Both the position numbers and the translations under genes were made by a program. Below are positions 1 through 64,000 of a DNA stretch of 64,000 nucleotides, piece after piece (positions within the stretch are counted from its first letter, which is position 1; each line of letters starts with the position of its first letter). This DNA is from Bacterioplanes sp. (lineage in GTDB: Bacteria > Pseudomonadota > Gammaproteobacteria > Pseudomonadales > Oceanobacteraceae). The notes beneath the pieces are model-generated. The model was not told the DNA's origin, did not search any database, and saw only the letters and a program-made list of their open reading frames with translations. The stretch spans positions 62,001 through 126,000 of the forward strand of contig JACUUC010000001.1 of NCBI GenBank assembly GCA_014859445.1. Direction: 5' to 3'.

Positions 1-1170
1 CAAGATTTTATCTTATTGTCTGCCCTTCTCATTATTTGTGCATTCGGACTGTTCACTATCACCAATTTAGCAGGACGTATTTGGTGTGGTTACACCTGCC
101 CGCAATCGGCTTGGTCGTTTATTTTCATGTGGCTGGAAGAACGCACGGAAGGCACACGTAATGCGCGCATAAAGCTCGACAAAGAGCCCATGTCCCTCAC
201 CAAGCTGCGTAAAAAAGCACTGAAACACACGTCCTGGTTTATTGTGGCGTTTTGGACAGGGGTCACCTTCGTTGGTTATTTCACGCCGATTCGTGAACTG
301 GTTGTCGATTTAGTGGTATTCGACATCAGTGGCTGGGCCTTGTTTTGGATAGCCTTCTTTACTGTCATTACCTATCTGAATGCGGGCTGGATGCGCGAAC
401 AAGTCTGTATTTATATGTGCCCCTATGCCCGCTTCCAGTCGGTCATGTACGACCGCGATACCTTGGCGGTGTCCTACGATGTGAAGCGCGGCGAACCACG
501 CGGCAAGCGTAGCAAAAAAGAAGAGCAAACCGGTGAGCAAACTCAGCTTGGTGACTGTGTCGATTGTTCGCTGTGCGTTCAAGTGTGTCCAACCGGTATC
601 GATATTCGTGACGGGTTGCAATACCAGTGCATTGGCTGTGCCCTGTGTATTGATGCGTGCGATTCCATCATGGAAAAGCTGAACAAACCGAAAGGATTGA
701 TTCGCTACACCACTGAAAACGAATTAGAAGGTCAAAAAACTCACTTTTTACGTCCACGTCTCATTGGTTACGCCTCGGTATTACTCATTATGATGGTGGC
801 TTTGGCCTACAACATCGGAACGCGCACACCCTTTAAGCTTGAAATTGAACGAGATCGCATGAATGTGTACGTTGAAACCGTGAATGACACCATTGAGAAC
901 AGTTACTCCGTTAAATTGATTAACATGTCGCAATCCACTGGTATTTACGACATTCGTCTCGAAGGCGCTGACTTTCTCACGCTACACGGGGAGACACGCC
1001 ATCAATTAGGCGTCAATGAACTCAAAGAAATTACCTTCCGTTTGGAACTAGACCCACAAACACACCGCCTAAGCCAGAACAAAACAGCGGTTACCTTTGT
1101 GATCACCGATGCAGAAACAGGTACCGACATCACGCAAAAAGTAACCAGCTTTATCGCTCCAATACGTTAA
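1..1170 (+). CDS. ccoG: Cytochrome c oxidase accessory protein CcoG (5' partial)
   Basis: Membrane iron-sulfur protein needed for assembly of cbb3-type cytochrome oxidase, where the family is thought to reduce copper for the Cu centre. The reading frame is open from the first base of the window, so the true start lies outside. The ATG at 16 is internal, and the roughly 390 visible residues lack the N-terminus of a family of about 470. Visible features are transmembrane segments near the start and middle, a WCGYTCPQ motif, two consecutive C-x2-C-x2-C-x3-C ferredoxin motifs (around 550-660), a further membrane helix near 770-820 and a C-terminal immunoglobulin-like FixG_C domain. It is followed by ccoH, ccoI and ccoS in the usual order; the oxidase structural genes would lie upstream. 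Confidence 0.95.
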   Translation, partial: QDFILLSALLIICAFGLFTITNLAGRIWCGYTCPQSAWSFIFMWLEERTEGTRNARIKLDKEPMSLTKLRKKALKHTSWFIVAFWTGVTFVGYFTPIRELVVDLVVFDISGWALFWIAFFTVITYLNAGWMREQVCIYMCPYARFQSVMYDRDTLAVSYDVKRGEPRGKRSKKEEQTGEQTQLGDCVDCSLCVQVCPTGIDIRDGLQYQCIGCALCIDACDSIMEKLNKPKGLIRYTTENELEGQKTHFLRPRLIGYASVLLIMMVALAYNIGTRTPFKLEIERDRMNVYVETVNDTIENSYSVKLINMSQSTGIYDIRLEGADFLTLHGETRHQLGVNELKEITFRLELDPQTHRLSQNKTAVTFVITDAETGTDITQKVTSFIAPIR

Positions 1171-1216
1171 CTCGCTGGAACAAGGTCATGCGTCAATGAC
1201 CTTTATCTAGAGCCAT

Positions 1217-1248
1217 TCCGCCTAAGCAGGTACACTTAGGCGGATTTT
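1217..1248 (+). terminator. Intrinsic terminator/attenuator between ccoG and ccoH
   Basis: A perfect 10-bp inverted repeat (1217-1226 with 1235-1244, TCCGCCTAAG / CTTAGGCGGA) with an 8-nt loop is followed by TTTT. A second perfect hairpin (AAGGTCAT / ATGACCTT, 1182-1189 with 1196-1203) precedes it. Because ccoH starts only 17 bases later, this could end transcription after ccoG or attenuate transcription into ccoHIS. Confidence 0.65.
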
Positions 1249-1264
1249 ATATTTTGAGGTCAAT

Positions 1265-1765
1265 ATGCAAAACCAAGACGCCACGACATCTCACTGGTTT
1301 AAAGAACCGATGTTTTATTTGGTTGCCGGTATTCCATTTGTTGCTGTTATTTGGGGCTTCATCATGCTCAGTATGGCCATGAATACTCGTGATTCATTAG
1401 TCAGCGACAGCTATTACAAAGACGGTCGCAGTTATACCGAAAATATGGACATGGACAACACGGCAAAACGATTAGCCATTCAAGCCAATATCCGCTTCAC
1501 GACCGATGACATTTACGTTGATGTCGTATCGCAACTCGATAACTTGCCAGCCACGTTACAACTGGAAAAAATTCATCCAACGCTGCAAGAATACGACGCA
1601 CACACTTTATTGCAGCGCTTACCTTCTGGAAAATATGTCGGCCTGAACGACATCGAGCTTCCTCAACGACGTCATTTATGGCTCAGCAGTCCAGAACAAG
1701 GATGGCGCGTACGTCTAACACAATTTATTGAAGCTAACGAGACTTATACTTTTAGTGCCTTATGA
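1265..1765 (+). CDS. ccoH: FixH/CcoH family protein
   Basis: Small membrane protein required for assembly or stability of cbb3-type cytochrome c oxidase. The 166-residue product has one hydrophobic segment at about residues 16-38 and a soluble domain that should face the periplasm, with the SDSYYKDG motif typical of FixH just after the membrane helix. A TTTTGAGGT ribosome-binding site lies immediately upstream of the ATG. The stop overlaps the ccoI start by 4 bases, indicating translational coupling. Family assignment rests on the motif, size and position between ccoG and ccoI. Confidence 0.9.
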   Translation: MQNQDATTSHWFKEPMFYLVAGIPFVAVIWGFIMLSMAMNTRDSLVSDSYYKDGRSYTENMDMDNTAKRLAIQANIRFTTDDIYVDVVSQLDNLPATLQLEKIHPTLQEYDAHTLLQRLPSGKYVGLNDIELPQRRHLWLSSPEQGWRVRLTQFIEANETYTFSAL

Positions 1766-4200
1766 CCAATAGTTGCGCCATCACAGCTTGCTTCCATTGC
1801 GGTGAGCCCGTTATGGATCATGGACGTTGGTCCGTCATGATTGATGGTGAATCACGCCCAATGTGTTGTCCTGGCTGTCACGCCATTGCCGAAACCATCG
1901 TAGCCAGTGGTTTACACGATTATTATCGTCATCGCACCGAATTACCCGACGTCACACCCATTGACGTCAACGATCAGGACATCAGTGCTCGCGACACGCT
2001 GCTTTTTTATGACAGCGACGCCTTACAAAAGCAATTTGTCTCACGTGATGGTGAGAACGCCGAAGCAACCTTCATCATTGAAGGCATCAGTTGTGCCGCG
2101 TGTGCATGGTTAATTGAACACCGCATTTCCCAATTGCTGGGAGTAGAAAATGCATCAATGAACCTATCCAGCCATCGATTGGTCATCCGGTGGCATTACG
2201 AAACCATTTCGGTATCGACCATCATTGAAGCCTTATTACGCTTAGGCTACAAAGCCACTCCGTTTTCTGCTACGGAACAAGAAACCATCCGTCAACGCGA
2301 AAACAAACTGGCGATCCGGCGCATTGCGATTTCCGGTTTCGGTATGATGCAAATCATGATGATGTCGTTGCCAACCTACGCCAACATGGAAGTATTTGAC
2401 GAGTTCTTTCTCCGCATGGCGCAGTTGCTATTAGCGGTTCCAATCATTCTCTACAGCGGACGACCTTTCTTTAGCGCAGCGCTACGTGACCTGAAAACAC
2501 GTCATTTGACCATGGACGTTCCAGTCTCGCTGGCCATTATGCTGGCGTTTACGGCCAGTATCTGGAGTACCTTCAATCAAGGCATTGATGTGTATTTCAG
2601 TGAAATATGCATGTTCATTTTCTTCTTGCTGGTTGGTCGCTATTTTGAGATGAGAGCCCGCCATCGCATGAGTCGAGCAGGCAATAATTTATTAACGTTA
2701 CTGCCCAACCTTGCTCTGAAAGTGACCGACGTCGGTACGGACAATGAAACCGAAACGCTCATTGCATCGACCGACATTCAACTCGGTGATGTTTTACGTG
2801 TGAAACCTGGTCACACCATTGCCGCAGATGGGGTGATCATTGAAGGCGTCAGCTCTGTTGATGAAGCCGCTCTCACGGGTGAGTATTTGCCCGTTTCGAA
2901 AAAAGTTGGCGATCACGTCATTGGCGGTACCCATAACGTCGAGAGTCCGCTCCTCATGCGCGTGACAGCAACCGGGGCAGAAGCCCAGCTCTCCACCATC
3001 ATGCGCTTACTGGATCGAGCACAGCAAAGCAAACCTCGAGCAGCTCTGATTGCGGACCAAGTAGCCAGTTATTTTGTGGTTGCCGTGTTATTGGTGTCTG
3101 TCGCGGTATTGAGCTATTGGTGGTACCAAGAAAACTTTGAACATGCCTTTTTCATTGTTTTATCCGTGTTGGTTGTTACTTGCCCTTGCGCACTGGCCTT
3201 GGCGACGCCAACGGCGCTCACAGCGGCCACAGCGGCTTTGCGCGAACACGGTTTATTGATCAGCAAAAGTCATGTTCTGGAAGTGTTACCCAAAGTGGAT
3301 CGTGTTGTCTTCGATAAAACAGGTACGCTCACGGAAGGTCGCTTAAATATCGAACGAGTAGTGCCATTAGCGGAGGTGAGCGAGACACAACTGCTGGCCA
3401 TTGCTGCAGGAATAGAGCAGCACTCCACCCACCCCATTGCCCGTGCTTTCCGAGGCATTACGCCAGAATCCGTTCAACAACCGGAGCAAGTGTCTGGGCA
3501 AGGGATTAGCGCGTTGTGGCAAGGACAGCGTGTGTTTCTTGGTCGTGCCGACTATGCCTGGCAACAGCCGATTGAACCACCCGCTCGTTCTGGACAGTGG
3601 CTCTTGATGGCCAGCGAAAGTACCCCACTGGCTTGGATTTTACTGAATGACAAATTACGTAGTAATGCCGCAAATGTGGTGAAACATCTGCAACAACGTG
3701 GTATTCGAGTCTCTTTGCTGACCGGCGACCCAAGCGATGCAGGTCCCGTATTGGCAGAGCAATTGCAGATTGACGATGTTCAGTTTGGCATGACGCCCGA
3801 GCAAAAATTACACACCGTCGCACACTGGCAAGCACGTGGTGAAACCGTCATGATGGTCGGTGATGGCATCAATGACGTCCCGGTTTTGGCGGCGGCGAAT
3901 CTGTCTTTAGCGGTGAATGAAGCCAGTGATTTAGCAAAAACCAATGCCGACACACTACTCACTTCTGGTAACTTAAGCACCTTGATCAGTGCACTGGATG
4001 TCGGTAAAAAAACTCGCCGCATTATTAAGCAAAACCATGCTTGGGCAATTGGTTATAATCTGCTCGCCCTACCAGCGGCAGCCGCTGGTTTAATTGTCCC
4101 CTGGCAGGCCGCTATTGGCATGTCACTGAGTTCGATGCTTGTGGTCGCTAATGCCATGCGTTTATTGCGCATTCGAACTCTTAAACAGCTGGAGCGCTAG
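1762..4200 (+). CDS. ccoI: Copper-translocating P1B-type ATPase CcoI (FixI)
   Basis: Inner-membrane heavy-metal ATPase that exports copper for insertion into cbb3 oxidase. The 812-residue protein carries all P1B landmarks: an N-terminal Cys-rich segment (CFHCGEPV, CCPGCH), a heavy-metal-associated domain with GISCAAC (about residues 108-114), the actuator motif LTGE, the transmembrane copper motif CPC, the phosphorylated Asp in DKTGT (about residue 518) and the hinge motif GDGIND. The extra N-terminal zinc-finger-like Cys cluster is typical of CcoI rather than CopA. It overlaps ccoH by 4 bases and is followed after one base by ccoS, so the genes are probably co-translated. Confidence 0.95.
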   Translation: MTNSCAITACFHCGEPVMDHGRWSVMIDGESRPMCCPGCHAIAETIVASGLHDYYRHRTELPDVTPIDVNDQDISARDTLLFYDSDALQKQFVSRDGENAEATFIIEGISCAACAWLIEHRISQLLGVENASMNLSSHRLVIRWHYETISVSTIIEALLRLGYKATPFSATEQETIRQRENKLAIRRIAISGFGMMQIMMMSLPTYANMEVFDEFFLRMAQLLLAVPIILYSGRPFFSAALRDLKTRHLTMDVPVSLAIMLAFTASIWSTFNQGIDVYFSEICMFIFFLLVGRYFEMRARHRMSRAGNNLLTLLPNLALKVTDVGTDNETETLIASTDIQLGDVLRVKPGHTIAADGVIIEGVSSVDEAALTGEYLPVSKKVGDHVIGGTHNVESPLLMRVTATGAEAQLSTIMRLLDRAQQSKPRAALIADQVASYFVVAVLLVSVAVLSYWWYQENFEHAFFIVLSVLVVTCPCALALATPTALTAATAALREHGLLISKSHVLEVLPKVDRVVFDKTGTLTEGRLNIERVVPLAEVSETQLLAIAAGIEQHSTHPIARAFRGITPESVQQPEQVSGQGISALWQGQRVFLGRADYAWQQPIEPPARSGQWLLMASESTPLAWILLNDKLRSNAANVVKHLQQRGIRVSLLTGDPSDAGPVLAEQLQIDDVQFGMTPEQKLHTVAHWQARGETVMMVGDGINDVPVLAAANLSLAVNEASDLAKTNADTLLTSGNLSTLISALDVGKKTRRIIKQNHAWAIGYNLLALPAAAAGLIVPWQAAIGMSLSSMLVVANAMRLLRIRTLKQLER

Positions 4201-4201
4201 T

Positions 4202-4432
4202 ATGGATCTTCTTATTGCAATGGTGCCGTTATCGTTATTACTGCTGGGCCTAGCCATTCTTATCTTTTTTTGGGCGGTGAAAAGTGGTCAATTTGATGAC
4301 ATGGATTCGCCTGCTCATCGTATTTTATTTGACGATGACGATACCCCATTGTCGAAAAAACCCGAACCGCCAACACCATCAAATCAAGAGCATACCGACG
4401 CCAACAAGCGTCAATCAAAGGAGTCTGAATGA
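4202..4432 (+). CDS. ccoS: Cbb3-type cytochrome oxidase assembly protein CcoS
   Basis: Small single-pass membrane protein used in maturation of cbb3 oxidase (haem and copper incorporation). The ATG at 4202, one base after the ccoI stop, gives 76 residues: an N-terminal hydrophobic helix (about residues 3-23), the typical WAVKSGQFDDMDSPAHRILFDDD segment in the middle (quoted here only in part: SGQFDDMDSP) and a charged, low-complexity tail. An in-frame start 63 bases upstream inside ccoI is much less likely. The stop overlaps the following gene by 4 bases. Confidence 0.92.
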   Translation: MDLLIAMVPLSLLLLGLAILIFFWAVKSGQFDDMDSPAHRILFDDDDTPLSKKPEPPTPSNQEHTDANKRQSKESE

Positions 4433-5100
4433 CCGAACCACTATCACTGTTTACCGCCTTGTTATTGGGGCTATTTGGCGCCAGTCATTGCTTGGTGATG
4501 TGTGGTGGCATTGCCGCAACGGTGGGGGCTCAAGTGAAAGAGCAACGGGTCGTCAGTGCGTTTGCCTTTAATGGTGGACGCGTGCTCAGTTACACCCTGG
4601 CTGGATTGCTGGTTGGCGGATTGGGTTTATGGTTACAAAGCCAGCACCATGGGCTCATGCTAGGGCTCAGAGCCATAGCGGGTGTGCTCTTATTGTTAAT
4701 GGGGTTGTATATTGCTCGCTGGGCCATGTGGTTAACCCATATCGAAAAACTTGGTCAAGGTCTTTGGCGTCTTATCCAACCAACCGCCAGTCGTTTTATG
4801 GGTAGTCACCGTATACGAGATCGCTTTTGGTTGGGTATGTTGTGGGGATGGCTTCCTTGTGGGTTAATTTACAGCACGCTAAGCTGGGTAGCCGCCAACG
4901 GTGATCCGATCAATGGCGCACTAGCCATGCTGTTTTTTGGGCTAGGAACACTTCCCGCGATGCTGTCCAGTAGCTTAGCTTCGGTGATGCTCATGCGCTG
5001 GATTGGACATCGATATGTTCGCCAAGTCGCAGGACTATTGTTAATCGTGTATGGCCTTTGGACACTGGCAGCCATTGCGCTGCCTGATCTTGCCCACTGA
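4429..5100 (+). CDS. SafE/UreH-family (DsbD_2-like) membrane protein
   Basis: Polytopic membrane protein of 223 residues with about six hydrophobic segments. The N-terminal helix holds an HCLVMCGG motif, the conserved His-Cys-Met-Cys signature of the UreH/DsbD transmembrane family that databases often name sulfite exporter TauE/SafE. A WGWLPCG motif near residue 143 is also typical. Proteins of this type often sit directly after ccoS. Overlap with ccoS and the metal-like motif suggest a role in copper handling for cbb3 oxidase, but this is inference from context; sulfite export is not supported by anything visible here. Confidence 0.8.
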   Translation: MTEPLSLFTALLLGLFGASHCLVMCGGIAATVGAQVKEQRVVSAFAFNGGRVLSYTLAGLLVGGLGLWLQSQHHGLMLGLRAIAGVLLLLMGLYIARWAMWLTHIEKLGQGLWRLIQPTASRFMGSHRIRDRFWLGMLWGWLPCGLIYSTLSWVAANGDPINGALAMLFFGLGTLPAMLSSSLASVMLMRWIGHRYVRQVAGLLLIVYGLWTLAAIALPDLAH

Positions 5101-5120
5101 CGTCTCAACTGCGGGTTTTA

Positions 5121-5161
5121 TCAAGCCAAGACAACGGTGTATTGCGTCGCCCTTGGCTTGA
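5121..5161 (+). other. Long inverted repeat upstream of anr
   Basis: TCAAGCCAAG (5121-5130) and CTTGGCTTGA (5152-5161) form a perfect 10-bp inverted repeat separated by 21 bases. No T-run follows, so it is not a clear intrinsic terminator. It lies between the stop of the SafE-like gene and anr and could be a transcript hairpin or a protein-binding site. It does not match the FNR consensus spacing. Confidence 0.4.
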
Positions 5162-5235
5162 CAGAACCGCTATCAAGCACCAATATGAGGCAACGTTAGA
5201 TTTAGCTCTCTATTGGGAGTCTTGAGGAATTGTCC

Positions 5236-5985
5236 ATGAAGCCGAACCAAGCCGTTCCTATGCGTGGTACTCAACCACACTGTCAAAACTGCTCGTTAAA
5301 TTCCCTCTGCCTACCATTGTCACTGACAGAACACGATATGGAACGCTTGGACGACATCATCCGTCGTGGCCGTCCTATTCAAAAAGGGCAGTTGCTTTTC
5401 CAGCAAGGTGAGCAGTTTCAATCGGTATTTGCGGTTCGAACAGGAGCATTGAAAACCTATACCCTAGCCAGCAATGGCGAAGAACAAATCACCGGCTTCC
5501 ATTTGGCGAGCGAGTTAGTCGGCTTGTCAGGCTACGATAATGGTAACTACCCACTCACGGCCAAAGCACTTGAAACAACGACTGTCTGCGAAATTCCACT
5601 GCAACAGTTAGACACACTGGCCGATGAGCTGCCCGATTTGCGTAAGCAGTTAATGCGCACAATGGGTACTGAGATTCGTCACGATCAAAACATGATGTTA
5701 CTGCTCAGCAAAAAAAATGCCGAAGAGCGCGTGGCGTCTTTTTTACTCGATATTTCTCAACGTTATGCCCGTCGTGGTTTTTCATCAAGCCACTTCCGTT
5801 TACCCATGTCACGTGTGGATATCAGTAATTATTTAGGTCTTGCCGTTGAAACCATCAGCCGAGTGTTTACTCGTTTTCAAAAAAACGGCCTCATCGACAC
5901 TCAAGGTAAAGAAATCATGCTGCAAGACTTGGCCGCATTACAAGAGCTTGCCGGTCTCAGCCCAAACGATGCATGCGACGATTAA
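5236..5985 (+). CDS. anr: FNR/Anr-family oxygen-responsive transcription regulator
   Basis: Cytoplasmic global regulator that binds DNA as a dimer when its oxygen-labile [4Fe-4S] cluster is intact. Residues 16-25 carry C-x2-C-x5-C (C16, C19, C25) and a further Cys lies in the sensor domain (ETTTVCEIP), matching the four cluster ligands of FNR/Anr. A cNMP-binding-like beta barrel, a long dimerisation helix and a C-terminal Crp-type helix-turn-helix ([17 protein letters not shown], with E-xxS-R recognition residues) follow. GAGG at 5224-5227 fits the ATG at 5236 better than the in-frame TTG at 5230. Being adjacent to cbb3 maturation genes is typical, and a perfect FNR site occurs upstream of ompW in this window. 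Confidence 0.93.
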
Positions 5986-6006
5986 TCCAGCATACTCTGA
6001 CCACAG

Positions 6007-6035
6007 GCCGAGCATGGCATTGCTCGGCACTTTCT
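6007..6035 (+). terminator. Intrinsic terminator after anr
   Basis: GCCGAGCA / TGCTCGGC (6007-6014 with 6021-6028), perfect 8-bp stem, 6-nt loop, followed by acTTTCTT. It sits 22 bases after the anr stop. Confidence 0.75.
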
Positions 6036-6085
6036 TAACCTCTCCCATTCTGCTATAAAGCCTCGCTAAACTAGGGGGGATGTCC

Positions 6086-6943
6086 ATGCAAGCGAGCGCC
6101 ACTGATCGCAAACACACACTCGAATTCAATAAACTGCACAAACGCTTACGGCGCAATGTAGGAAAAGCCATTGACGATTACCGCATGATCGAAGACGGTG
6201 ATAAAGTCATGGTCTGCCTATCGGGTGGCAAAGACTCCTACACCATGCTGGACATCTTACTGAGCCTGCAAAAAAGTGCGCCAATCTCCTTTGATATCGT
6301 TGCCGTCAATATGGATCAAAAGCAACCTGGCTTCCCAGAACACATATTGCCTGCGTATTTAGAACAACTCGGTGTTGCGTTTCATATTATCGAAAAAGAC
6401 ACCTACAGCATCGTTAAAGACATCATCCCAGAAGGTAAAACCACCTGTGGGTTGTGTTCACGCTTACGCAGAGGCACGCTGTACGGCTTTGCCGAGCACA
6501 TCGGTGCGACCAAAATTGCACTGGGACATCATCGAGATGACATCATAGAAACCTTATTCTTGAATATGTTTCATGGTGGCAAATTGAAAGCCATGCCGCC
6601 CAAATTACTCAGTGATGACAAACGCAACGTCTTGATTAGACCGCTGGCCTATTGTAAAGAGAAAGACATCGAAGCGTATGCCACGGCCAAGGAATTCCCA
6701 ATCATTCCCTGCAACCTGTGCGGTTCACAAGAAAACTTACAACGCCAAAATGTGAAGCACATGCTGCAAGAATGGGAACGTATTCAGCCAGGCCGCAGCG
6801 AGAATATTTTTGCAGCGCTGTGCAATGTTGCCCCCTCACAACTGGCTGACACGGAGCTGTTCGATTTCGCACAGTTAGCCATCGAGCGCTCTGAACCGAA
6901 CCCAAAGCAATACACGCGTTTAGATGTAAAACAACTCGATTAA
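6086..6943 (+). CDS. ttcA: tRNA 2-thiocytidine biosynthesis protein TtcA
   Basis: ATP- and iron-sulfur-dependent enzyme that thiolates C32 of certain tRNAs. The protein has the PP-loop SGGKDS near residue 50, the C-x2-C pairs CGLC and CNLC, and the [10 protein letters not shown] motif of the TtcA/TtuA family; its length (285) is close to that of E. coli TtcA. The AGGGGGG at 6073-6079 is one base before an ATG at 6080 but 6 bases before the ATG at 6086, so the latter is preferred. In Pseudomonas ttcA is also often found near anr. It is transcribed alone, with a terminator between anr and this gene. Confidence 0.93.
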
Positions 6944-6963
6944 CGCTTCCGTCAGATACAGCG

Positions 6964-7503
6964 TCAGAGATTACCCATGAACAAATGGGTAATCGCTAAT
7001 GTGTATTGACCCGGAGTCGTTAATTCAAAGATCAATCGATAACGACGTTCATTGTGAATGTCTTCTGCCATGGTTTCTAGGGTGCAATGATGGGTATTTA
7101 ACTGTGCCTTGGGCATCTGCACGCGTACTTGATACTGTTCTCGTAGTTCTTCAACGGCGATGGTTGAAATCGCTTCAGTGGGACCAGAAGCGATGCCTTT
7201 ACGAATCCACTGCAAATACAATCCATGAATACCGTGCTGCTCAGTTCGAATAACGCGAACATACCCCTCAGCCCCATCAATCCGCCAAGGACAAACACGT
7301 TCCACTTCAGCAACCCACGCTGGCAGCGCATACAAGGTGGTTAACAATGGATCATCTGTCGTCACCCGCACGACGTTAGGTGCGCTCGGCACATAATTCA
7401 TATCCTCCAATGGCGCAGCATAGCCATCATGCAAGGCACTTATCGCCAATACTGCCACGATGAGCCGACGCACCTGCCACAGTGTATTTCGCATTAACTG
7501 CAT
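6964..7503 (-). CDS. Hypothetical exported protein
   Basis: I do not recognise the family. From the ATG at 7503 (GGAGG 9 bases upstream on the minus strand) the 179-residue product has a signal peptide with hydrophobic core IVAVLAISAL and a probable cleavage after GYAA, then an all-soluble domain with two Cys (VERVCPW and HHCTLE) that could form a disulfide. A longer frame reaching into greB is open but has no good ribosome-binding site. It lies 43 bases downstream of greB on the same strand. The last codons and stop lie in a perfect hairpin (6969-6994). Confidence 0.7.
   Translation of the reverse strand: MQLMRNTLWQVRRLIVAVLAISALHDGYAAPLEDMNYVPSAPNVVRVTTDDPLLTTLYALPAWVAEVERVCPWRIDGAEGYVRVIRTEQHGIHGLYLQWIRKGIASGPTEAISTIAVEELREQYQVRVQMPKAQLNTHHCTLETMAEDIHNERRYRLIFELTTPGQYTLAITHLFMGNL
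6969..6994. other. Perfect hairpin at convergent gene ends
   Basis: GATTACCCAT (6969-6978) and ATGGGTAATC (6985-6994) form a perfect 10-bp stem with a 6-nt loop. It overlaps the last codons of the minus-strand hypothetical gene and lies 25 bases after the ttcA stop. No T-run follows on either strand, so it may slow or stabilise transcripts rather than terminate on its own. Confidence 0.45.
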
Positions 7504-7546
7504 GAATATGCTTCCTCCGTTTAAATGCATTACCATGCCGATCAGT

Positions 7547-8101
7547 TTAGTCCATAACCCAACGACTGCCGGATTTTGATGGTGCCTGATCCCAACTCGG
7601 CGGCTGGTAAGACACCGAGATAATTGCATACTCAATCATCCCTTTCGGTAACATGATCGACACGTCTTCATCCACGCGTTTACCCAGCAAGCCACGAGCC
7701 AATGGTGCATCAACACTGATGTAGCCTCGCTCAAGATCAATTTCATCTTCGCCAACAATGCGGTAACGATAACGTTGCTCATCGTCATCTTCCAGTTCAA
7801 CCCACGCACCGAAGTACACTTTTTGTAGGTCATTGGGAATACGATCCACAATCGTCAGTTGTTCTAAGCGTTTCCGTAAAAAACGCAACCGACTGTCTAT
7901 TTGACGCAAGCGTTTCTTACCATAAATGTATTCCGCATTTTCAGAACGATCACCTAACTTTGCGGCGTCGGAAACTTCTTGCGTGACTTTTGGGCGTTCT
8001 TTACGCCATAAAAAATCACACTCTGCTTGCAGTGCCGCCGCCCCTTGCGGCGTAATCACATGACTGCGGCTGGGTAGCGGTTTTTTCTCTTCGTCACTCA
8101 T
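7547..8101 (-). CDS. greB: Transcription elongation factor GreB
   Basis: Binds RNA polymerase through the secondary channel and stimulates cleavage of backtracked transcripts. Residues 10-85 form the antiparallel coiled coil with the acidic tip (SDAAKLGDRSENAEY), where D and E coordinate the catalytic Mg2+. The C-terminal FKBP-like domain follows (DDEQRYRYRIVGEDE and SVDAPLARGLLGK motifs). The rich basic coiled-coil surface and RSRHxITPQG start favour GreB over GreA. Length is 184 residues including a tail beyond the usual end. It is divergent from the J-domain gene. Confidence 0.92.
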   Translation of the reverse strand: MSDEEKKPLPSRSHVITPQGAAALQAECDFLWRKERPKVTQEVSDAAKLGDRSENAEYIYGKKRLRQIDSRLRFLRKRLEQLTIVDRIPNDLQKVYFGAWVELEDDDEQRYRYRIVGEDEIDLERGYISVDAPLARGLLGKRVDEDVSIMLPKGMIEYAIISVSYQPPSWDQAPSKSGSRWVMD

Positions 8102-8184
8102 ACAACTCGACTCAAAAACTCATGATGATGAAAAACGCGATATCGATTTTGCTTCATTCTTCACTCGCGTGTTATGTTCATTCA

Positions 8185-8799
8185 ATGGATCCATTTTACG
8201 TAGACAACCAGCACGACTCATCAATTGCGTTTGAACCCTTGCAAGCCATGCTCGCGCAGTTATTGCAAGATGGTCTAGCGCGTCGTGAACACGACATCAT
8301 TACGTGGCTGCAACAACACGATGTACTGCGTAGCGACGTCCTGCAAGATGCGTTAACCTTATTTCGTTGTCACTTTATCATCATGCATTGCTTGTATCGA
8401 CTGCAGGCACAATGGCTCAGCGAAGGCAGCGCGTGGCTAGAAATTAGTGCGCTGCACATCCAGCGACAACCACTCGACAGCAAGCACCAAACACATCGAC
8501 GTCAGGTTGTTCACAGCGATGTTAATCCACTGGCACAGTATTACCTTGATCTCACGCAGCTGGCTACGACGAAAGAAGACGTCGAGGAACTTATCTTCTC
8601 GTTTTGGCGACAAATGGCCAACAAAGACTATCGACAAGCCGACCTTGACCTGTTGCAATTACCCGCAAACGCCAATAAAAATGAAATACGCCAACGCTAT
8701 CGTCTGCTAGCCATGCAATGCCACCCAGATCGGGGTGGAGACACTGAATACTTTCAGCAACTTACGTCTGCTTATCAACGACTCAGGAACCGCACATGA
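8185..8799 (+). CDS. DnaJ-related J-domain protein
   Basis: Probable co-chaperone. The N-terminal part (about residues 10-130) resembles the DNAJ_related domain of gammaproteobacteria, and the C-terminal 55 residues form a J-domain with the QCHPDRGGD motif, whose HPD triad activates DnaK ATPase. Domain order is reversed compared with DnaJ, as usual for this family. An in-frame ATG at 8122 would add 21 residues with no supporting ribosome-binding site; the start at 8185 (MDPFYVDNQ) gives a typical N-terminus, but neither start has a strong Shine-Dalgarno. Its stop overlaps the start of the deacetylase gene by 4 bases. Confidence 0.8.
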   Translation: MDPFYVDNQHDSSIAFEPLQAMLAQLLQDGLARREHDIITWLQQHDVLRSDVLQDALTLFRCHFIIMHCLYRLQAQWLSEGSAWLEISALHIQRQPLDSKHQTHRRQVVHSDVNPLAQYYLDLTQLATTKEDVEELIFSFWRQMANKDYRQADLDLLQLPANANKNEIRQRYRLLAMQCHPDRGGDTEYFQQLTSAYQRLRNRT

Positions 8800-9842
8800 A
8801 AGCAATAATACACCGACTAACCCTACTGATAACGAGCGTATTGCTCAGTTTTCCCAGCATGGCTGAATTGGTCATCTTGCAATACCATCACGTTGCAACC
8901 AACACGCCGGCTGTGTCCAGTATCAGCCCTCAAGGGTTTGCAGAGCACATGGATCTTCTTGAAAAAGAGAACATGGTGGTGGTTGACTTGTACGAAGCGA
9001 TGCAAGCACTTGATCGAGGTGAAACACTACCCGATCGAGCCGTTGCCATCACCTTTGATGATGCCTACCTGTCCGTTTATGAAAACGCCTTGCCCATCTT
9101 GGCCAAACGGAAATGGCCATTTACCATGTTCGTGAACACCGCTGCAGTGGATGGCAATCACAACGTTGCCATGAGCTGGGATCAATTGCGCGACATGCAA
9201 CGCCAAGGTGGCGTATTGGCCAATCACAGTGTCAACCATCCCTATCTGATCGAACGCCCGGAGACGCTATCAATAGAGCAATGGCTTGATCAAGAAATTG
9301 GGCATGCCCAACGACGATTAGAAAAAGAGCTTGGCATCAGTATACGTATGCATGCTTACCCATACGGTGAGTTTAATCAGGACATCATCGACTGGATGGC
9401 CAGCAATGGTTACTTGGCATTTGGCCAACAATCCGGTGCCGTCAGTCGCCATTCTCATCGTCAAGCACTGCCACGCTACCCAGCGTCAGGAATTTACGCC
9501 AATCCAAAAACATTGGTTACGAAATTGCATTCGCTGGCATTCCCGATCAAAGCCGATCAGCTGATTGAACCCATTTTGCACGACAACCCGCCCACGCTGT
9601 CGTTTGCATTCAGCAGCGATGACATTCGCCCTCATCAAATCCAGTGTTTTGCCGGTGGCCAAGGGGCCATTTCCACCAAGGCCACCCGTCAAGACGGCGT
9701 TATTACCGTTGAAGCAAAAGCAGATAATCCCATTACGGCGGGTCGTCCACGTTATAACTGCACCGCGCCAAGCATCCAACAGCCAAGCCGCTACTACTGG
9801 TATTCGCAATTTTGGACGAATACCGACATTCCAAATCGATAG
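8796..9842 (+). CDS. Exported polysaccharide deacetylase (NodB domain)
   Basis: Predicted periplasmic or surface carbohydrate esterase 4 enzyme that removes N-acetyl groups from a polysaccharide; the substrate cannot be told from sequence. A signal peptide covers about residues 1-23 (LLITSVLLSFPSMA). NodB motifs follow: LQYHHVA, the catalytic TFDDA (base Asp and metal Asp), the metal-binding H-x3-H in NHSVNHPYL, and a YPYGEF motif. The first 220 residues resemble the PgaB N-terminal deacetylase; the last 110 are unassigned. The ATGA overlap with the J-domain gene shows translational coupling. Confidence 0.88.
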   Translation: MKAIIHRLTLLITSVLLSFPSMAELVILQYHHVATNTPAVSSISPQGFAEHMDLLEKENMVVVDLYEAMQALDRGETLPDRAVAITFDDAYLSVYENALPILAKRKWPFTMFVNTAAVDGNHNVAMSWDQLRDMQRQGGVLANHSVNHPYLIERPETLSIEQWLDQEIGHAQRRLEKELGISIRMHAYPYGEFNQDIIDWMASNGYLAFGQQSGAVSRHSHRQALPRYPASGIYANPKTLVTKLHSLAFPIKADQLIEPILHDNPPTLSFAFSSDDIRPHQIQCFAGGQGAISTKATRQDGVITVEAKADNPITAGRPRYNCTAPSIQQPSRYYWYSQFWTNTDIPNR

Positions 9843-9847
9843 TCGGT

Positions 9848-10576
9848 TCAGGAAGACAGTAATAAGCGGCCTTGCTCATGCAAGCGCCGCTCTCGATCGC
9901 GCCAATCCGGTAACAGTTCACTCATCAAACTCTGAAATTGGCGACCGTGATCAAAATAACGCGTGTGACACAATTCATGCACAACCACCAGCTCAATCAA
10001 GTCCGGTGCCATGGCCATTAATAAGCAATTCATATTGATGTAGCCACGTTGCGATAAACTCCCCCATCGAGTTCGCATTTTTTTGACCCGTAATTGCGGT
10101 TTTTGTGCATGCGCGGCAAAGTGAGGCCACCAAAGATCAATCACTACCGGAAAATACTCCCGAGCCTGTTGACGATACCACCCATCCATTGCCTGCTGAA
10201 CATCCGCAGCCTGCCATATAGAGGGAACCAAAACGCGTTCCTGCAGCACCGTAAGTCGGGTGATGTTGGTGCGCTCAATGTTTGTCTGTCGGCCGAGCAG
10301 GGGCACGGACACCAGCCAGCGTTGCTGTTGCTGCAAAGACGCATGACGACGCTGCAGTAGCCAATGCTGATGTTGCTGCACAAACGCCAACCCTTCCGCC
10401 ATCGACACCGATAACGGCATACGCAAGTCGATGCAGCCATCGTGTGTCATTTGCAAACGCATGCTTTTACGCACACTAGAGGACACGCGACAAGCAACCT
10501 CTTCACCGGCCAACATGACCGTACACTGATGATGAACGATCTGTGCTGATTTTTTCACTGTACGGCGCTGACTCAT
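9848..10576 (-). CDS. YgjP-like M48 family metallopeptidase
   Basis: Predicted cytoplasmic zinc metallopeptidase of the YgjP/WLM (DUF45) type. The core shows a VRKSMRLQM beta-strand region, the KKMRTRWGS motif typical of the family and the zinc motif HELCH followed by the downstream HGRQF, which supplies further ligands. The ATG at 10576 has GTGGAG six bases upstream; upstream in-frame starts at 10597 and 10621 lack this. The 242-residue length is normal. It converges on the deacetylase gene with a 5-base gap. Confidence 0.87.
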   Translation of the reverse strand: MSQRRTVKKSAQIVHHQCTVMLAGEEVACRVSSSVRKSMRLQMTHDGCIDLRMPLSVSMAEGLAFVQQHQHWLLQRRHASLQQQQRWLVSVPLLGRQTNIERTNITRLTVLQERVLVPSIWQAADVQQAMDGWYRQQAREYFPVVIDLWWPHFAAHAQKPQLRVKKMRTRWGSLSQRGYINMNCLLMAMAPDLIELVVVHELCHTRYFDHGRQFQSLMSELLPDWRDRERRLHEQGRLLLSS

Positions 10577-10694
10577 ATCGTCTCCACTCTGCTCCATCGC
10601 TATTGTATAACGAAATAGCAACGCTGGTTGGTAAAAGCGCTAGGCGCATGAGCACCGTCCTGCTAGCATTGATGCCGAATTTTAGGAGTGAGTT

Positions 10695-11267
10695 ATGACC
10701 GATTTAAACGATATTCCGGCGTTATCTGAAGAAGAGCTCGAGCAACTGGGTTTATTGCTCGAGCGCGAAGCTGAGCAACAAGATAGCTTCGATTTTTTTG
10801 CCATGCATGGTCTCATTACCGGCTTGCTCACCGGCCCAGAACCATTTCAACCATCGCTTCTGTGGGAAATAGCGTTTGAAGAGCAAACCAGTTTCAACGC
10901 CACAGAAAAACAACAACTGGAACAACTACTGATTAAGCTCAGTAAAGAAATTCAAGCTTGGCTGGATTCTGGCCATGACTTCCCCGTACCCGCTGAGCTA
11001 ACGTTGATCGATGAGGATGACGAGCCACCACTCGAAAGTTGGGCAATGGGCTTCATGACCGCGGTATTACTGCAAGAAGAACAGTGGTATGCCCGCGATG
11101 AAGAAAAAATGGCGCAATGCCTTTTTCCAATGATGTATGCATCAGGGTTGTTTATGGATGAACCTGAAATGGCGGACATTGATGAAGATGCGGAATTGTC
11201 CGATCAAATGTGCGGCAATATCCCCGCCTCCGTCATTGAAACCTACTTGTTCTTACACAGTCAGTAA
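10695..11267 (+). CDS. UPF0149 (YgfB/YecA-like) family protein
   Basis: Acidic 190-residue protein of the UPF0149 family. Visible signatures are the FDFFAMHGLITGLLTGP segment near the N-terminus and an AMGFMTAV motif followed by a PMMYASGLF segment, both characteristic of YgfB/YecA proteins. It lacks the C-terminal SEC-C zinc-binding motif of full YecA proteins. A TTAGGAGTGAGTT ribosome-binding site precedes the ATG. The gene is monocistronic. Its cellular role is not deducible here; the Pseudomonas relative YgfB affects beta-lactamase regulation. Confidence 0.85.
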   Translation: MTDLNDIPALSEEELEQLGLLLEREAEQQDSFDFFAMHGLITGLLTGPEPFQPSLLWEIAFEEQTSFNATEKQQLEQLLIKLSKEIQAWLDSGHDFPVPAELTLIDEDDEPPLESWAMGFMTAVLLQEEQWYARDEEKMAQCLFPMMYASGLFMDEPEMADIDEDAELSDQMCGNIPASVIETYLFLHSQ

Positions 11268-11298
11268 ACGAAAAAGGTCAATTGAGACCCCTTAACAA

Positions 11299-11318
11299 CG
11301 AGCCTCAATTGAGGCTCG
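11299..11318. terminator. Palindromic terminator between UPF0149 gene and pstS/ompA fusion
   Basis: A perfect 20-base palindrome (CGAGCCTC-AATT-GAGGCTCG, 11299-11318) forms an 8-bp GC-rich stem with a 4-nt loop. It includes the stop codon of the minus-strand gene and on that strand is followed by TTGTT. The T-tract is weak, so the call is moderate. Confidence 0.5.
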
Positions 11319-12702
11319 ACAATGCCTGCTCATGCCAGCGGGTATTCGGCGTTAACCAAACCTCAACGCGTCTATTTTTTTGTCGCCCGGCAAAATGACT
11401 TTCTGACGCGATAGGTAAGTATTCACCAAAACCCAATGACTGCCGTGGATACACGCCCAGCCGTACTAACTCACGCCTCACCGTCATCGCCCGTAAACGT
11501 GACAACAGCTGAGACCACTCAGGATCACGTCCCTGATCACCAAAACCCACCAACAACAACCGATACTGGGGGTTGTTCTGCATGAATTCCGCCAAACGCT
11601 CAATATCCTGCATTGCTTTGTTATCTAATTGGCTACTGCCCTCCCGAAACCGAAAATTAAGGCTCAGACGTTGGGCATGCTCGGCCACTTGCTGAAACCG
11701 CTCAGGCCGCTGAGCATAATATTCTGGCGATGAGGTTTGTAACTGCTGTGACACAAATCCCGACTGCGCGACGACGGCTTGTCCTTTATCATGCAGAACA
11801 AAGGCAAGAAACTCCGCGAGCAACGAATCGCGAGGCACCACCTTTGTGTACAAATACAATCGACGTGATAATGCATAGTCTTCAGTCGCTACCGTAAAAT
11901 CATTCGCACGTAACGGGGTTACATCCCCATCGGCGATGGCAATCGCTTTTGCCGAACGCACAGATGACAATCCCACAAAGCCAATGCCATTTCGATCACG
12001 AGAAACCTGATCGGACAATTGTGCCGTTGACTCAAAACGTAATGCGTCATTGGCCAACCGATAGCGATTACTTAATACCATACTTTTAAAACTGTCCCAG
12101 GTTCCGGATTTATCATCACGCGCGTAACGCGTGATTCGTCCTTGAGGCAATCCGAGCTGAGACCAATCTTGAATATCACCTGAAAAAATCTGGGCAACCT
12201 GTTCAACCGTCAACGATTGCAATGGATTGGAGGGATGCACAATGATGGACAAACCGTCAATCGCAACCACATGCTCATGCCCAGAGCTACGCATATCACC
12301 GAAAGGCGACAACAATGCGTGTTCAGCAGAGGTAATTGGACGCGAAGACGCGGCAATATCACCCGCGCCGCTGGCCAGATGGCGATAGCCAGTACCCGAT
12401 CCATGCGCAGCAACCAATACCTCGATGGCTTGCCCTGAGTTGGACCAATAACCTCGGACAAAGCGTTGATTCTCGATCGCACCCGACTCGATACGGACCC
12501 CACGCGCACCACGGTCATTTAAGAACGCCGAAACCAAGTTCGGCATGAGTTCTTCACCTAACGTATTCGACCCATGAATTGTGAATAAACGCTGATAACC
12601 CAGCTCAGCCGTCTGAGCAGGAAGAGAAAAAGACAGTAACACCAAACTCAAAAAAAACATTGCCAGACGCATTTGAGCGTCTTGATTTAACATCAATGAC
12701 AT
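11305..12702 (-). CDS. Phosphate-binding PstS-like domain fused to OmpA C-terminal domain
   Basis: Exported two-domain protein of 465 residues. After a signal peptide (hydrophobic core about residues 13-29) comes a PstS-like solute-binding domain with HGSNTLG, the HGSGTG loop, a SSRPIT motif, DKSGTWDSFK and GIGFVG. The last 115 residues form an OmpA/MotB peptidoglycan-binding domain (FREGSSQLD, the SRLRAMTVRREL segment and NRRVEVW). It could hold a phosphate-binding domain at the cell wall. No pstCAB or phoU genes are nearby. The start at 12702 is chosen from a GGGA upstream and the signal peptide; a start at 12672 is possible. Confidence 0.85.
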   Translation of the reverse strand: MSLMLNQDAQMRLAMFFLSLVLLSFSLPAQTAELGYQRLFTIHGSNTLGEELMPNLVSAFLNDRGARGVRIESGAIENQRFVRGYWSNSGQAIEVLVAAHGSGTGYRHLASGAGDIAASSRPITSAEHALLSPFGDMRSSGHEHVVAIDGLSIIVHPSNPLQSLTVEQVAQIFSGDIQDWSQLGLPQGRITRYARDDKSGTWDSFKSMVLSNRYRLANDALRFESTAQLSDQVSRDRNGIGFVGLSSVRSAKAIAIADGDVTPLRANDFTVATEDYALSRRLYLYTKVVPRDSLLAEFLAFVLHDKGQAVVAQSGFVSQQLQTSSPEYYAQRPERFQQVAEHAQRLSLNFRFREGSSQLDNKAMQDIERLAEFMQNNPQYRLLLVGFGDQGRDPEWSQLLSRLRAMTVRRELVRLGVYPRQSLGFGEYLPIASESHFAGRQKNRRVEVWLTPNTRWHEQALSSLN

Positions 12703-12792
12703 CGTAATCCCATGAAAGTATGAAAACGCGCACAATAAGGGAAAAAGATGACAAAGAAATGACACCAGAGAGCGTCAATATTGCAAAATACT

Positions 12793-13449
12793 TTAAGGTC
12801 GACGTAAGAACGGAACATCCTGCTGCTGATAGCTGTCTTGTTGTAACATACGGTGCATACCTCGCAACGTATAGTACGGCACATCGACCACCACGCTGTT
12901 GGCTATCCAAGCAGGGATAGATCCTGCTGGGTCGGCATGCGCTTCATAAACAATGTCAATCTGGCCATCAGCGAGGGGAGTGAATAACCAAAATCCCTGC
13001 ATCTGATTAACCCGTACGAAGTCATCGTTAGCAGGGAAAACATCGTCTCTCGCGACCACATCCACTCGTACCGCGTAGGTGACCGCATCTTGAGTGACGC
13101 GCGTATGAACGATGGAATCTCGATCCTTCACTGGCCAAGGTGCTTTACTGATCATGTACATCAGCCGCTCACTGTCACTGATCTCTTCAATCAGCTCCAA
13201 AATAGCGCAATTATGCATCCACTGATCGGCAACGGCATTGTCTTGCAGCAATGCGATGGGCGCAGAAAGGCTTGAACGCATTCGCATTTCACCCCGATAC
13301 GCTTTCATCGACGACTGCTCAACCGCTTGCGTGTAAATACGAATCTGATGGCGTGGATCTTCCTTCACCAAAGACCACGCCCATATCGATGGGCTGCTAC
13401 ACAGCATCAACATACTGATCATCATCCGTTGCAAATACACACAAATCAT
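12793..13449 (-). CDS. START-domain exported protein
   Basis: Predicted lipid- or hydrophobic-ligand-binding protein of 218 residues. A signal peptide spans about residues 9-24 and ends near SIWAW. The rest matches the bacterial START/SRPBCC pattern: EISDSERLMYMISKAPWPV in the middle (read as a W-P-V motif), the RDSIVHTRV strand, then QGFWLFTPLADGQIDIVYE and the C-terminal helix starting PAWIANSVVVD. The start is uncertain: ATG codons at 13449, 13425 and 13422 are all in frame and none has a good ribosome-binding site. It lies upstream of and on the same strand as the PstS/OmpA fusion, 90 bases apart. Confidence 0.8.
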   Translation of the reverse strand: MICVYLQRMMISMLMLCSSPSIWAWSLVKEDPRHQIRIYTQAVEQSSMKAYRGEMRMRSSLSAPIALLQDNAVADQWMHNCAILELIEEISDSERLMYMISKAPWPVKDRDSIVHTRVTQDAVTYAVRVDVVARDDVFPANDDFVRVNQMQGFWLFTPLADGQIDIVYEAHADPAGSIPAWIANSVVVDVPYYTLRGMHRMLQQDSYQQQDVPFLRRP

Positions 13450-13522
13450 CCTACACCATGGAAAAAATGATCATGCCTTGTGCCCTCTCTGGGCATTGGG
13501 TCAATTAATGCCGAAATCCGTG

Positions 13523-13816
13523 TTATTTACTGCCACCTAAGCAATTGGGTGACAAGGGGACCTGAACCGACTGAAATTCCTCCGGAGTATACAAATGAAG
13601 CGCCAACGCATGAATCGGCCCAGCCAATTCGTCGGCCAGCAATGCGTAAACTTGCTGATGTCGAGCCACGGGGCGCACTCCGGCAAAGGCATCACTCACC
13701 ACCACCAATTTAAAATGCGAATCCGTTGCTGGCCCCGCGTGCATATGACTTTCATTCACAACATCCACGACTTGGGGTTGTAGTACTTGCAGTTTGTTCT
13801 GAATTGTCTCAATCAT
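13523..13816 (-). CDS. bolA: BolA family protein
   Basis: Small cytoplasmic protein of the BolA/IbaG family, which partners monothiol glutaredoxins in iron-sulfur handling and affects envelope and morphology genes. The 97-residue product shows the family pattern: an N-terminal helix, the ESHMHAGP motif, HFKLVVVSDAFAG and RHQQVYALLADEL, followed by a HALALHLYTPEE end. The invariant His in SHFKLVVVS is present. It is monocistronic; the ribbon-helix-helix-like gene lies divergently 111 bases away. Confidence 0.9.
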   Translation of the reverse strand: MIETIQNKLQVLQPQVVDVVNESHMHAGPATDSHFKLVVVSDAFAGVRPVARHQQVYALLADELAGPIHALALHLYTPEEFQSVQVPLSPNCLGGSK

Positions 13817-13927
13817 GGTTACTTATCTCGCCATCACCGTAAGTTCCATACTATAAAGGATTCAGCGGTTGCACAGAACCGATCCTCACCTTACAGTACC
13901 GCTTTTGCCAATGACATGGAGCTTACG

Positions 13928-14500
13928 ATGCAGGACATTGATACCACCAGCACACAATCATTAATCGATCGTTACTATCAAGAAGAACAAGCGCAACGTG
14001 AGAAGGAACAATCATTGGCATCATTGACCGTGCGTTTAGATGCAGCAGATTTATCCATGTTGAACATCGTCGCCAAACGTTTTCGCAAAACGCGCGATGA
14101 TATTGTGCAAGATTTACTGTCCAATGCACTGGTCGATCTGTTTGCCAGAATCGATGTCTCTGAACGTAAACTGATGGCACGAGATGCCGACGAAGCGGCA
14201 AAATCCATTGCCGATGAAATTGCTGAAGAAAACGGCGTACACAGCATCGAGTTTAAAACGGGCGTCTGGGCAACTCACGATCGCAACATCACAAAAATCG
14301 AGCGCAAAAAAGCCAAACTCGTGACCCATGAATCAGCGGCTGACAACCATAGCAGCCAAGCACTCAGCACAAACGCGTCGGATGACCCGTCAGAACGTCA
14401 TGACAACAGCGAAGAGACTGAACAGGCCAGCAATGACGCACGAATCAGTGAGCAGCCAACATCGGCTGGCGTCGCGACCAGCGCCTCCGTGTTTGCTTAA
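13928..14500 (+). CDS. Ribbon-helix-helix-like hypothetical protein
   Basis: I do not recognise a named family. From the ATG at 13928 (GGAG seven bases upstream; the frame is open further upstream but starts there lack a signal) the product is 190 residues. Residues about 27-70 (SLTVRLDAADLSMLNIVAK, then FRKTRDDIVQDLL) have the strand-helix-helix pattern of a ribbon-helix-helix DNA-binding fold. A middle acidic helix follows, and the last 65 residues are a low-complexity Ser/Asn/Asp/Glu-rich tail, probably disordered. No toxin-like partner is visible beside it, so it is not obviously an antitoxin. A DNA-binding role is inferred only. Confidence 0.6.
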   Translation: MQDIDTTSTQSLIDRYYQEEQAQREKEQSLASLTVRLDAADLSMLNIVAKRFRKTRDDIVQDLLSNALVDLFARIDVSERKLMARDADEAAKSIADEIAEENGVHSIEFKTGVWATHDRNITKIERKKAKLVTHESAADNHSSQALSTNASDDPSERHDNSEETEQASNDARISEQPTSAGVATSASVFA

Positions 14501-14523
14501 GGATTACCCAATCGCAAAACGCC

Positions 14524-14556
14524 TAAGCCAGCCGGGTATGACTGCCCACTGGCTTA
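14524..14556. terminator. Possible bidirectional terminator
   Basis: TAAGCCAG (14524-14531) and CTGGCTTA (14549-14556) form an 8-bp stem with extra GGG/CCC pairing inside. On the minus strand it is followed by GGCGTTTTG; on plus by CTTTCG. It lies between the stop codons of two convergent genes, overlapping the end of the minus-strand small gene. Confidence 0.4.
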
Positions 14557-14751
14557 CTTTCGCCAAATCTTTAATTCGCGAAACTCACCAGGCCCAGCTG
14601 CCATCCAAAGTATTTCAGATTGGTCACTGTAAACAAACTGATTTCCCACTAAAAAACCGGAACAACGTCGACCAGATCGAGCCAATGTCGCAGACGCTTG
14701 TCGACCTTGCTGCTTAATACGATGAACAAAGTGATTCGATAAGACATTCAT
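14554..14751 (-). CDS. Small hypothetical protein
   Basis: Unrecognised 65-residue basic protein in an otherwise gene-free 443-base gap. The ATG at 14751 is preceded on the minus strand by GGGAGG with an 8-base spacer, an almost ideal ribosome-binding site; two earlier in-frame starts (14772 ATG, 14784 GTG) lack one. Composition is protein-like: an amphipathic basic N-terminal half (HFVHRIKQQGRQASATLARS) and a beta-rich second half with RRCSGFLVGNQFVYSD and EILWMAAGPGEF. No signal peptide or membrane segment. Function unknown. Confidence 0.5.
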   Translation of the reverse strand: MNVLSNHFVHRIKQQGRQASATLARSGRRCSGFLVGNQFVYSDQSEILWMAAGPGEFRELKIWRK

Positions 14752-14943
14752 TGCAGAATCCTCCCACTCCATTTCAATACGCACTCAGGATACGTACCGA
14801 CCAGAATATGAGTCGAATATGACACTCGTATGTCGTCCTTCATAAAGCCAGAACGTACTCTGCACACGAAAAGCTTGTTCCAGCGCTCCTGTGCTTTACA
14901 ATGTGCCGCCAAACACGCTAATCGTCAATCAAAAAGGTCCGCT

Positions 14944-15855
14944 ATGGCAATTCAATGGTTTCCTGGTCACATGAACAAAGCACGGCGGAAAATTGCCGAA
15001 GCGATGCCAGACATTGACGTCATCATCGAAGTGCTGGATGCACGCCTGCCCTTTTCAAGCACCAACCCCATGGTCGACGAACTGCGTGGTTCAAAACCCT
15101 GCATTAAAGTACTGAACAAAGCCGATTTGGCAGATCCCAAAGTCACCGAATCTTGGGTTCACTATTTTGGTCAACAGCAAAACACGCAAGCGTTACCATT
15201 AGTCGCTGAAGACCGCTCGCAAACCCAAAAATTGATTCAATTGTGTAAAAAAATTGGTCGTCATCGCAGCGACAAAAAACTGGCCATACGCGTCATGATC
15301 ATGGGCATTCCCAATGTTGGGAAATCCACATTGATTAATGCGTTAGCGGGACGATACATTGCCAAGACAGGCAATGAACCGGCGGTAACCAAAGCCAATC
15401 AAATGATTGATTTAAAAAATGGCATTGTCTTATCGGATACACCCGGCATCCTTTGGCCTAAATTTGATATTGAAGAAAGCGGTTATCGCCTGGCATCGAG
15501 TGGTGCCGTTAAAGATACGGCGATTGAATACACCGAGGTCGCTCATCATGCCTTAGCGCATTTATTACAAGCCTACCCTAATGAACTGTGCGCACGTTAT
15601 AAATTAAAAGAAGTGCCCAACACCCCTGAAAACGCACTGTTCGCCATTGCCAGTAAGCGCGGTTGCTTGCGACCGGGTGGTGTGGCCGACCTGCACAAAG
15701 CAGCCGAACTGTGTTTGCATGAAATGCGTGCTGGAAAAATCGGGCGAATCTCGTTAGAAACCCCCGACATCATTGAGGAAGAATTGGCCATCCTTGCCGC
15801 GTTACGGCAAGCGGAATTAGACGCTATTGCTGAATCGCCTGAAAAACCTGAGTAA
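14944..15855 (+). CDS. RbgA/YlqF-type ribosome biogenesis GTPase
   Basis: Circularly permuted GTPase involved in large-subunit ribosome assembly. The motifs occur in permuted order G4-G5-G1-G2-G3: LNKADLAD (G4, about residue 60), then GIPNVGKST (P-loop, about 122-130) and DTPG (G3, about 172-175), with the N-terminal IQWFPGHMNKA signature of RbgA and a C-terminal helical ANTAR-like tail. Length 303. The ATG at 14944 matches the family start; the frame is open upstream but that extension is not conserved in type. Its last 32 bases overlap the convergent DUF695 gene. Confidence 0.9.
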   Translation: MAIQWFPGHMNKARRKIAEAMPDIDVIIEVLDARLPFSSTNPMVDELRGSKPCIKVLNKADLADPKVTESWVHYFGQQQNTQALPLVAEDRSQTQKLIQLCKKIGRHRSDKKLAIRVMIMGIPNVGKSTLINALAGRYIAKTGNEPAVTKANQMIDLKNGIVLSDTPGILWPKFDIEESGYRLASSGAVKDTAIEYTEVAHHALAHLLQAYPNELCARYKLKEVPNTPENALFAIASKRGCLRPGGVADLHKAAELCLHEMRAGKIGRISLETPDIIEEELAILAALRQAELDAIAESPEKPE

Positions 15856-16255
15856 AGGTTTTCCAATCGTGGTCGGTATCGGCCACCACTTCGATGGGAT
15901 ACAAACCCTGCTCGGTCGGAATGCGATTTAAACCGGCTTCAACTTGGCTCACATCCGACGCATAAATGATCCACTGATTGACACCGGAATGCGCAATCAC
16001 CATGGCAACCAGCGCCGTTTCGTCATGCTCTAACTCTGCCTGCAAGCGCTCATGAAAAACCAAAATTTGCGCTTGCTCATCGGCACTTGGAAAGCCACTG
16101 CTATCATCAATACCATGAGCATACCAAGCAATCTGGACACAAATCGGGTATTGATCCGTCTCTTTCGCCATTGACCAGTCTTCACGATATTGAATACTGA
16201 TGGGCTTTTGTTGCAAATCACCCGTTGCTCTTACCCAGCGGTTATTCACCAACAT
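15824..16255 (-). CDS. DUF695 domain protein
   Basis: Cytoplasmic protein of 143 residues that resembles the DUF695 family by its YREDWSMA start region, the WYAHGIDDSSGFPSADE motif and the VVADTDHDWKTF end. No catalytic residues are recognisable. It overlaps the 3' end of the convergent GTPase gene by 32 bases, so the C-terminal residues of both proteins share DNA. It lies downstream of, and on the same strand as, the persulfide-dioxygenase-like gene, with a 73-base gap that may allow read-through. Confidence 0.7.
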   Translation of the reverse strand: MLVNNRWVRATGDLQQKPISIQYREDWSMAKETDQYPICVQIAWYAHGIDDSSGFPSADEQAQILVFHERLQAELEHDETALVAMVIAHSGVNQWIIYASDVSQVEAGLNRIPTEQGLYPIEVVADTDHDWKTFTQVFQAIQQ

Positions 16256-16328
16256 AATTGGGCTTTCCTTTAGTAAATTCTGAAAATCACGGCATACGTT
16301 GCCACTTTTTCATAATATCGGCAACGAC

Positions 16329-17189
16329 TTACAGCAAGTTTAGCGGTATTTTCAAATACGATGTGCCATTGCTCTCTGGTTTTGGCACATCCCCTGCTCG
16401 AATGTTAATCTGCAGAGAAGGTAAAATCAGTCTTGGCATATCCAGTCCTTGATCGCGCTGTGACCGCATCGCAACAAACTCATCACAGGTCACCCCATCG
16501 AGAACATGAATATTACGCGCGCGCTGATCACCGACCGTCGTCACACTAACGACCGCCCGATCATTCGGCGGATAATCATGACATAAGTGCAATCGTGTGT
16601 GTTTGTCATAAGAGAGCAACCGTTGTATGGAATAATACAAGGTCACGGCGTCTCCCCCAGGAAAGTCACAACGCGCCGTACCCACATCCGGCATAAACAA
16701 GGTATCTCCCACAAAAATATCATCCTGCACCCGATAACTAACGCAAGCGGGTGTGTGCCCTGGCGTGGCAATCACCTCAATCTTAGTATCACCTAGGGCG
16801 AGTTGCTCGCCATCGTGGACCAGATGATCGAACTGCGAACCATCCGTCGGAAAATCCGTGTCTTCATTAAAAATCGATTTAAATACACGCTGAACGCCTT
16901 GTATCGCGGCACCGATGGCGATCTTAGCGCCGGTGCGCTGACGAATAATCGTTGCGGCACTCAAGTGATCGGCATGAGCGTGGGTCTCCAACACCCAACG
17001 AAGCTGTAAGGATTGTTGTTCGGCAAAAGCAAGCACGGCATCAATCGAAACCGTTGAGGTACGCCCCGACTTTTGATCAAAATCCAACACCGGATCAATA
17101 ATGGCCGCATCGCGACTGGCGCTGTCGACCAATACGTGTGTGAAAGTAAACGTGTCATCGTGGAAAAATGTGTGAATCGTGTGCGCCAT
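16329..17189 (-). CDS. Persulfide dioxygenase-like metallo-beta-lactamase-fold hydrolase
   Basis: Likely mononuclear-iron enzyme of the ETHE1/Blh group that oxidises glutathione persulfide to sulfite. The 286-residue protein holds THAHADHLS (metal-binding H-x-H-x-D-H), ATPGHTPACVSY, the GDTLFMPDVGTARCDFPGG segment (second metal Asp) and a CHDYPP motif with the last His. These fit Blh-type persulfide dioxygenases rather than glyoxalase II. GAGGGTGAT before the ATG at 17189 decides the start over the upstream in-frame codon at 17228. It is divergent from an ArsR regulator, as in bigR-blh loci. Confidence 0.87.
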   Translation of the reverse strand: MAHTIHTFFHDDTFTFTHVLVDSASRDAAIIDPVLDFDQKSGRTSTVSIDAVLAFAEQQSLQLRWVLETHAHADHLSAATIIRQRTGAKIAIGAAIQGVQRVFKSIFNEDTDFPTDGSQFDHLVHDGEQLALGDTKIEVIATPGHTPACVSYRVQDDIFVGDTLFMPDVGTARCDFPGGDAVTLYYSIQRLLSYDKHTRLHLCHDYPPNDRAVVSVTTVGDQRARNIHVLDGVTCDEFVAMRSQRDQGLDMPRLILPSLQINIRAGDVPKPESNGTSYLKIPLNLL

Positions 17190-17237
17190 ATCACCCTCGC
17201 TCAAATTTGATCTATTAACAACAGTCATAGAATAATA

Positions 17238-17257
17238 ATATTAGAATATTCTTATAT
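17238..17257. promoter_or_regulatory. Candidate ArsR-family operator
   Basis: A 20-bp near-palindrome with core AGAATATTCT (17243-17252) and outer arms ATAT/ATAT; only the pair 17242/17253 mismatches. It lies in the intergenic region between the divergent persulfide-dioxygenase-like gene and the ArsR gene, the expected place for the regulator's own operator. AT-rich palindromes with GAATATTC-like cores are typical for sulfur-responsive ArsR proteins. Confidence 0.6.
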
Positions 17258-17309
17258 AGCAATACATAATGACTTGTGACCCACTTATTCTTAATGACCG
17301 AGGAACCAC

Positions 17310-17654
17310 ATGCAAGAAAACCCATCATTGACGACATCTATGATGCTCGACCAACATCGACAAGAAGCGGTCAGGTTATTGAAAGCACTGGCCAACGAAC
17401 ACCGCCTAGCGATTTTATGTTGCTTACGCGAAGGCGAACAATCGGTCACCGTACTGGGGCATCACTTGCCACTCAGTCAATCGGCCTTATCCCAACACCT
17501 TGCTTGGCTGCGTAAAGAACATCTGGTGATGGCCAGACGACACGCACAAACGGTATTTTATCGACTGGCGAATGATCAAGCAGAACGAGTTATCCATGTA
17601 TTAAATCGGTTGTATTCGCCCATTCGTGATAGCGAATTCTCTGAGCAAGACTAG
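17310..17654 (+). CDS. ArsR/SmtB-family transcription regulator (BigR/SqrR-like)
   Basis: Dimeric winged-helix repressor of 114 residues, with the ANEHRLAILCCL helix, recognition region LSQSALSQHLAWLRKEHLV and wing RRHAQTVFYRL typical of ArsR proteins. Its position opposite a persulfide-dioxygenase-like gene and the EGEQSV segment suggest a reactive-sulfur sensor of the BigR/SqrR/YgaV type. C37 aligns with the first sensing Cys of BigR, but the second (near the C-terminus) is absent: the matching region reads LYSPIRDSE. C38 is an extra adjacent Cys. How it senses its signal is therefore unclear. Start ATG at 17310; an overlapping frame from 17276 is a shadow. Confidence 0.85.
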   Translation: MQENPSLTTSMMLDQHRQEAVRLLKALANEHRLAILCCLREGEQSVTVLGHHLPLSQSALSQHLAWLRKEHLVMARRHAQTVFYRLANDQAERVIHVLNRLYSPIRDSEFSEQD

Positions 17655-17708
17655 CCCTAACGATCGCAGCTCAGTATGATAAAATGCCTTTTTATGGAGT
17701 TGCGTACA

Positions 17709-18209
17709 ATGTCATGGTTACTATTCATTGTTGGTATTGCAATCATTTTTGGCTTGGCCTTCTATGCTTGGCGCCTGTCACAGCAGGTAAAACAACAAGA
17801 GCAACGTCAACAACAAGAACTGGCAGAAGCCGATAACCACTTGCGGCAAAAACAACGTGAACTACAGCAGGATATTTCTTTTGTCGCACGCGCCGTTTTA
17901 GCAGAACAATGTGAGATCACAGAAGGCGTCATGCGCATCCAGTATTTACTATCTGGCCTAGATCCCGATGTTTGGAAAAGTGACGATTTAACCACGCTAC
18001 GTCGCCACTACGACGAAACGAAACACATGCCGATTTTGGATGACTACAAAAGACTCGACAAAAAACAGCAATTCCAAATCGATCGTCAGCGCTGGACATT
18101 GGAAAGCGAGCACAAAAATGCCATTGAACAAGAACTGCATTGGCTGGTCGAATACCATTACCCGAATGTGACCCTGCTTCACACACCACACCCATCGTCC
18201 TCGCACTAA
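17709..18209 (+). CDS. DUF2489 domain membrane protein
   Basis: Inner-membrane protein with one N-terminal transmembrane helix (about residues 2-22, SWLLFIVGIAIIFGLAFYA) and a cytoplasmic tail that starts with a Gln/Glu-rich coiled coil (about 26-62) and continues into a helical domain with CEITEGVMRIQYLL, matching DUF2489. GGAG at 17696-17699 with a 9-base spacer supports the ATG at 17709. The protein is 166 residues. It follows the ArsR gene by 54 bases and precedes yceI by 24. Function unknown. Confidence 0.75.
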   Translation: MSWLLFIVGIAIIFGLAFYAWRLSQQVKQQEQRQQQELAEADNHLRQKQRELQQDISFVARAVLAEQCEITEGVMRIQYLLSGLDPDVWKSDDLTTLRRHYDETKHMPILDDYKRLDKKQQFQIDRQRWTLESEHKNAIEQELHWLVEYHYPNVTLLHTPHPSSSH

Positions 18210-18233
18210 CAACCATTCAATAAGGGGTTGGCT

Positions 18234-18809
18234 ATGCCACGTTTCATTCTGAGTTTGTTTTTACTGACCATGTATTCGGCCCACGCGGATTGGCAACTGT
18301 CCACTCCCTCTTCACTCACATTCACCAGCACGAAAAACACGCATCTGGTTGAAGTACACCGTTTCACTCGTTTAGAAGGTTATGTCAAACACAACGGTGA
18401 AGCCAAATTACAAATTGATTTGGCGAGCATCGACTCCAACATTGCTATCCGTGATGAGCGTATGCGCGACCTGCTGTTTAAGACAACCCAATTCGCCCGT
18501 GCCGAATTGACCGCACGCATTCCTGAAGCCATCGTGCAACAAGCCCAAAACGGCCAAACTGTCTCCTATGATTTAGACGGAGATTTATGGCTTCATGGTT
18601 CACGACAGCCCGTATCCGTGCCCGTTACCGTTGTGCCAACGGCGGATGGGAAGGTCGTCATCAGTAACTCACAACCGGTGTTACTTCATGCGGACGCATT
18701 TGGTTTGACGAAAGGCATTCAGGCACTTCGCGATATTGCCGGATTAGAAACCATTGGCGAAGTAGTGCCTGTCCATTTTACGCTAACGTTCGCCCCGAGC
18801 ACGCAATGA
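18234..18809 (+). CDS. YceI-family periplasmic protein
   Basis: Exported lipocalin-like protein of the YceI family, which binds isoprenoid-type lipids. A signal peptide ends about residue 18 (MYSAHA), then come the beta-barrel landmarks: SLTFTSTKNT, EVHRFTRLEG and DLASIDSNIAIRDERMRDLLF, followed by an LDGDLWLHGSRQPV strand. AAGGGG at 18222-18227 supports the ATG at 18234; a TTG at 18228 is in frame but too close to it. Length 191. Its 3' end overlaps the convergent ppk2 gene by 27 bases. Confidence 0.88.
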   Translation: MPRFILSLFLLTMYSAHADWQLSTPSSLTFTSTKNTHLVEVHRFTRLEGYVKHNGEAKLQIDLASIDSNIAIRDERMRDLLFKTTQFARAELTARIPEAIVQQAQNGQTVSYDLDGDLWLHGSRQPVSVPVTVVPTADGKVVISNSQPVLLHADAFGLTKGIQALRDIAGLETIGEVVPVHFTLTFAPSTQ

Positions 18810-19619
18810 TCTGACATCCTGTACAATCAATGCATCTGGATGTAAATCGTGAGTCAGCGTTTTATGACTGTATTCTAGGGCATCCAAGACAACGCGCATG
18901 GCATTCAACCTAGCGCGTTTCTTATCATCCGAACGAATCACCCACCAAGGGCCATCAACGTGATCCGTGCGTGCAAACATGGCTTCTTTCGCGGTGCGAT
19001 AATCATCCCACTTTTCCACGGAGGCAAGATCCATTGGGCTCAGTTTCCAGTGTTTTAACGGATCCTTCTGTCGTTTTTGAAAACGATTCAGTTGCTCTTC
19101 GCGACTGACGGAAAACCAGAATTTGAACAGGTATATACCCGACCGAGTGAGCATACGCTCAAATTCAGGAACAGAACGCATAAAGTCATCGTACTCTTCG
19201 TCTGAACAAAACCCCATCACACGCTCAACGCCAGCACGGTTATACCAAGAGCGATCGAATAGCACGATTTCACCAGCACTGGGCAAATGTTGCACATAAC
19301 GCTGAAAATACCACTGACTACGCTCATTCTCATTGGGTTTTTCCAAGGCGACGACACGTGCACCTCGAGGATTGAGGTGTTCCATAAAACGCTTAATCGC
19401 CCCTCCTTTTCCAGCGGCATCCCGCCCCTCAAAAACAATGACGACTTTTTTACCTTCCGCCTTAACCCAGTTTTGCAGTTTTAACAGTTCGATTTGAAGA
19501 ATACGCTTTTGCTGCTCATATTCACGCCGAGTTAAACGATCAGGATACGGCGCATACTGTGTGACATTGGGGCCGATTTGCGGCACCAGTAAAGGGTATG
19601 ATCGAGGATTCAAACTCAT
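18783..19619 (-). CDS. ppk2: Polyphosphate kinase 2 (PPK2, class I)
   Basis: Uses polyphosphate to phosphorylate nucleoside diphosphates, or the reverse. The 278-residue protein has the single PPK2 domain: Walker A FEGRDAAGKGG (about residues 62-72), a lid with NENERSQWYFQRYVQHLP, Walker B DRSWYNRAG and downstream FWFSVSREEQ and KHWKLSPMD. One domain of this length with these motifs fits class I enzymes. It lies 18 bases downstream of the diguanylate cyclase gene on the same strand, so the two may be co-transcribed. Confidence 0.92.
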   Translation of the reverse strand: MSLNPRSYPLLVPQIGPNVTQYAPYPDRLTRREYEQQKRILQIELLKLQNWVKAEGKKVVIVFEGRDAAGKGGAIKRFMEHLNPRGARVVALEKPNENERSQWYFQRYVQHLPSAGEIVLFDRSWYNRAGVERVMGFCSDEEYDDFMRSVPEFERMLTRSGIYLFKFWFSVSREEQLNRFQKRQKDPLKHWKLSPMDLASVEKWDDYRTAKEAMFARTDHVDGPWWVIRSDDKKRARLNAMRVVLDALEYSHKTLTHDLHPDALIVQDVRSLRARGER

Positions 19620-19637
19620 AACAACATCCTATCCTGT

Positions 19638-20657
19638 TCATGCGGTTTCACTTTCAACACCGAGGAAACGATTACGTCCAGCGTGTTTCGCACGATACAA
19701 ATACACATCTAAAAATTCTAACACCTGACTTAACGGCAAATATTGATTTGGGCGTGGCGTGATGGACAAAAAACTCCCCGATGCTGTCATGGCCAATGCT
19801 TGCTCTTGATCGTTGACGATCGGACATTCAGCAATGGCCGTACGAACTCGCTCGGCCACTTGCATAAGCTGCTCCGGTTGGCAACCTGGCAGCAACAACA
19901 CAAACTCTTCGCCGCCCAAGCGACCGACCTGATCGGTGGGACGCATCACCTGTTTCAAGGTACGACACAACGCTTGTAACGCACGATCACCGGTGGCGTG
20001 ACCATGCACATCATTAATCTGTTTAAAGTGATCGATGTCGATCAAAATGATGGAGAAAACATGATATTGACGCTGGCCCCTAGCCCATTCACGTTCGTAA
20101 GCTCGCTCAAAGCCTCGGCGGTTATCGACGCCGGTCAAGGGGTCCGTCAATGCAAGACGCGCCTGCTCTTCGGTTTGCTTGACCATCACAAAGCATGCGG
20201 CAATCACGGCTGCCAAATGCTGCATAAAATCCGTCGCCATCCCAGTAAGAAAACGCCCCGAATGCGAAGAATACAAGCGCAACTGCCCCAAATACACATC
20301 ATTACGCAATAAGGGTAAGGCGAGCCCAGATTGCCAAGGAGGTGGTGGCGATATTGTCGTCACTGGAACCATAGGGACGCGAGAATGAAATTCAATTTGA
20401 TTGACCAAAACCGCTTGATCTAAATCGAGCGACTGCAAAATCGCTTGCTTTAGTGACCCATCAGGATCACAGATCTTTAGCCCAATGGCCTCCAAATCAA
20501 ATTGCTCTGGCAGTCCTTCTAACAACAACGTCAACAAATCAAACCAACGCTGGCACGACAGTAATTGCAATTCAAAGGTTTGTAAGCGTCGTAACAACGC
20601 TTCGTTACGCCGAGCATTGTCCAGTAATTCGGCTACATCCACTCGCCTAAACTCCAT
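19638..20657 (-). CDS. GAF-like/GGDEF diguanylate cyclase
   Basis: Predicted cytoplasmic diguanylate cyclase making cyclic di-GMP. The first 170 residues resemble a DUF484/GAF-like sensor: an N-terminal helix, then a mixed alpha/beta region with SGLALPLLRNDVYLGQLRLY. The GGDEF domain starts at LTDPLTGVDNRRGF, has the metal-binding DIDHFKQIND, an intact GGEEF signature and an RxxD inhibitory site exactly five residues before it (RPTD-QVGRL-GGEEF). It should therefore be active and product-inhibited. No membrane segment. The start has no strong ribosome-binding site. Confidence 0.9.
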   Translation of the reverse strand: MEFRRVDVAELLDNARRNEALLRRLQTFELQLLSCQRWFDLLTLLLEGLPEQFDLEAIGLKICDPDGSLKQAILQSLDLDQAVLVNQIEFHSRVPMVPVTTISPPPPWQSGLALPLLRNDVYLGQLRLYSSHSGRFLTGMATDFMQHLAAVIAACFVMVKQTEEQARLALTDPLTGVDNRRGFERAYEREWARGQRQYHVFSIILIDIDHFKQINDVHGHATGDRALQALCRTLKQVMRPTDQVGRLGGEEFVLLLPGCQPEQLMQVAERVRTAIAECPIVNDQEQALAMTASGSFLSITPRPNQYLPLSQVLEFLDVYLYRAKHAGRNRFLGVESETA

Positions 20658-20832
20658 GGATTATGGTAGTTGGTCGTTATCGCTCATCACTTGACGCCAC
20701 ATCGCAGAGGCCATTGCCAAGTCATTATCTCAATCATAAAGAAACAGTATAGTTAAGAGAGGAAAATGTGCTCAAGCAGATGCCTTTTTTTTTTGTTAGA
20801 ATGCGTTTTTCAACGATTGCAATGTGCGTATT

Positions 20833-21633
20833 ATGGCGTCTTCTGTGTTGGTGTTTGATTCGGGGGTGGGTGGCCTTAGCGTGTTGCAAGAGATCCATCA
20901 ATACTGTCCGCCCATGCCCATCTATTACCTAATGGATCGCGAAGGTTTTCCATACGGCATCAAAGAAGATGAACCACTCGCGCAACGCATACTGACGCTG
21001 TGTCAGGAGGCCGTGGCCGTCCTCAAGCCCAGCTTATTGGTGATCGCCTGCAACACCGCCAGCACACTTGCGTTACCCTTGTTGCGGCAGCATCTGACCA
21101 TACCGATTGTGGGCGTTGTTCCTGCCATTAAAGTTGCCGCTGAGCTCAGCCCGAATCGTTGCATTGGACTATTGGCCACGCCCGCCACGGTGAATCGTCC
21201 TTACATCAATGATCTGATTAATGAGTTTGCCAACGACTGTACCGTGACTCGTTTTGGCAGTAGCGCCTTGGTGCATTACGCCGAACATTGGTTAGCGCAA
21301 CAGCAGCCTCCCGATGCCTTATTCGAACATTTGAATGGCTGGCTCAGCGATACACCGCAACCTAGCCATGTTGTGCTAGGATGCACGCACTTTCCACTAC
21401 TAAGAGATTTCTTAGAACGGTTATGGCCTCACGTTACGTGGATTGATTCGGGTGCAGCCATCGCTCGGCGAGTGGCCAGTTTGTTAGCACCCGATGCACA
21501 TCAAAACGGTCATTTCGAGTTGTACTGGACAGGTACCAGCGAGATTGAATCGGGCGTACTTATGTTCTTACAAGGCATAGGCAACGTCACGCGCGCACAA
21601 CCACTAACGACACAAATTTCTTATACAAAATAA
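20833..21633 (+). CDS. murI: Glutamate racemase
   Basis: Converts L-glutamate to D-glutamate for peptidoglycan synthesis. Motifs present: VFDSGVGGLSVLQ near the N-terminus (catalytic Asp), the first catalytic Cys in IACNTAST and the second in LGCTHFPLL. The length of 266 residues is typical. The ATG at 20833 is preferred because the family starts just before VLVFDSG; a GTG at 20824 is in frame. Neither has a strong ribosome-binding site. The gene is divergent from the diguanylate cyclase gene, and its stop codon lies inside a terminator hairpin. Confidence 0.93.
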   Translation: MASSVLVFDSGVGGLSVLQEIHQYCPPMPIYYLMDREGFPYGIKEDEPLAQRILTLCQEAVAVLKPSLLVIACNTASTLALPLLRQHLTIPIVGVVPAIKVAAELSPNRCIGLLATPATVNRPYINDLINEFANDCTVTRFGSSALVHYAEHWLAQQQPPDALFEHLNGWLSDTPQPSHVVLGCTHFPLLRDFLERLWPHVTWIDSGAAIARRVASLLAPDAHQNGHFELYWTGTSEIESGVLMFLQGIGNVTRAQPLTTQISYTK

Positions 21634-21657
21634 AACTTTGTATAAGTTTTTAATTTT
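21620..21657 (+). terminator. Intrinsic terminator of murI
   Basis: CTTATACAAA (21620-21629) and TTTGTATAAG (21637-21646) form a perfect 10-bp stem with a 7-nt loop, followed by TTTTTAATTTTT. The hairpin contains the murI stop codon (21631-21633), an economical arrangement. Confidence 0.8.
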
Positions 21658-21699
21658 TGAGTAAAATACTCAGGTATTCATTGATAAACGGTTTAACTC

Positions 21700-22251
21700 A
21701 TGTCGCAATTAGAACAGCTTTACCAACAAGTCCTATCTGAATTAGGTGAAGACATTCATCGAGAAGGCTTGCTCGACACACCGAAACGAGCTGCTAAAGC
21801 CATGCAGTTTCTAACCAGCGGCTACACCACCGATTTAAATGAGGTGGTCAATAACGCGGTTTTTTCCAGTGATAACGATGAAATGGTGGTTGTACAAGGC
21901 ATTGAATTTTACTCCTTGTGTGAACACCACGTACTTCCTTTTCTAGGCCGTTGTCATATTGGCTACTTGCCCAATGGTAAAGTGCTCGGTTTGTCAAAAT
22001 TTGCACGTATTGTCGATGTGTTTGCGCGTCGCTTGCAAATCCAAGAAAACATGACGAAACAAATCGCCGATGCCGTTTTAGAAGTGACCGGCTGTCGCGG
22101 GGTTGGTGTGATTATCGAAGCTCAACACATGTGCATGATGATGCGGGGCGTGCAGAAACAAAATTCGATGATGCGCACTTCGGTTATGAAAGGTGCTTTC
22201 CGAGAAAATGCCGCTACCCGCGATGAATTCATGCGACTCATCGGATTATAG
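21700..22251 (+). CDS. folE: GTP cyclohydrolase I (FolE)
   Basis: First enzyme of tetrahydrofolate (and tetrahydropterin) synthesis: GTP to dihydroneopterin triphosphate. The 183-residue protein has the zinc ligand motif [29 protein letters not shown] (read as GYLP and GLSKFARI motifs), [19 protein letters not shown] with the second zinc Cys and catalytic His, and an RDEFMRLIG end. The C-x-H-H zinc site means a canonical type IA enzyme. A short inverted repeat (GAGTA-AAA-TACTC, 21659-21671) lies between the murI terminator and the start. Confidence 0.94.
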
Positions 22252-22324
22252 TCTCAGAGCGATTTGCAGTATCATCATTCGATTATTTGTCTTAGTGTGA
22301 TCGCGAAAACAACGGATAACGAAT

Positions 22325-23713
22325 ATGGCAATGATCGAATGGTGGTTTTGGCCAATTGTCATTTATGGTCTTGGCATCATTGCGGCTTTGGATGTGATTT
22401 GGCGAGGACGCAGCAGCCAAAGCATGGCCGCGTGGGTGTTAGCACTGATATTGATGCCCGTCTTAACCCTACCCATCTACCTTCTTTTTGGTGCTCGACG
22501 ATTTCGCGGTTATCGTCGAGCTCGCCGTCAGGGCGATACCGTTCTCGGCCCCATCGGCATCACAGCAGGAAACCGTTTAAGCCCATTCATTGCCACGCCA
22601 ACGGCACTGACCAAACCATTCACTCGATTGTTTCGCATGCCCGAAATTCATCACAACGAATGCACATTACTGATTAATGGTGAAGCCACGTTCAATCGGC
22701 TGTTTCAACGGATTCGCGAAGCCAAACACGTCATTTGTATCCAATTCTACATTCTTCGAGACGATGCCCTAGGACAAGAGCTGCTGCACCTTTTACGTCA
22801 AAAAGTGCAGCAGGGCGTCGCCGTCTATTTGCTGTATGACGAAATTGGCAGTCACAAACTCTCACGGCGCTACATCAATGCACTGAGACAGTCAGGCATC
22901 GACGTATCCCGATTTAATCCGATTCGATTTCGGTATCGCTGGCAATTAAATTTTCGCAATCACCGTAAAGTCACCATCATTGACGAACAATATGCTTTTG
23001 TCGGAGGTCATAATCTCGGCATGGAGTATTTGCATCAACAAGGATACTGGCGTGATACGCATGTTGAAATTCATGGCCCTGCGGCGCTGTCATTTCAACT
23101 GAGTTTTGTCGAAGACTGGCACTGGGCAACCAGTACCGTTCTTCCATTACCATGGGCGGTCACTTGTGGCCGTGGACCCACATCGGTTATGTGCTTAAAT
23201 CCTGGGCCATCCGATTATCAGGATAGTGGCGCAACCGTGGTCACGCATTTGATCAACCAAGCGCAGCATCGCTGCTGGTTGTCAGCCCCCTATTTCATTC
23301 CAGACGCCACCCTGATCAACGCCTTGCAACTGGCTGTATTGCGTGGCATCGATGTCCGCGTGTTGCTGCCCGAGAAAGCCGATAACTGGTTGGTACAACA
23401 AGCCATGCGTAGCTACGTACAAGAGCTGACACATTACGGCATTCATTTTCACACGTATCAGAAAGGATTTATGCATCAAAAAGTCATCTTAGTGGATGAC
23501 GATACCGCCTGCATTGGCAGTATGAATTTGGACAATCGCTCGCTGCACATTAATTTTGAAAGTGCGGCACTGATTCACGATGCCAGTTTTGCTCAACAGG
23601 TCAAAACCATGCTAGAAATTGACTTTACTCATGCTCGCCCTAGCCAATTACGATACAACATTGGGCAACGCCTCTTGGCTCGCAGCACACGCTTACTGGC
23701 ACCCATTTTATGA
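22325..23713 (+). CDS. cls: Cardiolipin synthase (PLD family)
   Basis: Inner-membrane phospholipid synthase condensing two phosphatidylglycerols. The 462-residue protein begins with two transmembrane helices (about 7-29 and 36-57, a PLDc_N pattern ending LPIYLLFGARRF). Two phospholipase D domains follow, with HKD motifs HRKVTIID and HQKVILVDD, each followed by the usual GG/GSMNLDNRS segment. This architecture matches ClsA-type synthases. Two ATGs (22325 and 22331) are in frame. A bidirectional terminator separates it from ompW. Confidence 0.92.
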   Translation: MAMIEWWFWPIVIYGLGIIAALDVIWRGRSSQSMAAWVLALILMPVLTLPIYLLFGARRFRGYRRARRQGDTVLGPIGITAGNRLSPFIATPTALTKPFTRLFRMPEIHHNECTLLINGEATFNRLFQRIREAKHVICIQFYILRDDALGQELLHLLRQKVQQGVAVYLLYDEIGSHKLSRRYINALRQSGIDVSRFNPIRFRYRWQLNFRNHRKVTIIDEQYAFVGGHNLGMEYLHQQGYWRDTHVEIHGPAALSFQLSFVEDWHWATSTVLPLPWAVTCGRGPTSVMCLNPGPSDYQDSGATVVTHLINQAQHRCWLSAPYFIPDATLINALQLAVLRGIDVRVLLPEKADNWLVQQAMRSYVQELTHYGIHFHTYQKGFMHQKVILVDDDTACIGSMNLDNRSLHINFESAALIHDASFAQQVKTMLEIDFTHARPSQLRYNIGQRLLARSTRLLAPIL

Positions 23714-23734
23714 CTGAAACAGCAGAGGCAAGCA

Positions 23735-23773
23735 TAAAAAAACCGCCCTCTGCGAACAGGTGGCGGTTTTCTT
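23735..23773. terminator. Bidirectional terminator between cls and ompW
   Basis: AAAACCGCC (23739-23747) and GGCGGTTTT (23762-23770) form a 9-bp stem with a 14-nt loop. An A-tract before and T-tract after make it work for both convergent genes. Confidence 0.8.
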
Positions 23774-23789
23774 TAAGCGACAATCTCAA

Positions 23790-24389
23790 TCAGAACTTAT
23801 AGCCTGCACCGACCATAATGACTAATGGGTCGATCTCAACATCTTTGCCTACCGCGCGCAATTCAGCATCAATATCCACCTTCCATACGGCGACATTCGC
23901 CATCCAATTATCATCAATGTGATAATTCAAACCAGCGGAATAAGCAAGACCCCAACTGCGATCCAAACCTTTCAACGTGTCCAGAGCACCTTTTTCATCA
24001 TAGAAGAAAGTATGGTTAACACCTAAGCCTACATACGGTTGCCACTCAGATCCTGACGCTGATAATGGGTAGTATTGAACTGAAACCGTGGGAGGTAGAT
24101 GCTGAGTCGTACCAATGCGATCACCATCAATAGTCGCGGAGTGTTTGAACGGTGTTGCAGCCAACACTTCGACACCAATGTGTGGAGTGACCATATAGGT
24201 CAAAGTTAACCCCAACTGGGTATCATCTTCGACTTGAACTTTAGTACCACCACCAAGGTTTAAGTTATCGTCTTTCGGATTAACATTGATCACACCCGCT
24301 TTTACCATAATGTCGCCCGCTTCATACGCCATCGTAGGAACGGCAATCATGGCAACACTGGCGGCTAACAAAGTTTTTACTAATTTCAT
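23790..24389 (-). CDS. ompW: OmpW-family outer membrane beta-barrel protein
   Basis: Eight-stranded outer membrane channel for small hydrophobic compounds. The 199-residue protein starts with a signal peptide (MKLVKTLLAASVAMIAV, cleavage after TMA), then AGDIMVKAGVINVNP typical of OmpW, LGLTLTYMVTPHIGVEVLAATPF (given here in two parts: LTLTYMVT and HIGVEVLAATPF), and ends with aromatic residue F as outer membrane proteins do (GAGYKF). A perfect FNR-type site lies 74-87 bases upstream of the start, so oxygen control by the Anr encoded in this window is likely, as known for E. coli ompW. Confidence 0.93.
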   Translation of the reverse strand: MKLVKTLLAASVAMIAVPTMAYEAGDIMVKAGVINVNPKDDNLNLGGGTKVQVEDDTQLGLTLTYMVTPHIGVEVLAATPFKHSATIDGDRIGTTQHLPPTVSVQYYPLSASGSEWQPYVGLGVNHTFFYDEKGALDTLKGLDRSWGLAYSAGLNYHIDDNWMANVAVWKVDIDAELRAVGKDVEIDPLVIMVGAGYKF

Positions 24390-24462
24390 AAGTCTTCCTC
24401 AATGGTTACTTCGATATCCAACAATCAATACGCACAGACTACCTGCAACGGATAAAGAAAAT

Positions 24463-24476
24463 TTGATCCAAATCAA
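24463..24476 (-). promoter_or_regulatory. FNR/Anr-binding site upstream of ompW
   Basis: TTGAT-N4-ATCAA, a perfect match to the FNR/Anr consensus on either strand. On the minus strand a TAGTCT element at 24441-24436 lies about 31 bases after the centre of the site, which would place the site near -41.5 as in class II FNR-activated promoters. Confidence 0.75.
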
Positions 24477-24661
24477 GTACAAAAAGTATGGTTATCTTTC
24501 ACCAACAAAGGCTTGCGCCATATCAAGATTGGTATCCCTTTTGGAATAAAAGGAAGAAAGTTGGCACAGATGTTTCTCATCGAGAAAAACGCACATCATT
24601 GCCGAGACGGACATGCTATTTTGGCCTATAGTGATTAAAAAGGACGACAGAGATTGCTATT

Positions 24662-26425
24662 TTGAATACCCCCCGTCGAGAATATTTCAATCCCCTACGC
24701 AGCCCGATTGGCCGAAGGCTGCTATTCCAGACGTTGGGTTTGAGTTTTGTGCTCACGCTGTTTATTACGGCGTATTTACTGCACAGCGATTATCAACGAG
24801 GCTTAAAGCAATTCGAGTCACAACTCGACCAAATCAAGCACAGTTATTTGCCCAGCTTAAGTTACAGCCTATGGAATTTCGATCGACTTCAGATTGAAAG
24901 CCAACTCGCGGGCATCATGAATTTTCCTGGAATTCAACACGTTGCCATCATCACTCTGGATCAACACACCTACCAAGCGGGCAATCAACCGAGAGCCCAT
25001 GATGAACGCGTACTGTACAACTTGACGTTTGAACTAGACGAGCAAAACTACCCCATAGGGCAACTCATTATTCATCGCAGTTATGACCAATTGCACCAAG
25101 ATATCCAACGCCGTGGCGTTGATATTCTGATCACGCAACTCATTAAAATGCTCTCTATTTCCATTCTCATCCTGTATCTCGTCAATCGAGTCGTTTCACG
25201 TCGACTCTGGAAATTATCGCACTGGGCAAACAGCATTGAGTTATTGCCCAACCATGATATTGAAGCACCTAGGTTCAATGATTCGGTTAAGGACGAACTG
25301 ACGCAGCTGGTCAATGCCATTCGCAATATGCAAGAACGCTTACAACAAGAAGCGGCAACGCAATTAGAAAGCCGTCGCCAGCTAGAAAATACCAAAGAAA
25401 AATTGGCGATCGCGATCGACAATGCCAGCATCGGCTTTTGCGAATATGATGTCTTCAACAATCAATTCCAGGCCAACCACCACTTCATGCGACACATTGG
25501 ACTGCACAATCACAATGCCAGTTTGCATCCAAATTTACTGAAGGTACTCCTCAATGCACTCCAAGGAGAAAAAGCCGACGAACAACGCGAGTACATCGAT
25601 CAGCTACTCAATGGCATGGTGCATCGCATTGCCGACCACTACACACTCGCCACACTCTACGGCGAACAACGCTTTTTAGACATCACTTTACAAGCGACCC
25701 ACTATGCGAACAACAAACCTACATTAGTTTTGATCTGTTCTACCGACAAAACCGACGAGCACAGCGCCAGCCAACAAGCCAAAGAGTTAACCATTGATTT
25801 AGAAAATAAAATCACACAACGTACCGAAGCGCTTTACCATGAGCAACATCAAGCAAAAAATACCATTCATCGCTTGAATACCCAAGTTCATGCCCTGAGC
25901 AAACGCCTAGAACAACAACAGGAACAACGTTTCCACCAACTTCTCACGCGAGAACTGTCCCGTTGTAAGGATCACATGCCAGACGGATTATTACCCATCA
26001 TTTATCATTATCTGGTCTTGGTAACACCGCTGAACACAGCCACGATCAATGTCAGCCGCTGCATCGAAGAATGGTTGCAACAACAACCAATGACACAACA
26101 GCAGCAGATCCAACTGGCATTGCCATTGTCCTTAATGTTGGATGAGAGCCCTCAATTACTGCAGTTTTTACTGACCCACTTAGTCACTCAGCATCCACTA
26201 TTGACTGTGAAAAATACGATACACCTAAAAGTCGCTATTCAAGGCAATCAAGGGGTTGTTCATATTCGCTTTGCGGACACCGCCGAGCAAGATGAGCAGT
26301 CTGTTCCCATTGCATTTGAATTGTGCCAGTACATTATTAGCACCCATTTACAAGGACAGCTCACGCAAGAGAAGCACGATGACGGAGTGTGTGTTCGATT
26401 CGACTTTGCCCTACACAAGACCTAG
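24662..26425 (+). CDS. Histidine-kinase-like membrane sensor with degenerate catalytic motifs
   Basis: A 587-residue protein built like a sensor kinase: transmembrane helix (about 23-41), periplasmic Cache-like sensor domain (about 42-155, with SLSYSLWNFDRLQIESQL), second transmembrane helix (about 158-177), HAMP-like linker, PAS-like domain (about 245-370) and coiled coil (about 375-425). The end resembles a dimerisation plus ATPase region, but the H-box HELNTPL-type motif reads LVLVTPL (His to Leu), the N-box reads LTHLVTQH and the DxGxG box reads DTAEQ. It is probably not a kinase. The start is a TTG at 24662 after AGAGA; no upstream ATG exists before a stop. Confidence 0.75.
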   Translation: MNTPRREYFNPLRSPIGRRLLFQTLGLSFVLTLFITAYLLHSDYQRGLKQFESQLDQIKHSYLPSLSYSLWNFDRLQIESQLAGIMNFPGIQHVAIITLDQHTYQAGNQPRAHDERVLYNLTFELDEQNYPIGQLIIHRSYDQLHQDIQRRGVDILITQLIKMLSISILILYLVNRVVSRRLWKLSHWANSIELLPNHDIEAPRFNDSVKDELTQLVNAIRNMQERLQQEAATQLESRRQLENTKEKLAIAIDNASIGFCEYDVFNNQFQANHHFMRHIGLHNHNASLHPNLLKVLLNALQGEKADEQREYIDQLLNGMVHRIADHYTLATLYGEQRFLDITLQATHYANNKPTLVLICSTDKTDEHSASQQAKELTIDLENKITQRTEALYHEQHQAKNTIHRLNTQVHALSKRLEQQQEQRFHQLLTRELSRCKDHMPDGLLPIIYHYLVLVTPLNTATINVSRCIEEWLQQQPMTQQQQIQLALPLSLMLDESPQLLQFLLTHLVTQHPLLTVKNTIHLKVAIQGNQGVVHIRFADTAEQDEQSVPIAFELCQYIISTHLQGQLTQEKHDDGVCVRFDFALHKT

Positions 26426-26445
26426 CCACTGGTGCACCAATATAA

Positions 26446-26475
26446 AAAACGCCGAATGCTAAGAAACGGCGTTTT
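26446..26475. terminator. Bidirectional terminator between sensor gene and fadE
   Basis: AAAACGCCG (26446-26454... ) and CGGCGTTTT (26467-26475) form a 9-bp stem with a 12-nt loop, A-rich before and T-rich after, placed between convergent stop codons. Confidence 0.8.
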
Positions 26476-26519
26476 ATTCGAGTCCATGTCACTCGCGCTG
26501 GCGCAAGACTTTGGGCGAT

Positions 26520-28328
26520 CTATGACAACATAAAATGTGCATCTTCCATTTGCATCAGCGACTTAGGATCTTTGAGCATCATTTTTCCGTGACTTTTTGC
26601 GCGCGGCAACATGCGATCAAAATAAAACTCTGCCGTTTGAATTTTGGCTTGGTAGAAATCCTTGTCCACGGCATTCACTTTTAAGCCCGTGTATGCGGCA
26701 TCCGCCATTTGTGCCCAAAAAAACGCCATCGCGATGTAACCGGAGTACATCAAATAGTCCACCGAGGCAGAGCCCACCATATCGCGATTTCTAGCCGCCT
26801 TGAAGGCAATACGGAATGTGTTAATACGCCACTGCAGCATATAACGTTTTAATTGCCGAATCAGGGGCTTCATTTCCTTTCGATTCTGGTGCGTCGCAAT
26901 AAATTGTGACACTTCGGCTCGGAATTCATTAAACGATTTCATCTTACCCAAGAGTATTTTGCGACCAAGAAGATCCAACGCTTGAACGCCCGTTGTGCCC
27001 TCATACAGCTTAGAAATCTGGGCGTCACGTACAATTTGCTCCATACCCCATTCTTTGATGAAACCATGACCACCATAGACCTGCACGCCATGATTGGCCG
27101 CTTCGTATCCCAACTCCGTTAGGAATGCTTTCAAAATAGGCGTCAAGAAACCCAGCTTGTCATCATAAGCCTCGTAGCCTGCCGTGTCGCCTCGACGGTG
27201 AGCGGCCATCATAAAATCCGCCAAACGAGCAGCGTGATACAACATCGCCCGACCACCTTCGGCAATGGCTTTTTGCGTCAATAACATACGACGCACATCC
27301 GGATGAACAATCAACGCGTCAGCAACCTGATCTGGGCTTTTTGTGCCACTCAATGAACGCATAGAACGGCGATCGCGTGCATAAGGCAAGGCATTTTGAA
27401 ACGATAATTCAGCGGCACCCACCCCCTGAATCGACGTACCAATCCGAGCTGTGTTCATAAAGGTGAACATGCACATCAAACCTTTATTCTCAGGGCCGAT
27501 CAAAAACCCTTTTGCCCCATCAAAATTCATCACGCACGTCGACGAACCATGGATACCCATTTTCTCTTCGATAGAACCGCAACTTACGGCATTGCGATCG
27601 GCTAAAGAACCATCCTCATTGACGTTGTACTTCGGAACGATAAATAACGAGATCCCCTTAGTCCCTTTGGGGGCATTCGGTAAGCGTGCTAAGACAATGT
27701 GAATAATTTGATCGGTTAAATCGTGTTCGCCTGACGAGATGAAAATCTTCGTACCCGTAATACGATAGCTACCATCGTCATTTGGTTCTGCTTTGGTTTT
27801 AACTTGTCCGAGATCGGTACCACATTGAGGCTCTGTTAAACACATAGTGCCCATCCAGTGCCCTTCCGTTAGTGGCAATAAAAACGTTTGTTTTTGTTGT
27901 TCGCTACCATGCATATAGATCGTATTCATAGCACCCATAGACAAACCTGGATACATACCCCACACCCAGTTTGCAGTACCAATCATTTCGGATTTGATCA
28001 CCCCTAATGACAGAGGTAAGCCTTGACCACCATATTCCACCGGAGCCGACATACCCTGCCAGCCGCCTTCACGGTACTGCTCATAGGCTTCTTTAAAACC
28101 TTTTGGCGTGGTCACCTGACCATCTTGCCAGACACACCCTTCATCACCCGATTGATATAAAGGTGCTAATACCTCTTCGCTGAAACGTGCCGCTTCCGCC
28201 AAAATGGCTTCGACCATATCTGGACTGGCTTCACTTCCACCGGGTAATGATGGGTAGTGATGTTGAAAATGAAACACCTCGTTCACTAAAAAATGAATGT
28301 CTTTTAATGGCGCTTTGTACTGAATCAT
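26520..28328 (-). CDS. Acyl-CoA dehydrogenase (FadE5-like, large C-terminal-domain type)
   Basis: FAD-dependent first step of fatty acid beta-oxidation. The 602-residue protein belongs to the class with an extra C-terminal domain rather than the 380-residue type. Motifs: a WQGMSAPVEYGGQGLP region near residue 90, the FAD-contacting CLTEPQCGTDLG, ISSGEHDLTDQIIH, the catalytic-base region in TARIGTSIQGVGAAEL and the YEGTTGVQALDLLGRK motif near 440. GAGGTTTATCC precedes the ATG at 28328. The gene lies downstream of fadD on the same strand but a terminator lies between them, so it has its own promoter. Confidence 0.92.
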   Translation of the reverse strand: MIQYKAPLKDIHFLVNEVFHFQHHYPSLPGGSEASPDMVEAILAEAARFSEEVLAPLYQSGDEGCVWQDGQVTTPKGFKEAYEQYREGGWQGMSAPVEYGGQGLPLSLGVIKSEMIGTANWVWGMYPGLSMGAMNTIYMHGSEQQKQTFLLPLTEGHWMGTMCLTEPQCGTDLGQVKTKAEPNDDGSYRITGTKIFISSGEHDLTDQIIHIVLARLPNAPKGTKGISLFIVPKYNVNEDGSLADRNAVSCGSIEEKMGIHGSSTCVMNFDGAKGFLIGPENKGLMCMFTFMNTARIGTSIQGVGAAELSFQNALPYARDRRSMRSLSGTKSPDQVADALIVHPDVRRMLLTQKAIAEGGRAMLYHAARLADFMMAAHRRGDTAGYEAYDDKLGFLTPILKAFLTELGYEAANHGVQVYGGHGFIKEWGMEQIVRDAQISKLYEGTTGVQALDLLGRKILLGKMKSFNEFRAEVSQFIATHQNRKEMKPLIRQLKRYMLQWRINTFRIAFKAARNRDMVGSASVDYLMYSGYIAMAFFWAQMADAAYTGLKVNAVDKDFYQAKIQTAEFYFDRMLPRAKSHGKMMLKDPKSLMQMEDAHFMLS

Positions 28329-28480
28329 GGATAAACCTCAATTGACACACAGAATAAGAAATCACAATGTGGAGAGGATTGTGGCCATGACATGGCATAG
28401 AGGCATTGGCTGATTCGCAAGATTCATTCGTCAGATTGGTAAACGCACGGCAACTCACAAGATAGTTGATTCAGGCATAA

Positions 28481-28512
28481 AAAAGGCAAGTGACTGAATT
28501 CAATCACTTGCC
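28481..28512 (-). terminator. Intrinsic terminator of fadD
   Basis: On the minus strand GGCAAGTGA (28512-28504) pairs perfectly with TCACTTGCC (28493-28485), 9-bp stem, 10-nt loop, followed by TTTTTT. Confidence 0.85.
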
Positions 28513-28543
28513 CATACGAACAGACGATGACTACAAACTCAGC

Positions 28544-30262
28544 TTAACTGCTGGCTTGCTTCTTCGCTTCCTCATCTTTCAATTCACGACGCAAAATCTT
28601 ACCGACAGGCGTCATCGGTAACTCACTGCGGAATTCCACATGACGTGGGATTTTGTAGCCCGTCATTTTATCGCGACAGTAAGCACGGATATCATCTTTG
28701 GACAAATTCGGATCGGTGGATACCACAAACAGCTTAACGGCTTCGCCTGTTTTTTCGTCAGGTACACCAATGGCCGCACAATTCTCCACAGCCGGATGAC
28801 CAGCCACCACATCTTCAATCTCGTTCGGATACACGTTGAAACCCGATACCAGAATCATGTCCTTGATACGATCAACAATCTTAACGAAACCGTCTTCGTC
28901 AATCACAGCGACGTCACCAGTACGTAACCACTCACCATCCGCGGTGAAACTGTCAGTCGTGGCTTCAGGACGGTTCCAATAGCCTTTCATGACTTGAGGA
29001 CCTTTGACGCATAACTCACCGCGTTCACCCACAGCCACTTCGTTACCTTGATCATCGATGCATTTTAGCGCCGTACCAGGAACCGCTTGACCGACGGTGC
29101 CCATACGTTCTAAACCACCGGTAGGATTCATACACACCGCGGGTGAGCACTCCGTCAAGCCATAGGCTTCAGACACACCACAGCCCGTTAACGCTTCCCA
29201 GCGCTTGGCCGTATTCTCGACCAACGCGGTACCACCGGATAAGGTCAGTTTTAGCTGGCTAAAATCACACTTGGCAAATTCAGGATCATTGAGCAACGAA
29301 ACAAACAAGGTGTTCAAACCAATGAAACCCGTCAATTGATGCGGTTTGATCATGCGAATGAACATCGAGGTATCACGTGGATTGGCGATCAAAATACTGT
29401 GATCACCCAATTCGAACAGTGCCATTAAATGCACCGTAAATGAGTAGATGTGATACAAGGGTAAAGGCGCAACGACTTTCACGCCCGTATCTGGCTTAAT
29501 GCGTTGGCCATTGCTATCGACTTGGCTCAACATCGCACGAGCCTGCATCATGTTTGCAACCAAGTTACGATTGGTCAACTCAGCGCCTTTCGCAACGCCA
29601 GTCGTACCACCCGTGTATTGCAAAATAATCGTGTCGTTCGGATCGCGGGCATAATTCGGGGTAAACGGTTTGGCTTTACTACCCTGTGCCAAAGCCTGAC
29701 GAAAAGGAATCGCCTCTGGTAGATGATACGCTGGCACCATCTTCTTCACATGCTTCGCAACCGCGTTAATGATGTTGCGTTTAGGGAATGGCAACATATC
29801 CGCCAAACTGGTCACAATGATGTGTTTTAAGCCTGTTTGATCTTTGATGTTTTGCACAGAACGCGCAAAGACATCCATGCACACCAGAGCTTTCGCACCT
29901 GAGTCATTGAATTGATGCAACATTTCACGCTCGGTATACAGCGGGTTGGTATTAACCACCACGAAACCGGCACGTAATGCACCGTACATAGCAATTGGAA
30001 ATTGCAAAATGTTGGGCATTTGAATGGCGATGCGATCACCCGGTTGTAAACTCGTGTGATTTTGCAAGTAAGCGGCAAAGGCAGCGCTGTACTCATCAAT
30101 TTGACGATAGGTTAATGTGAAGTTGATACTGGTAAATGCAGCACGATCCGCATAACGCTGAAAAGCGCTTTCAATCACTTCGACAACCGCGTTGTATTGT
30201 GACAAGTCGATCGTATCGCTCACGCCTGGGGCGCGTTTGCCATCCCAAAAAGATGCTTCCAC
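28544..30262 (-). CDS. fadD: Long-chain fatty acid-CoA ligase
   Basis: Activates fatty acids to acyl-CoA with ATP for beta-oxidation. The ANL-superfamily motifs are present: P-loop LQYTGGTTGVAKGAEL (about residue 210), the EAYGLTECSPAV region, the GERGELCVKGPQVMKGYW segment (here GELCVKGPQ and MKGYW), WLRTGDVAVIDEDGF, the IKDMILVSGFNVYPNEIE hinge and the catalytic Lys near the end in TPVGKILRR. AGAGGA is seven bases before the GTG at 30262 but only one base before an in-frame TTG at 30268, so GTG is preferred (572 residues). Confidence 0.94.
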   Translation of the reverse strand: MEASFWDGKRAPGVSDTIDLSQYNAVVEVIESAFQRYADRAAFTSINFTLTYRQIDEYSAAFAAYLQNHTSLQPGDRIAIQMPNILQFPIAMYGALRAGFVVVNTNPLYTEREMLHQFNDSGAKALVCMDVFARSVQNIKDQTGLKHIIVTSLADMLPFPKRNIINAVAKHVKKMVPAYHLPEAIPFRQALAQGSKAKPFTPNYARDPNDTIILQYTGGTTGVAKGAELTNRNLVANMMQARAMLSQVDSNGQRIKPDTGVKVVAPLPLYHIYSFTVHLMALFELGDHSILIANPRDTSMFIRMIKPHQLTGFIGLNTLFVSLLNDPEFAKCDFSQLKLTLSGGTALVENTAKRWEALTGCGVSEAYGLTECSPAVCMNPTGGLERMGTVGQAVPGTALKCIDDQGNEVAVGERGELCVKGPQVMKGYWNRPEATTDSFTADGEWLRTGDVAVIDEDGFVKIVDRIKDMILVSGFNVYPNEIEDVVAGHPAVENCAAIGVPDEKTGEAVKLFVVSTDPNLSKDDIRAYCRDKMTGYKIPRHVEFRSELPMTPVGKILRRELKDEEAKKQASS

Positions 30263-30388
30263 GTTCAATCCTCTTATTACTTAATGTTATTTTTATGCTA
30301 AAAAGCTGGCCAATACTATGCAGTAAAGTAAAGATAAGTTAAAGAAAAATTCACCATAAGATAACCATAAACACGCATCCAATAGACG

Positions 30389-30434
30389 GCCCATAGATGC
30401 CCATAGATGCCCATAGATGCCCATAGATGCCCAT
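30389..30434. repeat. 10-bp tandem repeat (about 4.6 copies)
   Basis: The unit GCCCATAGAT is repeated head to tail without variation from 30389 to 30434. The repeat lies between the fadD start and the end of the mnh operon, about 130 bases upstream of fadD. Its period is close to one DNA helical turn. Confidence 0.9.
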
Positions 30435-30466
30435 TATCTAATAAAAGGCGAAAGCCGCGGCATGAC

Positions 30467-30862
30467 TTAGGAAGACGATTTTTTCTGCTTAGCCGTGAGT
30501 GTTGTCAATTCTTCATGATCAAGAGAATGTGATATGGGGTCATAGTGATCACGCAGCTCATCTTTGACGGTACCCCGCCACAACGGCACACCAACAAAAT
30601 AGCCCGCTCGTGCAATGACGTGAGCGGCAATCGGTGCCGTCATAATAATAAACAACACAATGGCCAAGGCACGCGCAAGGACGATGCCGGTCGAAAAGTG
30701 CAATACCACCGCAGTCATAATAAAAATTGCACCCATAGCACCCGCTTTTGTTGACGCGTGCATGCGGGTTGGTAAATCCGGTAACCGCAAAATACCAACG
30801 GCTGCAAGCAACATAAACAAGCTGCCTAGTACCATTAAAATACCAATTATCCACTCAATCAT
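30467..30862 (-). CDS. mnhG: Na+/H+ antiporter subunit MnhG/MrpG
   Basis: Smallest-type membrane subunit of the Mrp antiporter complex. From the ATG at 30862 (GAGGT seven bases upstream) it has 131 residues and three transmembrane helices, with ILRLPDLPTRMHASTKAGAMG, the MrpG signature (here LPDLPTRMHASTKAG), after the first helix. A hydrophilic tail of about 45 residues ends in KKSSS. The start overlaps the end of mnhF by 8 bases. Last gene of the mnhABCDEFG operon. Confidence 0.92.
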   Translation of the reverse strand: MIEWIIGILMVLGSLFMLLAAVGILRLPDLPTRMHASTKAGAMGAIFIMTAVVLHFSTGIVLARALAIVLFIIMTAPIAAHVIARAGYFVGVPLWRGTVKDELRDHYDPISHSLDHEELTTLTAKQKKSSS

Positions 30863-31127
30863 TTGCGGTACCTCGTCGTTCAATAAATCGCGCAAAACCA
30901 ATGGCGGCTAAAAAAGCCATTAAGGCGATCACAATGGCCACATCCAACAAACTGGCCACTCCCGTATCAATCGCATGCACACCAACAAAACCCACCACTA
31001 TCGAGGCAATTAACTCCAAAGCAACCACCCGGTCAGGTAAAGACGGGCCTTTCATCAAGCGCAGAAAGGCAACCAACAAAGCCAGCGACATCAGGATATA
31101 CACGCTGTTCAACAAAAGACTGTCCAT
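30855..31127 (-). CDS. mnhF: Na+/H+ antiporter subunit MnhF/MrpF
   Basis: Membrane subunit of the Mrp complex, 90 residues with three transmembrane helices. RLMKGPSLPDRVVALEL after the first helix is the MrpF signature, followed by a small-residue-rich helix and LMAFLAAIGFARFIERRG. It follows mnhE by 8 bases and overlaps mnhG. MrpF is related to bile-acid efflux claims in other bacteria, but here it is simply one part of the complete operon. Confidence 0.92.
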   Translation of the reverse strand: MDSLLLNSVYILMSLALLVAFLRLMKGPSLPDRVVALELIASIVVGFVGVHAIDTGVASLLDVAIVIALMAFLAAIGFARFIERRGTAND

Positions 31128-31135
31128 ACGACTCC

Positions 31136-31609
31136 TTACCGCATAATCATCAAAATTCGACGTTCAAGTTCTTTCAAATCCTGGCGCAATTGCGCTTCAT
31201 CTTGCAAAAACATGGCGTGGATATACAACACTTGACGATCATTCGACACATCCAGGCTCAACGTCCCAGGCGTTAACGAAATCATACTCGATACCATGGT
31301 GATTTCAGCGTTAGTGGTTGCACTCAACGGTATGCCAATCACACCCGGTTGCATATACGTTTTTGGCGTCACTACGTCAAAAGCCACACGTAAGTTGGCT
31401 TTAAAGAGTTCTTTTAAAAAATAGCCCACAAACAGGATAACACGGGGTAAACGACGACTATAAGCCGACAGTTCAGGTACACGATGCTGCATTAACAGCA
31501 GCACAGCGTAACCCAACATAAAGCCCATGAATAAATTCCACGGCGAGAAGGATCCGGACAAAATCACCCAAATCAACGCCAAAATCACATTCCAAAAAAA
31601 ACCACTCAT
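31136..31609 (-). CDS. mnhE: Na+/H+ antiporter subunit MnhE/MrpE
   Basis: Membrane subunit of the Mrp antiporter, 157 residues. The first 60 residues hold two or three hydrophobic helices, and the cytoplasmic part shows NAEITMVSSMISLTPGTLSLD (here SMISLTPGTLSLD), the conserved MrpE motif, then YIHAMFLQDE. It overlaps mnhD by 4 bases, consistent with coupled translation in the operon. Confidence 0.93.
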   Translation of the reverse strand: MSGFFWNVILALIWVILSGSFSPWNLFMGFMLGYAVLLLMQHRVPELSAYSRRLPRVILFVGYFLKELFKANLRVAFDVVTPKTYMQPGVIGIPLSATTNAEITMVSSMISLTPGTLSLDVSNDRQVLYIHAMFLQDEAQLRQDLKELERRILMIMR

Positions 31610-33114
31610 GGTTGCACCCCCAGTACGGCGTCAATATATCCTTGTGGATTCAACAACTGCGCAGCCGCTTGCTCGGCCAAGACAAAAATGGGCTGACCAT
31701 AGAAACCGATTAATAACGTGCCACAGCCAAGAATCATGATGGGTACATACAAAGGCCAATGACCGCGATCAACCACCGCATCCGTTAATGGCTTTTGCTC
31801 ATGCGTGTGCTCAGGGGTTGCCTTCCAAAACACTTCGGCCCAGATTTTGATCATGGAATACATGGTCAGCAAACCCACCAACAATGCAATTCCTGTGACG
31901 ACGTACGCTTCGGCTTCGATACCGGCTCTTAACACAATGAACTTGGCAAAAAAACCGGACAAAGGCGGGATGCCAGCCAGCGATAAAGCCGGAATCAAAA
32001 ACAAAATGGCGAGCAAGGGTTTCTTACGATACAGCCCGCCTAAATCACGAAGCTCATAGCTTCCCAGCAAGCGGTAACTGATGCCACTCACCAAGAACAG
32101 CGCCGTTTTTACCAAAATATGGTGCATGATATAAAACACACCACCAATGATGGCTAAGGGCGTAAACAACGCTAAACCCAGTAACATATAGCCAATTTGA
32201 CTGACGATATGGAAGGATAAAATCCGACGGAATTCAAATTGCGCCGCAGCACCCAACACCCCTGTTAACATCGTCAGCGCCGCAATCCACAATAAAATGG
32301 TATGCGTATAAGCCACATCATGCACAAAAATCAGCGTAAATACGCGGAACAGCGCATACACGCCGACTTTCGTTAATAAACCCGCAAACAGTGCCGAGAC
32401 CGCCACTTGTGGCGTATGGTAAGAAGCCGGTAGCCAAAAGAACAGCGGAAACGCCGCTGCTTTAATACCAAAAGAAATCAAAAACAACATGGCCACAACG
32501 GTAATCATGCCTTGGTCTTCAACTTGGGCAATCTTCTGAGCCAAATCAGCCATGTTTAATGTACCGACCATGCCATAAAGTAAGCCAACCGCCATCAAAA
32601 ATATGGCCGAGGAAAACAAGTTCAGTGTGACGTACTTAATTGCCCCTTCCATTTGTGCTCGCTCGCCACCCAATGTCAGTAAGGCGAACGACGCCAGCAA
32701 CATCACTTCAAACCACACAAACAAATTAAAGAGGTCACCTGTAATAAATGAACCGACGACACCCGCTAACAACAAATGCAGCAAGGGGTAATAGCCAAAT
32801 TTCTCATGACCAGCAGGGGTGGCCGCTAAAGAGTAGATGGCAATGACAAACGCAATAATACCGGTCAGCACCACCATGATAGCCGCCAACAAATCAGCCA
32901 CTAAGGTAATACCGAAAGGCGCAGCCCATTGAGCCGTATGCAATACCACATAACCGTCTTGCAAGACGGCTTGCAACAACACAATCGAGCTAACCAACAA
33001 AGATGCCGTCGCCAACACGGCAATCACACGCTGCCAACGGGTCGAACGCCATAATGCCAGAGACAACGCACCAGCAAACAGTGGAATTAATAATGGAATG
33101 GCTAAAACATTCAT
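31606..33114 (-). CDS. mnhD: Na+/H+ antiporter subunit MnhD/MrpD
   Basis: Proton-pumping-type membrane subunit related to NuoN/NuoM of complex I, 502 residues with about 14 transmembrane helices. Signature features are the conserved Glu in LFNLFVWFEVMLLASF, Lys residues in SFGIKAAAFPLFFWLP, the SHTPQ-like SYHTPQVAVSALFAG and PPLSGFFAKF. It starts exactly at the end of mnhC (one-base overlap) and overlaps mnhE by 4. Confidence 0.94.
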   Translation of the reverse strand: MNVLAIPLLIPLFAGALSLALWRSTRWQRVIAVLATASLLVSSIVLLQAVLQDGYVVLHTAQWAAPFGITLVADLLAAIMVVLTGIIAFVIAIYSLAATPAGHEKFGYYPLLHLLLAGVVGSFITGDLFNLFVWFEVMLLASFALLTLGGERAQMEGAIKYVTLNLFSSAIFLMAVGLLYGMVGTLNMADLAQKIAQVEDQGMITVVAMLFLISFGIKAAAFPLFFWLPASYHTPQVAVSALFAGLLTKVGVYALFRVFTLIFVHDVAYTHTILLWIAALTMLTGVLGAAAQFEFRRILSFHIVSQIGYMLLGLALFTPLAIIGGVFYIMHHILVKTALFLVSGISYRLLGSYELRDLGGLYRKKPLLAILFLIPALSLAGIPPLSGFFAKFIVLRAGIEAEAYVVTGIALLVGLLTMYSMIKIWAEVFWKATPEHTHEQKPLTDAVVDRGHWPLYVPIMILGCGTLLIGFYGQPIFVLAEQAAAQLLNPQGYIDAVLGVQP

Positions 33115-33458
33115 CAGGTATCGGTATCCTTCATTTGATCTAAGTCATCCGTCTTAACCACTTCATAAGCGCGACGAATCAATACAACAGCAAACGCTAA
33201 CACACCGAAAGAAATCACAATGGCGGTCAAAATCAGTGCCTGTGGTAGCGGATCCGCAACAAAAGGTGATGGATCAACGCCTTCAATAATCAACGGAGGG
33301 GCACCTCGCGTTAATCCGGACACCACAAAAATCAACAAATTCGCCGCATTACTTAATAAAATCAGACCAATCACCAATTTAACAATCGAGCGCCGCATCA
33401 TCATATACAGGGCACAACTGAATAAAGTGGCAACCACAAACGCCATTACCACTTCCAT
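33114..33458 (-). CDS. mnhC: Na+/H+ antiporter subunit MnhC/MrpC
   Basis: NuoK-like membrane subunit, 114 residues with three helices. The helix with [20 protein letters not shown] and the following [22 protein letters not shown] ([14 protein letters not shown]) are the NuoK/MrpC signatures. GAGGGTGTTGTC precedes the ATG at 33458. It is separated from mnhB by 30 bases, the largest gap inside the operon. Confidence 0.93.
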
Positions 33459-33488
33459 GACAACACCCTCTCGACGGGATAAGAAAGC

Positions 33489-33920
33489 TCATTCATGTTC
33501 CGCCTCCATCAATTGAATAACAAACGTCAAAATCGTCCCAACCACGGCCAAATAGACACCAATATCAAAAATGAGCGGTGATGACAGCTTTAACTCGGCG
33601 TCACCGGGCAAAGCAATCGTCCACCACTGTGCCGTCAATAACGGCTCGCCTCTCAACAGCGATGGAATGGCCGAAGCAAGACCAAACAACAAACCCGCGC
33701 CGAGCAAGTCTCTGGGGTCCAAACGAATCAGGCTACGCAAGGCATCGGAGCCATAAGAAAAGGCAAACAACACGAACGCCCCTGCCGCGACCAAACCACC
33801 AATAAAACCACCGCCAGGTTCATCATGTCCACGCAACAGCAAAAAAATGGAAAACAACAATTGCAACGGCATCAAATACATTGCAGCCGTACGTAAAATG
33901 ACCGTATTCGAATTCATCAT
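33489..33920 (-). CDS. mnhB: Na+/H+ antiporter subunit MnhB/MrpB
   Basis: Membrane subunit of Mrp, 143 residues with four helices. [21 protein letters not shown] is the MrpB signature (here [16 protein letters not shown]). Its start overlaps the end of mnhA by 4 bases. The separate MrpB reading frame shows a group 1-type seven-gene Mrp operon rather than one with A and B fused. Confidence 0.94.
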
Positions 33921-36229
33921 TTCACTCGATCCTCTGCCCGTAATTTAATCATCGATAACACACCCAGTGCCGCCAGAGCTAAAACGAAAATCTCCCCTAA
34001 CGTATCAAGCACACGGAAATCCACCAGAATCACATTCACAATATTACGGCCATATCCCAATAGCTCACTGTTATCAATGTAATAACTCGAAATGCTGTCA
34101 AAGTACTGAATATCGATGGCCGCCACCAAAATAAACAACATGACCACGCCGCCAAAGAGTGCCACCACAATGTCTCTGGCCCTCTCCCACGGAGATGATA
34201 GCTGCACAAACTCAGGCAATTTAAACAGAACCAACACCAACAGAATGACCGTCAGTGTTTCAACCAATAACTGAGTAATGCCCAAATCGGGCGCACTGAA
34301 GTGGATAAATGTTAGCGCCACGGCAAAACCCAGTACGCCCATTGCCGCCACCGCAGCCAAACGATAACGGGTTGTACTGGCAAAGAGTGCCGACACAATC
34401 AATAAAAAAGCCACCACCCACTCGTATACGTAACTGTCTTGCACATCGAGTGGAAAATGCAGTCCATACGATCGAACAAAGGTATAACCGGCGAGTAAAA
34501 ACGTCGACAAGATCAACACAACCATATACAAACCCAACACCCCGTTTTGCAAAAATCGGGTTTGCCAAGAGGCGCTCCAGGTAATGCCATCCATCATTTT
34601 AAAGTAACCGCGCTCTGGTCCAAATCGGCTAAGCTGCGCAATGACACGACTCAACCAAGGTTGCACACGGTGCCATTGCGTCCACAACATGATACCCAGA
34701 ACCAAACTCACAGCAGACAGCATTAACGGCATATTCACACCATGCCACAATGCCAACTTAACCTCTGGCACATACCCCGCGACAGCCAACATCGACGATG
34801 ACAACAACCATTGTTGCGCTGGTAAAGCAAATAAGGAAAGCAGCAGCGCCATCACAATCAACACCACAGGTCCTAATAGTTCAGCGACTGGTGGCTCATG
34901 CGGTGTTTTAGGTGTCGCCAGATACTGACCATAGAAAGGCTTCAATGCCAACGCGGCGGCGACCGCCACCAGCAAAATCGCGGAAAACACAAACAACAAC
35001 AGTAAGCCATAGCCCCACACGCTAGCCTGCAGCAGTGACTCAAATAACAGCTCCTTGGCAATAAAACCAAACAAAGGAGGAATACCCGCCAACGACATGG
35101 CGGCAAGCAACATCAATAACGCGGTCACTGGCATGGCTTTACGTAACCCAGAAAGTTCCGATAGATCTTTCGTGCCGACGGCATGATCCACGGCACCCGC
35201 CAACATAAACAGCGCACCTTTATACAAGGAATGCGCCAATAAAAAGACCACAAACGCGGTTAACGCCAACTCGGTGCCAATCCCGAGTAACATGACCAAT
35301 GTACCCAATGCCATCACGGTGGAATAGGCGAGTATTTTCTTCATGTCGCGATGGCTCAGCGCCATCACAACGGCCGTAATGACCGTCAGCGCACCAACGC
35401 TGGTTAAAATCGTCGACCACAAATCGCTCGCCATTCCCGGATTCAATCGCGCCAACAAGTACACCCCCGCTTTGACCATGGTGGCCGAATGCAAGAAAGC
35501 GGAAACGGGGGTTGGTGCTGCCATGGCATTTGGCAACCAAAAGTGAAATGGAAATTGCGCCGATTTTGTAAAGGCACCAAGCAATACCAGCACCAAAGCC
35601 GCACCGTATAATCCATGCTCAGGTAAGCTCACCCCACTGGATAAAATGCCTTGTATGGAATACGACCCACCCATAATGGCAAGCAAGACAAACCCAGCTA
35701 ATAAACACAAACCACCACCAACGGTGACAAACAATCCTTGCAGTGCCGCTTTACGCGCACTGGCCTGCTCGTGCTGAAAACCAATCAAAAAATACGACGT
35801 GATACTGGTCAATTCCCAGAAAACAAACAGCGTGATGACGTTATCCGCCAGCACCAGACCCAACATAGATGCCATAAAGGCAATAATGATTAAATAAAAA
35901 CGCCCTAAATCCTTATGACCTTTCAGATAGGAACCCGCATAGATCAGTACAAAGGTGCCAATGATGCTAATCAGTAACGCAAAAAGCAGCGACAATCCGT
36001 CTAAATACAAAGACAGAGAAATATCCAGTCCAGGAAACCATTGGTACGTTGTTAATTGTGAATGCCCCTGACCAATAACCGGAATCCACTGAGCAAAATA
36101 AACCACTAACGAAAATGGATAGAGCGCCAACAGCCAACCACTGTATCGGCCGCTCAGCTTAACGAGCCATGGCGCAGCCATCGCAACAACAAAACCTAGC
36201 ATGACGGTTAATAGCATGAAAAAAGACAC
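33917..36229 (-). CDS. mnhA: Na+/H+ antiporter subunit MnhA/MrpA
   Basis: Largest subunit of the Mrp antiporter, related to NuoL, 770 residues and about 20 transmembrane helices. Conserved points: [19 protein letters not shown] (key Glu; quoted as [13 protein letters not shown]), [25 protein letters not shown] ([13 protein letters not shown] and [17 protein letters not shown]), and a C-terminal MrpA-specific part with [19 protein letters not shown] and [20 protein letters not shown] (quoted in part: [10 protein letters not shown]). First gene of the operon; the promoter should lie in the 247-base region shared with the divergent desaturase gene. Confidence 0.94.
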
Positions 36230-36476
36230 CTCAATATTGGCTCACAATAAGCATAAAGCATACACGCTACGCTGCCTATAACCCACGACACCGCCATCGA
36301 ATAACAAGTTCTTCGCTTTCCTTTCACGCGATATCACAGCTCAAGAGGACACGGATTCTAGCGGATAGTTCACTCGGGACAATCCGGCCATTCAGCCGGT
36401 ATATTGGGCGAATTCATCCATTTACATTGGTCTTGCTTACGGTATGATCAAATACAAACAACAACTATAACGAACT
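36230..36476. other. Divergent intergenic region between mnhA and desaturase
   Basis: Holds the promoters of two divergent transcription units. The only clear structure is a small hairpin CCGGC-CATTCA-GCCGG near 36382-36401; no T-run follows. I see no open frame of note and no recognisable operator. Confidence 0.5.
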
Positions 36477-37556
36477 ATGTCAACAATTCGATACCCGCAT
36501 CATGGTCGCCATTTTTACCAAGCATTGAGTCGTCAAGTGCATGACGCGATCGCAACACAGCCTCATGCCTCTCAAAGTCTGTTGCTTGCGAAAATCGCCC
36601 TCATTCTGCTGGTTTACATCGCTAGCTATGCGGCCATGCTGTCTGTCGATGGTGCAGGTAACGCTTTATCATGGGTCATTCATGGCGTTGCCACAGCACT
36701 GGTGGGATTTAATATCATGCACGATGGCGCTCATGAATCACTCAGTCGTTCGCGGCGCCTGAACCGACTGGCTGCCCTGACATTCAACCTCATTGGTAGC
36801 CATCGTCGCTACTGGGCGGAAAAACACAATCGCAATCATCACGGCTTTACCAATGTCGATGGTTTGGATGAAGACATTGATGCATTGGGTCTGCTGCGTA
36901 TGAGCCCAACTCAACCACACCGAGCATGGCATCGCTACCAACATTGGTATGCCTGGTGCCTATACCCACTCACCAGTCTATTTTGGTTTTTTGTATTGGA
37001 TTACAAAGCCTACTTTCGCCAAGCCATTGGCGATCGTGCCTACAGCAAGCCCATGGGGCGTGCGGAACACATTGAATTTTGGCTCAGCAAAGCGCTCTAT
37101 TTAGTGCTGTATCTACTGCTCCCATCCTTCGTTCTTGGTCTTAGCCAAACTCTCGTCGGATTTCTATTGATGCATGCGGTATTGGGTTTTTTGTTTGCGG
37201 TGGTATTTCAACTCGCTCATGTGGTTTCTCTCGCGGAATTCTCGCAGCCAAATAATACGGGAGAATTACCCGATACCTGGGCCATACATCAATTGCGAAC
37301 CACCGTCGATTTTGCACCCCAGAGTCGCGTATTGAATGCCTTACTTGGAGGCCTAAACATGCAAGTTGAACATCACTTATTTCCGCGTATCAGCCATATT
37401 CACTATCCACAAATACACCATCTGATTCGTCGTGAATGCGAGCTGCAAGGTCACCCTATCCGTACCTACCAAACGCTCTGGCAAGCCCTAACAGGCCACA
37501 GTGCGCATTTAAAAGCCCTGGGTCATCCTCTTGCCAAGCCCATCCAAGCCAAGTAG
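36477..37556 (+). CDS. Membrane fatty acid desaturase (acyl-lipid/acyl-CoA type)
   Basis: Di-iron membrane desaturase of 359 residues. The three His boxes are present: HDGAHES (H-D-x2-H, about residues 81-87), HNRNHHGF (H-x3-HH, about 119-126) and QVEHHLFP (about 299-306) near the C-terminus. Hydrophobic pairs lie before the first box, in the middle and before the third. The NIMHDGAHES and QVEHHLF forms resemble linoleoyl-CoA/delta-6-type front-end desaturases, but no cytochrome b5 domain is fused, and the regiospecificity cannot be read. It is divergent from the Mrp operon and 35 bases upstream of the exonuclease-like gene. Confidence 0.9.
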   Translation: MSTIRYPHHGRHFYQALSRQVHDAIATQPHASQSLLLAKIALILLVYIASYAAMLSVDGAGNALSWVIHGVATALVGFNIMHDGAHESLSRSRRLNRLAALTFNLIGSHRRYWAEKHNRNHHGFTNVDGLDEDIDALGLLRMSPTQPHRAWHRYQHWYAWCLYPLTSLFWFFVLDYKAYFRQAIGDRAYSKPMGRAEHIEFWLSKALYLVLYLLLPSFVLGLSQTLVGFLLMHAVLGFLFAVVFQLAHVVSLAEFSQPNNTGELPDTWAIHQLRTTVDFAPQSRVLNALLGGLNMQVEHHLFPRISHIHYPQIHHLIRRECELQGHPIRTYQTLWQALTGHSAHLKALGHPLAKPIQAK

Positions 37557-37591
37557 ATTGCATCCTCCTGATGTTAGCTTGAGAGATTCCC

Positions 37592-38137
37592 GTGTCCTAC
37601 CCGCATTTTATTGCAATCGATGCCAGCTCTTACGAAGATACGGCGTACCCCATCGCCATTGCTTGGTCACTGAGTGATGGCACCATCAAAACCACGCTTA
37701 TTCAACCAGATGACGACTGGGAAGAATGGGATTCTGCCCTAGAAGAACTGCATGGCATCAACCAAGAAACGTTATACCAACGTGGCGAAACGCCGTGGTC
37801 GGTCATTCGTGAACTCGAAAATGATTTGGAACAAAGTTATTTGGCCACCGATGACGTTGACCGCTGCGAGCAATTACTAGAAACCTTGTATGAGACCTGC
37901 CAGCGTGAATTAAATGTGGAGCTAGGCAGTTACACGGCGGATTTATTTCAAATGGAAAACAAACAAGAATGCCGCGACCAATTAAGCGACATTCGTATGT
38001 CCTGCGATGATCGCGTGACGTTAATGCTGCATGCATGGGCAAGAGAAAATAACGTCAATTCACCATCGGACAGCAATACCGATTCAGACATCGATGACCC
38101 AGCAGAAAGAGACGACACCGACCCGTCTCCCTACTGA
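37592..38137 (+). CDS. Hypothetical protein with degenerate DEDD exonuclease-like fold
   Basis: 181-residue cytoplasmic protein. The N-terminal FIAIDASSYEDTAYPIAIAW, a later strand (TIKTTLIQP) and an LHGI motif followed by a PWSVIRELE helix follow the DnaQ/DEDDh exonuclease pattern, and DRCEQLLETLYE continues it. The catalytic D-x-E of motif I is D-A-S, so activity is doubtful. The last 25 residues are an acidic Ser/Asp-rich tail. Start is GTG at 37592 after GAGAGATTCCC. It may be co-transcribed with the desaturase. Function unknown. Confidence 0.65.
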   Translation: MSYPHFIAIDASSYEDTAYPIAIAWSLSDGTIKTTLIQPDDDWEEWDSALEELHGINQETLYQRGETPWSVIRELENDLEQSYLATDDVDRCEQLLETLYETCQRELNVELGSYTADLFQMENKQECRDQLSDIRMSCDDRVTLMLHAWARENNVNSPSDSNTDSDIDDPAERDDTDPSPY

Positions 38138-38147
38138 TGACGCACGA

Positions 38148-39938
<1,791 letters not shown>

Positions 39939-39954
<16 letters not shown>

Positions 39955-40457
39955 GGGATACTCTGAAAAGAATGAGGTTGAATCCAAACTAACGTGCCAG
40001 CGGATACGCGCGCAAATAAATCCAACACATCGTCATTGCGCATACGAATACAACCGTGCGAGTGTGGCACACCCATGGGCTCAGAATCCGGACAGCCATG
40101 AATGTAAATGAAGCGGCGCATGGTATCCACCTGACCACCTCGATTAAAGCCGACCTCAAGCCCCTGTAACCACAAAATACGCGTTAAAATCCAATCCCGC
40201 TCAGGATGTTGTTGTGCTAAGGCCGACGAATACACTTCAGGGGTTGGGCGACGTCCCACAAAAACACGATTGCTCGGCTGACCATGACCAATACAAGCAC
40301 GAACACGATGCCAACCCACAGGCGTTTGCCAAGACCCTGCTTGTTGACCCGCTCCTAGCGTTGCCGTCGATACAGGATAAGACACACAGTGCTGTTCATC
40401 CGTATAACGCAATTGCTGATCGGCAATGGAAACTTCAATCAACGCCGTATCCACCAT
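39939..40457 (-). CDS. L,D-transpeptidase (YkuD domain)
   Basis: YkuD-fold enzyme of 172 residues. The catalytic signature HGCPDSEPMGVPHSHGCIRM occupies about residues 118-137, including the catalytic HGCIRM Cys; a second Cys lies earlier in HGCPD. A signal peptide is not obvious: the start MVDTALIEVSIADQQLRY looks cytoplasmic, so the site of action is uncertain and a recycling role in the cytoplasm, beside nagZ, is possible. The ATG at 40457 has AGAG upstream; a TTG at 40478 is in frame. Confidence 0.87.
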
Positions 40458-40474
40458 GAAGAATTCTCTGACAA

Positions 40475-41110
40475 TCAAGGAGGGGCGTTCAACCCCGCCG
40501 CTAAGAATGGCGTCAATTGCGAAACCACACTCGTGATATCCGCCGACTTACCAAGGTCATGTTCGGCCATCGCCGTCAAAGAATCAACGCCGGACAGCGT
40601 AAACACCGTTGCACCCAGCATAAAGTGAATACGCCAAAAACGATCCTCATTCGACAAATTTGGCGTTGCCGCACTGACCAATTGCATAAAATCACGAAAC
40701 ACAGCGCTGTATTCCGTTTGTAAATACTTGCGTAAATGGCCTTGCCCTTGAGTGTAAGCCAATCCCAGCAATCGCATAAAAATGCCCAATCGACGCGGAT
40801 TGCCTTTATCGGTGCGCAAAGCCGTCGCTGGTAGTAACATCAAAAGCGAATTTAATTCGGGCACTTCATCTTGAAGTTGAGCCCGATAGCCACGCAATTC
40901 ACTGGCCAACTGCTCAGAAAACGGCGTGAGAAAACGTGCAAACACCGCCTGAATAAGAGCCTTTTTAGAACCGAAATGATAATTCACCGCTGCCAAATTG
41001 ACACCAGCACGGGTGGTAATATTGCGTAATGATGTTTCCGCAAACCCACGTTCCGAGAATAATTCTTCAGCCGCGTTCAAAATGGCTGTCACGGTATCTT
41101 TTTGTGCCAT
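40475..41110 (-). CDS. psrA: TetR-family regulator PsrA
   Basis: Dimeric repressor responding to long-chain fatty acids or acyl-CoA; in Pseudomonas it controls beta-oxidation genes, rpoS and itself. The 211-residue protein has the TetR helix-turn-helix (FSERGFAETSLRNITTRAG then NLAAVNYHFGSKKALIQAVF, given in two parts) that is nearly identical in type to Pseudomonas PsrA, and the C-terminal ligand domain with GIFMRLLGLAYTQGQGHLRKY and FWRIHFMLGA. Divergent lexA and downstream nagZ match Pseudomonas. Two palindromes of the PsrA type lie just upstream, implying autoregulation. Start MAQKD at 41110 matches the family; a GTG at 41122 is in frame. Confidence 0.92.
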   Translation of the reverse strand: MAQKDTVTAILNAAEELFSERGFAETSLRNITTRAGVNLAAVNYHFGSKKALIQAVFARFLTPFSEQLASELRGYRAQLQDEVPELNSLLMLLPATALRTDKGNPRRLGIFMRLLGLAYTQGQGHLRKYLQTEYSAVFRDFMQLVSAATPNLSNEDRFWRIHFMLGATVFTLSGVDSLTAMAEHDLGKSADITSVVSQLTPFLAAGLNAPP

Positions 41111-41126
41111 GCCCACACTCACTTAT

Positions 41127-41152
41127 AAACAGATGTTTCAAACATACGTTTA
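41127..41152 (-). promoter_or_regulatory. Two overlapping PsrA-type operator boxes
   Basis: AAAC-AGAT-GTTT (41127-41138) and AAAC-ATAC-GTTT (41140-41151), 13 bases apart, both fit the published Pseudomonas PsrA motif (G/C)AAAC-N2-4-GTTT(G/C). They lie 17-42 bases upstream of the psrA start, so the regulator probably represses itself. Confidence 0.7.
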
Positions 41153-41234
41153 AAACACAATAAGAGCAAGTGGCAGTCAAGCATACCGTGTATGCAAGCA
41201 ACCGCAAAAAACATACTGACGATCATCGACTGAC

Positions 41235-41263
41235 TTTACATCAGCACAAACACTGTATATATT
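41235..41263 (+). promoter_or_regulatory. lexA promoter
   Basis: TTTACA (41235-41240), a 17-base spacer and TATATT (41258-41263) form a good sigma-70 promoter. The -10 lies inside the first LexA box. Confidence 0.7.
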
Positions 41264-41268
41264 ACCAG
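41253..41268 (+). promoter_or_regulatory. LexA (SOS) box 1
   Basis: CTG-TATATATTAC-CAG matches the gammaproteobacterial SOS box CTG-N10-CAG with an AT-rich centre. It covers the -10 of the lexA promoter. Confidence 0.85.
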
Positions 41269-41271
41269 TCA

Positions 41272-41287
41272 CTGTATATAACAACAG
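41272..41287 (+). promoter_or_regulatory. LexA (SOS) box 2
   Basis: CTG-TATATAACAA-CAG, a second match to CTG-N10-CAG just after box 1 and 14 bases before the lexA start. Tandem boxes at lexA are usual and allow autoregulation. Confidence 0.85.
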
Positions 41288-41301
41288 CTGGATAAGTAGA
41301 C

Positions 41302-41901
41302 ATGATCAAACTCACTGCGCGACAACAACAAGTACTCGACTTTATTAAGTCGTCGCTTGAAGCCACAGGATTTCCACCAACCCGTGCCGAGATCGCCAGC
41401 GAGCTGGGATTTCGCTCCCCCAATGCGGCCGAAGAACATCTCAAAGCCTTGGCCCGCAAAGGGGCCATTGAAATGATGGCTGGCGCGTCGCGTGGCATAC
41501 GTATCGTTAATAATGAAGAGCCTGGTTTACCCATTATCGGCCGTGTTGCGGCTGGTGAGCCTATTTTGGCACAAGAACACATTGAAGATTATTGCCAAAT
41601 TCCTGCGAGCTTCTTCAAACCTGAAGCCAGCTTTTTACTGGAAGTTCATGGCGATAGCATGAAAGACATTGGCATTTTAGACGGTGACTACATCGCCGTA
41701 GCCAAAACCAATCACGCACGAAACGGCGATATCATTGTGGCGCGCGTTAACGACGAAGTCACCGTGAAGCGTTATCAAAAAAATCGCAACAAAGTGTTAC
41801 TTCTACCTGAAAATGCCGACTATCAACCGATTGAAGTCGATTTACGCGACACCGAATTTGCGATCGAAGGTCAGTATGTTGGTGTTGTTCGTCGCCACTA
41901 A
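41302..41901 (+). CDS. lexA: LexA repressor
   Basis: SOS-response repressor that cleaves itself when RecA is activated. The 199-residue protein has the winged-helix domain ([25 protein letters not shown]; recognition part [11 protein letters not shown]), the Ala-Gly cleavage site in VAAGEP, and the Ser-Lys dyad: Ser in GDSMKDIGI and Lys in [21 protein letters not shown] stretch precedes the ATG without a strong Shine-Dalgarno. Two SOS boxes precede it. sulA follows after 46 bases without its own SOS box, so the two form one SOS operon as in Pseudomonas. Confidence 0.97.
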
Positions 41902-41947
41902 TGATTAATCCAGAAATAGCAATGTGATGTATTTCAGTGAGGTCTCT

Positions 41948-42373
41948 ATGCAGCAGTTAGCATTGACAATGGAACAACCACGCTTATCCGTGGCTCAGCC
42001 CATATCGACCAACCACGGTCGCCGAGGCAGCTTGACGGAAATGATCGTCAATGACGACAGCGCCATTCAACCACAACAATTATTGCCCTTATTGGCTCGC
42101 TGCAATGCCGAACCTCGATGGTTGATGTGGTTAAGTGCAAACCAGCGCATGAACAAACAATGGTTAGCCAGCTTGGGGCTTGAGCAATCCCCTGTGATTC
42201 ATATAGACCTTTGTCAAGACACACAGCTCCACTTAACCAGCCGTATCCTTAAGGCAGGCAATAGCCACCTAATTGTCGAGTGGCAAGGTGAGTTCTCAAG
42301 CGAAGAACGCCAACATATCCAATCTTTGGCGGTAGAATCAGGCAGTCATGTCATCCTAATCCAACGCCGTTAA
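41948..42373 (+). CDS. sulA: SulA-like SOS cell division inhibitor
   Basis: Predicted inhibitor of FtsZ polymerisation induced by DNA damage. The 141-residue product has the SulA-type order: a variable N-terminus, GSLTEMIV, LLPLLARCNAEPRWLMWLSAN (RWLMWLSAN is the conserved core) and a C-terminal strand-helix-strand. GAGGT six bases before the ATG at 41948 fixes the start rather than 41924. Location right behind lexA matches Pseudomonas lexA-sulA. The C-terminus is more diverged from E. coli SulA. Confidence 0.85.
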   Translation: MQQLALTMEQPRLSVAQPISTNHGRRGSLTEMIVNDDSAIQPQQLLPLLARCNAEPRWLMWLSANQRMNKQWLASLGLEQSPVIHIDLCQDTQLHLTSRILKAGNSHLIVEWQGEFSSEERQHIQSLAVESGSHVILIQRR

Positions 42374-42405
42374 TCCCTAGCTGTGCTTAACAGACACGCA
42401 AAAGA

Positions 42406-42440
42406 AAACCCGCTAGCCATGCACTAACGGGTTTAAAAAT
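42406..42440. terminator. Bidirectional terminator after sulA
   Basis: AAACCCG (42406-42412) and CGGGTTT (42428-42434), extended by CTAG/CTAA with one mismatch, form the stem. On the minus strand TTTTCTTTT follows; on plus TAAAAATG follows. It separates convergent genes. Confidence 0.7.
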
Positions 42441-42455
42441 GCGTCTGCTTAAGAC

Positions 42456-42707
42456 TCAATGCAGATGATGACGATACTCAGGTGCATCGAAGTCCTCTCG
42501 CTCGACTTCCATTCCCGACAGCTCTCCGACCTTGCGAACACCCGCCTCAATCATAATACGAGCAATGTCCATATGGTGTGTCTGCAAACTGGCTTTAGCG
42601 TCGTCTGAAAAATGGATCGACACAAGCGCATCGCCCTCCTGTTCATCCGCGCGACGCAGTGCGATATCACCATTCGATAATTCTACAATCTCAAAAAAGC
42701 GTGCCAT
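42456..42707 (-). CDS. Conserved hypothetical protein (83 aa)
   Basis: Small acidic cytoplasmic protein. FFEIVELSNGDIALRRADEQ and a VSIHFSDDAK strand are followed by a helix (DIARIMIEAGVRKVGEL) and a His-rich end (PEYRHHLH). A protein of this size and type sits next to lexA-sulA in Pseudomonas (PA3009 region). The function is not known. The ATG at 42707 follows GAGGCGGTTAT on the minus strand. The His-rich tail could bind metal, but nothing else supports this. Confidence 0.75.
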   Translation of the reverse strand: MARFFEIVELSNGDIALRRADEQEGDALVSIHFSDDAKASLQTHHMDIARIMIEAGVRKVGELSGMEVEREDFDAPEYRHHLH

Positions 42708-42804
42708 AACCGCCTCTCAAATTTGGGCGCGGGAGTGTATCACAACCACAAGGGACTTGGGCAACGACCGGTAAAATAGTCAGTTACCCATATAGCCAAT
42801 ACAC

Positions 42805-43260
42805 TTAACTTTCGTGACGATTCGCACGTTGCTGATCAATCAAATCCGACAGGCGCTGGTGCCATTGTGTCACAGCGGCCGTTGGATCATGAATGACCGC
42901 AATGCGCGAGGGTTCATGATGCTGCACCACCACATTCTGCTCTGGACGCTGAGCGTCATGAATGGCTTGCAAGCATTGCGCAAGCCATGAATAACCGTCT
43001 TGCTCCAGAGTCTGTAGTTCTTTCATTTCACCTGTGACTAAGCTCACCTGCTGAATCAACTCAGACAATGTAGACACCGGTAGACGGTACGAGACGGACT
43101 CCGCCAATTCATGCAAGTACGCCAGATACGCATCGTGTAAATGATACAACGCCGCATTCAACAGTGCCTGCTGTAACGTCGGCAACTGATCACTCTGCCA
43201 TTGCTGCAACAACAGCTGAGTTTGATACAATTTTAGATTGGTAATGCTTAACCAGCTCAT
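42805..43260 (-). CDS. DUF6586-like conserved hypothetical protein
   Basis: All-helical cytoplasmic protein of 151 residues with many Gln and Leu. A region beginning YQTQLLLQQW and the ALLNAALYHLHDAYLAYLHELAE helix (core YHLHDAYLAYLHELAE) resemble the DUF6586 family found near lexA-sulA in Pseudomonas. No enzymatic motif. It follows yfaZ after 20 bases on the same strand, so the two are likely co-transcribed. The assignment to DUF6586 is from memory of the family pattern and is moderate. Confidence 0.7.
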   Translation of the reverse strand: MSWLSITNLKLYQTQLLLQQWQSDQLPTLQQALLNAALYHLHDAYLAYLHELAESVSYRLPVSTLSELIQQVSLVTGEMKELQTLEQDGYSWLAQCLQAIHDAQRPEQNVVVQHHEPSRIAVIHDPTAAVTQWHQRLSDLIDQQRANRHES

Positions 43261-43280
43261 AACCGACTCACTGTTGATGA

Positions 43281-43850
43281 TTAAAAATCGATCTTGATAC
43301 CAAAGTGTAAGCCATCACCTAACTTGACGCGTTTCTTCACGTCTTCCACTTTCACCGCGCTGTAGCGATAACCCGTATAAATTCTGGCCGTAGGAATAAC
43401 GGCAAATTGCAAGCGCAAGTCGGTATCCCATAAATGCTCGCCATCACCGAACGTTGTCACGGGAGGGGCATAATAACCATAGCCAGCAATACTCACATCT
43501 TGCACACCGGGAATGTTATAGCGGAAAAAACCACCCACACCGACGGCTGCGCCATCATAATCGTCAGTAAAGTAACCATACAGCTTACCGCCAACGCCAA
43601 TGTACAAACTGCGCTTTGATTCACGAACATCCACCACATGCAAGCCCGCTGAGACTAAATTGCCATCATCACGGTCGTGCTGCAGTGCGGCTCCCACATG
43701 CAAACCACTTCCTACCTGAGTGGCATCGTAAGCAATGCGAGCGGTTTCATTGGCCAAGCTCATATCCACAGATCCGCCTGCTTGCGTCGTAGCAACCAAG
43801 GCACCAGATAAAAACGTCGCTGCTAACAAACGTGTAGCTAATTGATTCAT
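43281..43850 (-). CDS. YfaZ-family outer membrane protein
   Basis: Predicted outer membrane beta-barrel of 189 residues: a signal peptide (LLAATFLSGALVATTQA) followed by alternating strands such as SLYIGVGGKLYGYF and IAGYGYYAPP, and a C-terminal Phe (FGIKIDF). This matches the YfaZ family. GGGGAG five bases before the ATG at 43850 fixes the start over an upstream in-frame codon. No role can be stated beyond location. Confidence 0.85.
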   Translation of the reverse strand: MNQLATRLLAATFLSGALVATTQAGGSVDMSLANETARIAYDATQVGSGLHVGAALQHDRDDGNLVSAGLHVVDVRESKRSLYIGVGGKLYGYFTDDYDGAAVGVGGFFRYNIPGVQDVSIAGYGYYAPPVTTFGDGEHLWDTDLRLQFAVIPTARIYTGYRYSAVKVEDVKKRVKLGDGLHFGIKIDF

Positions 43851-43895
43851 GTGACTCCCCAAAGATCATCAAAAAACGTCGGCTATCATAACAGC

Positions 43896-43925
43896 GACGG
43901 GGAAATGGCACACCACTTCCCCGTC
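43896..43925 (-). terminator. Hairpin between htpG and yfaZ
   Basis: GACGGGGAA (43896-43904) and TTCCCCGTC (43917-43925) form a perfect 9-bp stem with a 12-nt loop, 25 bases after the htpG stop. On the minus strand the next bases are GCTGTTATG, so the T-tract is poor. Confidence 0.45.
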
Positions 43926-43949
43926 ACCAAAACACCTTATACCTCGTAT

Positions 43950-45842
43950 TTATTGCATCAAGGCCAACAACAAGGTGTTCAGCTTAGCCACATACTCCGC
44001 CGGATTTTTCAGCTGACTGCCTTCCGCTAACTGCGCCTGAGCATGAACGATCTTCGCCAAATCACTAAAGCGCTGCTCATCTTGCTCTTGATCCAAACGC
44101 ACAATCAAAGGATGGCTTGGGTTAATTTCTAAGGCGATATCAGGCTCTGGCATTTTTTGCCCAGCCGCTTCCATCATACGACGTAAGTGACCACCCATAT
44201 CGTATTGGCCAACAATCAAACACGCTGGCGAATCCGTTAAACGACTACTGACTCGCACCGTTTTCACGTCCTCGGCCAGAACCGTTTGCAAGCGCTCAAT
44301 CAAACCTTGATGGGCCTCTTCCAGTGCTTTAAGTTGTTCTTTTTCATCCGCGTCTGCTAACTCATCCAGATCCAACTCACCCTTAGTCACATCTTGGAAC
44401 ACGTGACCATCAAACGCATTCAAATGACTGATCATCCATTCATCAACACGATCGGTCAGCAGTAGCACTTCCACACCTTTGCGACGGAAGTATTCCAAAT
44501 GAGGACTTGAGCTAACCGCGGCGTGGTTATCACCCGTGATGAAGTAAATCTTCTTCTGGCCTTCACGCATGCGTGCAATGTAATCCGCCAGACTGACGTT
44601 CTCGGTATCACCTTCACTGTGAGTGGTTGCAAACCGGAACAGGTCAGCAATTTTTTCTTTGTTGGTAAAATCTTCAGCAGGCCCTTCTTTCAGCACCTCA
44701 CCGAACGCATCCCAAAATTTCTGATATTTTTCGGGCTCGTTGCTGGCCATTTTGCTGAGGGTATCCAGCACCCGCTTAACCAAGGCTGAACGCAGGCTAT
44801 CGACTTGCTTGTCTTGTTGTAAAATTTCGCGTGATACGTTCAAAGACAAATCGTTGGAGTCCAACACACCCTTCACAAAACGCAAATACAAGGGTAAAAA
44901 CTGCTCGGCATCGTCCATAATGAAAACACGCTGCACATACAGTTTCAGTCCACGCGCCGCTTCACGATTCCACAAATCAAAGGGAGGATTAGACGGTATA
45001 TAAAGTAGACTGGTGTAATCCAACTTACCCTCAACGCGATTGTGCATCCACGTCAGCGGTTCGTTCCAGTCATGCGATACGTGCTTATAAAACTCGGTGT
45101 AATCGGCATCTGTCAGGTCTGACTTGGCTCGCGTCCACATGGCTTTTGCTTGATTCACGGCTTCTGGCGCACTGGGTTCTTCACCCTCTTCCGGTGCTTC
45201 AGCCGGTAAATACACAGGCACAGCAATGTGGTCTGAGTATTTTTTAATTAAGCTGCGTAAACGAAAGGCATCGGCAAATTCCGCTTCAGAATCCTTTAAG
45301 TGCAACGTAATACGAGTACCACGGGTGGTTTTTTCGATGGTTTCTAAACTGAACTCACCTTCACCGGCAGACTGCCACAACACCCCTTCACTGGCCGCCA
45401 AGCCCGCACGACGGGTTTCAACCGTCACTTGATCGGCGACGATAAAAGCCGAGTAAAAACCCACACCAAATTGACCAATCAATTGCGAATCTTTCTGCTG
45501 ATCGCCACTGAGCTGTCCCAAAAACTCCGCGGTACCTGACTTGGCAATGGTACCCAAATGATTGATTACGTCATCACGGCTCATACCAATGCCATTATCT
45601 TCGATGGTCAGCGTCTTGGCATCGGCGTCAAAATCAATACGCACGGCCAAATCGCTTTCACCTTCGTACAAAGCACCATCCTGCAATGCGGCAAAACGCA
45701 ACTTATCGCAGGCGTCAGAGGCATTTGAAATAAGCTCACGCAAAAAAATCTCTTTGTTGGAATACAAAGAGTGGATCATCAAATGAAGCAGTTGTTTAAC
45801 CTCGGTTTTAAAACCTAGGGTTTCTTTACTGGCAGCCGTCAT
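43950..45842 (-). CDS. htpG: Hsp90-family chaperone HtpG
   Basis: ATP-dependent cytosolic chaperone, dimeric. The 630-residue protein has the GHKL ATPase motifs: [22 protein letters not shown] (ELISNASDA), [11 protein letters not shown], and [15 protein letters not shown] lid, then the middle domain ([22 protein letters not shown], in part) with the catalytic Arg in [10 protein letters not shown], and the C-terminal dimerisation domain. AAGGAG seven bases before the ATG at 45842 decides the start. It is separated by 22 bases from the end of the thi operon; whether it is read from that operon is unknown. Confidence 0.96.
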
Positions 45843-45864
45843 GTTGTTCTCCTTTAGCAATTAA

Positions 45865-47427
45865 CTAACAGGCTTGTACTGATGTTTGGGATGTGGGGAC
45901 AAGCGGCTGTTTTTTCAAGGGCTTAGGAAGAGAATGACGCAATTGAGCATGCCGCGTTGGCAGTTCTTCATCAACACGCAATGCCGTCACGATGGCACAA
46001 GAATCGACTCCCGTAGCGACAAGCTGAGCGATATTAGCCGGTACAATACCACCAATGCAGGTCAGCGGACGTTCATGCTGATAGCGTTGCCACCATTGCT
46101 GCAATTGCGCATACCCCAAGGGTGGGTATTGAATCGACTTAGATAACGGCGCATGTACTGGCCCTATCGCAATGTACGAAGGATGCACGCTTCGCGCCCG
46201 CGCAATTTCCCATTCCGTATGGGTACTGATCCCTAGGCGTAAGCCCGCTTGGGCAATGGCGCACAAATCGGCCTCCGCAAGATCTTCTTGCCCCAAGTGC
46301 ACACCATAAGCTTGGTGTTTGATTGCCAAGCGCCAATGATCATTGATGTACAATGGCACACTGGCATGGCGACATAAACGGATTGCCTCCAGTAACTGCG
46401 CCTCATCCAATACCGGCGTTTTAACACGCCACTGAAGGGTATCAACGCCCAACACCAATAGCGCTTGCAGTTGGACCAACGAATCGACAATGGCATACAA
46501 GCCCAACGGCGTTGCCTCTGCAAACACCAATGAATCGGGCGATTGAGCCGTATCCCAAGGTATGACCCTTGGCATCTCATCTGCCGTTGGCGCTTGCACC
46601 CGAGTTAAAAACGCATTGTCATAACCACTGGCTTGTGGCCAACGGGCACGCAATACCTGTTTCATCAACGTATTGGCTAATACAATCGCGTCGTACACAC
46701 GCTGGCCTTGAGCCCAATAGGCCGCAATGGCCGTGCTAAAATGACAACCACTGCCATGACAACCCGCCGGCAATCGCGGTTGTCGCATACGAAATCGTCT
46801 CAGCGCTTGAGTTTCGGGTTGCAACGGGTAGCGATCAACGGCCATCGCGACGCAGTCATCAACCCATTCGTTCTCTGTCTGTACATCCCCACCCGTCACC
46901 ACCACACAACCGACACCGGTACTTAACAACGCGTTCACTTGCGACAACAAGGTGTTCGCCAGCGGATACTGCAACAACCCAAGTAATTGCTGAACTTCAT
47001 TGTGATTGGGCGTGATCACATCACACAGGGCTAACAGTTGCAGCAGGGTTCGAGGGTGCCATCTCGGTTGTGGTAATCCGCCCTGCGTGGCAAGCAACAC
47101 AGGGTCCCAAATAATACCCAGTGCAGGCTGCGCTGCGCGCGCCTGCTGCAGCTTACCGACCAACCAAGACAACACCGACTCTTGCTCAGGCAACCACCCG
47201 ATTTTGATGGCCTTTGGCCAGCCTTCTGCTTCTAGGGTCTGCCATTGCTGTTCTAAAAACCGCACATCAACAGACAACACGGCCTGGACACCGAAACTGT
47301 TTTGCGCCGTTAAGCTGGTCACAATGTTGGCACTGGCGACCGACAACGCGGCGGCCATACGATTGTCGGCCTGCAACCCCGCACCACCGCCGTTGTCACT
47401 GGCTGACAGCGTCCAGATCGTTGCCAT
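45865..47427 (-). CDS. thiDE: Bifunctional HMP(-P) kinase / thiamine-phosphate synthase (ThiD-ThiE fusion)
   Basis: Two enzymes of thiamine synthesis in one 520-residue chain. ThiD part (about 1-265): SASDNGGGAGLQADN, the WDPVLLATQGG loop, ITPNHNEVQQL and GCHGSGCHFSTAIAA anion-binding motif. ThiE part (about 310-500): LYAIVD, LQWRVKT, YINDHWRLA, GVHLGQEDL, GISTHTEWE, YIAIGPVHAPLSK and IGGI. The usual Thr-Lys motif (TxTK) in ThiE appears as HAPLSK. GGAGGT seven bases before the ATG at 47427 decides the start; it lies just after thiG. Last gene of the thi operon. Confidence 0.92.
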   Translation of the reverse strand: MATIWTLSASDNGGGAGLQADNRMAAALSVASANIVTSLTAQNSFGVQAVLSVDVRFLEQQWQTLEAEGWPKAIKIGWLPEQESVLSWLVGKLQQARAAQPALGIIWDPVLLATQGGLPQPRWHPRTLLQLLALCDVITPNHNEVQQLLGLLQYPLANTLLSQVNALLSTGVGCVVVTGGDVQTENEWVDDCVAMAVDRYPLQPETQALRRFRMRQPRLPAGCHGSGCHFSTAIAAYWAQGQRVYDAIVLANTLMKQVLRARWPQASGYDNAFLTRVQAPTADEMPRVIPWDTAQSPDSLVFAEATPLGLYAIVDSLVQLQALLVLGVDTLQWRVKTPVLDEAQLLEAIRLCRHASVPLYINDHWRLAIKHQAYGVHLGQEDLAEADLCAIAQAGLRLGISTHTEWEIARARSVHPSYIAIGPVHAPLSKSIQYPPLGYAQLQQWWQRYQHERPLTCIGGIVPANIAQLVATGVDSCAIVTALRVDEELPTRHAQLRHSLPKPLKKQPLVPTSQTSVQAC

Positions 47428-47441
47428 CTTGTCGACCTCCA

Positions 47442-48263
47442 TCATGACACGCGGCCCTCATCGTGACGCCAAAATGGCAAGTCAATCGGGCTGGTCGACG
47501 GTTCTGCTGAGGTGCGCTCAGCCATGCAACCGGCGTGATAAGCCAAACGCCCTGCCTGCACGGCGTGCGCAAAGGCACTCGCCATCGTGATAGGATCCAA
47601 TGCGTGAGCGACGGCGGTATTCAATAACACCGCATCAAACCCCATTTCCATGGCCGCGGCGGCATGAGAGGGTTTGCCCAAACCGGCATCAATGATTAAC
47701 ACCGTTTTATCCAAGCGCTCGCGTAATTGACTCAGTAAATAAGGATTCATGATGCCCTTGCCCGTGCCAATCGGTGCCGCCCAAGGCATGACCGCGACAC
47801 AACCAACGGCCACCAATTCCTGTGCGACGGCCAAGTCATCCGTGCAATAGGGCAATACTTGAAAGCCTTCTTCTACCAGCTGCGTGGCAGCACGCACCAA
47901 TTCAAAGGGATTTGGCTGCAACGAATAATCATCGCCAATGACTTCCAGTTTAATCCATGATGTGCCGAATAATTGCCGCGCCATGCGCGCCAAGGTGATG
48001 GCCTCTTGCGCGCTATGGCAACCCGCCGTGTTTGGCAATATTCGAGCCGATGAGTATGCCAACCACTGCTGAACGCAATGCCAATGGCCATTATCATTGA
48101 GCTGTTGCGCCGTTTGCCGCCGCAATGACATGGTGACAAACCCTGGGCTTGCCTGAGTCAGCGCCTGCACCAACTGTTGCGGTGACGCGTAGTGCGAGGT
48201 CCCTAACCATAGGCGACTGCTGATGGCTTCTCCAGCAATGTAAAGCGTATCGTGATTATCCAC
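47442..48263 (-). CDS. thiG: Thiazole synthase ThiG
   Basis: Forms the thiazole phosphate of thiamine from deoxyxylulose phosphate, ThiS-thiocarboxylate and dehydroglycine. The TIM-barrel motifs are present: SRLWLGTSHY near the start, LPNTAGCHSAQEA, IKLEVIGDD with the Schiff-base Lys, VLPYCTDDL, AVMPWAAPIGTGKGI and DAGLGKPSHAAAAMEMG, all typical. A GTG at 48263, eight bases after GGGAG and overlapping the end of thiS by 8 bases, is the best start (273 residues); upstream in-frame codons run through thiS. Confidence 0.93.
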   Translation of the reverse strand: MDNHDTLYIAGEAISSRLWLGTSHYASPQQLVQALTQASPGFVTMSLRRQTAQQLNDNGHWHCVQQWLAYSSARILPNTAGCHSAQEAITLARMARQLFGTSWIKLEVIGDDYSLQPNPFELVRAATQLVEEGFQVLPYCTDDLAVAQELVAVGCVAVMPWAAPIGTGKGIMNPYLLSQLRERLDKTVLIIDAGLGKPSHAAAAMEMGFDAVLLNTAVAHALDPITMASAFAHAVQAGRLAYHAGCMAERTSAEPSTSPIDLPFWRHDEGRVS

Positions 48264-48491
48264 CGGTAATAGCTCCCAAAACATCCACCGCGTCACCACT
48301 GGCAAGTCGGATCGAAGACCAATCTTGCCAGCGCACCACATGCTGATTCACCGCCACCACAAACGACAGCTCGATATGAGCCGTCGCCTGTGACCAGTTA
48401 TCCGGTAAAAACGCTTGCTGCATCAAACACTCAGCCAAGGTACTGTTGGCTGGTAGGGTTAACGATTCACCATTCAATACAATGTCGACAC

Positions 48492-48495
<4 letters not shown>
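48256..48495 (-). CDS. thiS: Sulfur carrier protein ThiS
   Basis: Ubiquitin-like sulfur carrier for thiazole formation, 79 residues. It has a beta-grasp pattern with VVAVNQHVV in the middle and ends in DVLGAITGG, whose final Gly-Gly is adenylated and thiocarboxylated. It is longer than E. coli ThiS (66) by a short N-terminal loop insertion. The ATG overlaps the thiO stop by 4 bases and its end overlaps thiG. Confidence 0.92.
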
Positions 48496-51459
<2,964 letters not shown>

Positions 51460-51546
51460 TCATATAACAAAGAAAGAGGCAGGCAGCGAACAAGGAAAGA
51501 TGGATGACAAGCACCGTACAAACACCCTCAGTGATGTCGAAGGTGT

Positions 51547-51652
51547 CTGTTCTGTTCCCTACGCTGGCACTAACCAGATCAGGTTCAACGGGACCCGCAA
51601 TTGCGATCTCAGCCTCTGTGAACCGTTTGGTTCGTGAGGCACCCCGACAGAA
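51547..51652 (-). ncRNA. TPP riboswitch (THI element)
   Basis: On the minus strand the conserved THI-box parts occur in order: GGGGTGCC (51645-51638), GGCTGAGA ending at 51607, ACCCGTTGAACCTGATCTGG (around 51593-51574) and CGTAGGGAA (51563-51555). Paired arms fit the TPP aptamer. It lies about 100 bases upstream of thiC. No T-run terminator follows; a weak hairpin (CAGACACC/GGTGTTTG) follows the aptamer, so control may act on translation, as in many proteobacteria. Confidence 0.95.
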
Positions 51653-51719
51653 TGTCAAAACAGTGTACGAAGAACGGCGGACGCTTTCAAGCGATGAATC
51701 GTAGAAGCATAAGACAAGA

Positions 51720-52151
51720 TTACGTCAGTAAAAAATGCGCTCGTGCCGTGGCAATTGGGCTGGTTCGTTCCGTTTGCCATGCGGTAATCGCCACATTGGC
51801 CACCCGACTGCCTTGACGCCAAACCTGACACTCAGCAAAGGTGTCCTGATGACGACCTGCACGCAAGTAATCCAACGAGAAATCAATAATTTTCGGTAAT
51901 GCGGTACTTTCCGATGTCATCATCAGATGCAACGATGCCGACAACTCCATAAAACCGCCAATCACACCACCATGAATGGCCGGTAAAATGGGATTGCCGA
52001 TGTTGTTGTCATTCTTAGGCAAGCGAAATAACACATCTTTACCAAAGCGCTCAAATTGAATACCAATCAATTGCGCATAAGGTATTTGTGCCAACAATGG
52101 ACGAAAATCATCCTGCGCACGAGCCTGCTCTAATGTGTCTAAAAAGCTCAT
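51720..52151 (-). CDS. PaaI-family hotdog thioesterase (second of a pair)
   Basis: Predicted acyl-CoA thioesterase of the hotdog fold, 143 residues. The catalytic-type motif HGGVIGGFMELSA follows LPAI, and a DFSLDYLRAG strand matches the PaaI family. A first gene of the same kind lies upstream, overlapping by 4 bases, so the two are co-translated and may form a heteromer. Substrates are not visible. Confidence 0.85.
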   Translation of the reverse strand: MSFLDTLEQARAQDDFRPLLAQIPYAQLIGIQFERFGKDVLFRLPKNDNNIGNPILPAIHGGVIGGFMELSASLHLMMTSESTALPKIIDFSLDYLRAGRHQDTFAECQVWRQGSRVANVAITAWQTERTSPIATARAHFLLT

Positions 52152-52621
52152 GAGGAAGCTCCTTGTTCAATCATGGCGCGAAATTCCGGCGGTGTCATTT
52201 GTTCACCGATACGCATAAACGTGGCCGCGCAGCGAGCAACCACATCCCCTTGCTCACCTTGCACCACATCACACTGAGTAAACACCACACTGTCGGCAAT
52301 GCGGGTAATACGAGCGATGGCCAATAAGTCCTGCTCAGCCGAGGCTGCTTTCATATAATCCATGCGCAAATCCAACGTTGGGCACAATTCAAAGCCTGGC
52401 AGCACCGAGAAAACCGCTGTACCACAAGCGGTATCCATCAGCGTCGTTAAGCTGCCGCCATGAACAGTCCCAGTCATGGGATTGCCGACAATCTGAGCAT
52501 GGTATGGCAGTCGCATGACCAAGCGGTCGTTATTCGCCTCTTCCACCGTCAAACCCAGTATTTGACCGTGTCGCAAGGTCGCCAAAAATCGTTCAGCGCG
52601 TGTTTTAATTGAAATCGTCAT
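52148..52621 (-). CDS. PaaI-family hotdog thioesterase (first of a pair)
   Basis: Predicted acyl-CoA thioesterase, 157 residues. The HGGSLTTLMDTACG motif after GNPMTGTV, the LDLRMDYMKAA strand and an ARITRIADSVVFTQ strand are typical PaaI features; the Asp in the LMDTACG helix is the usual catalytic acid. The ATG at 52621 lies after GTGAAACACGATG. Together with the downstream gene it forms a two-gene operon, upstream of the divergent response-regulator operon. Confidence 0.87.
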   Translation of the reverse strand: MTISIKTRAERFLATLRHGQILGLTVEEANNDRLVMRLPYHAQIVGNPMTGTVHGGSLTTLMDTACGTAVFSVLPGFELCPTLDLRMDYMKAASAEQDLLAIARITRIADSVVFTQCDVVQGEQGDVVARCAATFMRIGEQMTPPEFRAMIEQGASS

Positions 52622-52782
52622 CGTGTTTCACCTCACAGAGGGAGCTCGTTATACGGCATTTCAGCCAATTGGCAATGGCCTAATTGTGCATGATGACTGA
52701 TGAAAATGCTCGCTGAGTGTTTGCTCGATTAGCATTTAACGACTACAACTAGGATATCTAAAGCCAATCTAATGTATCCGCC

Positions 52783-53169
52783 ATGACCACACGCGTACTG
52801 ATTTGTGATGACTCGAGTTTTGCTAGGAAGCAGATGGCACGAGCATTACCCCCCGAATGGGAGGTCGAAGTATTTTTTGCCAATGATGGCTTGGAAGGGT
52901 TAGAAGTCATTCGCCAAGGCAACGGTGAAGTGGTGTTTTTAGACCTAACCATGCCCAATTTGGATGGCTATGGTGTACTCGAAACCATTCGCAAAGAAGA
53001 TTTACCGGCCATGGTTATCGTGGTCTCCGGTGACATTCAACCCGATGCACAAACGCGCGTTAAAAATATGGGGGCCATGGCGTTTATTAAAAAACCCATC
53101 GATGCGGAAAAAGCACGAGCCATTTTGACCGAATACGGCATCATGGCGGGAGGAGCGGATGATCACTGA
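52783..53169 (+). CDS. CheY-like single-domain response regulator
   Basis: Stand-alone receiver domain of 128 residues with no output domain. Acidic pair D9/D10 in VLICDDSS, phosphoacceptor D54 in VVFLDLTMPNLDG, Ser82 in VVSGD and Lys104 followed by Pro105 in FIKKP give a complete receiver. The tail (GGADDH) is short. Its last 11 bases overlap the CheC-like gene, so a partner phosphatase is made with it. No histidine kinase gene is adjacent. The input kinase is therefore unknown. Confidence 0.9.
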   Translation: MTTRVLICDDSSFARKQMARALPPEWEVEVFFANDGLEGLEVIRQGNGEVVFLDLTMPNLDGYGVLETIRKEDLPAMVIVVSGDIQPDAQTRVKNMGAMAFIKKPIDAEKARAILTEYGIMAGGADDH

Positions 53170-53773
53170 GCGCGTTTCACTCACCGAAGATCAGCGCGAC
53201 TGTTATCAGGAGATTGTCAACGTCGCGATGGGACAAGCTGCCGATCGTCTCGCACGATTGCTGGACGCCTATGTGGTGTTACCCATTCCGCAGGTAAATC
53301 TGATCGAAGCGAACGATTTGCACATGGCCATTCAAGGTGCCGAAGACAATCATGCCATTTCGTCGGTATGCCAAGGCTTCATTGGTTCAGGCATTGCGGG
53401 TGAAGCCTTATTGCTGTTCAACGACACCAGCTTTGAAGACTTAGCCACCCTAATGAACTATTCGGGTCCGCTGAATCGTTACGGTGAATTAGAACTGCTG
53501 ATGGACGTCAGTTCCGTATTGATTGGCGCCTGTATTCAAGGCATTGGCGATCAATTGGGTATCCATTTTAATCAAGGGCATCCGGTGGTCTTGGGACAAC
53601 ATTGCCAGGTGGCTGACATTGTCAAAAGTGGCAACCATCAATGGAATAAAACCCTAGCCATCGAGATCCATTACACCCTAGAGCATGTCAATATCGACTG
53701 CAATTTGCTATTGCTCTTCACCGAAGACTCCGTAGCCAAACTGAATAACAAAATCGACTACTTGCTGGATTAA
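53159..53773 (+). CDS. CheC-family phosphatase
   Basis: Predicted phosphatase of phosphorylated CheY-type receivers, 204 residues. The N-terminal active site fits the CheC/FliY/CheX consensus exactly: D14-x3-E18-x2-N21-x22-P44. The second CheC-type repeat is degenerate: the matching E-x2-N position in LMDVSSVL reads D-x2-S, so probably only one site is active. A GGGAGGAGCGG sequence precedes the ATG. It overlaps the receiver gene by 11 bases and is followed after 2 bases by the PAS-GGDEF gene; all three are co-translated. No motility genes are nearby, so the role may be outside flagellar chemotaxis. Confidence 0.85.
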   Translation: MITERVSLTEDQRDCYQEIVNVAMGQAADRLARLLDAYVVLPIPQVNLIEANDLHMAIQGAEDNHAISSVCQGFIGSGIAGEALLLFNDTSFEDLATLMNYSGPLNRYGELELLMDVSSVLIGACIQGIGDQLGIHFNQGHPVVLGQHCQVADIVKSGNHQWNKTLAIEIHYTLEHVNIDCNLLLLFTEDSVAKLNNKIDYLLD

Positions 53774-53775
53774 TT

Positions 53776-54744
53776 ATGACTGACACAGCGAAGGAATTGG
53801 GTGATTTACATTGGTTAATGGCCATCCTGCAAAATATTGATGTTGGCTTAGTCGTACTGGATCGCCAATACAAAATACAGCTGTGGAATGGTTTTATGGA
53901 AAACCACAGCGGCATCAGCCCTCAAAACGCGAAAGATCAATGCATTTTCGAATTGTTCGACGAGGTGCCACGAGAGTGGCTCATGCAAAAAATCGAACCT
54001 GTTTTTGAATTAAAGACGCGGGCATTTACCATTTGGGAACAACGTCCGTATATCTTTCGCTTCAAGAATTCACGTCCCATTACTGGCCGTGCCGCCATCA
54101 TGTACCAAAATTGCAGCATCATTCCTTTGGAATCCGTTGACCGTGTTGCCAATCATATTTGTATGATCATTTATGACGTCACCGATATCGCCATCCATCA
54201 AGAGGACGCTCGCTTAGCACAGCAAGTGGTCGCCGAACTGAGTGAATTCGATCATCTCACGGATTTGCACAGCCGCAGTCATTGGCAGCCCTTATTTGAG
54301 CGCGAATTTCAACGCTGCACACGCACACAGCGCCCCAGCTCGCTGGTGATTTTCAACATCGATCAATTTAACGATATTAACGAACGTTATGGCCACCATG
54401 CTGGCGATCAAGTGCTCAAAGTGGTGGCAGATTGCCTGCGCCAAACCATGCGCCAAACCGACAGTGCCTGTCGCTACAGCAGTGAGTATTTCGCTGTCTT
54501 GCTGGTTGAAAGTGATCAAGATACCGCCTTATTTTTTGCCGAGCGAGTGCGCAAACGCTTATCAAGCCTCACTATTCCAGTTACCGAAGCCGATTTAAAA
54601 ATCACCCTCAGCTGCGGCATTGCAACGATCAATGAACGTTTACAACACCCCTACGAGTGGGAGGCAGAAGCTGAGCAAGCGGTTAAACTAGCGCATGATC
54701 AAGGCGGTAACCGTTGTATGATCCGTCCGCCCAATGAACGCTGA
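53776..54744 (+). CDS. PAS-GGDEF protein with degenerate GGDEF and retained I-site
   Basis: Cytoplasmic two-domain protein of 322 residues. The N-terminal PAS domain (about 13-140, with NIDVGLVVLDRQYKIQLWN and SGISPQN) is followed by a GGDEF domain (about 160-320) starting FDHLTDLHSRSHW. The active-site signature reads S235-S-E-Y-F instead of GGDEF, so cyclase activity is unlikely. An RxxD motif (R226-Q-T-D229) lies exactly five residues before it, as in the c-di-GMP inhibitory site, so it may bind c-di-GMP as a receptor. It is the third gene of the receiver-CheC operon. Confidence 0.88.
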   Translation: MTDTAKELGDLHWLMAILQNIDVGLVVLDRQYKIQLWNGFMENHSGISPQNAKDQCIFELFDEVPREWLMQKIEPVFELKTRAFTIWEQRPYIFRFKNSRPITGRAAIMYQNCSIIPLESVDRVANHICMIIYDVTDIAIHQEDARLAQQVVAELSEFDHLTDLHSRSHWQPLFEREFQRCTRTQRPSSLVIFNIDQFNDINERYGHHAGDQVLKVVADCLRQTMRQTDSACRYSSEYFAVLLVESDQDTALFFAERVRKRLSSLTIPVTEADLKITLSCGIATINERLQHPYEWEAEAEQAVKLAHDQGGNRCMIRPPNER

Positions 54745-54806
54745 TCGCTTGCAATAATGGCCTGATGTGGGCAGACTTTACCACTCATTCATGAACTGAT
54801 TTGGCC

Positions 54807-55808
54807 ATGATCCCTCGCCCCTTTATCGATGCGCCACTGCGCGGTGTAACCGCTTTGGGAGTCGCTCTTGACGACATCAGTAGCGCATCCAATATTCCAC
54901 GCAGCCTTCTGCAAGACCCCAGCGCCGAACTCAATAATCGTCAATACACTCAGTTAATGTCCAGTTTGTGGCGACTCAGTAACGATGAATTAATGGGACT
55001 GGCTCCACAGCGTAGTCGTTTTGGCACCTTCAGCATGATGTGTAAAACCATCATCCATTGCGCCACATTGGAACACGCTCTGCATCGTGCTCGTCACTTT
55101 TATCAGCTTTTTCCGGGGATGCCGCGATTACACATTGATAAACAAAAGCATTTAACGCGTTTGGTGCTGACACACGACCTTCGTTATGACCCTGATCATT
55201 TTCTCAGCGAATCGCTGTTGGTTATTTGGCATCGACTTCCCAGCTGGCTGGTTGGCCAAGGAATCCCACTGATAGCCGTCGGTTGTTGTTATGAAGCACC
55301 AGAGCATGCCTCACTGTATCAACAGCTATTTGCGACACCCGTGAAGTTCAATGCCGATGCCACTTATTTGACGATACCCAGTAAAGTGCTACGGTTACCC
55401 ATTGCGCAAAACGAAGCCAGTTTGGCGCGATTTCTACAACAATCGCCCGCAGATTTATTAGGTCGCCCCAATCCACATCAAAGTGTGACGGGACGTCTAC
55501 GTAAACTGTTACGCCAGTATGAATTTAACCGATTACCATCACTGACTCAGGTGGCGCAACAGTTGCAACTGTCCAGCGCGACCCTACGTCGTCGTTTGCA
55601 AGATGAGCAAACGTCGTTTCAACGACTCAAAGACGAATGCCGCATGGAAGAAGCCTGCCGCTTGTTATCACGCCCAGACCACAGCATTCGCGATATTGCC
55701 GAGTATTTAGGCTATACCGAAGCCAGTACCTTTCATCGTGCCTTCAAAAAATGGGGCGACATCACGCCCAGCGTCTATCGCCAACAGCTTTTGCAAGAGA
55801 CTCCTTAG
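54807..55808 (+). CDS. AraC-family transcription regulator
   Basis: Regulator of 333 residues of the arabinose-binding-domain-like (OruR/ArgR-type) AraC subfamily. The N-terminal half shows LNNRQYTQLMSSLWRLSNDELMG (in part: YTQLMSSLWRL); the C-terminal HTH_18 domain has VAQQLQLSSATLRRRLQDE and IRDIAEYLGYTEASTFHRAFKKWGDITPS (in part: IAEYLGYTEASTFHRAFKKW). The ATG at 54807 is preferred over a TTG at 54801. It follows the PAS-GGDEF gene by 62 bases and converges with eda (4-base overlap). Its target is unknown; either neighbour is possible. Confidence 0.87.
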   Translation: MIPRPFIDAPLRGVTALGVALDDISSASNIPRSLLQDPSAELNNRQYTQLMSSLWRLSNDELMGLAPQRSRFGTFSMMCKTIIHCATLEHALHRARHFYQLFPGMPRLHIDKQKHLTRLVLTHDLRYDPDHFLSESLLVIWHRLPSWLVGQGIPLIAVGCCYEAPEHASLYQQLFATPVKFNADATYLTIPSKVLRLPIAQNEASLARFLQQSPADLLGRPNPHQSVTGRLRKLLRQYEFNRLPSLTQVAQQLQLSSATLRRRLQDEQTSFQRLKDECRMEEACRLLSRPDHSIRDIAEYLGYTEASTFHRAFKKWGDITPSVYRQQLLQETP

Positions 55809-56413
55809 CAACTTATGGCCATCGCCTGAATCGTCGACCACTGATGACGCTGAAGTTGCTCAGCCGGTGTCAACCAACTCCCACCGACGGCAAAGACATT
55901 GCGATGCGTCAGCCATTGTCGATAGTTATGCGCATCAATTCCCCCCGTGGGGCAAAAATGCACATCGGCAAAGGGACCAGAAAACGCAGAGAGCACTGAT
56001 TCCCCCCCTATGGCCATGGCAGGAAACAGCTTTTGGTAACGGAAACCCCGTTCTCGCGCTTGCATTACCTCACTGGCGGTTGCTACACCAGGTAAATACG
56101 CACCGCCCCAAGCACCAGCCGCCTCAAACAACTCCGTCGAGGAGCCCGGGCTGACAACAAACTGAGCACCTTTTGCCAGTGCCTGTTCAAACTGCATCGC
56201 ATTCGTCACGGTTCCCGCCCCGACAATGGCCTCCGGTACCGCATGACGTATCAATTTAATGGCATCCAGCCCTGCCTGAGTCCGCAGTGTGACTTCCAAT
56301 AAGCGCACACCTCCGGCGACCAATGCTTGCGCCAAAGGAATGGCGTGCGCCACATCCTCAATCACCATGACCGGCATAATGGGTTTGGCCCGCTCTAACC
56401 ACAAATCCCACAT
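55805..56413 (-). CDS. eda: KDPG/KHG aldolase (Eda)
   Basis: Last enzyme of the Entner-Doudoroff path: splits 2-keto-3-deoxy-6-phosphogluconate into pyruvate and glyceraldehyde 3-phosphate. Motifs: LLEVTLRT (catalytic Glu), AIVGAGTVTN, ARERGFRYQKLFPA with the Schiff-base Lys, and FCPTGGI phosphate loop. Length 202 is typical. It follows edd by 3 bases. The stop overlaps the convergent AraC gene by 4 bases. Confidence 0.94.
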   Translation of the reverse strand: MWDLWLERAKPIMPVMVIEDVAHAIPLAQALVAGGVRLLEVTLRTQAGLDAIKLIRHAVPEAIVGAGTVTNAMQFEQALAKGAQFVVSPGSSTELFEAAGAWGGAYLPGVATASEVMQARERGFRYQKLFPAMAIGGESVLSAFSGPFADVHFCPTGGIDAHNYRQWLTHRNVFAVGGSWLTPAEQLQRHQWSTIQAMAISC

Positions 56414-56416
56414 GAT

Positions 56417-58252
56417 TTACTCCTCGTCGATCCAACCAATGCTTACGGCACCCATATCAGCACCATCAACCTGCTGTCGAAATACATGAAATAACTCTCT
56501 ACCGCATCCCTGCACAGACTTCCTAGAATGCGGCACGTCAGCAGGCCTGTCACTAAAGTCATCCATCAACACTTGCAACTCACCCGAATGCGCATTTAAT
56601 CGCACGAGATCGCCATCACGAACACGAGCGATCGCCCCGCCAATCATTGCTTCAGGAGATACATGAATCGCTGCCAATACTTTACCGGATGCACCAGACA
56701 AACGGCCGTCCGTCACCAGCGCAACTCGATAACCGGCTTGCTGAAGATTCATAAGCGCCGGCATTAACTGATGAAGCTCCGGCATGCCATTGGCTCGCGG
56801 CCCCTGTTGATGCAGAACAATCACCACATCTTGATTCAATTCACCTTGCTGATACGCATGCAACACCTGCTCTTGCTGGGTAAATACGCGAGCGGGGGCC
56901 TCGATAGACCAATGCGATTCGTCGATAGCAGATACTTTGACGATCGCCTGCCCCAAATTCCCCTCAACTCGACGTAACCCACCTTCGGCCTTGAACGGTG
57001 AGACAGACGATGCCAACACGGCGAGATTGGTGCTTGTGCATGGCTCATCCTGCCAAACCAAGGCTGTCTCACCCTGATCATTCAGCACACACCTCGGTGC
57101 CTGAGTGTAAGACGATAACTGCCGACCAAACAGCGTACGGGCATCGCTATGCACTAAACCAAGAGACATTAATTCACGCAATAACTGTGGCATACCACCA
57201 CAGGCCTGAAAGGCATTGATGTCAGCCTCACCATTCGGATACACCCGCAACAACAAGGGCACAAAAGCAGACAAGTCGGTCATGTCCTGCCACGTTACTT
57301 GAATACCAGCCATGCGAGCAATGGCCACGAGATGAATGGTATGGTTGGTCGAACCTCCCGTTGCCAATAAACCCACTATGGCATTGACGATGGTGCGTTC
57401 ATCCACCATCTGCCCAATGGGCATATAATCGGCCTCCAGTGCGGTATGTTGCACCAGTACGCGCGCCGCCTCGGCGGTTAATAACGGCCGCAGAGGATCA
57501 TTGGGTGCCACAAATGAGGAACCTGGCAACTGCAAGCCCATGATTTCGAGCAGCATTTGGTTGGAGTTCGCCGTACCATAAAACGTACAAGTTCCAGCTG
57601 AATGATACGATGCCATTTCACTGGCCAACAGTGCATCGCGTTGTACGTTTCCCGCCGCAAACGCTTGGCGAACATCGGCTTTTTGTTGATTACTGATGCC
57701 CGATGGCATAGGCCCAGAGGGAACAAATAACGCCGGCAAATGGCCAAAACGCAACGCAGCCATCAACAAACCGGGCACAATTTTATCGCAAATACCCAGT
57801 AACAACATGCCATCAAACACCTGATGCGACAAACCGATAGCGCTACTCAACGCAATCACATCTCGGCTAAACAGCGACAGTTCCATACCCGTTTGTCCCT
57901 GGGTGATACCATCGCACATAGCGGGAACACCCGCTGCCATCTGACCGACATGACCGTTCTGAGCCAAGTGATGTTTCAATTGTTGCGGATAATCTTGATA
58001 AGGTGCATGAGCCGACAGCAAATCATTATAGGCCGACACGATCGCAATGTTAGCCACCCCGCCAGTTTGCAACAATCGCTGTTTATCCTGCGCGGGAGCC
58101 GCCGCATAATCGTGCGCTAAATTGGTACAGCCCAGCCGTTGGCGCTGAGTACCCGTGGCAATTTGCTCCGTTAATTGCGCTAAATAGCGTGCCCGACTCT
58201 GCGCGCTACGCTGTCGAATTCGCTCCGTAATGGCGATCAAACGAGGATCCAT
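56417..58252 (-). CDS. edd: Phosphogluconate dehydratase (Edd)
   Basis: Iron-sulfur dehydratase turning 6-phosphogluconate into KDPG. The 611-residue protein of the IlvD/Edd family has VSAYNDLLSAHAPY, AMCDGITQGQTGMELS, GICDKIVPGLLMA (second cluster Cys), GTCTFYGTANSNQM (third cluster Cys), and TDGRLSGASGKVLAAIHVSPEA (in part: TDGRLSGASGKV). Its stop is 3 bases before eda and its start overlaps the pgl stop by one base. Central gene of zwf-pgl-edd-eda. Confidence 0.96.
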   Translation of the reverse strand: MDPRLIAITERIRQRSAQSRARYLAQLTEQIATGTQRQRLGCTNLAHDYAAAPAQDKQRLLQTGGVANIAIVSAYNDLLSAHAPYQDYPQQLKHHLAQNGHVGQMAAGVPAMCDGITQGQTGMELSLFSRDVIALSSAIGLSHQVFDGMLLLGICDKIVPGLLMAALRFGHLPALFVPSGPMPSGISNQQKADVRQAFAAGNVQRDALLASEMASYHSAGTCTFYGTANSNQMLLEIMGLQLPGSSFVAPNDPLRPLLTAEAARVLVQHTALEADYMPIGQMVDERTIVNAIVGLLATGGSTNHTIHLVAIARMAGIQVTWQDMTDLSAFVPLLLRVYPNGEADINAFQACGGMPQLLRELMSLGLVHSDARTLFGRQLSSYTQAPRCVLNDQGETALVWQDEPCTSTNLAVLASSVSPFKAEGGLRRVEGNLGQAIVKVSAIDESHWSIEAPARVFTQQEQVLHAYQQGELNQDVVIVLHQQGPRANGMPELHQLMPALMNLQQAGYRVALVTDGRLSGASGKVLAAIHVSPEAMIGGAIARVRDGDLVRLNAHSGELQVLMDDFSDRPADVPHSRKSVQGCGRELFHVFRQQVDGADMGAVSIGWIDEE

Positions 58253-58956
58253 CAGGCGCTCCGATATAGACTCAAAGGGACTGGCGATTGAAATAACAAC
58301 GTACGGACTGGCATCTCTGCAATATCTTGACGTTCATTGACTGCACACGCTCGATCATAAACCGCATTTTTATCATCACCTTCAAAATGCAAATACAAAT
58401 GCTGGCAACGTGATAGCAACGCCCAAGTCAAGGTCATACGCGGCATACTTTCCGGCTCATCCAGCACAGGACAACACCACGCGCCAGCATTTTCATCCAG
58501 CGCAGCAGTCAACGCCGAAGAATGAGGAAACCAAGATGCCGTATGGCCATCATGCCCCAGCCCCAAGACAGCAATATCCAATTGATCAATTAACTCATGC
58601 AACCGATTTTCACATTCCATAAAGCCAGACTTTGGCGTTTGTGCCGCATTCTTTAACGGTAAAAAATACGCCGCCTGCGCCGCCCCCTGCAACAAATGCT
58701 CACGCACCAATGCCGCATTACTTGCCGCATGGTTTTCATCCACCCAGCGCTCATCCACCAAGGTAATAATGACTTTAGACCACGGTAATGGCTGTTTCGC
58801 AAGTGCCTGAAAAAACAACACCGGCGTACGGCCACCACTGACCGCAAGACAAGCACGTCCGCGTTTCTCAATGGTTGCTTGCAATCGCTTTGCAATCGCC
58901 TCAGCTAATTGCTGAGCCAAGCTCTGACTATCGGTAAAGCGATGATCATGTAACAT
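58252..58956 (-). CDS. pgl: 6-phosphogluconolactonase
   Basis: Hydrolyses 6-phosphogluconolactone made by Zwf. The 234-residue protein has LAVSGGRTPVLFFQALA, ITLVDERWVDENHAASNAAL (in part: LVDERWVDENHAASN), and LGLGHDGHTASWFP, the DevB/NagB-fold signatures including catalytic His. The ATG at 58956 is 11 bases after the zwf stop. It overlaps edd by one base, so the three genes are translated in tandem. Confidence 0.94.
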   Translation of the reverse strand: MLHDHRFTDSQSLAQQLAEAIAKRLQATIEKRGRACLAVSGGRTPVLFFQALAKQPLPWSKVIITLVDERWVDENHAASNAALVREHLLQGAAQAAYFLPLKNAAQTPKSGFMECENRLHELIDQLDIAVLGLGHDGHTASWFPHSSALTAALDENAGAWCCPVLDEPESMPRMTLTWALLSRCQHLYLHFEGDDKNAVYDRACAVNERQDIAEMPVRTLLFQSPVPLSLYRSA

Positions 58957-58967
58957 CCTGTGTATCC

Positions 58968-60416
58968 TCAGCTATTTTCATCCCACAAACGGCCATCTTT
59001 CGCCAACAGCAAGGTTGCTGCAGACGGCCCCCAACTGCCTGACGTATAAGGCTCCGGTCGCTGTTCCTGCTGCTGCCATTGAGTCAAAATAGGATCCACC
59101 CAACGCCACGCTTCTAACAGTTCATCATGTCGCAGAAAGAGCGTTGGATTGGCACTCAACACATCGTACAACAAACGCTCATACGCTTCAGGAACACGAA
59201 CAGGCTTCACCGTTGTCGGATTCAAACTCAACGACATGGGCCGCACATTCATTCCTGGCCCCACCCGCTTTTCGCACAACATTAAGTGCACCCCATCGTC
59301 TGGCTGTAAGCGAAAAATCAATTTATTCGCCATGGTACTTTTGTGTTGCAACGGAAAAATGGAGTGAGGTACTTGTTTAAAATGAACCACAATTTCGCAA
59401 GTACGACGAGCCAAGCGCTTACCGGTTCGTAAATAAAACGGAACGCCAGCCCAGCGCCAGTTCTCAATCTCCAATTTCAGTGCAACAAAGGTTTCTGTCA
59501 GACTTTGTTCGTCGACGCCCGGTTCATCCCGATAACGCACCACTGGCTCACCATTGGACACACCAGCATCGTATTGCCCCTGAACCACATTGGCTCCAAT
59601 CGCATCTCCGACGATCGGTTTCAATGCTCGCAACACCTTTACTTTTTCATCGCGTACGGCATCCGGATCGAGACTGGCCGGTGGTTCCATGGCCGTGATA
59701 CACAACAATTGCAGCAAATGGTTTTGCAGCATATCTCTTAATGCACCAACCGATTCATAAAATCCAGCTCGCTGTTCAACGCCAAGTGACTCTGCAATGG
59801 TAATTTGAATATGGTCGATGTATTTGTGATTCCACTGATGTTCAAATAGCGAATTGGCGAAGCGTAATACCAATAAATTCTGCACCGTCTCCTTGCCTAA
59901 ATAATGATCTATGCGATAAATCTGACGCTCATTAAAAAACTCGGCAACACCTTTATTAATGGCCGTTGCACTCAACAAATCGTGACCAATCGGTTTTTCT
60001 AACACCACAAAACACTGCGCACTGATCAAATTTGCTTGCTGCAATCCCTGGCATATTGGCAAGTACAACGACGAACCGGTGGCAAAATAATAAACTCGAT
60101 TCTGACAGGCCGCATTCAATTGCTTGGCCAAATCATGGTAGCTCTCTGGCTGTGTCACATCGACAACACAGCAGCACAACCGTGAAAGAAATGTACGATC
60201 GTGATCGGAAAAGTCGCTGACATGCGCCGACAATGCCTGGCTAATGCGATCCAAAAATTCCTCGCGCGATAAGGCTTGCCGCGTTAACACATAAATCGTT
60301 CCCTCAGGTAAGCGTTGATCCCGATGCAAACACAATAACGCCGGTATTAGCTTACGCAACGCCAGATCGCCTAAGCCACCGAATAAAATGAGTTCAAACG
60401 GGCCTTGTATGTGCAT
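58968..60416 (-). CDS. zwf: Glucose-6-phosphate 1-dehydrogenase
   Basis: Oxidises glucose 6-phosphate to the lactone, making NADPH. The 482-residue protein has the nucleotide loop FGGLGDLALRKL (in place of the common GASGDLA), a VLEKPIGHDL loop, the substrate motif RIDHYLGKE and FYLRTGKRL. First gene of the Entner-Doudoroff operon. No HexR gene or recognisable HexR palindrome lies upstream; a small AAAGCGCTT palindrome at about 60471-60479 is the only candidate site. Confidence 0.95.
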   Translation of the reverse strand: MHIQGPFELILFGGLGDLALRKLIPALLCLHRDQRLPEGTIYVLTRQALSREEFLDRISQALSAHVSDFSDHDRTFLSRLCCCVVDVTQPESYHDLAKQLNAACQNRVYYFATGSSLYLPICQGLQQANLISAQCFVVLEKPIGHDLLSATAINKGVAEFFNERQIYRIDHYLGKETVQNLLVLRFANSLFEHQWNHKYIDHIQITIAESLGVEQRAGFYESVGALRDMLQNHLLQLLCITAMEPPASLDPDAVRDEKVKVLRALKPIVGDAIGANVVQGQYDAGVSNGEPVVRYRDEPGVDEQSLTETFVALKLEIENWRWAGVPFYLRTGKRLARRTCEIVVHFKQVPHSIFPLQHKSTMANKLIFRLQPDDGVHLMLCEKRVGPGMNVRPMSLSLNPTTVKPVRVPEAYERLLYDVLSANPTLFLRHDELLEAWRWVDPILTQWQQQEQRPEPYTSGSWGPSAATLLLAKDGRLWDENS

Positions 60417-60507
60417 AGAACCTCTTAGCCATCATGATGCCATTCCATTTAATGATCATAGTGCATTCGCAAAGCGCTTGTTTTTAATAAATTTTTTTAA
60501 AAGAGTA

Positions 60508-60536
60508 TTGACGACCCGCCACCCGATCAGTAATAT
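60508..60536 (+). promoter_or_regulatory. tRNA promoter
   Basis: TTGACG (60508-60513), 17-base spacer, TAATAT (60531-60536) directly followed by GCGCTCC. A GC-rich discriminator after the -10 is typical of stable-RNA promoters under stringent control. It lies 20 bases upstream of tRNA-Asn. Confidence 0.75.
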
Positions 60537-60556
60537 GCGCTCCGTTGTTAAGACAT

Positions 60557-60632
60557 TCCCCGATAGCTCAGTCGGTAGAGCAGTAGACTGTTAATCTATT
60601 GGTCGTTGGTTCAAGTCCAACTCGGGGAGCCA
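60557..60632 (+). tRNA. tRNA-Asn (GTT)
   Basis: 76-nt cloverleaf: acceptor TCCCCGA/TCGGGGA, anticodon loop CTGTTAA with anticodon GTT, T-arm with GGTTCAAGTCC, discriminator G, encoded CCA. Followed 13 bases later by tRNA-Pro. Confidence 0.97.
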
Positions 60633-60645
60633 TCTTACACAACAA

Positions 60646-60722
60646 CGGGGTATAGCGCAGTCTGGTAGCGCGCCTGCTTTGGGAGCAGGATGTCGGGAGT
60701 TCGAATCTCTCTACCCCGACCA
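60646..60722 (+). tRNA. tRNA-Pro (TGG)
   Basis: 77-nt cloverleaf: acceptor CGGGGTA/TACCCCG, anticodon stem CCTGC/GCAGG with loop TTTGGGA (anticodon TGG), T-arm GAGTTCGAATCTC, discriminator A, encoded CCA. Probably co-transcribed with tRNA-Asn. The long minus-strand frame over both tRNAs is a shadow. Confidence 0.97.
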
Positions 60723-60925
60723 CAAAAATCACACCGCACTTCTTATCCAATTACACCATTATTAACGATTCTCTTGTCAGATTCTTGCCAGAATCGATTA
60801 TCTTGTCTTCTTTGTCACTCATATTAAAGTCCGATTGCTAACCGCATTGTTATTCACGCTTTTGCTGATCAGAATGAACCGACCACACTAACGCGTGGCC
60901 GATTACGGTTCGAACTTTTCGTCAC
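60723..60925. other. Gene-free region after tRNA pair
   Basis: About 200 bases with no convincing frame. A small hairpin GATTCT-TGCC-AGAATC (60780-60795) followed by a T-rich stretch (TTATCTTGTCTTCTTTGTC) may end the tRNA transcript. The rest lies downstream of the convergent FKBP gene. Confidence 0.4.
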
Positions 60926-61618
60926 TTAGTTAACGATATCGAGTAACTCGACTTCAAACACCAATGCTGAATTGGCCGGAATACGAGGGCTTGGGCTACG
61001 CGCGCCATAGGCCAACTCCGATGGAATGGTCAGCTTCCATTTATCACCCACACGCATCAACTGCAGCGCTTCAATCCAACCAGGAATGACACCGTTGACA
61101 GGAAACTGCGCCGGATCATCACGCTGAACAGAGCTATCGAACACACTGCCATCAATTAATGTGCCGTGATAATGAACACGTACCGTATCTGTTGCTTTTG
61201 GCTGAGGCTGATCCGCATCAGCGGCTACCAACACTTCATACTGCAGACCGGACTCAGTCACCATAACACCGTCACGCTGAGCATTATCCGCTAAAAATTC
61301 AGCACTCTTCGCTGCCATTTCATCGTTCAATGCACGTGCTTTGCGTTCTTGATCGGCACGCACTTTGGCAAATGCTTGCTCTAAGACGTCATCATCAACA
61401 CGCTGTTGAGCATTATTCATAATGTCTTCGATACCGGCGGCCAATGCCGCGACATTCAGATCAATAGGATCTTGCGCCAACTGACGACCAATATTCAAAC
61501 CGATACCATAACTCACTTGATCGACATGAGAGTCTAACTTCACAGGGGCCTCCTGACCGCAACCGGCCAATAAAAATGAACCCAGCACAACAGCTGAGAG
61601 AGTTGAAAAATACGTCAT
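60926..61618 (-). CDS. FKBP-type peptidyl-prolyl isomerase lipoprotein (FkpA/Mip-like)
   Basis: Exported cis-trans prolyl isomerase and folding helper, 230 residues. A lipobox LLAGC at about 16-20 predicts a lipid anchor. An N-terminal dimerisation domain with SYGIGLNIGRQLAQD follows, then a long helix and the FKBP domain (VRVHYHGTLIDGSVFDSS, then PGWIEALQLMRVGDKWKL, ELAYGARSPSPRIPANSALVFEVELL in part: YGARSPSPRIPANS). This matches FkpA, FklB and Mip. TTAAGAAG precedes the gene. It lies downstream of a small lipoprotein gene. Confidence 0.93.
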   Translation of the reverse strand: MTYFSTLSAVVLGSFLLAGCGQEAPVKLDSHVDQVSYGIGLNIGRQLAQDPIDLNVAALAAGIEDIMNNAQQRVDDDVLEQAFAKVRADQERKARALNDEMAAKSAEFLADNAQRDGVMVTESGLQYEVLVAADADQPQPKATDTVRVHYHGTLIDGSVFDSSVQRDDPAQFPVNGVIPGWIEALQLMRVGDKWKLTIPSELAYGARSPSPRIPANSALVFEVELLDIVN

Positions 61619-61675
61619 TTATTTATCCTTAAGAAGAAATTAACTTCGTTACGAGCACGACCCAAAGCAAATGGC

Positions 61676-61879
61676 TTAGCAGGCAAAGTGCCCTTTCCGA
61701 GCACGCCGATCGCACTCGCGACTGACATTTTGACATACCTGTATTTCCGCCGCAGACAGATTGACGGCCATCCGACACTGATAATGACGCTGACGCAATT
61801 CGCGATCCGGCGTATCTTTTAAGGTATTATTCAAACAGCCCGACATGAAAAGCACCATCAACCAAACCAAATACTTCAC
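61676..61879 (-). CDS. Small predicted lipoprotein
   Basis: 67-residue product with a lipoprotein signal peptide (MKYLVWLMVLFMSGC, lipobox FMSGC). The mature part is short and has Cys residues in HYQCRM, QVCQNV, RECDRR and a final C, which may form disulfides. Start GTG at 61879 has AGGA nine bases upstream; a TTG at 61885 and one at 61909 are in frame but worse. I do not recognise the family. It lies 57 bases upstream of the FKBP gene on the same strand. Confidence 0.6.
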   Translation of the reverse strand: MKYLVWLMVLFMSGCLNNTLKDTPDRELRQRHYQCRMAVNLSAAEIQVCQNVSRECDRRARKGHFAC

Positions 61880-62016
61880 GAGCAAGCATCCTAATCGACA
61901 ACTCAACAAAGATTGTCATAAGCAGACTACCGTGTCCATAAAAAAGGAATAAGAGCGTGCTCTACTGCAGTATTGAGCGTCAAGATTCCGTATAATTCCT
62001 GAAAAAAGGAAATCTT

Positions 62017-62856
62017 ATGAAAACAATCACCCTGCTTATTTGGATATTGTCCGTTACGCTATTGAACACGGCTTGCAGCCAACACGCCAATGAAGAAGCC
62101 ATACGTTTGCAACTGATTGAGCAACAACGCCAAGCGCAATTGGCATTACTGGCGGAACAAGAGCGTACCGCACAGCAACAACGCATCGAACAACGCCAAC
62201 AGCAAGCAACCGCACACGCGCAATGGCACATACTCAATCGGGACAACCCGGCCATGCACATCCCTTTTGAGCAACAAATCCCAAACCTAACCGCCAGTAA
62301 AACGTATTTTTTTACTTTCGATCTGTTTGCCGAACGCTATCAATACGCAGAACAACAACAGCCATTTACCTTAGTTGGCTTGCGCACCATATCCAACAAC
62401 CCGCATTACCGCCAATTAATCCCGGATGAATCCGCTCGTTTTCAAACCACAGGACGGATTCCATCGGTGCTCGAATTTGTTCTGCAACAAGAAACAATAC
62501 GCAACCGCTTACAACAAACCATTCCAAAACCAGAAGGGAAACGCTGGGTAGCCGTAACCGACAACATCAAACAGCAATCATCACTACAAACCAGCCACCA
62601 AGACTGGCATTGGGATCAAGGGCCTTTTGTTGATCTCATTTGGCACACCAGCCCTGAAAATGCGCACCAGCGCATCAGTGACCGCCAACTTCAAGCACAC
62701 ATTGGCTTTCGCTTCTGCTCACTGAGCAGTTGTCGCATCGACACACAATATCAGGATCACCCGACCCTGGCCGTTCGTGCAGATGTCATCAGCGTATTGA
62801 TTGTTCATCCACCTACTGGCGACATTCTCGCCGAGTTCATTCGCGCCGACCTGTAA
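62017..62856 (+). CDS. Hypothetical lipoprotein with coiled coil
   Basis: 279-residue exported protein. The signal peptide ends with LLNTAC, a lipobox. Residues about 25-70 are a Gln/Ala-rich helix (LIEQQRQAQLALLAEQ...) that probably makes a coiled coil. A C-terminal domain of about 190 residues has several beta strands, including HIGFRFCSLSSC with two Cys and TLAVRADVISVLIVHP. No catalytic motif. An AAAAGGAAATCTT sequence precedes the ATG. Family unknown; no operon partner. Confidence 0.7.
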   Translation: MKTITLLIWILSVTLLNTACSQHANEEAIRLQLIEQQRQAQLALLAEQERTAQQQRIEQRQQQATAHAQWHILNRDNPAMHIPFEQQIPNLTASKTYFFTFDLFAERYQYAEQQQPFTLVGLRTISNNPHYRQLIPDESARFQTTGRIPSVLEFVLQQETIRNRLQQTIPKPEGKRWVAVTDNIKQQSSLQTSHQDWHWDQGPFVDLIWHTSPENAHQRISDRQLQAHIGFRFCSLSSCRIDTQYQDHPTLAVRADVISVLIVHPPTGDILAEFIRADL

Positions 62857-62894
62857 ACCAACCGATCCTCTGCACGATCGACAAACACGTGACA

Positions 62895-62927
62895 AAAAAA
62901 AGAGACACGATGGCGTGTCTCTTTTTT
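62895..62927. terminator. Strong bidirectional terminator
   Basis: AGAGACACG (62901-62909) and CGTGTCTCT (62914-62922) pair with a 4-nt loop, flanked by an A7-tract before and TTTTTT after, which extend the stem. It serves the lipoprotein gene and the convergent barrel-protein gene. Confidence 0.9.
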
Positions 62928-62950
62928 GGCACAGTTAACAATCAATCGTA

Positions 62951-63703
62951 TTAAAAACCAACCGACAACGAAGCACCGAAGAAAACGCCTTTGGTATCAA
63001 AGTCCGCATCAATATCAACGTCTTTCTTATCGGTTTGCAGGGACATTGAGCGATAACCTGCTTCTAGCGCCACGTCAACAATGGGTATCGGCAAATCGTA
63101 ACCGATGGTCGCACTCATGTCCGTGAGGGTGTTTTTACCAAAACCGATGTAATTCACATCCGCTGCAGCATAAATGCCAAAAGGTGAACCTATTTTAATC
63201 GCACCATAGGCCAATGGTAACACCATATCAAGATCGACAGCTTTACGACCGGCATTATCGCCCGTCCCCGTCACACTCGCCTCGCCATCGAACTGACGCA
63301 CAGACAAACCAAAATCAGCACTGATGTAGGGCAAAGGAATCGGCAAACCCCAATATAAGGTCAAATCGGTATGGCTTAAATCGGCAACCGTACGCACGTC
63401 TTCATCAAAAGTTTGTCCGGCAAAGCTCGCATTGATTGTGCCCTTACCATCCAGCTCTAAGCGTGTTTGCTTAATTTTCGCATTGGGAATCAATGGCAAT
63501 GGGTGCTCAAAAAACACCGTCAACTGACTGCCGTTATCTGAATCCAGATTCAAACCGTCTTTTTCAACAGAAAGATTTTTATCCAACTGACCGGTAGGTT
63601 CAGCATTCCATACACTGGCTTTTGCACCAACGGTAAAAAACAAATCCGCCTGAGCGACGGGTACGGCTGCCATGAACACAGCGGCCAATGCCATTTTTTT
63701 CAT
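62951..63703 (-). CDS. Outer membrane beta-barrel protein (TIGR04219-like)
   Basis: 250-residue predicted outer membrane protein. Signal peptide (MKKMALAAVFMAAVPVAQA), then alternating strands (LFFTVGAKASVWNAEPTG, FFEHPLPLIPNAKIKQT, TLYWGLPIPLPYISADFG) and a terminal Phe (SLSVGF). The PLPLIPN and GLPIPLPYI segments are the TIGR04219 family pattern. AGGA nine bases before the ATG at 63703 supports the start; an upstream frame is not likely. Function unknown. Confidence 0.83.
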   Translation of the reverse strand: MKKMALAAVFMAAVPVAQADLFFTVGAKASVWNAEPTGQLDKNLSVEKDGLNLDSDNGSQLTVFFEHPLPLIPNAKIKQTRLELDGKGTINASFAGQTFDEDVRTVADLSHTDLTLYWGLPIPLPYISADFGLSVRQFDGEASVTGTGDNAGRKAVDLDMVLPLAYGAIKIGSPFGIYAAADVNYIGFGKNTLTDMSATIGYDLPIPIVDVALEAGYRSMSLQTDKKDVDIDADFDTKGVFFGASLSVGF

Positions 63704-63863
63704 TATTCGAATTCCTATAGTGTCGTGTTTCCTATGCGCAACGCGCAACCTTTGCGTCTCACCCAAGCCATTGACGACTTACGTTAGCAATAGGAATAGC
63801 ATGCCCAATGATAAAAAGACTGTAAAGCGCTTTGTCGTCAACGGAGCATGCCTTAAAGAATGA

Positions 63864-64000
63864 TTAGAAAGTCACACCAATGCGACGCCCTACTTCTTCG
63901 TAAGATTCAATGACATTGCCCAAACCTTGACGGAAACGGTCTTTGTCCAATTTTTCTCGTGTTTGCGCATCCCACAGACGACAGCCATCCGGTGAGAATT
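63864..64000 (-). CDS. purC: SAICAR synthase PurC (3' part)
   Basis: Only the last 44 residues are in the window; the gene starts beyond the right edge. The frame [25 protein letters not shown] and [13 protein letters not shown] matches the C-terminus of PurC, which adds aspartate to CAIR in purine synthesis. The stop is at 63864-63866. The next gene on the same strand is the TIGR04219-like barrel, after 160 bases. Confidence 0.9.

Follow-up and report, generated by a model that had tools for sequence, protein, structure and literature searches.

CheC-type proteins are known CheY-P phosphatases. The fold and the ExxN site of the CheC and FliY proteins of Thermotoga and Bacillus are found again in a protein encoded in the window, by which we mean the whole stretch of 64,000 nucleotides analysed here; this protein differs from them, however, in having only one intact site and no requirement for CheD, in standing beside CheZ and not in its place, and in being encoded outside che clusters. 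The dephosphorylation of CheY by CheX (3HZH, Borrelia) likewise involves a related fold and a CheY-type partner, but CheX is shorter and belongs to a different subfamily, and the Pfam CheX model matches the window protein below its cut-off. REC-CheC response regulators are a catalogued output-domain type, and P. syringae has a CheC-like response regulator (PMC2222644). The fused members of the family described here share this architecture, a receiver with a CheC enzymatic output, whereas the window has separate genes and, in addition, a constant third component with a PAS domain, which lies outside the catalogued type. As to the GGDEF domain of this third component, the homologous protein of another trio (L036) matches the PAS-GGDEF cyclase 3IGN of Marinobacter aquaeolei, while the window copy is without the catalytic residues. 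Like the degenerate receptors LapD and PelD, it has a dead GGDEF domain with an I-site; unlike them, it has no detected membrane domain or other output domain, and the I-site is lost in sister genera. No description of the trio or of its constant PAS partner was found in the literature searched, which mostly excluded subscription papers, so that an earlier description is possible. Two suggestions concerning V. cholerae were discarded: VC0377 is a CheX, a member of another family, and the identification of VCA1085/VCA1086 as a trio module was a guess that found no support.

The features of the locus are the following:

52721-52749, forward strand: TTGCTC-N17-TACAAC, a promoter-like element preceding the trio; the element is strongly conserved in the family, the window copy is diverged
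52783-53169, forward strand: gene of a stand-alone CheY-like receiver, 128 aa (PF00072, E 2.5e-21)
53159-53773, forward strand: gene of a CheC-type phosphatase-like protein, 204 aa, with one intact active site (E18/N21); fold and profile matches, phosphatase role predicted
53776-54201, forward strand: PAS domain of the third protein, aa 1-142 (Pfam PAS)
54202-54744, forward strand: signalling helix and degenerate GGDEF domain of the third protein, aa 143-322 (GGDEF E 1.1e-37; model pLDDT 87)
54451-54462, forward strand: predicted c-di-GMP I-site motif RQTD, aa 226-229 (among the 8 sequences of the window clade, R in 7 and D in all)
54478-54492, forward strand: degenerate active-site motif SSEYF instead of GGEEF, aa 235-239 (all 8 sequences of the window clade have lost the fourth residue)

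The receiver gene and the CheC-like gene overlap by 11 bases (53159-53169), and a gap of 2 bases (53774-53775) separates the latter from the gene of the third protein (53776-54744), which reads as a PAS domain plus a degenerate GGDEF domain, with Pfam borders at about aa 1-142 for the former and aa 157-313 for the latter. These three reading frames, the overlap and the gap had been reported in a first-pass annotation and proved exact to the base on rechecking. Its account of the three proteins was also borne out. The receiver, which it called complete, has the acidic pair, the phospho-Asp, the Thr/Ser and the Lys of a CheY-like single-domain response regulator, and these residues (D9, D10, D54, S82 and K104) are invariant across the 122 orthologues compared. 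The CheC-like protein does have an active site, one ExxN site (E18, N21) being intact and the second degenerate. The third protein, said to keep an I-site without the GGDEF signature, carries RQTD, and SSEYF replaces GGEEF.

The middle protein falls below the Pfam cut-offs, that of CheX included, and has a weak match to an NCBIfam CheC model; at E 0.01, the Pfam CheC model matches 8 of 55 relatives and the CheX model 41 of 55. A profile built from the relatives nevertheless matches the solved CheC and FliY structures 1xkr, 2f9z, 4hyn and 3qta (E 1e-14 to 4e-9; for the first three, 1e-14 to 3e-13). In the same way, the AlphaFold model (pLDDT 85) is matched by Foldseek to CheC, FliY, CheX and FliM, the matches to CheC and FliY reaching E 2e-11 to 2e-9 at a probability of 1.00. 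Hence, we concluded that this protein is of the CheC type and is poorly captured by the Pfam models. Its first site is preserved almost without exception over the family, with E18 in 125 of 126 loci (the other has a gap) and N21 in 126/126, while the second reads D116..S119 in the window and, in the orthologues, mostly has D at its first position, followed by N or S at the second. A search of the window's own genome for CheX gave no match. CheD was found in 24 of the 39 genomes searched and not in the window's genome, which is thus one of many trio genomes without it.

The arrangement of the three genes recurs across the class, far beyond chance. In a sample of 275 genomes spread over the Gammaproteobacteria, a strong match to the PAS protein occurs in 37, and in 37/37 it lies on the same strand, 3-57 nt downstream of the CheC match; the CheC-like gene is present in 41 of the 56 genomes of the window's order. 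Trio loci were found in Thalassolituus, Oceanobacter, Oleispira, Bermanella, Hahella, Zooshikella, Oleiphilus, Catenovulum, Agarivorans, Rheinheimera, Aeromonas and Tolumonas, and records of large replicons add Vibrio, Salinivibrio and Pseudomonas and, outside the class, the betaproteobacterium Caballeronia. In 66 of 128 orthologous loci receiver and CheC form one polypeptide, the fused or separate state changing only twice on the tree. This fusion, together with the constant place of the PAS gene downstream of CheC, means that the trio is an old and real module; the trio is indeed kept together in related genomes, a point on which the first-pass annotation had staked its reading. Its statement that the genes are made together, as a co-expressed phospho-switch unit, is likewise supported by the near-perfect synteny and by the fusion in half of the loci. 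No family of flanking genes is shared as a partner across the lineages, in which the surroundings of the trio vary, so that the trio alone forms the unit.

Upstream of the trio, a promoter-like element of the form TTGC-N-ACTATTACTTA is found in 24 family loci (in the range L079-L105), at a varying distance from the start codon. Exact copies of this motif number at most one per genome and were found in 7 of the ten genomes searched, which rules out the motif as the mark of a regulon. No convincing FliA or sigma-54 promoter was found upstream of the trio, the scores being only slightly above those of shuffled sequences; in the window genome the trio is neither visibly co-regulated with the flagellar genes nor located among them, as it lies on a separate contig and has no clear site of either kind.

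The genome of the window does have a full flagellar-chemotaxis cluster, which lies on a different contig (C28) and includes CheA, CheZ, CheY, FlhA, FliM and FliG. The absence of kinase, flagellar or chemotaxis genes nearby, noted at first, is therefore true of the locus, but the trio is not remote from chemotaxis at the level of the genome. All 37 trio genomes of the class sample have CheZ, compared with 79 of the 238 others (Fisher p 2.7e-16), and 36 of the 37 have FliG, compared with 113 of the 238 (p 9e-10), both p values being uncorrected for phylogeny, genome size and lifestyle; CheA is present in 38/38 trio genomes tested. Within the window's order, FliG occurs in 40 of 41 genomes with the trio and in 9 of 15 without it (p 0.0009, uncorrected for phylogeny and lifestyle), and one relative in the window's family (G025) is without trio, FliG and CheZ alike. 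Two trio genomes, G052 and G087, are without FliG, and both still have cheY-cheZ-cheA. The contig of G052 carries flhF, flhG and fliA besides these three genes; it begins near flhA, so that FliG was probably lost to assembly. In G087 (C1 2582001-2622000; L176, L177) the trio is intact, cheY, cheZ and cheA are kept and cheB is split over two ORFs, and the 60 kb read contain no flagellar genes; its che genes are apparently a relic of lost flagella. That the trio occurs together with CheA, CheZ and the flagellum speaks for its involvement in the CheY-P pool, and we give a probability of about one half to the reading of the trio as a conserved module accessory to flagellar chemotaxis signalling. 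In many relatives, though not in the window's genome, weak second FliG_C matches are present in ORFs of some 635-670 aa. In the flagellar cluster on C28 (L160 5570-7954), HPt-like, receiver-output and STAS-like small genes stand together in an order resembling the HptB-HsbR-HsbA set.

On the sequences compared, what stays constant in the third protein is the PAS domain, not the GGDEF domain: all the invariant columns (alignments A3 and A7) fall within the PAS part, the nearest solved structure of which is 3mxq (E 4e-32). Most lineages have an intact GGDEF domain (GGEEF, GGDEF or GGEEY, with RxxD); forms of the third protein with the PAS domain alone are seen in Aeromonas, Tolumonas, Bermanella, Vibrio, Salinivibrio and Pseudomonas, and in the window's family the GGDEF domain is degenerate. 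The tree requires 8 changes in GGDEF presence or absence, or 10 over three states, and we infer that they run from intact to degenerate or absent, as the intact form is the widespread one. The ancestral arm was probably a working cyclase, since the GGDEF domain of L036, a protein from the same order, matches 3IGN along its full length (E 4e-83), and 3IGN is described as catalytically active and solved with c-di-GMP (Vorobiev 2012, as cited in PMC4215984 and PMC3838380). The window domain is still modelled close to 3ign (pLDDT 87, TMt 0.98). The fourth residue of the motif, which is E in 71/71 intact loci, is changed in 8/8 of the window clade, as are the Lys and the conserved Asp; in the window protein the first metal Asp is N194 and the Lys is N, so that it lacks the residues of an active diguanylate cyclase. 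In the window's family the mean identity is 0.36 for GGDEF against 0.74 for PAS (0.51 and 0.52 outside the family), which looks like relaxed constraint.

These data bear on the first proposal made for this locus, a phospho-switch read or set by c-di-GMP with the third protein as receptor, in the manner of the degenerate GGDEF domains of LapD and PelD. The I-site of the window protein is in the right register, five residues before SSEYF, and has the RxxD of such a receptor. Its conservation in the window clade, where R is kept in 7/8 and D in 8/8 despite the loss of catalysis, fits a c-di-GMP receptor, although these eight sequences are a small and related sample, and the intact members resemble a structure solved with the nucleotide; hence c-di-GMP binding by the window protein is possible. 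In sister genera of the same family, however, the I-site has decayed too (GDEQ, AQEN, SADN), the GGDEF domain has a low identity within the family, and in PAS-only trios such a receptor cannot be the core mechanism. The proposal, which we consider unlikely, is thus weakened for the core role and survives as a lineage-specific possibility. As most orthologues have an intact cyclase and many have no GGDEF but keep PAS, c-di-GMP appears to be an accessory arm; the retention of PAS in the latter suggests that its role is probably a direct contact with CheC or the receiver, c-di-GMP being a side output.

If the trio is an accessory module of chemotaxis, the receiver and the CheC phosphatase with its single active site would be one functional unit and the PAS protein their sensor or regulator partner. 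CheA would phosphorylate the receiver, and CheC would dephosphorylate the receiver and/or, beside CheZ, CheY-P, giving a self-resetting or gated phosphate drain; here two readings are open, as CheC may reset its own receiver or the receiver may gate the action of CheC on CheY-P. A ligand or redox state sensed by PAS would tune the pair by protein contact, and the whole would act on motility. In many lineages the intact diguanylate cyclase of the PAS protein would be a second output, and in the window organism, where the domain is catalytically dead and the I-site kept, it would at most bind c-di-GMP. With somewhat less confidence than the general reading, we tentatively propose a widespread gammaproteobacterial add-on in which a PAS sensor would govern a CheC phosphatase that is coupled to a receiver and drains CheY phosphate alongside CheZ, with an evolvable c-di-GMP arm ranging from an active cyclase through a dead I-site receptor to complete loss. 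If this is true, many flagellated Gammaproteobacteria, including members of Vibrio, Aeromonas and Pseudomonas, possess a second phosphatase of the CheY-P type, equipped with a sensor of its own, which is missing from models of their swimming, and the family offers a natural series in which a c-di-GMP enzyme either decays to a possible receptor or disappears, its sensor domain being retained in either case.

A co-occurring kinase had been suggested as something to look for, and no dedicated one is linked to the trio, none being conserved at its loci across lineages; CheA is the default candidate for the receiver. In some 12 relatives (L079 10659-13442 and about 11 others) the trio is followed first by an AraC-type regulator and then, at a distance of about 1 kb from the trio, by a 7TMR-DISM hybrid histidine kinase. 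The AraC gene is present in the window as well (54801-55808), and Entner-Doudoroff genes occupy the position of the kinase. For this kinase the window genome gives no clear orthologue (best match 28% identity), and most lineages lack it; it was therefore rejected as the cognate kinase. Some 2 kb upstream of the trio, L031 (636-2567) has a hybrid kinase with three receiver stretches, which is also seen in L118. Such neighbours, the lack of flagellar genes beside any trio locus examined and the intact trio of G087 without FliG speak for a self-contained two-component unit outside motility, in which an unlinked orphan or hybrid kinase would phosphorylate the receiver, CheC would reset it and the output would be c-di-GMP or some other target. 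This is improbable in our view, as the downstream kinase is missing from most lineages and the strict co-occurrence with CheZ would stay unexplained. A CheC without catalysis, serving at the flagellar C-ring or the chemoreceptors as an adaptor of the FliM or CheC kind, would agree with the match to the FliM middle domain and with the degenerate second site, but it is very unlikely given that E18/N21 is essentially invariant over 126 loci, as catalysis expects, and that many trio genomes, the window's included, have no CheD.

Finally, some relatives have a second, diverged trio (L043 3504-6380; L046 4721-7906, seen whole in L046), a paralogous module whose third protein, of 712-741 aa, has PAS and GGDEF domains and, in L043, an EAL domain as well.
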